Shown one piece after another: positions 1 through 24,279 of a stretch of DNA of 24,279 nucleotides. Both the position numbers and the translations under genes were made by a program. Under the pieces are notes generated by a model. That model was not told the DNA's origin and did no database searches. It saw nothing but the letters and a program-made list of their open reading frames with translations. Source of the DNA: a virus; the IMG/VR virus record IMGVR_UViG_3300009124_000103, positions 1 through 24,279 of that record. One strand, given 5' to 3'. How positions within the stretch are numbered: position 1 is the stretch's first letter; each line of letters starts with the position of its first letter.

Positions 1-53
1 CGAGATCTACACAGAGTAGATCGTCGGCAGCGTCAGATGTGTATAAGAGACAG
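1..53 (+). other. Illumina Nextera i5 adapter (artefact)
   Basis: This is not phage DNA. Bases 1-12 are the end of the P5 sequence (cgagatctacac), 13-20 are an eight-base i5 index (agagtaga, the index known as S504/N504), 21-34 are tcgtcggcagcgtc, and 35-53 are the Tn5 mosaic end agatgtgtataagagacag. All parts are in the correct order and complete. The contig therefore begins at a tagmentation junction that was not trimmed, and the true genome continues to the left of base 54. Confidence 0.98.
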
Positions 54-264
54 AATAAGTACAATCAGTCATTGTATCAATTCTAGAAGTATCTATTTCT
101 TCAACTTCTTCAGAAATAAAATGAGTGTAATTTTTGTCATTAACTAAATAGTCAATAGAGTTGTCGCTTGATTGCATTTTAAATCCTTCAACCACCTCGC
201 CAGTAGCTTTTATTTTGAATTTACAAGGCGTTTCTTTTATGTTTGTATCAAATGAATTTGTCAT
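54..264 (-). CDS. Hypothetical protein, 3' end lost (adapter junction)
   Basis: Leftward gene starting with ATG at 264, last of the leftward cluster; its true C-terminus is missing. About 70 residues are genuine (MTNSFDTNIKETPCKFK... to ...MTDCTYS). The open frame continues into the adapter, giving the well-known artefact peptide VSYTHLTLPTIYSV, which must not be annotated. The protein is acidic, with alternating charged and hydrophobic segments suggesting a small beta-rich fold; I recognise no family. The start is preceded by AAATAAATACT, as in other genes of this cluster, and lies just after the stop of the upstream repeat-protein gene. Confidence 0.7.
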
Positions 265-269
265 AGTAT

Positions 270-569
270 TTATTTGTTTAGTTTAAAAAATTTATTATTT
301 TCTTTTTGTGTAACTTCTTGATATTCTTGATCTAAGTTGTTCCACATTTGACCACCTTCCCAAATACCATCTTTCCAAATACCATATTCCCAAATACCAT
401 CTTTCCAAATACCATCTTTCCAAGTGCCACCTTTCCAAGTACCATTTTCCCAAGTTATATATGGCCCTTTATCACAAATAATTGCATTTCGGAAATCTGC
501 ATCTTTAAGCCACGGATATTTTTTTTCTAAATCTTCTTTATTTGAGTTTATTATTTTCTTATATTTCAT
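270..569 (-). CDS. WxxGx pentapeptide-repeat protein
   Basis: A 99-residue protein whose residues 40-73 are seven consecutive five-residue units of the form W-[EK]-x-G-[TI] (WENGT, WKGGT, WKDGI, WKDGI, WEYGI, WKDGI, WEGG). The N-terminal 39 residues (with YPWLKDADFRNAIICDKGPYI) and the lysine-rich tail are not repeated. Tandem W/G pentapeptides of this type are expected to form a regular beta solenoid, by analogy with other pentapeptide repeats, and recur in phage and bacterial proteins of unknown role. No enzymatic motif or signal peptide is visible. The ATG at 569 follows an AATAAATAAAT run with no Shine-Dalgarno. It lies between the ribbon-helix-helix-like gene and the truncated gene. Confidence 0.8.
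   Translation of the reverse strand: MKYKKIINSNKEDLEKKYPWLKDADFRNAIICDKGPYITWENGTWKGGTWKDGIWKDGIWEYGIWKDGIWEGGQMWNNLDQEYQEVTQKENNKFFKLNK
351..452 (-). repeat. 15-bp coding tandem repeat (seven units)
   Basis: On the plus strand a unit such as ttcccaaataccatc or tttccaaataccatc recurs about seven times with a strict 15-bp period. It encodes the WxxGx pentapeptides of the overlapping leftward gene. Neighbouring copies are nearly identical at the DNA level, so copy number could change by slippage in steps of five residues without breaking the frame. Confidence 0.9.
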
Positions 570-574
570 ATTAT

Positions 575-745
575 TTATTTATTTAAGTTGCTATAATCAT
601 CTTCAATCAGTTTAGCAATAATGCCCTTAACTGTTAGATATTTGTAATGTTTTTTAAGTTTGTTAAGTTTGCGAATAACTTCAACATCAAGCCGAAAGCT
701 TAATATTTTAGATTTATCGCCTTTTTTTGTTGTGTATGTTGTCAT
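575..745 (-). CDS. Ribbon-helix-helix-like small DNA-binding protein
   Basis: A 56-residue basic protein, MTTYTTKKGDKSK followed by ILSFRLDVEVIRKLNKLKK and then TVKGIIAKLIEDDY. This has the layout of Arc/MetJ-type ribbon-helix-helix repressors: a short strand with alternating residues (SFRLD), a first helix (EVIRKLNKLKK), a turn, and a second helix (VKGIIAKLIEDD). Members normally dimerise, pair their strands and insert them in the DNA major groove. I chose the ATG at 745 over the longer frame from 823, because the preceding gene stops at 756 and 745 fits the tight packing. It could autoregulate this cluster, which is inference. The RHH call rests on pattern only. Confidence 0.6.
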   Translation of the reverse strand: MTTYTTKKGDKSKILSFRLDVEVIRKLNKLKKHYKYLTVKGIIAKLIEDDYSNLNK

Positions 746-755
746 TTTTATTAAA

Positions 756-902
756 TTATATTCCCAAACAAGATCTGTAATCTTGGCTATTGTTAGTGGC
801 TTGCTTGCAGTGGTTGCTTGCATAGCTAAAACCTTTTATGATAGTTGTAGCAAAGATTAAGAAAAATAAGATTGCGATGATTGATTGTTTTAATATTGTC
901 AT
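756..902 (-). CDS. Small membrane or exported peptide (48 aa)
   Basis: A 48-residue product: a short basic N-terminus (MTILKQS), about 16 strongly hydrophobic residues (IIAILFFLIFATTIIKG) and a polar tail with two cysteines (NHC...RSC). This fits either a membrane-anchored micropeptide or a signal peptide with a short disulphide-capable product. The ATG at 902 is chosen because its upstream sequence (AAATACTATAACA) and ATGACAATATT start resemble other starts in this cluster; a longer frame from 971 would overlap the upstream gene. It ends 10 bp before the next ATG. Function unknown. Confidence 0.55.
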   Translation of the reverse strand: MTILKQSIIAILFFLIFATTIIKGFSYASNHCKQATNNSQDYRSCLGI

Positions 903-951
903 TGTTATAGTATTTAAATTAATATTGTGGGCTTTGTGGTGTTGGTTTTGG

Positions 952-1137
952 TTAATAATTATTAACTTCAATAATATCAGTCCAACCTCTTTTTTTAAGC
1001 CAATTTTTAGCTCCCTTTAAAGTTGCAAAAGTCTTTGAAGCACTAAAAGTAATAGCGGTAAATCCTTGATGATTTTCTAAAATTGAAATTAGATTATCTC
1101 CAGTGTTATTGCATTTTTTAAAAGTATAGATTGTCAT
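952..1137 (-). CDS. Small hypothetical protein, first gene of leftward cluster
   Basis: A 61-residue protein starting MTIYTFKKCNNTGDNL and ending with a basic segment, SKTFATLKGAKNWLKKRGW. The pattern (strand, helix, strand, then basic helix) suggests a compact alpha/beta fold. The phrase TFATLKGAKNWLKKRG reminds me of small conserved phage proteins of unknown function, but I cannot name a family. The ATG at 1137 follows AAATACTAAATACT, a doubled form of the motif seen before the other leftward genes. It lies about 45 bp downstream of the predicted leftward promoter at 1183-1211, making it the first gene of that transcript. Confidence 0.7.
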   Translation of the reverse strand: MTIYTFKKCNNTGDNLISILENHQGFTAITFSASKTFATLKGAKNWLKKRGWTDIIEVNNY

Positions 1138-1182
1138 AGTATTTAGTATTTAATTAATATTGTTTGTTTGTGTGATGAATTC

Positions 1183-1211
1183 ATTATTGCATCGATAATT
1201 TTATTTGTCAA
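1183..1211 (-). promoter_or_regulatory. Sigma70-type promoter for the leftward small-gene cluster
   Basis: Read on the minus strand, TTGACA (1211-1206), a 17-bp spacer and AATAAT (1188-1183): a perfect -35 and a 5/6 -10 at ideal spacing. Transcription would start near 1176 and reach the 952-1137 gene first. It diverges from the rightward promoter at 1311-1340, about 100 bp away. Confidence 0.7.
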
Positions 1212-1310
1212 CAAAAAATTACAATTATTTTTAAATTATTTTTTAAGATAGGTAAATCAAGGGTTGAGATCATATTACTGGCGTTGGTAAGATGATAAAT
1301 AAAAAAACTA

Positions 1311-1340
1311 TTGACTATAAAATAATAATAAGTTTATTAT
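1311..1340 (+). promoter_or_regulatory. Sigma70-type promoter for the structured-RNA region
   Basis: TTGACT (1311-1316), an 18-bp spacer and TATTAT (1335-1340), or TTATTA at 17 bp. This is one of the best rightward promoter matches in the window. It is followed within about 10 bp by the start of a region dense in complementary segments and without ORFs, so the likely product is an RNA starting near 1346. Confidence 0.65.
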
Positions 1341-1735
1341 CTTTTTAGCTGTCTGATCCACAGTCCTTTCTTATGAAAGCCTATTAGTATAAACACTTTA
1401 GGAGCGGTAGAAATATCGCTTCTATTTTTTTACAAGGCTGTAGTAATTAAGAATAAATAGCGTTTATATTAATATGGTTAGCAAATCAAAATAAGTAACC
1501 GTCGAGTTCTAGTGGTAGAAATACGATAAACTTACTCAAGATTAATATATAGCTCCTTAACTGATCACTAAGTTCTGTTTGCAAAGTGAAATAAAACCCT
1601 CTGCGTGGTCGTGCATTTGGCTTTAGAGGGAAAAAGTGGAGGTAATACTCCGACTGCTAGTATTTTAAGGGTTCAGAAGTTCTATTATAGAAAGGAGTTC
1701 GCTAGCCTGCCTGTTTTATGTTATTTGTGAAAATT
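1341..1735 (+). ncRNA. Candidate large structured non-coding RNA
   Basis: There is no plausible gene here, but many helices can be drawn. ACAGTC (1360-1365) pairs with GGCTGT (1436-1441), enclosing hairpins CTTTC/GAAAG (1366-1379) and AGGAGCG/CGCTTCT (1400-1423). Further on: GGTTA/TAACC (1476-1500), AGTAA/TTACT (1494-1536) enclosing TTCTA-gtgg-TAGAA (1507-1520), CCCTCT/AGAGGG (1597-1630), GGAG/CTCC (1638-1651), and GCTAG/CTAGC (1656-1706) enclosing TTCTA-tta-TAGAA (1680-1692). AACCCT (1595-1600) could instead pair with AGGGTT (1668-1673), an alternative or tertiary contact. The region looks richer in G and C than its flanks and starts at a good promoter. Size and phage context recall the GOLLD and ROOL classes of large phage RNAs, but I cannot assign it to either from sequence alone. 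The 3' end is uncertain and could extend to about 1830. Confidence 0.6.
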
Positions 1736-1756
1736 ACATAAAATCTTCTAAATGCA

Positions 1757-1860
1757 TTTTGTTAATGGACTTGCGACAACTCAAAAGCATATCTTTTGCA
1801 AAAAATCTATTTTTGTTAATGGGTTTTTTGCGTCCAAACAAGCTCCAATCTAAAAGCATA
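1757..1860. repeat. AT-rich block of direct and inverted repeats
   Basis: TTTTGTTAATGG occurs at 1757-1768 and 1811-1822, and AAAAGCATA at 1783-1791 and 1852-1860, so a module of about 55-70 bp is imperfectly duplicated. Within it lie CAAAAG/CTTTTG (1782-1798), CAAAAA/TTTTTG and a longer stem, GCAAAAAATC paired with GGGTTTTTTGC (1798-1831). It follows the structured-RNA candidate and precedes the gene at 1883. It could be the RNA's 3' end or terminator, or a protein-binding or replication site; nothing decides between these. Confidence 0.5.
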
Positions 1861-1882
1861 ACACTAACTACATAACAACATT

Positions 1883-2065
1883 ATGATAAAACTTACTGAA
1901 AAACAACTTGATGACTTGATTGATGAGTTTAAAAAAACACTAGATAATCAAGTGTCTAAACTATGCAAAGCTCAATCTTTAAGTTATAAGTCTGAATTAA
2001 AAATAACTTATGATACTGATGAAAAAGAAATTGATGAGATTAAGATTAAAATAAAGAGACAGTAA
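1883..2065 (+). CDS. Small hypothetical protein (60 aa)
   Basis: A 60-residue, charged product beginning MIKLTEKQLDDLIDEFKKTL, predicted as an amphipathic helix, followed by a lysine/glutamate-rich strand-like tail (ELKITYDTDEKEIDEIKIKIK). No family recognised. The ATG is preceded by ACATAACAACATT, with no Shine-Dalgarno. It is the first rightward gene after the non-coding region, and its stop codon lies inside the first GTAATTAC palindrome of the array at 2060-2109. Confidence 0.6.
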   Translation: MIKLTEKQLDDLIDEFKKTLDNQVSKLCKAQSLSYKSELKITYDTDEKEIDEIKIKIKRQ

Positions 2066-2109
2066 TTACGATAATTAAACAGTAATTACGATAATTAAAC
2101 AGTAATTAC
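2060..2109. repeat. 20-bp tandem repeat carrying three GTAATTAC palindromes
   Basis: Two and a half copies of the 20-bp unit cagtaattacgataattaaa. Each copy contains the perfect palindrome GTAATTAC, at 2062-2069, 2082-2089 and 2102-2109. The exact 20-bp spacing is about two helical turns, placing the palindromes on one DNA face, as in operators or iterons. It sits about 310 bp before the small terminase gene, so roles as operator, replication site or packaging recognition site are all open. Confidence 0.8.
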
Positions 2110-2116
2110 CTTTTAA

Positions 2117-2144
2117 TTGACTTTTTGTTAGTTTGTAATAAAAC
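2117..2144 (+). promoter_or_regulatory. Weak candidate promoter ahead of the packaging genes
   Basis: TTGACT (2117-2122), a 16-bp spacer and TAAAAC (2139-2144), immediately after the GTAATTAC array. The -10 is poor. Its position just past an operator-like array and before the 2183 gene is the main reason to list it. Confidence 0.3.
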
Positions 2145-2182
2145 AACAATCACATTTTTTTTTACTCTTTTTTTTAATTTAC

Positions 2183-2398
2183 ATGATTTTGAAAGATAAA
2201 GATTTCGGAAAAATTGAGATATTAAGCAGTAGTAATGAAGATAATTGCTGGCATTCAGCAAGAATAAAGTATGATAATGATGCTTATGAAACTTCACCGT
2301 TTTTTGGTTCACAAAAAGACTTTTTAGAAAAAGTTGAAAAAGCTAAGAATAATTTACTTGACATGTTGAAAAAGAAAGGGTTATTTAAAGCTAATTGA
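2183..2398 (+). CDS. Hypothetical protein (71 aa)
   Basis: A 71-residue protein. The N-terminal half looks beta-rich (ILKDKDFGKIEILSSSNED, then WHSARIKYDNDAYE) and the C-terminal half is a lysine-rich amphipathic helix (FLEKVEKAKNNLLDMLKKKG). I recognise no family. The start at 2183 follows a long T-rich stretch with no Shine-Dalgarno. It is the last gene before the small terminase, with a 22-bp gap, so it probably belongs to the same transcript. Confidence 0.65.
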   Translation: MILKDKDFGKIEILSSSNEDNCWHSARIKYDNDAYETSPFFGSQKDFLEKVEKAKNNLLDMLKKKGLFKAN

Positions 2399-2420
2399 TA
2401 TTAATTAAATTGATAAATAA

Positions 2421-2831
2421 GTGGCTGGTCAACCGACTCTTTACAATAAAGAAATTGCTGAAAAATTAGCTAGATGTTTAAGTTGCATGAAGCTTGAAGA
2501 CGCTTGTAAGGAAGTTGGAATTAGTGAGCAGACTTATTATAATTGGTTGTACACCCACCGTGAATTCTTTGAACTTTCTAAAGAGGCAAGACTAACTAAA
2601 GGCATATATCACTTCGATCAAGCGCAAAAAATGGTTGACTTAGGCAAGCAAGCTTTACTTGCTGGAGATAAAGATTTAAGAGCTGATTTATTGAAAATAA
2701 CAATTGATACTCATATCAGACTTGCCGGAAAAGCTAATCAAGGCTTATTTGGTGATAAGAACAAAGAAGATAATGATAAATCAATCACAATCATTGCTAA
2801 TAATCCATTAATCAAAGAAAATGATAAATAA
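2421..2831 (+). CDS. terS: Terminase small subunit
   Basis: A 136-residue protein with the usual small-terminase opening (GQPTLYNKEIAEKLARCL, compare GRPTKYTPE... in relatives). A helix-turn-helix follows at about residues 25-45 (DACKEVGISEQTYYNWL), then a helical oligomerisation region (FDQAQKMVDLGKQALLAG...LRADLLKITIDTHIRLAGK) and a charged tail. Small terminases form rings that recognise the packaging site on the phage concatemer and hand it to the large subunit. The GTG at 2421 is chosen because the conserved GxPTxY segment begins immediately after it; the next ATG (residue 23) would remove it. The gene overlaps the next by 11 bp and lies three genes upstream of the large subunit. Confidence 0.85.
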   Translation: MAGQPTLYNKEIAEKLARCLSCMKLEDACKEVGISEQTYYNWLYTHREFFELSKEARLTKGIYHFDQAQKMVDLGKQALLAGDKDLRADLLKITIDTHIRLAGKANQGLFGDKNKEDNDKSITIIANNPLIKENDK

Positions 2832-3051
2832 ATCTAAGGCTATTCTTAAAAGAGTATCACCGACAACAATTGAAAGCTTATCAACTATATATAGTGGTGA
2901 TGAGTTGTTGAAAAAGGTTATTGAACAACTAATAGCAGTTTATAACTCAATATCTTTACAAGAATATATTGAAATACAAAAAGAACTAATAACACTTTTT
3001 GAAAGCAACAAACCAATCAAGAAAAAGAAATCAATAAAAGATGGCCAGTAA
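2821..3051 (+). CDS. Hypothetical protein between terminase genes (76 aa)
   Basis: A 76-residue, mostly helical, lysine-rich protein (MINKSKAILKRVSPTTIESL...) ending in the basic tail KPIKKKKSIKDGQ. It overlaps the small terminase gene upstream and the fibre-like gene downstream by 11 bp each, so translation is probably coupled. I recognise no family. The position suggests a packaging or head role, but that is only context. Confidence 0.65.
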   Translation: MINKSKAILKRVSPTTIESLSTIYSGDELLKKVIEQLIAVYNSISLQEYIEIQKELITLFESNKPIKKKKSIKDGQ

Positions 3052-3628
3052 TTTAACAGCTTTTCCACTTACTGCTAAGAAACTAAGTGAACTGGCTAGT
3101 AAATCAACACTAGCAGGGACTGAAGTTTTACAAATTGTTGATTCTGGAACAAATAAAAAAACTACTGTTGCTGATATTAATAGTTATGTTGATGAGCAAT
3201 CAAAAGGACTAGCTCAATATTATATGGTTGGTAATTCAACAGCTACAACAATAAGCGCAACATCAACTTTTTATAAAATAGCTGGAACAACAAGCCAAGG
3301 CATAACTCCAGATAATTTTACTTTGGCAGACAACAAAGCAACTTTCACTGGTAGTGCTTCAACTAACTTTAAAGTTACTGCTGTTTTATCTTTAACTGCT
3401 GGCAATAATCAAGATATTGACTTAAGAATTGCAAAGAATGGCACGACTCAAGCAAGAAGCCATCAAGAAGTTACAACAAGTGGCAGTGGTTCGGCTCAAA
3501 ATATAGTAGTCAAAGATATATTTACATTAACAACTAATGACTATATTGAGTTGTTTGTTGCTAACAATACAAGCACAACTAACATTACAGTAATTGATCT
3601 AAATGTTATCATTGAGAAATTGCACTAA
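3041..3628 (+). CDS. Putative fibre or decoration protein with beta-sandwich C-terminus
   Basis: A 195-residue protein. Residues 1-60 (LTAFPLTAKKLSELASKST...GTEVLQIVDSGTNKKTTVADINSYV) resemble the linker segments of phage fibres that say an item is active or checked through a per-feature list. Residues 60-195 are rich in Thr, Ser, Asn and beta-strand patterns (TFYKIAGTTS, KATFTGSASTNFKVTAVLSLTAG, DIDLRIAKNGT, VVKDIFTLTTNDYIELFVANNTS), like the C1q/TNF-type jelly rolls found at the tips of phage head and tail fibres. It sits between the two terminase genes rather than with the tail fibre, which suggests a head-attached fibre. The stop overlaps the large terminase start (TAATG). The fold assignment is by pattern only. 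Confidence 0.55.
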   Translation: MASNLTAFPLTAKKLSELASKSTLAGTEVLQIVDSGTNKKTTVADINSYVDEQSKGLAQYYMVGNSTATTISATSTFYKIAGTTSQGITPDNFTLADNKATFTGSASTNFKVTAVLSLTAGNNQDIDLRIAKNGTTQARSHQEVTTSGSGSAQNIVVKDIFTLTTNDYIELFVANNTSTTNITVIDLNVIIEKLH

Positions 3629-4929
3629 TGCAAATAACAATACCATATAATTGGGAGCCTAGAGACTATCAAAAAGCTCTTTGGAAAGCTCTTACAATAG
3701 ACAACTTCAATCGTGCTATTTATGTCTGGCACAGAAGGGCAGGCAAAGACTTATTCGGTTTAAATCTTATCATCTTTTCGGCCATTACTAAAACAGCTGG
3801 CACCTACTGGCATATCTTCCCGACTTACAACCAAGGCAAGAAAGCTATTTGGTCAGAAAGTGATATCACAGGCAGAAAATATCTTGATTATATACCAAAA
3901 GAGATAATCAAGTCTATTAACCAACAGGAAATGAAGATTGAGTTTATAAACGGCTCAGTTTATCAAATTGTCGGTTCTGATAATGTAGATGCTTTAAGGG
4001 GTGCGGGAATTAAAGGGGCAGTATTTAGTGAATATGCAGAACAAAGACCAACAGCATGGGAAGTAATACAACCAATGTTGATGGCCACTAATGGCTGGGC
4101 ATTATTTAACTTTACACCAAAGGGTCATAATCACGCCTATGAATTGTGGGAAATGGCTAAGAAAAATGATAATTGGTTTAGTCAATTGCTAACTGTTGAA
4201 GATACTAAGCAACAAGTATTTACTAACGAACAAATAGAACAAATTAAACAAGAGTTTATACAAAGGGGCAAAACCTTGGACTTATTCAATCAAGAATATT
4301 ATTGTAGTTTTAACAATGCTATTGAAGGGGCTTATTATTCTCAACAACTAGCAAGGACTAAAGAAGAAGGAAGGGTAACTAGCTTACCTTATGAAAGCAA
4401 TTTATTGGTAGATACTTGGTGGGATTTGGGAGTAAATGACACAACCGCTATTTGGTTTACTCAACAATATGGTAATGAAATAAGAATAATAGACTATTTG
4501 GAAGATAGCGGGCAAGGTTTAGATTATTACATAAAAGAATTAAAGGCAAAACCTTATATTTACAACACTCACAACGCACCGCACGATATAAGAGTAAGAG
4601 AATTTACAAGCGGTAGATCAAGATATGATATAGCTTGGGACTTAGGAATTAAATTTGATGTAGTGCCTAATATACCAATTGTTGATGGCATCAATGCAGT
4701 AAGGGCTTTATTTAACAAATGTATATTTGATGAAGATAAATGTAAAAAAGGACTACTAGCTTTGCAAAACTATAAAAAACAGTTTGACGAAATAAGAAAT
4801 TGTTTTAAAGATAAACCATTACACGATTGGTCAAGTAATGGGTCTGATGCTTTTAGATACTTAGCAGTCGGCATTGATGAGAAAAGATTTATTAAAAATA
4901 GTCAAACTTATGACTACGCATTAACTTAA
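3628..4929 (+). CDS. terL: Terminase large subunit (packaging ATPase and nuclease)
   Basis: A 433-residue protein with both terminase domains. ATPase: a Walker A variant, HRRAGKD, at residues 35-41, and Walker B VFSEYA at 132-137, with E135 as likely catalytic glutamate. The segment LRGAGIKG just before it is typical. RNase H-like nuclease: an acidic strand VDTWWDLGVNDTTAIWF near residue 260, IIDYLEDSGQ near 288, and the final DWSSNGSDAFRYLAVG near 403, which supplies the last metal-binding aspartate. It pumps DNA into the prohead through the portal ring and cuts the concatemer. Length is somewhat shorter than many relatives but both domains look complete. It starts within the stop of the preceding gene. 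Confidence 0.95.
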   Translation: MQITIPYNWEPRDYQKALWKALTIDNFNRAIYVWHRRAGKDLFGLNLIIFSAITKTAGTYWHIFPTYNQGKKAIWSESDITGRKYLDYIPKEIIKSINQQEMKIEFINGSVYQIVGSDNVDALRGAGIKGAVFSEYAEQRPTAWEVIQPMLMATNGWALFNFTPKGHNHAYELWEMAKKNDNWFSQLLTVEDTKQQVFTNEQIEQIKQEFIQRGKTLDLFNQEYYCSFNNAIEGAYYSQQLARTKEEGRVTSLPYESNLLVDTWWDLGVNDTTAIWFTQQYGNEIRIIDYLEDSGQGLDYYIKELKAKPYIYNTHNAPHDIRVREFTSGRSRYDIAWDLGIKFDVVPNIPIVDGINAVRALFNKCIFDEDKCKKGLLALQNYKKQFDEIRNCFKDKPLHDWSSNGSDAFRYLAVGIDEKRFIKNSQTYDYALT

Positions 4930-4940
4930 TTAATAGAATT

Positions 4941-5456
4941 ATGGCACAATTAACTCAAGAATTTATAACCCAAAGAGATAAATTAAAAGAAGAGTTAGAT
5001 TATTTAAAAAAGATTAATGAATCACTAGCGGGTGGGTTAAAATCAAAAGCGGTTACAAATAGAGGATATCGAATGGAATTAGCTTCCCAATTGCCGTCAA
5101 GTTTACAATACATACAAACTGAACAAGAAAAAACAAGGGACAAAAGGTTTTTAAATGATAGAATTTGGCAAGAAATTTTAAAGAAAAGCAATTTTACTGA
5201 TGCAGGCAAAAAGTATCAATCAGATTTGCAAAAGAAATTAGAATCTTTTAAAACATCTGAACAGCAACAAGTATCACAACAAAGAAGGCAAACAATATTT
5301 GCAGGAGCAAGAAATTTAGACCCAACACCGCAACAAAACAAGATAACAACACCAGCAACACAACAAACAAGGCGAAGAACTGTTTTTTCAACGAATGAAA
5401 CCCCTTTTGCTAGTATGCAAAGGGAAAATATATTTAAAAAAGTTTTAGGAGCTTAA
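4941..5456 (+). CDS. Coiled-coil protein between terminase and portal
   Basis: A 171-residue protein with a long charged helix at the N-terminus (EFITQRDKLKEELDYLKKIN) and a Gln/Thr-rich C-terminus. The latter has two related short motifs, RRQTIF (in QQRRQTIFAGARN) and RRRTVF, about 30 residues apart, perhaps repeated docking peptides. There is no enzymatic motif or membrane segment. The gene ends immediately before the portal ATG, and an AGGAG in its last codons could serve as Shine-Dalgarno for the portal. I recognise no family. Position between terminase and portal suggests a packaging or head accessory. Confidence 0.7.
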   Translation: MAQLTQEFITQRDKLKEELDYLKKINESLAGGLKSKAVTNRGYRMELASQLPSSLQYIQTEQEKTRDKRFLNDRIWQEILKKSNFTDAGKKYQSDLQKKLESFKTSEQQQVSQQRRQTIFAGARNLDPTPQQNKITTPATQQTRRRTVFSTNETPFASMQRENIFKKVLGA

Positions 5457-7115
5457 ATGAACGCTAAAGATTTAATTAAAAAAGCTGAAAGTTTACAGGG
5501 TAGCAGGAGCAACTTTGAAACTGAATGGCAAAATGTAGCTGATTATTTTAGACCTACAAAAGCAAATGTAACAGTTGAAAGGTCGCAAGGAGATAAAAGC
5601 CACATTCAACAACTCTATGAATCGGCACCGATCAACTTTGTTTATGAATTAAAATCAATTGTTATTGGTATTTTGTTTAATAGAAGCATTAAGCCGATTA
5701 ACATTAAATCTGAAAATGAAGAGCTAAACGAAAACCAAGCAATAAAAGACTGGATAGCAGACTTTACTGATATGTTGCTTGCTCAAATGTTTAACCCTAA
5801 AAGCAACTTTGAAAGGGCTTTAAGTGAAGCAGTAGCCGATGATATAGCTTTCGGAACAATGGCAACATTAATTGAAGAAGGCAAAGAATTTCCATTAAGA
5901 TATACTACTCTAAACATTAAAAACTTTTTGATAGCTGAAAATGATGAAGGTGTAGTTGATTATGTTATTATCAAAGATAAGAAAACCGCAAGACAAATAG
6001 TTTCTAAATGGGGCGACAATCCGCAAGCGCAAATATCTGAAAAGATTACAAAGGCTTTAGAAACAGAGCCTTTCAAAGAGTTTGAATTACAACTACATAT
6101 CTTGCCAAGAAAAGAGAGGGATAAAAACAAAATAGATAGACTAAATAAAAAAATAGCTGGTTACTGGGTAGATGTAGAAAATAACTTAATCATTGAAGAA
6201 ATAGGCTGGGATTCAATGCCTGTTGCAGTTGGTAGAAGTGAGAAAGCTACTGGCGAGATGTATGGCACAAGTAGAGCAATGATTGCCTTGCCTGATGCTA
6301 GACAATTAAATCAAATGTCTAAAATTGTAAATGAAGCCTCAGAATTAGCAATTAGACCACCTCTGAATGTAAATGCCACTTATACTAAAAGGATTAATTT
6401 AAGAGCAGGAGCATTAAATAGCCCAGATGCTAAAACTTTACCAGTAGGCAGAGCGGCAATAGAGCCGATTATTACAACTGGCAATATTCCACTAACTCAA
6501 GATTTAATAGCTAGAAAAGAACAAAATATAAGAGAAGTATTTTTCTTAGATAAATTAAAGATATTTGATGACGCAAGGGCAACGGCAACTCAAATATTAG
6601 AGCTTAGGGCTGAAAGTTTAAGAATTATGGGTGATTTTACTTTTGGCGTAATTGATTATATAGAACAATTACTAGATAGATCGTTTAACATTATTTTTAA
6701 TAAAATCTATTTTGTTGATGAGACTAATCAATATCAAGTAATTACAGGTAATGGTTTATTTACAAAACCTTTTCCAAAAGAATTAGCCGAGTCTCCTAAT
6801 TTAAAGATTAATTATCAAAACCCTATCACGCAAGCGCAGAAGCTAAATGAAGCAACTGCAATTGAAAAACTAATTGCCAATATGGCTAATTTGGCACAGA
6901 TTAAACCAGAAGTGTTTGATTTACTTGACAGCGACAAAGTAGTGCGTAAATATTCAGATATCTTGTCAGTTGACCCCGATATTATAAAAGATAAAATCTT
7001 AGTAATGAAGGAAAGGCAAGTAAGACAGCAACAAATGGAACAACAACAAGCTTTAGATCAAGAACAGCAAGCTATGCAAACAGCTTCAATGGCTAAACAA
7101 TCTAAATTAATATAA
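5457..7115 (+). CDS. Portal protein (head-to-tail connector, T7-like)
   Basis: A 552-residue protein matching the podovirus head-to-tail connecting family. It opens with MNAKDLIKKAESLQGSRSNFETEWQNVADYFRP-type sequence, the usual N-terminus of these portals (one stretch, shortened here as RSNFETEWQNVADYFRP). The diagnostic segment GEMYGTSRAMIALPDARQL lies near residue 270. The clip and stem region follows (RATATQILELRAESLRIMG), and the end is a glutamine-rich helix (RQQQMEQQQALDQEQQ). Twelve copies form the ring at the capsid vertex through which DNA enters and to which the tail attaches. The stop overlaps the next ATG by one base. Confidence 0.92.
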   Translation: MNAKDLIKKAESLQGSRSNFETEWQNVADYFRPTKANVTVERSQGDKSHIQQLYESAPINFVYELKSIVIGILFNRSIKPINIKSENEELNENQAIKDWIADFTDMLLAQMFNPKSNFERALSEAVADDIAFGTMATLIEEGKEFPLRYTTLNIKNFLIAENDEGVVDYVIIKDKKTARQIVSKWGDNPQAQISEKITKALETEPFKEFELQLHILPRKERDKNKIDRLNKKIAGYWVDVENNLIIEEIGWDSMPVAVGRSEKATGEMYGTSRAMIALPDARQLNQMSKIVNEASELAIRPPLNVNATYTKRINLRAGALNSPDAKTLPVGRAAIEPIITTGNIPLTQDLIARKEQNIREVFFLDKLKIFDDARATATQILELRAESLRIMGDFTFGVIDYIEQLLDRSFNIIFNKIYFVDETNQYQVITGNGLFTKPFPKELAESPNLKINYQNPITQAQKLNEATAIEKLIANMANLAQIKPEVFDLLDSDKVVRKYSDILSVDPDIIKDKILVMKERQVRQQQMEQQQALDQEQQAMQTASMAKQSKLI

Positions 7116-7327
7116 TGGCTAAACCAGATCAAGAATTAGATTTAATCTTTGCCGAACTATTTAGTAGCGACAATGGCAAAATCGTTTTACAAGCACTTGA
7201 AAGGTCAGTTTTAGAGGCTGACCCTTATTGCATAGGCGCAGATTTTCAAACGGATTCTTTATTTAGAGAAGGTGGCAGGCAAATGCTTCAATACATTTAC
7301 TCAAGGATTGATAATATTAACAAATAA
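7115..7327 (+). CDS. Bbp19-like small head protein
   Basis: A 70-residue protein with the layout of the Bbp19 family of Bordetella phage BPP-1 and relatives: an N-terminal segment ending FSSDNGKIVLQALER, a middle with conserved small and aromatic residues (EADPYCIGADFQTD) and the C-terminal signature SLFREGGRQMLQYIYSRI, equivalent to the FREGQR... of relatives. The family typically lies between portal and scaffold, as here. Its role is not established; it is assumed to be a head-assembly component. It starts within the portal stop codon (TAATG). Confidence 0.7.
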   Translation: MAKPDQELDLIFAELFSSDNGKIVLQALERSVLEADPYCIGADFQTDSLFREGGRQMLQYIYSRIDNINK

Positions 7328-7336
7328 AAATTTTAT

Positions 7337-8098
7337 ATGACCGACGATATAAACAACACACCAGCACAAGAAACAGCTATTGAAACACCAGTTGAAACAG
7401 CTGAAACATCACAAGCGACCGAAGCTAAATCTTTTATGGATTTGATAACTGATGAAGAGCTAAAAGCCTCTAAATCATTGTCTAATTTTAAAGATATTAA
7501 CGGCTTAGCTAAAAGCTATATTAACCTAGAAAAGAAATTAGGCGCACCAAAAGAGCCTGAAAGCTACACGCCTGAACAATACACTTATGAATTGCCAGAA
7601 AATTACCAAGCTAATGAAAACATACTAAATCCAATTAAAGAAAAGGCAATTGAATTAGGTATTAAACCCGAAGCTTTTAAGGCTTTAGTTGAGACTTTTA
7701 CTGGTAAAGAAAGCGAGATAATGCAACAATTAGAAGCTGACAAAGAAACACAGGCTAAACAGTTACAAGAAACTCTTAAAAAAGAATGGGGCAATGAGTA
7801 TGATAGCAAGTTAGATTTAGCTGATAAGACTTGGCAAAAGTTTTCTAATGAGCAAGATGACGAAGTTTTAAGCTCTTTACCGCAAAATGTACAATTAGCT
7901 ATTGCAAAAATTATGGCTAATGTTGGGTCTAAAATTGGAGAAAGTGCAGTTGGTAAGCCGTCTTCAATACAAATTGACCCTAAGACAGAGTTAGACAGTA
8001 TTTATTCTAATCCTCAACATCCTTATTGGCAAGCAGGACACAGTGAGCATAATAATGCAGTAGAAAAAGTAAAAAGTTTAATGTCAAAAATTGCTTGA
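7337..8098 (+). CDS. Capsid assembly scaffolding protein
   Basis: A 253-residue acidic, mostly helical protein, directly before the capsid gene as expected for a scaffold. Residues 1-30 are Thr/Glu/Ala-rich and disordered. The middle includes YTPEQYTYELPENYQ and a long helix (QQLEADKETQAKQLQETLKK). The C-terminus has the characteristic DPKTELDSIYSNPQHPYWQ then HSEHNNAVEKVKSLM; many podovirus scaffolds end with an HPYW...H...AV..V..L motif that docks on the capsid protein. It would template prohead assembly and leave before or during DNA packaging. The ATG follows AAAATTTTAT without a Shine-Dalgarno. Confidence 0.9.
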   Translation: MTDDINNTPAQETAIETPVETAETSQATEAKSFMDLITDEELKASKSLSNFKDINGLAKSYINLEKKLGAPKEPESYTPEQYTYELPENYQANENILNPIKEKAIELGIKPEAFKALVETFTGKESEIMQQLEADKETQAKQLQETLKKEWGNEYDSKLDLADKTWQKFSNEQDDEVLSSLPQNVQLAIAKIMANVGSKIGESAVGKPSSIQIDPKTELDSIYSNPQHPYWQAGHSEHNNAVEKVKSLMSKIA

Positions 8099-8100
8099 CA

Positions 8101-8294
8101 ATATTAAAAATTTAATCTTTCTTTTTTATAACTAAAAAATGCTCTGCTATTTGTGGGGCATTATATACTATGTAATTATCGTCTTTTGAAGTAAAAGGTA
8201 GCTCTGATTGAGTCTTTTTAAGTAAAAAGGTAGCGAAGAGACAATAGTTTACTATTATTTTTTTGTTTTATTTTTTAACTTAAATAACAATATT
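8101..8294 (+). promoter_or_regulatory. Structured leader of the capsid gene
   Basis: No gene lies in this gap. AATGCTC (8138-8144) pairs with GGGCATT (8156-8162). Two imperfect direct repeats follow, 8181-8202 and 8212-8234, of the form GTCTTTT(T)-AAGTAAAA(A)GGTAGC, and each can fold as its own hairpin (CTTTT/AAAAG and CTTTTT/AAAAAG). Next come AATAG-ttta-CTATT (8243-8256) and an ATTTTTTTG run, resembling a weak terminator, about 35 bp before the capsid ATG. A TTGACA at 8095-8100 has no well-spaced -10. The arrangement suggests mRNA stabilisation, processing or attenuation for the most highly expressed gene. Confidence 0.5.
8181..8234 (+). repeat. Two tandem 22-23-bp hairpin repeats
   Basis: gtcttttgaagtaaaaggta followed by gc (8181-8202) is repeated as gtctttttaagtaaaaaggt followed by agc (8212-8234), with a nine-base spacer (tctgattga). 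Differences occur on both arms of the stem, yet pairing is kept (5-bp and 6-bp stems), consistent with selection on structure. Confidence 0.75.
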
Positions 8295-9188
8295 ATGAGC
8301 TTTGACGCAGAATTGTCAAGGGCAACACAAGCATTTAGTAAAAATTTGCATGTCCTTGCAGACCAACAAAAATCACATTTATTAGATACTGTCCGTATCG
8401 AAAGCATGACTACTTTGTCACAATTCTTTGATAGAGTTGGACAAATCAGAATGCAAAAAAGAACTTCACGCCATCAAGATACTGCTTTTACTCCTTTACC
8501 TTATTCTCGTAGAAGAGTAGATATTTCAGACTATGAGTGCGGTGAAATTCTTGATAGAGAGGAAGATGTTATTAAAATGATGTACGACCCTCAATCAGCA
8601 ACTACTCAAATGTTTGTACAAGCTGGAAATATCAACATTGATTCAGTTATTATTAACGAAGGTTTATTAGGTTCAGCCAAAGCTTCCGATTCATCTTTTG
8701 CAATAACTGAAATAGCAGCTCCTACCGCAGTTACAGCAGACGCAACTTACAAACTAGGAGTTGATAAAATCAAAGAAGCTATTGAAACAATGGGCGCAGC
8801 CAATGTTGATTTAGTCGCAGATCGTCCTATTTTGGTTATTTCTTATGCTGAATATGTATCTTTATTGAAACAATCAGAGTTTATTAATAAAGATTTCAAA
8901 ACCAGCCCTAACCAAGAATTGACTGTTAATAACTTCAATAATTTCTTAGGTGTTGATATTAAGATTGTTAGCAACGAAATATTACCAGTTTCTGGGAACA
9001 ACAGAACTTGTGTATTATATACAAAACAATCTTGTATCCTTGGCGTGCAAAACAAGTTTAAAATTGATGCTGGTAAAGACTATTCAAAAGGTGGTTCTTT
9101 GCGTGTGATCGGTAAACAAAATATTGGCGCGGTTCGTATGGAAGAAGCTAGAGTCGTTCCTTTAACTTGTGATACAACAAAAGCTTAA
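8295..9188 (+). CDS. Major capsid protein
   Basis: A 297-residue protein in the canonical place after the scaffold. It begins MSFDAELSRATQAFSKNLHV and contains FDRVGQIRMQKRTSRHQDTAFTP-like sequence (abridged as QIRMQKRTSRHQDTAF), then SRRRVDISDYECGEILDRE, features I associate with the HK97-fold capsid proteins of BPP-1- and P22-like podoviruses. The C-terminal part, KFKIDAGKDYSKGGSLRVIG then NIGAVRMEEARVV, is typical of the last strands of such capsids. There is no obvious N-terminal cleavable delta domain, fitting the separate scaffold. The start has only an A/T-rich leader (TAAATAACAATATT). It forms the icosahedral shell. Confidence 0.9.
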   Translation: MSFDAELSRATQAFSKNLHVLADQQKSHLLDTVRIESMTTLSQFFDRVGQIRMQKRTSRHQDTAFTPLPYSRRRVDISDYECGEILDREEDVIKMMYDPQSATTQMFVQAGNINIDSVIINEGLLGSAKASDSSFAITEIAAPTAVTADATYKLGVDKIKEAIETMGAANVDLVADRPILVISYAEYVSLLKQSEFINKDFKTSPNQELTVNNFNNFLGVDIKIVSNEILPVSGNNRTCVLYTKQSCILGVQNKFKIDAGKDYSKGGSLRVIGKQNIGAVRMEEARVVPLTCDTTKA

Positions 9189-9216
9189 ACCTTAAACTTA
9201 AAATTATAAAATTATT

Positions 9217-9720
9217 ATGGCAGTAGTAGATAAAGCAGGAAGTGTTAATAACTTATCAAGTGTTGACACTCCTAATGCTCTAGTTGGTGAAATTGTTACC
9301 AATGGGGCAAAACTTAGATTTATTAGAGAAACAGTAGAAATCGCAGCAGCCGATGATGACGGGTCTAAATATAGACTTGCTCGTATTCCTGCAAATGCAG
9401 TAATCAAAGAAGCAACTATCGCTTGTGATGCAATCACAGGTGGTACTGACTTTGATTTAGGTTTCTATGATATACCTTCTAAAAATAGCGGTGCAGTTAT
9501 TGTTAAAGATTGCTTAATGAATGGGCAAACTTTGGCAAGTGCTAGCAGAACTATTGATGGTTTACAATCAGTAGCTATTGAAAACCTTCAAAAAAAAGCT
9601 TGGGAAATAGCTTCCCTTTCTGCTGACCCTAAAAAGTTAGTAGATGTTGTTTTGACTGGTAATACAGTAGGAACAGCAGCAGGAACTGTTACTCTTACTC
9701 TTGTTTATACTTTAGAATAA
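9217..9720 (+). CDS. Capsid cement/decoration protein (Bbp16-like)
   Basis: A 167-residue, beta-rich protein without cysteines in its N-terminal half, immediately after the capsid gene, where BPP-1 encodes its cement protein (Bbp16). The pattern RFIRETVEIAAADDDGSKYR, RIPANAVIKEATIACDAI, TDFDLGFYD, and a closing VTLTLVYTLE resembles the conserved family found at this position in many podoviruses, in which strand-rich subunits clamp capsid subunits together. It ends five bases before a strong terminator, so it closes the capsid transcript. Assignment rests on position and pattern. Confidence 0.7.
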   Translation: MAVVDKAGSVNNLSSVDTPNALVGEIVTNGAKLRFIRETVEIAAADDDGSKYRLARIPANAVIKEATIACDAITGGTDFDLGFYDIPSKNSGAVIVKDCLMNGQTLASASRTIDGLQSVAIENLQKKAWEIASLSADPKKLVDVVLTGNTVGTAAGTVTLTLVYTLE

Positions 9721-9725
9721 ACAAT

Positions 9726-9754
9726 TAGGGGGGCTAAAAACCCCCCTATTTCTT
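9726..9754 (+). terminator. Strong rho-independent terminator after the capsid/cement genes
   Basis: TAGGGGGG (9726-9733), loop ctaaaaa (9734-9740), CCCCCCTA (9741-9748), then TTTCTTT. The 8-bp stem with six G-C pairs is by far the most stable simple hairpin in this AT-rich window. It separates the head genes from the tail genes and should lower transcription of the latter relative to the capsid. The complementary strand also has A-rich flanks, but no leftward gene would use it. Confidence 0.9.
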
Positions 9755-9763
9755 TAAATAGCT

Positions 9764-10357
9764 ATGACCACTAAAACATCAATTTGCAATAAGGCTTTAC
9801 GCAAACTAGGCTTAAATCCCTTAATCAATGTGGACACTGACACATCAAGGGAAGCTACTTTTTGCAAAGCAAATTATGATGAAATATTACTAGAAACCCT
9901 AAGACTACACAACTGGAACTTTGCCATTTTTAGACAATCTTTAAATAAAGATAACACAACTCCTGCCTTTGAATATAGCTATAGATTTATATTACCAACA
10001 ATTCCTATGTTTGTAAGGTTGTTAGAAGTATATAATAACACTAACTTTAGGCTAGAAAATAAGTATATTTTAACCAATGAAAACAGTGTTAAAATTAGAT
10101 ATATAGGCAAAGAAACCGACCCTAACAAATATGATTCTATTTTTATTAATGTTTTTGCTTGTAGGTTAGCAATAGAAATAGGCTATCCCTTAACCTCTGA
10201 TACTGGTAGAATAACTAGAATAGACAATGAATATAGAGAATATTTATCACTAGCTAGAGAAAGAGATAATTTAGAAGATAACGACATTGCTGAAACTTCT
10301 GATAGCTTTAGTAACTCAAGAATAACTGGGGCAACCTTTAATTTCACAACTACTTAA
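9764..10357 (+). CDS. Tail tubular protein A-like (tail adaptor, T7 gp11-like)
   Basis: A 197-residue protein with the signature of the tail tubular A family: SICNKALRKLGLNPLINVD at the N-terminus, then ATFCKANYDEILLETLRLHNW followed by NFA, and later IFINVFACRLAIEIGYPLT. In T7-like phages a dodecamer of this protein binds under the portal and joins the nozzle and the fibres. It lies directly before the tubular B gene, the usual order, and its stop overlaps the next start (TAATG). The ATG lies 10-15 bp past the terminator, so transcription must come from read-through or an unseen promoter. Confidence 0.9.
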   Translation: MTTKTSICNKALRKLGLNPLINVDTDTSREATFCKANYDEILLETLRLHNWNFAIFRQSLNKDNTTPAFEYSYRFILPTIPMFVRLLEVYNNTNFRLENKYILTNENSVKIRYIGKETDPNKYDSIFINVFACRLAIEIGYPLTSDTGRITRIDNEYREYLSLARERDNLEDNDIAETSDSFSNSRITGATFNFTTT

Positions 10358-12888
10358 TGCCAAGAGTATCTGAAATAAGAACAAACTTTAATGCTGGCGA
10401 GCTATCAACCCTTGTAAACGCACGAACACAATTTGAAAGATACTTTAACGGCTCTGAAACAATACAAAACTTTGTTACTTTAGTACAGGGTTTATTAATC
10501 AGAAGAAAAGGCTTTAGATTCATAGGAGAAGCCAAATACTCAACTAAAAAAGCTAGATTAATCCGTTTTGAATTTAGCACAGTTCAAACTTATGCAATAG
10601 AATTAGGAGAGGGCTATTTACGCTTTTATTCTCAACAAGGAAGAGTTTTAGACAATTCAACAACAATCACTGGCGCAACAAATGCTAACCCTGTTGTAAT
10701 TACTGATACTGGACACCCTTATTCTGATGGCGATGAAATCATTATCCAAAATGTTGGAGGAATGACTGAGATAAACAATAAGAAGTTTACAGTAGCCAAT
10801 AAAACAGCCAATACTTATGAATTAGCAGGAATAGACGGCACAAGCTATGGAACATATACAAGTGGAGGCACAGCTTCAAGAATACACGAAATAACTTGCC
10901 CTTATTTAGAAAGCGATTTATTTGATGTTAAATTCGTGCAAGATAGTGATGTAGTTTATTTTATCCACCCTAACTACCCTATACAAAAACTAATTAGAAC
11001 AAGTATAAACGCATTTACTTTAAGTGAAGTAGAGCTTGTCAAAGGTCCATATGTTGATGAGAATATAATAGCAACTGATCTAGTAACCATAACTGGTGGC
11101 GCACCTTGGACGGAAGGCTCAACATTAACCCTAACCGCCAGCGGAGGACATACTCCTTTTACTAGCGACCATGTAGGCGGATTATGGAAAGTTAGAAGTG
11201 GGACTGATATTGCCCATCTTAAAATAACTGGATTCACAAGCTCAACAGTAGTTACAGTTGAAGCAATGAACGATGTCCCTGCTAGCTTACAAGGAACAGC
11301 CAAATTTACTTGGTCGGAAGGTGAATTTAGTGATGCTCGTAGTTATGCAGGGGCAATTGCTTTTCACGAACAAAGAATGATTCTTGCTGGAAGTGCCAAT
11401 GCACCGCAAAGGATATGGTTTTCTAACTCAAATGCTGATTATGAAAATTTTGAAGCAGGTATTGAAGATGATGACCCTTTTATAATTAAAATAGCTTCAC
11501 AAAAGGGCGACCCTATAAGATGGTTATTCTCTGACCAAGTTTTATTTGTAGGTACTAGTGGCTCAATATTTAGAATTAAAAACTCGGCTAACAGCTCGGC
11601 AATAACTCCGACTGATATTGATGTTAAGAAACATATTGCTTATGGTAGTGCTAATATTCAACCAGAAGCAGTAGGTGAAGTGCCTATTTATATTCAAAAG
11701 AATAATCAAACAGTAAGGGCTATTAGTTTTAGTATTGATAGCGATAAATACAAAGCAGTTGACATAACAACCGATAGCGACCATATAACAGGAACAGGGG
11801 TAACTAGCCTTGAATATCAACAAATCCCTTTATCTTGCTTATGGGCAATAAGAGAAGATGGACAAATAGCAAGATTAGTATTAGAAACCGATCAACAAGT
11901 GCAAGCTTGGTCAAGATATGTTACTCAAGGAACTTTTGAAACAGTGGCAGTGGTTAGTGATGCACAAGATAATGACGAGATATATTCTATTGTAAAAAGA
12001 ACAATTAACGGCGTAACTAAACGCTTTGTAGAGGTTCAAGAGCCTAATTATTTAGTAGATGATTTAAACGGCTTATTTTTAGACTCTAGTTTAACATATA
12101 ACGGCACACAATCAACAACTTTAACTTTAACTGATGTTTTAGGTTCATCGGTTTTATTAACTGAAGATGGCGATGTTTTACTTACTGAAAGTGGCGATGT
12201 TTTATTAACTGAAGATGTACCCGTTACAATTACATCTGATATTGATGTATTTAGCAGTGATGATGTAGGCAAAGAAATTCATCAATTAAGAGATTATGGC
12301 AGTGGGAAAGCTTTAATAACTGGCTTTACTGATGCTAAAACAATAACAGTAACAATAATAGAAAAATTTAATTCAACTACTTTAAACCCTAACGAGTGGG
12401 CAATAGCAATCAAAACAGTAACTGGATTAGATCATTTAGAGGGTGAGGTTGTTAATATATCGTCTGATGGTGCAACACTGCCAGTTGAAACAGTAGCCAA
12501 TGGTCAAATAACTATTGACACGGCAGGGGCTATAGTTCATGTTGGTTTGCTATATACTTCAATTCAAAAGAATATGCCAATTGAAGCAACCGCTTTATCT
12601 AGTATTTTAGGAACATCACAACATAAAGATAAAAGAATAGATGGGGTTGTAATTAAATTCGATAAAACAAGGGGTGGTAAAATTATCACTGATAATGAAA
12701 CTATCCCTATACCTGCAAGAAGTTTTGCAGATAAAATGAACGAAGTACCTGCTTTATTTAGTGGGGATAAGGAAGTAACAATTGCTACTGGCTGGGATAA
12801 GTACGGACAAATACAAATAATCCAAGACGAGCCCCAGCCTATGAGTATTAAAAGTATTACTTATAAAGTAACTGTAAATGATAAATGA
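10357..12888 (+). CDS. Tail tubular protein B-like (tail nozzle, T7 gp12-like)
   Basis: An 843-residue, beta-rich protein. The N-terminus (VSEIRTNFNAGELSTLVNAR, FERYFNGSETIQNFVTLVQG, RRKGFRFIGEAKYSTKKARLI) is the characteristic opening of podovirus nozzle proteins. Later segments, FHEQRMILAGSANAPQRIWF and DGQIARLVLETDQQVQAWSR, are typical of the same family. Six copies would form the distal tail tube that opens on ejection. At about residues 599-621 there is an inserted short repeat VLLTE[DS]GD, two and a half copies. The gene overlaps the next by four bases (ATGA). Confidence 0.9.
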   Translation: MPRVSEIRTNFNAGELSTLVNARTQFERYFNGSETIQNFVTLVQGLLIRRKGFRFIGEAKYSTKKARLIRFEFSTVQTYAIELGEGYLRFYSQQGRVLDNSTTITGATNANPVVITDTGHPYSDGDEIIIQNVGGMTEINNKKFTVANKTANTYELAGIDGTSYGTYTSGGTASRIHEITCPYLESDLFDVKFVQDSDVVYFIHPNYPIQKLIRTSINAFTLSEVELVKGPYVDENIIATDLVTITGGAPWTEGSTLTLTASGGHTPFTSDHVGGLWKVRSGTDIAHLKITGFTSSTVVTVEAMNDVPASLQGTAKFTWSEGEFSDARSYAGAIAFHEQRMILAGSANAPQRIWFSNSNADYENFEAGIEDDDPFIIKIASQKGDPIRWLFSDQVLFVGTSGSIFRIKNSANSSAITPTDIDVKKHIAYGSANIQPEAVGEVPIYIQKNNQTVRAISFSIDSDKYKAVDITTDSDHITGTGVTSLEYQQIPLSCLWAIREDGQIARLVLETDQQVQAWSRYVTQGTFETVAVVSDAQDNDEIYSIVKRTINGVTKRFVEVQEPNYLVDDLNGLFLDSSLTYNGTQSTTLTLTDVLGSSVLLTEDGDVLLTESGDVLLTEDVPVTITSDIDVFSSDDVGKEIHQLRDYGSGKALITGFTDAKTITVTIIEKFNSTTLNPNEWAIAIKTVTGLDHLEGEVVNISSDGATLPVETVANGQITIDTAGAIVHVGLLYTSIQKNMPIEATALSSILGTSQHKDKRIDGVVIKFDKTRGGKIITDNETIPIPARSFADKMNEVPALFSGDKEVTIATGWDKYGQIQIIQDEPQPMSIKSITYKVTVNDK
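12151..12217 (+). repeat. 24-bp in-frame tandem repeat in the nozzle gene
   Basis: gttttattaactgaagatgg followed by cgat (12151-12174) is repeated at 12175-12198 with four changes, and partly at 12199-12217. It encodes VLLTEDGD, VLLTESGD, VLLTED. The third copy is closer to the first than to the second, which suggests slippage or gene conversion. Confidence 0.85.
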
Positions 12889-13301
12889 TAATTAAACCAT
12901 TTAACATTGCACATATAGACATAATAAACACAAAGATTAAATATCCTAATTTAAATATATTAAAAGAGGAAATTTACCCTTTAGAGTGCGACGAAGCTAA
13001 AACTTATTTGATAGATGATAGAATTATATTTTGTTGCGGTATAAAATGGGTTAGGCAAGGCGTAGGGCATTGTTGGGTGGTCCCTAGTGTTTATGTTGAT
13101 AAATACGCAAAAACCTTTTATAAAGAGATTAGAAGGCTTTTAGATGAGTATTGTTTAAAGATGGGTATTCATAGGATACAAACTTCTATTAGTGACCCTT
13201 TTGTTAATTGGATTGAAAAATTAGGCTTTCATAGAGAGGCAGTTTTGGAAAAAATAACTTTCGATAAGCAGGACGAGTATTTATATGTTAAATTTTATTA
13301 A
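12885..13301 (+). CDS. GNAT-fold protein, T7 gp13-like internal/assembly protein
   Basis: A 138-residue protein with an acetyltransferase-like pattern: strand KTYLIDDRIIFCCGIKWVRQ, a GVGHCWVVPS strand-turn, helix AKTFYKEIRRLLDEYCLKMG, strand HRIQTSISDP, and the late GNAT-like segment FVNWIEKLGFHREAVLEKI. Proteins of this type occur just after the nozzle gene in T7-like phages (gp13, needed for assembly of the internal core). The canonical acetyl-CoA loop (Q/RxxGxG/A) is not clear, so catalysis is doubtful. It starts by a four-base overlap with the nozzle gene and is followed by the gp14-like gene, supporting a virion-assembly role. Confidence 0.75.
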   Translation: MIIKPFNIAHIDIINTKIKYPNLNILKEEIYPLECDEAKTYLIDDRIIFCCGIKWVRQGVGHCWVVPSVYVDKYAKTFYKEIRRLLDEYCLKMGIHRIQTSISDPFVNWIEKLGFHREAVLEKITFDKQDEYLYVKFY

Positions 13302-13310
13302 GGTAAAATA

Positions 13311-13799
13311 ATGGCAACTGGAACAGTTTTAGCTGCTGGGGCTGGATTACAAGCTGGAGGTTCTATTTTTGGTGGAATATCGGGTTTTAAACAGTCAAAA
13401 AGACAGAAAAGAGCCTTAGAAGCCCAAGCTAATTTTAACCGTCAACAAGCTCAAATTGAAAGAGAATTAGGTGAGTTTGATGTAGCACAGCAATCAAGGG
13501 CTTTTGATAAGCTAATGGGTAGGCAACGCCTTTCTTTTGCCGCTAGTGGAGTTGAATTGGCTGGTTCAGCTTTAGATGTATTAGAAGAGTCAGCAAGAGA
13601 TAAACAAGCCACAATAGAAAATATTAGATTATTGGCAGAGTCAAAAGCAAGAGCTTTAGAGTTTGGCGCTGGTCAATTAATGCAACAAGGTAGAGACACA
13701 ATGAGAGCTGGCAGAAACGCCTTGGTTAGTTCTATTTTTGGTGGTGCAGGTAGTGCCTTAAAAGGCTATGGACAATATCAACAATTGAAAGCGCAGTAG
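13311..13799 (+). CDS. Internal virion protein, T7 gp14-like
   Basis: A 162-residue protein with a Gly/Ala-rich hydrophobic N-terminus (GTVLAAGAGLQAGGSIFGGI), a long charged helix (KRALEAQANFNRQQAQIERE), the phrase RQRLSFAASGVELAGSALDV, and a second glycine-rich hydrophobic end (SSIFGGAGSALKGYGQ). This helix-rich layout with SFAASGVxxxGSA is typical of gp14-type ejection proteins, which leave the virion early and form a pore in the outer membrane. It follows the gp13-like gene and precedes the gp15-like and gp16-like genes, the T7 order. AAGGT eight bases upstream may act as Shine-Dalgarno. Confidence 0.85.
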   Translation: MATGTVLAAGAGLQAGGSIFGGISGFKQSKRQKRALEAQANFNRQQAQIERELGEFDVAQQSRAFDKLMGRQRLSFAASGVELAGSALDVLEESARDKQATIENIRLLAESKARALEFGAGQLMQQGRDTMRAGRNALVSSIFGGAGSALKGYGQYQQLKAQ

Positions 13800-13801
13800 T
13801 T

Positions 13802-15592
13802 ATGGTAGCAATCCCACGCAGTCAAGGAATACAAGCAAGACCAGAACAAGTAACGCCTACTGTTAGACAGCCAGTAGACACAGGTCAACAATATATAGCT
13901 CAAGGTATTAGCCAATTAGGTGGAGCAATTGCGGATATAGGGGCAATTGCTATGATTCAAGAAAGGAAGCAACAAGACGCTTACGAGGTTAGCAAAATAC
14001 TTGATTATAAAACACAACTTAGACGCTTTGATAATCAAGAAAAAATTAGATTAGCTGAATTAGGAGCAACGCCCGAAGTAATAGAACAATCAAAAAAAGA
14101 TATTGCTGATAGAAGAAAATTATTTAGTCAAGAATTAAGACAAGTTTTTGGTGACAATAAAAGATTGCAAGCTTTAGCAGACCAAGAAGAAAAAACAAGT
14201 TTTGTTGATTTAGAATATACTATTGACAAAAACTTATCGGATAAAAGAAGAGAATATGCTCAAAATAGTTTTTATGAGAATATTAGCAATCTTAAAAACG
14301 AGTACGAAAATGCAAATTCTCCCGAAGAGTTTAATTCAATAGCCTTAGAATTAGGCAATGCTCAAAAAGTAGCTTTAAGTGCAGGCATTGTTGATTTTAA
14401 AGATTTAGAAAGAATAGAAAAAGATTTTAGGGAAATAAGAAAAGAAAAAGAAAGAGAAATAGCTAGACAATCAGCCTTTGCTGGAGCGATGAGAGGAGAA
14501 TTTATTCTTGATCCAACTGATAAAGATAGTCAAGAAGTAATAAATAAGGCTTATGAAGACTATGCTTTGGATAGTGAAGACCCTGAAGGGTATGCTAGAG
14601 ATATTTCAATTAATACTGGAATAGTGCCAAAAGAAGCCAAAAGTAGATGGGTGGGTGCATTAATGGCAGGAAACCCAAAAGCAAAGATTAACGCTGCTGC
14701 CAATATTATGGATTTGTTAGACCAACAACCAACCCTACAAAATCAATTTAGCGAAAATGAAACTGCTTTGGCTAGAGCTATTTATAATAGAACACAAACT
14801 GGATTAACCGAAGATGAGATTGTAGAATATGCAATGACTGAAATTGATAAAAACCTAGGGAAAGATGAACTAATAAGAAAACAAGAGTTTGAATTTGAAT
14901 TTGGTAAAAATGGTAAGAAGTTTAAAGAAAAGCTAGATACAATAAGAAGCAGATTAAAAGATAGAAGCGGAATACCAATTTTTGATCCTGAAATTGATCC
15001 AACAAGAGATGCAGAAACAAAAGCTAGGTTTGACACAATAACTGCTGATGTTGCAAGAACAGCGAAAGATTTATTTATAAAAAGAGGTTTAAATGTTGAT
15101 GATGCTATTGACGAGGCTGAAAATATTGTAATGTCGCAATGGGGTATTACAGAAATAGGGGGAAAAAAACGCTATCAAAAATACAGCCCTGAAATTATGT
15201 ATCCTAACTTCCCTAAAAAAGCTTTACAAAAGCAGGTTTATGAAGAAGCTAGTAAATATTTGCCAAATAAAGATGTTATTCAAAATCAATTAAGGTTAGA
15301 GCCAGTGCCTGAAACGCTTAATAGTAATAAGGTAAAATATTACATGATGACGGAAGATGATTATGGCGCAGTAGATATTTTAAGGGATTCTCAAAATATG
15401 CCTGCCGTATTTACTCCTGATATAACTAAAACAGAAGAGTATAAAAAAGATATGCAAAGAAGAGAGGAGTTGAATGCAAACTTTTCAAGAAGAAAGACAG
15501 AATTAAGAAAGCAACACAAAGATATTAAACAAAAAGAAAAATCTAAACCTCTTTTATATAGAGGGCAATCAATGATAGGAATAGGTTTATAA
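13802..15592 (+). CDS. Internal virion protein, T7 gp15-like
   Basis: A 596-residue, highly charged, mostly helical protein. The opening (AIPRSQGIQARPEQVTPTVR, then QQYIAQGISQLGGAIADIGA) and long coiled-coil stretches (RRFDNQEKIRLAELG, ERIEKDFREIRKEKEREIAR) match gp15-like core proteins, which with the gp16-like protein form the ejection channel through the periplasm. No enzymatic motif seen. The start lies two bases after the gp14-like stop and the stop overlaps the next ATG (TAATG). Family assigned from gene order and architecture; sequence similarity to T7 itself would be very low. Confidence 0.75.
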   Translation: MVAIPRSQGIQARPEQVTPTVRQPVDTGQQYIAQGISQLGGAIADIGAIAMIQERKQQDAYEVSKILDYKTQLRRFDNQEKIRLAELGATPEVIEQSKKDIADRRKLFSQELRQVFGDNKRLQALADQEEKTSFVDLEYTIDKNLSDKRREYAQNSFYENISNLKNEYENANSPEEFNSIALELGNAQKVALSAGIVDFKDLERIEKDFREIRKEKEREIARQSAFAGAMRGEFILDPTDKDSQEVINKAYEDYALDSEDPEGYARDISINTGIVPKEAKSRWVGALMAGNPKAKINAAANIMDLLDQQPTLQNQFSENETALARAIYNRTQTGLTEDEIVEYAMTEIDKNLGKDELIRKQEFEFEFGKNGKKFKEKLDTIRSRLKDRSGIPIFDPEIDPTRDAETKARFDTITADVARTAKDLFIKRGLNVDDAIDEAENIVMSQWGITEIGGKKRYQKYSPEIMYPNFPKKALQKQVYEEASKYLPNKDVIQNQLRLEPVPETLNSNKVKYYMMTEDDYGAVDILRDSQNMPAVFTPDITKTEEYKKDMQRREELNANFSRRKTELRKQHKDIKQKEKSKPLLYRGQSMIGIGL

Positions 15593-18500
15593 TGAGTCTT
15601 ACACTAGAAGAACTACAATTTAAACAAAGATTACAACAGCAAGAGCCTCAAACTCTTAATGTGTTAGCTCCTAAACCTGAGCTTAAGCAAGAATTTTCTT
15701 TTGGCGAAATAGCACAAGCAGCTTTTGAAAGAGAAAATACACTTGTATCAACAATAGTAAACATAGCAAGTAATAAAACAGACGATCCCGAAGATGCTAA
15801 TTATGATGTAATAGGTAAAATAGAAAACACTCCTTATCAAGACTATTTTGATTCTTTTGTAGGCAAAGTTTACAACGATCAACAATTTGAAACTATGAAA
15901 GCCAAAATTGATAGAGAGTTGCAAAATAGAGAAATAATAAATAGCTCTGGTGCTTTAGGAATAGGAATGTCAGTCGGTGCTGCTTTGCTTGACCCAGTTA
16001 ATTTAATCCCAATAGGTGGAGTTGCTTATAAATCTTTTAAGGCAGGCAAGACTCTAAAAGGAATAGTGCAAGGTGTAGAAGTAGGTTTAGCGTCGGAAGC
16101 GGCAACGGAAGCTATTTTACAATCACAACAAGAAACCAGAACAATCGAGGAAACAGTAACTAATATAGCAGGTGGTGCAGTCTTTGGTGGTTTAATTGGT
16201 GGTGCAGTAGCAAGACTTTCAAGAAAAGAATTTGACAAGCTATCAAACGACACGCAAAAAGATATGCAAGATGATTCACCAAGGGTTGAGTTAGATGAGC
16301 AGGGTAATATTATACCAAGAAGTGTAGGCGCAGCCGAAGCCCCTAAAATTGACCCTGAATTATCTAAGTTAAAAGGTGGCTCTTTTGGAATATCGACAGC
16401 AGTGATTAAAAGCACAAAAAATCTTAATCCAATGCTAAGAATATTTGAAGGTAAATCAGCAAAGGCTAGAGAATATTTGCCTCAATTAGTTAGATCAAAT
16501 ATGCTAACTAAAGCAAACGAGCAAGGAATTAGAACGCAACAATCGGCAGAAATTAACTCTTTACAATACAACGCAGGGTTAGCAAAGGCTATTACTGATA
16601 GTAGAAATACTTACAAACAGTTTAATAAAAAAATAAAAGCTGAAACTGGGCAATCGGTAGGCATAGATAGTTTTTATGACCAAGTATCTTTGGCAATGAT
16701 TAGAGGCGATAAATCAGAAATACCCGAAGTAGAACAAACGGCAAAACTTTTTAGATCGCAAATATTTGATCCTTTAAAAGAAGAGGCAATCAAAGTTGGC
16801 TTATTAAGAGAAGATGTAGATGTTAAAACAGCTACTTCATATTTAATGAGACAATACAACACAAAAAAAATAATTGCTCAATCCCCACAATTTAAAGATA
16901 TTATTAAGAAAGGAGCAAGAGAAAGGTTAGTACCTGAGATACAAAATAAATTACAAAAGACAGAGAAAAAAATTGCTGATATAGAAGCAAAAACAAAAGA
17001 AAAATCAATCTTAGATACTCAAATTAAAGAAAAAGAAAATTTACTAAAAAGAGATTATGAAAATCCTAAATTAAGAGAGGATTTAGAAAAACTTAAAGAT
17101 AGAAGACTTGAATTAGATATATTAATAGGCGATGAATTATCTATTAATCAATTTATTGATGACATAGCTGATAGTGTTTATGATAAAATAACTGGTTTAG
17201 ATCGAGGCGGAATATCTATGCCTTATGATATGAAAATTGCAGAAAGAGGACCAGCGAAAGAAAGGGTTTTAAATTTTGTAATGGACGAAGAGTTAAGACC
17301 TTTTTTAGAAACTGATGTAACAAAGATTGCCAAAAACTATACAAGAATACTTGGAACTGATGTTGAAATAATGCGTAACTTTGGCGACCTAAATTTAAAA
17401 CCACAAATACAAGAAATTAAAGATGAATTCAAGCAGTTAAGAGATAAGGCAACAACAGAAAAAGAAAGGCTAAAATTACAAGATGAAGAGAAAGAAACAA
17501 TTAAAATAATGGAAGCTTTAAAAGACGCTTTGCGAGGTAATTATGGGCGATCAGATGACCCTGATAGTCTTTTTGAAAAAGCAGGTAGAGCCTTTAGAAC
17601 TTTAAATTATGTAACAAAGCTTGGAGGAGTAGTACTATCTTCTTTTGCAGATACAGCAAGAGCTATGATGGTTCACGGCTTTACAAGAGCTTATGCAAAA
17701 CCATTAAAAGCTTTAATTACAAATACTAAGGCAATTAAATTATCAATAGAAGACGCAAAATTTGCAGGACAATTAGCTGAAGCAGTAACTCATCAAAGAG
17801 CTTCGGTAATGGCTGATTTGGGTAATCCATACAGTTATGATGGGAAATTTATGACAGCCCTTAATTATTTAGGCGAGAATTTCTCAAGATTAAATATGCT
17901 AGATTACTGGAATAACTTTATGAAGGGCTTTTCTTCTTTAGTAACGCAAAGAAGATTAATAGATAATATAAATGGTTTTGAAAAACTAAGCAAAGGAGAA
18001 AGGCAATATATGGCTTTTCTTGGTATAGATAATGGCAATATAAAAGAACTACAAGACCAATTAAGAAAACACTCATACAAGGAAGATGGCTACCCTATTG
18101 CTAATTTAAAGAATTGGGACAATAAAGATATTTTAAGAGTTTATAAATCAGCTTTAAATACTGATGTAGAAAGAACTATTGTCACAAAAGGGGTTGGTGA
18201 TACTCCTTTATTAATGCACAAAAACTTTTTTAAAACAGTATTACAATTTAAATCATTTGCTTTTGCCGCTCATCAACAAGTATTAATAGCTGGATTGCAA
18301 CAAAGCGATGCTGCTTTTGTTTCAGGGCTTTCAGCTTCAATGGCAATGGGTGGTTTAGTTTATTATCTAAAATCAACGGCAGCTGGAAAAGAAGTCTCTG
18401 ATAAGCCAGAAGTTTGGGTAGCAGAAATGTTTGATAGATCGGGTTTTATGCCAATATTAATGGAATTAAATGGAATAGCTGATATAGGAGGTTTTGGAGT

Positions 18501-18723
18501 TGGCAGATTAACAGGGCAACAACCACTATCAAGATTTCAAAGTAGAAATGAAGTTGGGGCTTTGCTTGGTCCATCTTTTGGAATGACTCAAGACCTTGCA
18601 ACAATTATTAGGGCAATAAGCGAGGGTAAATTTACCGAAAGCGATTTAAAAGCAATTAGGCGTAATATACCATATCAAAACTTGACTTATATAAGGTTAT
18701 TAGAACAAATAGCAAAAGATTAA
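15592..18723 (+). CDS. Large internal virion protein, T7 gp16-like, without visible lytic domain
   Basis: A 1043-residue protein, the largest in the window. Near residues 120-145 is a glycine-rich hydrophobic stretch (SSGALGIGMSVGAALLDPVN, LIPIGGVAY), and near 190-207 another (NIAGGAVFGGLIGGAVARL), likely membrane-interacting. A charged coiled coil covers about 445-520 (LQKTEKKIADIEAKTKEKS). Near 900-925 lies AAFVSGLSASMAMGGLVYYL. Proteins of this position and size are ejected to form the inner-membrane end of the DNA channel. Unlike T7 gp16, the N-terminus shows no lysozyme-like transglycosylase motif; wall digestion may fall to the M15 or NlpC-type peptidases further on. Confidence 0.8.
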   Translation: MSLTLEELQFKQRLQQQEPQTLNVLAPKPELKQEFSFGEIAQAAFERENTLVSTIVNIASNKTDDPEDANYDVIGKIENTPYQDYFDSFVGKVYNDQQFETMKAKIDRELQNREIINSSGALGIGMSVGAALLDPVNLIPIGGVAYKSFKAGKTLKGIVQGVEVGLASEAATEAILQSQQETRTIEETVTNIAGGAVFGGLIGGAVARLSRKEFDKLSNDTQKDMQDDSPRVELDEQGNIIPRSVGAAEAPKIDPELSKLKGGSFGISTAVIKSTKNLNPMLRIFEGKSAKAREYLPQLVRSNMLTKANEQGIRTQQSAEINSLQYNAGLAKAITDSRNTYKQFNKKIKAETGQSVGIDSFYDQVSLAMIRGDKSEIPEVEQTAKLFRSQIFDPLKEEAIKVGLLREDVDVKTATSYLMRQYNTKKIIAQSPQFKDIIKKGARERLVPEIQNKLQKTEKKIADIEAKTKEKSILDTQIKEKENLLKRDYENPKLREDLEKLKDRRLELDILIGDELSINQFIDDIADSVYDKITGLDRGGISMPYDMKIAERGPAKERVLNFVMDEELRPFLETDVTKIAKNYTRILGTDVEIMRNFGDLNLKPQIQEIKDEFKQLRDKATTEKERLKLQDEEKETIKIMEALKDALRGNYGRSDDPDSLFEKAGRAFRTLNYVTKLGGVVLSSFADTARAMMVHGFTRAYAKPLKALITNTKAIKLSIEDAKFAGQLAEAVTHQRASVMADLGNPYSYDGKFMTALNYLGENFSRLNMLDYWNNFMKGFSSLVTQRRLIDNINGFEKLSKGERQYMAFLGIDNGNIKELQDQLRKHSYKEDGYPIANLKNWDNKDILRVYKSALNTDVERTIVTKGVGDTPLLMHKNFFKTVLQFKSFAFAAHQQVLIAGLQQSDAAFVSGLSASMAMGGLVYYLKSTAAGKEVSDKPEVWVAEMFDRSGFMPILMELNGIADIGGFGVGRLTGQQPLSRFQSRNEVGALLGPSFGMTQDLATIIRAISEGKFTESDLKAIRRNIPYQNLTYIRLLEQIAKD

Positions 18724-18740
18724 TTTTATAATTTATAATT

Positions 18741-20285
18741 ATGACAATAGCAGAAACAACATATTCTAATAGAAATAATTACACTGGCGATGGTTCAACC
18801 AAAGTCTTTAGTTTTACTTTTAAAGTATTGCAAGAAACTAATTCTATTAAGAATAAGAACTACACAATAAAAGTTATTTTAACAGAAGGTAATGTTGAGA
18901 CAGAGCAAACAGAAGATACTGACTATACAGTCGCTTTAAATAGTGAAGGATTAGGCACAGTAACTTTTACAACTGCTCCAACTTCAACACAAACAATCAC
19001 TTTTCTAAGTGAAATCCCTAGAACACAATCAACAGATTATGTTAATATTGGAACTGATAAATTCCCTGCCGATAGCCACGAAGCAACTGTTGATAAACTT
19101 ACTTTAATTTCAAGAGAACTAGATGAGAAAATTAATAGAGCAATATTATTATCTGAAAGCTCAAATTTATCCAATGTTACAATTCCTGTCAGCGCAACTA
19201 ATGCTGATAAGGCTATTGTTGTTAATAGTGCAGGTGATGATTTGACAGCTAAGAATTTAGCAGATATAGGAACGGCACCAGTTACTGATTATATTAAGAC
19301 ATTGTTAAATGATGAAACGGCAAGCGAGGCTAGAACAACTTTAGATGTTTATAGCACAAGCCAAGTTTATAGCACAAGCCAAGCAGAGCAAAAAGCAAAT
19401 AGTTTGACAGCTATTACTACTTTGCAAGATGCAGACCAGTTTATTGTTGCCGATAATTCTGATAGTGATAATAGTAAAAAAATAACAAAAGCTAATCTAC
19501 AACTTGCTATTGCACCAGATGCAACCACCACAACACAAGGCATATCATATCTAAACAAACCAGTAACCATTGCCAATAATGCAACTGATGGCGACCACGA
19601 TATGGACTTTGGAGCTGGTAACTTTGATTTTGATGATGGAAGCGGACAAGCAACTCTAAGTGCATTAACTAAACAATTTGATGCTACTTTTGCTTTAGGC
19701 ACAAATGCAGGTGGTATGGTTAGTGGCGAGTCTTTGCCAGCTAGTGGTTTTGTTTATGTTTATCAAATATCAAATGCTAGTGGTTCAATAACTGATATTA
19801 TTGGTACAACAACAGCCGATGGCTCAACAATAAGCGGTGATCCTGTTGTAAGTGCAAATAGCCTAACCAAGAAAAAATATCTTTGTGCTTTACCAACTGA
19901 TGCAAGTAATAATATAAGGTCGGGAACTTACATTTTGTATAAAAAAGGAGGATATAAATTTATATATGATGATTTTATTACAGATGCTTTTCATGCAAAC
20001 GATTCAGGATCTAGCAATTATGAAATTAGCGTGCCAAGCGTAGTATGTCACGCAATAGTTAAAGGGGAAGCTACAAACGATGCAGCAAATGCTTATCCTT
20101 ATATAAACCTTACAACTAAAAACAATACAACTTACACTATGATAGATACTCCAACATTGGCAGCGGGAACAAGTAAAAGTTTTGGCGTAATACCTATACC
20201 AACAGCAGATAGACAAATTAGAAAGGTTTGGGGTGGAAGTAGTAACAGGAGAGTATGGCAATATACTCTTGGTTGGATAGAATAA
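18741..20285 (+). CDS. Tail fibre protein, T7 gp17-type N-terminus
   Basis: A 514-residue protein. The N-terminal 130 residues (SNRNNYTGDGSTKVFSFTFK, DTDYTVALNSEGLGTVTFTT, ITFLSEIPRTQSTDY, then HEATVDKLTLISRELDEKIN) are the classic tail-attachment domain of T7-like fibres. The middle has coiled-coil/repeat segments, including a tandem VYSTSQ pair. The C-terminal 250 residues are Gly/Asn/Thr-rich and end in GGSSNRRVWQYTLGWIE; they probably form the trimeric receptor-binding head. The fibre attaches at the tail adaptor and determines host adsorption. The ATG follows TTTATAATTTATAATT without a Shine-Dalgarno. Confidence 0.9.
   Translation: MTIAETTYSNRNNYTGDGSTKVFSFTFKVLQETNSIKNKNYTIKVILTEGNVETEQTEDTDYTVALNSEGLGTVTFTTAPTSTQTITFLSEIPRTQSTDYVNIGTDKFPADSHEATVDKLTLISRELDEKINRAILLSESSNLSNVTIPVSATNADKAIVVNSAGDDLTAKNLADIGTAPVTDYIKTLLNDETASEARTTLDVYSTSQVYSTSQAEQKANSLTAITTLQDADQFIVADNSDSDNSKKITKANLQLAIAPDATTTTQGISYLNKPVTIANNATDGDHDMDFGAGNFDFDDGSGQATLSALTKQFDATFALGTNAGGMVSGESLPASGFVYVYQISNASGSITDIIGTTTADGSTISGDPVVSANSLTKKKYLCALPTDASNNIRSGTYILYKKGGYKFIYDDFITDAFHANDSGSSNYEISVPSVVCHAIVKGEATNDAANAYPYINLTTKNNTTYTMIDTPTLAAGTSKSFGVIPIPTADRQIRKVWGGSSNRRVWQYTLGWIE
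19347..19382 (+). repeat. 18-bp perfect tandem duplication in the tail-fibre gene
   Basis: gtttatagcacaagccaa occurs twice in succession (19347-19364 and 19365-19382), encoding VYSTSQ twice. The copies are identical, so the duplication is recent or recently homogenised. It lies at the hinge between the attachment domain and the distal fibre. Confidence 0.9.
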
Positions 20286-20303
20286 ACTTAAATCATAAAT
20301 AAA

Positions 20304-20942
20304 ATGGATATTTCAAGAAATACAGTAACAGGCGAAATTATTAAAGAAAAAAGCTTAGGCAATTTTTTTAGAGAAGGCGATTGGGTTGATTGCATAGATC
20401 GTACAACTGGCAACATAAAAGCAAGCGAGCAACCTTTTATTGATGCTTGGGATTTACAACAAGCTAAAACTGCTAAGATTGCCGAAATAAAAGCCAAGCG
20501 AGATGAGATGGATTTAAATCCATTAAATAGATATGCTAGTGAAGCAATACCAGCTTATGAAGTAACTTTTGATGAGTTTCTAAATATCACCAAAACAACT
20601 AATAACGTTTCTTTTGTCTTTGATGTAAAGCCATTATCTATTCCAATTAGAACACCAAGCGAAATTTTAAGAGATGTTAAAGAGTCATCAGAATCAGACG
20701 CTAATTATTTTTTGCCTTATAGTTGTGATATTATTGACAATGCAGGAAATTTTCTAAAGAAAGGGGCGATCGCTTTAGATTTGGCGGTTAGAAATGATAT
20801 TATGGGACATCTTAAAAACAGGGCGACACAGAACACTTTAGTTGCCAATATGCTTAAAAAACAAGTATTGTTGGCTACTACTATTGAAGAGGTGCAAGCT
20901 ATAAGTTGGTTTACAAACGAAAATGATACACGCTTTGCATAA
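20304..20942 (+). CDS. Tail-fibre-associated protein, DUF4376-like
   Basis: A 212-residue protein directly after the fibre gene. The segment DAWDLQQAKTAKIAEIKAKRDEM-type (abridged: QQAKTAKIAEIKAKRDEM) followed much later by RNDIMGHLKNRATQNTL and a final KKQVLLATTIEEVQAISWF resembles DUF4376-type proteins and the C-termini of tail-fibre assembly proteins, in which a helix with regularly spaced R/K-R residues precedes a compact helical domain. Possible roles are fibre chaperone or distal fibre subunit. No enzymatic motif or membrane segment. The ATG is preceded by AATCATAAATAAA. Family call is tentative. Confidence 0.55.
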   Translation: MDISRNTVTGEIIKEKSLGNFFREGDWVDCIDRTTGNIKASEQPFIDAWDLQQAKTAKIAEIKAKRDEMDLNPLNRYASEAIPAYEVTFDEFLNITKTTNNVSFVFDVKPLSIPIRTPSEILRDVKESSESDANYFLPYSCDIIDNAGNFLKKGAIALDLAVRNDIMGHLKNRATQNTLVANMLKKQVLLATTIEEVQAISWFTNENDTRFA

Positions 20943-20981
20943 TCTCAAAATGTTACACTTTCTGAAAAAGAGCATTACTTT

Positions 20982-21332
20982 ATGCCAAATACTTTTCAAT
21001 TAATGTTAGAATATATTTCATCAATTATTTATGGCTTTGTCTCTTTTCTCTTTGGTGGAATGGTAGTGCTTATAGTTAAGCTAACTACCAAAGTAATTCA
21101 AAACGAAGTTTCAAAATTTGGTCAATTAGAAAAAAAAATTGACAAAATTAAAACTCAAGAAATCGAGCAAAGAAACGAAATTAAAGAAGAGTTAAAGCAA
21201 TATCTTGACCAAAGATTGAATAAAATGGAAAACAAATTAAAGGTTAGTGTAGTTAAACATACTAGCAATAATATGACAGTACAACTTGAAAAGTTATTTA
21301 AACTATTAGAAGAAGAAAAAAGAAATGACTAA
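20982..21332 (+). CDS. Membrane protein with long coiled coil (lysis-region)
   Basis: A 116-residue protein: one or two hydrophobic helices near the N-terminus (YISSIIYGFVSFLFGGMVVL, IVKL), followed by a continuous charged coiled coil (KFGQLEKKIDKIKTQEIEQR, ...LNKMENKLKV, ...LEKLFKLLEEEKRND). This is the shape of some holins or inner-membrane spanin subunits, and it opens the lysis-type cluster. It overlaps the next gene by eight bases. I do not recognise a specific family, so holin or spanin-like is a suggestion from topology and place. Confidence 0.6.
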   Translation: MPNTFQLMLEYISSIIYGFVSFLFGGMVVLIVKLTTKVIQNEVSKFGQLEKKIDKIKTQEIEQRNEIKEELKQYLDQRLNKMENKLKVSVVKHTSNNMTVQLEKLFKLLEEEKRND

Positions 21333-22020
21333 AATTAGATTAGTTACGCCACAAGACAGAAAACAAAAAATCTTAAAAGACTTGAGAAACTCTATTCAGC
21401 TATTGGATAGAACTAAACTACACTTATTGTTTTATCAAAGAAATTTCTCACTAAACCCGCTTGTCCTTATACCTCGCTTAGTCTATAAAGTTAAAGGCGA
21501 CGAAATTATAGATCATGTAGGCTTTATTAATCATTTTGACTATGACGAGGTAAGGGCTAGATGGACAGCTAAAACACTAGATGCTACATTACATAATGGA
21601 GTTATTGAAAGGGATTTTGAAAATGTCGCTTCTAATTACAAAGGTAAAGTATATGTAGTTACTATTGGCGATTGTGATTATAAAAAGATGGAAGAGTTTA
21701 CTAAGATGGTTGAAGGTTTGCCTTATGGTGAAATATCAGCTATCTTGTCAGCGGTAGATGGTAATCATTTTAACGAGTTTTCAAGGAAATTAGGGCTTGA
21801 GATTGATAGACAAAATTATGACAAAGACGAATTAAAAGATGCTCTCAATTATGGCGGTGATTCAATGTTTTGCTCATTTAAAACTGGCTTAATGCTCAGA
21901 CATCAAGGAAGAGAATTGCCAAGAGAAAATGGAGTAGCTAAAGAACTAACTCCAGCTAATATTGCCGAAATCGTTTTAAATGATTTTGGCGGAGTAAAAC
22001 AACTTATTTGTTATAACTAA
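21325..22020 (+). CDS. Putative permuted NlpC/P60-like cysteine peptidase or amidase
   Basis: A 231-residue protein with the order of key residues seen in permuted papain-like (YiiX/NlpC-P60) enzymes: a histidine in IIDHVGFINHF (H64), strands LDATLHNGVIERDFENV and KGKVYVVTIGD, the segment VEGLPYGEI (131-138), and then a cysteine in GGDSMFCSFKTGLML (C183), followed by LTPANIAEIVLND. In the family the Cys-His pair hydrolyses peptide, amide or thioester bonds in walls or lipids. There is no signal peptide; export could be through a holin. It sits between membrane proteins in the lysis region. A role in lysis or in the virion is equally possible; the family call is by motif only. Confidence 0.6.
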   Translation: MTKIRLVTPQDRKQKILKDLRNSIQLLDRTKLHLLFYQRNFSLNPLVLIPRLVYKVKGDEIIDHVGFINHFDYDEVRARWTAKTLDATLHNGVIERDFENVASNYKGKVYVVTIGDCDYKKMEEFTKMVEGLPYGEISAILSAVDGNHFNEFSRKLGLEIDRQNYDKDELKDALNYGGDSMFCSFKTGLMLRHQGRELPRENGVAKELTPANIAEIVLNDFGGVKQLICYN

Positions 22021-22209
22021 ATGACTAGATTTGAGGCTATTTTAAATTTTTTAAAAGACTTGCGAGTTATGGGACAAGGTGTTTGGCTATCAAGAATATT
22101 CTTTGGTGGCTTGCTTATAATATCAATTTCTATTAGTGTTGCTATTCTAATCATTGCTTACAATGTAAGAATAGAAGATGTCATTGAATTAATTAAATTA
22201 GTAAAATGA
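22021..22209 (+). CDS. Small membrane protein, holin candidate
   Basis: A 62-residue protein with a polar, basic N-terminus (MTRFEAILNFLKDLRVMGQG) and one strong membrane helix (FFGGLLIISISISVAILIIA, residues about 27-47), then a short charged tail (RIEDVIELIKLVK). One-helix proteins of this size next to spanin and endolysin genes are common holins. It starts directly after the peptidase stop and overlaps the next gene by four bases (ATGA). No sequence family recognised. Confidence 0.6.
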   Translation: MTRFEAILNFLKDLRVMGQGVWLSRIFFGGLLIISISISVAILIIAYNVRIEDVIELIKLVK

Positions 22210-22421
22210 TTTACAAGATAATCGGTTATTTTACAGCTTCGTTGGTTACAATATACTTTATGCTTTTTAAGGCTAAAAAGAAAGGCAAGGAAGAGGTTAA
22301 GCAAGAAATGAATGATAATGCTTTAAAAGTTGTAAAAAATAGCCAGAAAGCTAAGAATAAGTTAAGAAATACAAGTCGTGAAAATATAGAAAAGAAAATG
22401 CAAAAATATATAAGAAAATGA
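22206..22421 (+). CDS. Inner-membrane spanin-like protein (Rz-like)
   Basis: A 71-residue protein with an N-terminal membrane anchor (IIGYFTASLVTIYFMLF, about residues 5-21) and a highly basic helical remainder (KAKKKGKEEVKQEMNDNALK, VVKNSQKAKNKLRN). This is the topology of an i-spanin, anchored in the inner membrane with a periplasmic coiled coil. It overlaps the following lipoprotein gene by four bases (ATGA), and an i-spanin/o-spanin pair in this order is the usual arrangement. Confidence rests on topology plus that neighbour. Confidence 0.55.
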   Translation: MIYKIIGYFTASLVTIYFMLFKAKKKGKEEVKQEMNDNALKVVKNSQKAKNKLRNTSRENIEKKMQKYIRK

Positions 22422-22600
22422 GAATTTTACTATTTCTATTATTACTAACGGCTTGCAAGACTAAAGTTGTTTATACTGATAATTTTTGCTTGTGGTTTGA
22501 GCCATTAACAATGACACAAGAGGAAGTTAAGTTAGTATCAGATAAAACCTTGTTAGATATATATGCAGTTAATCAACAATATGAGGAGCAATGCAAATAA
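22418..22600 (+). CDS. Outer-membrane lipoprotein, o-spanin-like (Rz1-like)
   Basis: A 60-residue protein with a short lipoprotein signal, MRILLFLLLLTAC, in which LTAC is the lipobox and C13 the lipidated residue. The mature part (YTDNFCLWFEPLTMTQEEVK, then LLDIYAVNQQYEEQCK) matches a pattern I know from small phage lipoproteins: C-x-x-x-x-P-[IL] near the start and N-x-x-[WY]-x-x-x-C at the end. As an o-spanin it would contact the partner encoded just upstream and help fuse or disrupt the outer membrane at lysis. It implies a Gram-negative host. The gene overlaps the M15 gene by 10 bases. Confidence 0.7.
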   Translation: MRILLFLLLLTACKTKVVYTDNFCLWFEPLTMTQEEVKLVSDKTLLDIYAVNQQYEEQCK

Positions 22601-23202
22601 TTAAGTTTTTGCTAAATCTTCTTAAAAAAAATACAAACAAGTCGACTTTGTATCCTAAGAATAAAAAACAGATACAAACTCAATCAAAACTGCCACCAAT
22701 AAAATTGTACGAGCTTAACCGCTTTAATTATAAATACACTGAGTTTTACTATTCTAAAGTAGCTAAAGAAAGGGGCATTGATAACACGCCAAAAGATCAA
22801 GCAGTTTTATTTAACTTAATGAAGATTGCCGATAACTGCCAAATATTACATTTACATTTGCAAGAAGAATTTAAGACTAGAGATGTTGTAATTAATATTG
22901 AAAGCGGCTATAGATGTGAAAAATTAAATAAGATAGTAAAAGGCTCACCAACAAGCTTGCATAAAAAAGGGCTAGCAGTTGATTTAACGGCTTATGTTAA
23001 GAATAAAAAAATTGATTTGTTGGTTTTAGCAATGGCAATAGTTAATGCACCAATTAATTTTGACCAAATACTTATTGAAGATAAAAAAGGTATCGTTCAT
23101 TTTGGTTTAGCAGAAGATGAAGGGAAGGCTAGAAAAGAATTAAAAAGAGCTTGGATTGAGGGCGAAGAATGGAAAACTAAATTAATAAAAAAATATGCGT
23201 AA
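22591..23202 (+). CDS. Peptidase M15-type endolysin
   Basis: A 203-residue protein with the M15_3 (VanY/D,D-carboxypeptidase-like) pattern: YTEFYYSKVAKERGIDNTP, a helix with NLMKIADNCQILHLHLQEEF, then IESGYRCEKLN (SGYR 105-108), SPTSLHKKGLAVDL (H124 and D131), and IVHFGL (H170). H124, D131 and H170 form the expected zinc site. The enzyme would cleave peptide cross-links of peptidoglycan. The first 20 residues, IIKFLLNLLKKN, are amphipathic or weakly hydrophobic and not a clear signal. A good Shine-Dalgarno, GAGGAG, lies just upstream. Following the spanin-like pair, it is the likely endolysin, though a virion-bound role is possible. Confidence 0.85.
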   Translation: MQIIKFLLNLLKKNTNKSTLYPKNKKQIQTQSKLPPIKLYELNRFNYKYTEFYYSKVAKERGIDNTPKDQAVLFNLMKIADNCQILHLHLQEEFKTRDVVINIESGYRCEKLNKIVKGSPTSLHKKGLAVDLTAYVKNKKIDLLVLAMAIVNAPINFDQILIEDKKGIVHFGLAEDEGKARKELKRAWIEGEEWKTKLIKKYA

Positions 23203-23265
23203 GATAATAAACTGTTTTAAAAACCTATCCAAAAAGGTTAAAAGAGAACTTAAAAAGATAAAATT

Positions 23266-23703
23266 ATGTCTAAGCAAGAAAATATAAAAATGATAGTATT
23301 TATTTTAATAGCCTTTTTCTTTTTTAAAGATGCACAAGCAAAACCGATAGCAATATATGAGTTTACTATCAAAGAGGTTTATGATGGCGACACAGTAAAG
23401 ATTGAAGAGACTGCATACAACCTTCCTCTGTCAATAAGAATAAATGGGATTGATACGCCTGAAAAAGGTCACAGAGCTAAATGTAATCAAGAAAAAAAAC
23501 TAGCAGAGCAAGCAAAAAAGTTTTTAGAAAATTTGATTAAACAGGCAAATTTAATTTATTTTGACGAACTTAAATGGGATAAATACGGTGGTAGAATATT
23601 AGCTAATATGTATGTTGATGGATTAAGCGTTGCAACTATTATGATTAAAGAAGGCTTTGCAAGAGAATATCACGGAAAGAAAAAGATTGGTTGGTGTAAA
23701 TAG
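23266..23703 (+). CDS. Exported thermonuclease (staphylococcal-nuclease family)
   Basis: A 145-residue protein. Residues 1-25 form a signal peptide (MIVFILIAFFFFKDAQA, likely cut after AQA). The SNase domain follows: VYDGDTVKI (D40, D42), LSIRINGIDTPE (R58, D63, E66), AKCNQEKKLAEQAKKFLENL, WDKYGGRILANMYVDG (R110), and IKEGFAREY. The residues equivalent to the catalytic Arg, Glu and Arg of micrococcal nuclease, plus the calcium-binding aspartates, are all present, so an active periplasmic or secreted DNA/RNA nuclease is expected. It could digest host DNA at lysis, act against competing DNA, or supply nucleotides; the phage role is unknown. The last codons overlap the structured element at 23701. 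Confidence 0.9.
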   Translation: MSKQENIKMIVFILIAFFFFKDAQAKPIAIYEFTIKEVYDGDTVKIEETAYNLPLSIRINGIDTPEKGHRAKCNQEKKLAEQAKKFLENLIKQANLIYFDELKWDKYGGRILANMYVDGLSVATIMIKEGFAREYHGKKKIGWCK

Positions 23704-23794
23704 CCAGTCCCTAACCTAAGTTTCCACAAGTGGCTGAGGATTCTAAACCCCCCATAGTTTGCAATTAATGCTTGGCGTTAGCGCATACTGGCTA
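23701..23794 (+). ncRNA. Candidate structured RNA or DNA element closed by an 8-bp helix
   Basis: TAGCCAGT (23701-23708) pairs perfectly with ACTGGCTA (23787-23794). Inside, CTAAC (23711-23715) pairs with GTTAG (23777-23781), and a small CCA/TGG hairpin lies at 23724-23733; ATGC/GCAT or GCG-ttag-CGC are local alternatives at the 3' side. A run of six C (around 23748-23753) is unpaired in this model and is striking in this AT-rich DNA. The first TAG is the nuclease stop codon. No U-run follows, so it is not a plain terminator. I cannot match it to a known ribozyme or riboswitch class. Confidence 0.5.
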
Positions 23795-23821
23795 ATAACA
23801 ATATAAACTAAATCTTATATT

Positions 23822-23932
23822 ATGTCAATTAAAGAGTTCAAAAAGTTTTGGAATAGAACGGGTTTAAATGAAACTTGGATTTACTTTGCCCCTTTGGTGG
23901 TAGTTTTAATTGCTTGGTTTTTCTTTGGCTAG
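23822..23932 (+). CDS. 36-residue single-helix membrane micropeptide
   Basis: The frame from ATG at 23822 to TAG at 23930-23932 encodes a polar N-terminal helix (MSIKEFKKFWNRTGLNETW) followed by a membrane helix (IYFAPLVVVLIAWFFFG) that ends at the C-terminus. The clean amphipathic-then-hydrophobic layout and its own A/T-rich leader (AACTAAATCTTATATT) after the structured element argue for a real gene. It meets the leftward XRE gene tail to tail with a three-base gap. Function unknown; a membrane effector or lysis helper is only a guess. Confidence 0.5.
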   Translation: MSIKEFKKFWNRTGLNETWIYFAPLVVVLIAWFFFG

Positions 23933-23935
23933 AGT

Positions 23936-24196
23936 TTATCTATTATTTAATATCTTATCTATTATTTCACCCTTTTTTTTGCTAGAAATTTTATTAGCTA
24001 GTGCTAGAAGATAGTCACTATCAACAGCAAGCTTATTAGCAATCTTGATAATATTTTTTTCTTTAGGTGGCTTAAAATCTCCTACCTCCATTTTTGAAAT
24101 AAAAGTAGGGCTTAAATCTACCATTTTAGCAAATTCACGCAACCCATAGTTTAAGGCTAATCTTCTATTTTTTACAAATTCTCCAAAGGTTGTCAT
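23936..24196 (-). CDS. XRE-family transcriptional regulator
   Basis: An 86-residue protein with a canonical HTH_3 fold: TFGEFVKNRRLALNYGLREF, AKMVDLSPTFISKMEVGDFK (recognition helix around SPTFISKMEVG), then NIIKIANKLAVDSDYLLALA. The C-terminal tail, KISSKKKGEIIDKILNNR, is short, so there is no separate peptidase or ligand domain. Such proteins act as Cro/CI-like repressors or late regulators. It is the only leftward gene in the right part of the window and has its own promoter close upstream. No integrase or attachment site is seen, so lysogeny cannot be inferred from it. Confidence 0.85.
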   Translation of the reverse strand: MTTFGEFVKNRRLALNYGLREFAKMVDLSPTFISKMEVGDFKPPKEKNIIKIANKLAVDSDYLLALANKISSKKKGEIIDKILNNR

Positions 24197-24217
24197 TTAC
24201 CCAATATAAAATTTTGT

Positions 24218-24245
24218 ATTCTATCCAGTAAAATATGCTTTTCAA
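24218..24245 (-). promoter_or_regulatory. Sigma70-type promoter of the XRE regulator gene
   Basis: On the minus strand TTGAAA (24245-24240), a 16-bp spacer and TAGAAT (24223-24218). Both boxes are 5/6 matches. The leader would be only about 15 bases, ending AAAATTTTATATTGGGTAA before the ATG at 24196. Confidence 0.6.
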
Positions 24246-24279
24246 AGAAAACAGGATTGTTGGTTATATAAGATTCAAA

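Follow-up and report, generated by a model that had tools for sequence, protein, structure and literature searches.

A conserved structured RNA beside the terminase genes of three otherwise unrelated tailed phages

The locus and its genes

The DNA analyzed here (the window) is a 24,279-base phage fragment, IMG/VR record IMGVR_UViG_3300009124_000103, that carries podovirus genes for a head-tail connector, capsid, tail tube and internal virion protein; its capsid and tail are closest to those of pelagiphages (33-40% identity). Small leftward genes lie on one side of a non-coding gap and a rightward gene run on the other, in which a 60-aa ORF, a 71-aa ORF, the terminase small subunit gene (terS) and, further on, the large subunit gene (terL) all share one strand. 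The main features are as follows.

1311-1340, + strand: sigma70-type promoter TTGACT-18-TATTAT, 10 of 12 consensus positions matching
1347-1862, + strand: the whole structured RNA, about 515 nt, its start placed from the promoter and helix P1 and its end from the limit of conservation
2421-2831, + strand: terminase small subunit gene (Pfam Sf6_terminase, phrog_1482), 0.56 kb downstream of the RNA
3628-4929, + strand: terminase large subunit gene (phrog_2)

Elsewhere in the window, positions 1-52 are an artefact of the contig end and consist of Illumina P5/Nextera adapter (cgagatctacac...tcgtcggcagcgtcagatgtgtataagagacag); a small leftward ORF at 270-569 (- strand) has tandem W(K/E)xGxW repeats and resembles a MORN-like repeat protein; and a short direct repeat, acagtaattacgataattaa, occurs in near-perfect copies between two small ORFs at 2061-2110.

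An earlier note on this DNA had proposed a large structured phage RNA at 1311-1735, led into by a sigma70-type promoter. The promoter is present, but the element reaches to about 1862, the 3' limit of conservation (at AAUCUAAAAGCAUAAC), and thus comprises the stretch first marked plus about 130 nt further downstream. Promoter-like sites lie at the equivalent place in both homologues described below, TTGACA-16-TAAAAT in L118 and a TTGAGT/TATATA-like site, judged by eye, in L153. Because P1 begins 7-10 nt past the -10 box in all three phages, the RNA should start at about 1347.

Homologues and their genomic settings

A first scan of viral contigs with the pattern GGTCGTGCATTTGGC returned 77 loci, mostly chance matches, of which one, L118, was real. 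It is 72.7% identical to the window RNA over 1489-1862; 5' of 1489 the two align poorly at the DNA level, yet hairpins are found at the same places. A second scan, with the P8 pattern GTGGAGGTNNTNCTCCGAC, gave L153, L159, L168, L169 and L167, contigs of five metagenomes with one identical RNA sequence in the compared stretch. L153 is 72% identical to the window over 1297-1867, promoter included. The comparative set consists of three distinct sequences only (the window, L118 and L153).

Other searches returned no further copies. Patterns CCAATCTAAAAGCATAA and GCGACAACTCAAAAGC / GCGANAACTCAAAAGCAT recovered known copies only, and GTGAAATAAAACC...GGCTTT recovered zero new ones. BLAST searches of phage records with the window RNA, and of phage and plasmid records with the L153 RNA, gave only short terminator-like or AT-rich matches. 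An exact pattern found no copy in bacterial genomes, and about 1,200 scanned genomes yielded none, their few matches being the P3 or P12 hairpin alone. The RNA is also absent from the closest relatives by window terminase (L002-L005, 79-84% identical).

At the DNA level the homologues resemble the window in the RNA alone; at the protein level, only the small and large terminases show any likeness, and it is weak. The portal families differ (Head-tail_con in the window, Phage_portal in L118, Phage_portal_3 in L153), and the L153 phage also encodes a DUF3383 protein, which we take to belong to the contractile-tail sheath family. The RNA occurs in podo-, sipho- and myovirus-like phages that have no other detected proteins in common than the weakly similar terminases, a pattern that implies selection to keep it across unrelated phages.

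The order in L118 is RNA, HNH gene, small ORF, terS, terL. In L153 and L168 the portal gene comes first, then the inverted RNA, a 54-aa ORF preceded by a promoter of its own, and an oppositely directed terL, with the RNA on the + strand and terminase and portal on the - strand. The ORF that follows the RNA thus differs between phages: 60 aa without an assigned family in the window, an HNH gene in L118, and 54 aa without an assigned family in L153. The L153 ORF is preceded by a strong, near-consensus promoter, TTGACA-17-TATACT, at 12588-12616; lying directly after the RNA (12588-12810, no family match), this ORF and promoter may travel with the RNA there. No tRNA was found in the window or at the homologous loci.

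Small terminase subunits of all three RNA-carrying phages match phrog_4102. In L003, which has no RNA, the large terminase is 84% identical to that of the window and the small subunit belongs to phrog_606 (L003 1897-2274). Large subunits that are 84% identical are therefore paired with different small-subunit families (phrog_1482/4102 in the window at 2421-2831, phrog_606 in L003), and the RNA accompanies the former.

Shine-Dalgarno-like sites precede 3 of 27 window genes (2421-23266), none of 5 in L118 and 1 of 18 in L153. As such sites are nearly absent in all three carriers, these phages may have in common a type of host that does not use Shine-Dalgarno sequences. Pelagibacter as host was considered and set aside: the Pelagibacter phage HTVC010P lacks the RNA and has such sites before 17 of its 33 genes, compared with 3 of 27 in the window.

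Evidence for a conserved structured RNA

Each of the six frames in each of the three sequences contains 9 to 20 stops, and no open frame conserved across the homologues was found, which agrees with the earlier observation that the region holds no plausible gene; a conserved reading frame had been named there as a finding that would speak against an RNA. Folding of the window alone left the matter undecided (1346-1735, z -1.61, 7 of 100 shuffles equally good), so the single-sequence evidence was weak and the claim was decided by comparative data. When the three sequences were aligned by sequence only with MAFFT, the consensus fold had an energy of -198, whereas alignments with shuffled columns gave -145 +/- 7 (z -7.6, none of 100 as good). 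The reverse-strand alignment gave z -5.7, which favors the promoter strand.

Compensatory changes point the same way. A test for hairpins present in all three sequences, applied to segments between conserved anchors, gave a combined p of 5e-12 over ten segments, with P5, P6 and the outer P9 stem not significant when taken singly. A structure-guided tally of 92 pairs, which leans towards structure because the helices were placed by eye, contained 41 two-sided compensatory pairs and 10 pairs changed on one side; 39 pairs were invariant and 2 included a mispair. In the plain MAFFT alignment A2, without P1-P4 and PK2, 94% of cells were paired; the 62 named pairs of its 3' part, also picked after inspection of the same sequences, showed 19 two-sided changes, against 7.4 with shuffled partners and 1-3 with the partner slid by 1-3 columns. 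The covariation across homologous phage contigs that the earlier note had proposed to look for is thus strong and supports its central proposal of a large structured phage non-coding RNA, and we are close to certain that positions 1347-1862 are a conserved structured RNA.

Helices, pseudoknots and loop contacts

The elements of the fold, all on the + strand, are given below in window coordinates; tertiary contacts were sought by an exhaustive scan for complementary column stretches.

1349-1363, +: P1 hairpin CTGT/ACAG (CTGG/CCAG in L153, ACGG/CCGT in L118), 3 of 4 pairs compensatory
1354-1358, +: P1 loop UGAUC, complementary to the P6 loop
1366-1379, +: P2 hairpin, position kept in all three, sequence different
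1403-1431, +: P3 hairpin with a GAAA tetraloop, then a U-run (GCAA tetraloop in L153; GGAGT/ACTCC in L118)
1476-1500, +: P4 hairpin GGTTA/TAACC (AACCA/TGGTT and GCCCA/TGGGC in the homologues), 4 of 5 pairs compensatory
1482-1581, +: pseudoknot PK2, 5 bp, P4 loop 1482-1486 with 1577-1581, 3 compensatory pairs
1504-1537, +: P5a GAGT/ACTC, with a small hairpin P5b inside and conserved TTCTAGTG...GATAAACTT
1556-1572, +: P6 hairpin, loop GAUCA (1563-1567), with a C-G to G-C change in L118
1584-1598, +: invariant segment AAGTGAAATAAAACC, mostly unpaired, identical in all three
1597-1630, +: P7 stem with a conserved 22-nt loop, GCGUGGUCGUGCAUUUGGCUUU
1612-1756, +: pseudoknot PK1, 9 bp, P7 loop 1612-1620 (UGCAUUUGG) with 1748-1756 (CUAAAUGCA), 4 compensatory pairs
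1638-1651, +: P8 hairpin GGAG-GUNAUN-CUCC, stem invariant, the pattern that found L153
1656-1706, +: P9 domain GCTAG/CTAGC, with invariant TTCAGAAGT and hairpin P9b (1680-1692) inside, both stems covarying in all three
1713-1744, +: P10 hairpin GUUUUAUG.../...CAUAAAAU, 3 compensatory pairs
1798-1831, +: P12 hairpin, 2 compensatory A-U/U-A exchanges, z -4.0 for that part of the alignment
1832-1862, +: conserved 3' tail GCGUC...AAUCUAAAAGCAUAAC, its final 14 bases (TCTAAAAGCATAAC) identical in all three

Several of these helices had been proposed from the window alone. The 3' domain closed by GCTAG/CTAGC covaries, being GTGATT/AATCAC in L153 and GTTG/CAAC in L118. Of a closed multibranch domain at 1360-1441, the hairpins P1, P2 and P3 were borne out, but the closing stem was not seen in the homologues. 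Mutually exclusive pairings had been suggested for a CCCT segment; a single pairing is conserved, with AGGG at 1627-1630, and a CCCT switch is therefore unsupported. P12 is best regarded as a helix and not a terminator, because L118 interrupts its U-run by a compensated A-U to U-A exchange. In the 3' part of the RNA (1757-1862) the element TTTTGTTAATGG..TTGCG..C..(T)CNAAAAGCATA occurs twice, in the window and in the homologues, possibly an internal duplication with the second AAAAGCAT copy at the 3' end.

Both pseudoknots are supported by strand replacement. In L153, UAUGCUUGG/CUAAGCAUA take the place of the window strands of PK1, with 4 of 9 pairs changed on both sides, and PK1 had no equal in 100 shuffled alignments; PK2 is CAAAU/GUUUG, compared with UCAUC/GAUGA in L118. 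Four helices reached 5 bp or more with 3 or more compensatory pairs, against 0.05 expected (mean of 100 shuffled alignments). A third, weaker contact pairs the loops of P1 (1354-1358) and P6 (1563-1567) and has 2 compensatory pairs; by itself it is within chance (expectation for its class 0.48).

The cores of the P1 and P6 loops are also self-complementary, GAUC in the window and L153 and AAUU in L118, and in OLE and GOLLD such exchanges of one palindrome for another are a sign of contacts between molecules (PMC12286853). Because of this resemblance, assembly of the RNA into multimers through its self-complementary loops is a fair hypothesis, drawn solely from loop complementarity.

The fold also bears on whether this stretch might act as DNA, as a packaging or recombination site made of inverted repeats. 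Inverted repeats are many and terminase genes are adjacent, as such a site would have them, but the transcribed strand gives the stronger fold signal (z -7.6 versus -5.7), and the two pseudoknots, the promoter ending where the first helix begins and the 515 nt of folded sequence are features of an RNA. We regard a DNA-level site as exceedingly improbable.

Proposed role and alternatives

Across the three phages the RNA, its promoter and a terminase nearby are constant, and orientation and the next gene vary. Constancy of RNA and promoter amid this variation supports a product that acts on its own, and our preferred reading, to which we assign a probability of about 0.55, is a stand-alone, trans-acting large phage RNA of a new family, similar in kind to GOLLD and ROOL, for which any function is proposed only. 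The promoter at 1311-1340 would drive an RNA of about 515 nt, probably transcribed as one molecule, whose fold of at least twelve helices is held together by two pseudoknots and perhaps by a loop-loop contact. A compact RNA, or an RNA-protein particle, it would most likely act in trans during infection, as large "ornate" phage RNAs may do, and it would pass from phage to phage as an accessory cassette that brings its promoter along (a "moron").

The main alternative is an RNA associated with packaging, which would work with the terminase, for example by forming a scaffold or a ring as phi29 pRNA does, or engage the small subunit. Terminase genes adjoin the RNA in all three phages, in different arrangements; the phrog_4102 small subunit is present in all three carriers and replaced by phrog_606 in the RNA-less L003; and the P1 and P6 loops covary and are complementary, as are the two interlocking loops of pRNA. 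However, the three large terminase subunits hardly resemble one another, terminases of these families to our knowledge function without RNA, a comparison of three phages with one is only a lead, and the region next to terminase genes is also a common insertion site for genes. These points make a packaging role rather unlikely. A bolder version, in which a new class of large RNA forms a multimer through its P1/P6 loops and serves packaging in otherwise unrelated tailed phages, as a second and independent kind of packaging RNA, is more doubtful again.

The RNA might instead be the 5' leader of the downstream operon and control the late genes, for example by put/EAR-like antitermination in which P3 would be the terminator that has to be read through. 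The gene run into terS and terL follows the RNA directly, in the same orientation, in the window and L118; the next ORF begins about 20 nt past the conserved end, and no terminator was found after that end, which together are compatible with a leader in these two phages. P3 with its U-run is terminator-like in the window and, by eye, in L153, and could stop transcription early. A leader should lie on the same strand and directly upstream of the operon in all members, but in L153 and L168 the RNA is directed away from the late operon, and its sole downstream gene has its own promoter, which makes a late-operon leader unlikely. The downstream genes are moreover unrelated, the most conserved part of the RNA lies 3' of P3, and the P3 U-run is weak in L118. 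Our estimate for this explanation falls slightly below that for a packaging role.

An intron, ribozyme or mobile-element RNA (group I or II intron, omega-RNA) would account for the HNH gene that follows the RNA in L118 and for the presence of the RNA in unrelated phages. Against this, no Rfam intron, ribozyme or HEARO-type match was found, no gene is interrupted, and the HNH gene is missing beside the other two copies; we consider it very improbable. The stand-alone, trans-acting RNA thus remains our preferred explanation.

Comparison with known RNA classes

The RNA was compared with the 4,227 models of Rfam 15 at gathering and permissive thresholds, the permissive scans covering all three homologues. 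No family matched; only chance-level matches appeared, permissive scans included, and the models for GOLLD, ROOL, phi29 pRNA, introns, ribozymes and HEARO found no match in the three sequences. Literature searches found no earlier description of the RNA. The earlier note had offered GOLLD, ROOL or a new class: the Rfam result argues for the last and against the two named families.

The number of large structured RNAs known from bacteria and phages is very small, and this RNA adds another. GOLLD, ROOL and OLE have drawn wide attention through the puzzle of what they do and because two of the three assemble into RNA cages. For the RNA described here, sequence comparison supports the fold, both pseudoknots show compensatory changes and the start is clear; its position beside the terminase genes offers a direct test of what large phage RNAs do.

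Among known systems, phi29 pRNA is a phage RNA of about 174 nt, a component of the packaging motor, encoded near packaging genes, with complementary loops able to link molecules. Our RNA shares the proximity to packaging genes and the complementary loops, but has no Rfam match to pRNA, and the terminases here are not of the phi29 type. Antitermination leaders of the put/EAR type are RNAs that open a phage or operon transcript and have a terminator-like hairpin nearby; they are shorter than this RNA, and unlike them the L153 RNA is opposite in strand to the late operon. GOLLD exceeds 800 nt, is often found near tRNA genes and has marine samples among its sources (PMC12286853). It forms a homo-oligomeric nanocage. 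Like GOLLD, the RNA reported here is a large, elaborate, phage-encoded non-coding RNA with pseudoknots and comes from marine samples; unlike GOLLD, it measures about 515 nt, has no covariance-model match and has no tRNA near any copy. ROOL is a large ornate RNA of phages and prophages with pseudoknots and no known protein partner (PMC12286853). The RNA in these phages resembles it as an elaborate fold with several pseudoknots (PK1 and PK2), and differs from it in sequence, in matching no model and in having no tRNA island nearby. As far as Rfam 15 and the literature searches reach, then, the family is new, and it belongs to a kind, the large ornate phage RNA, that is already known.
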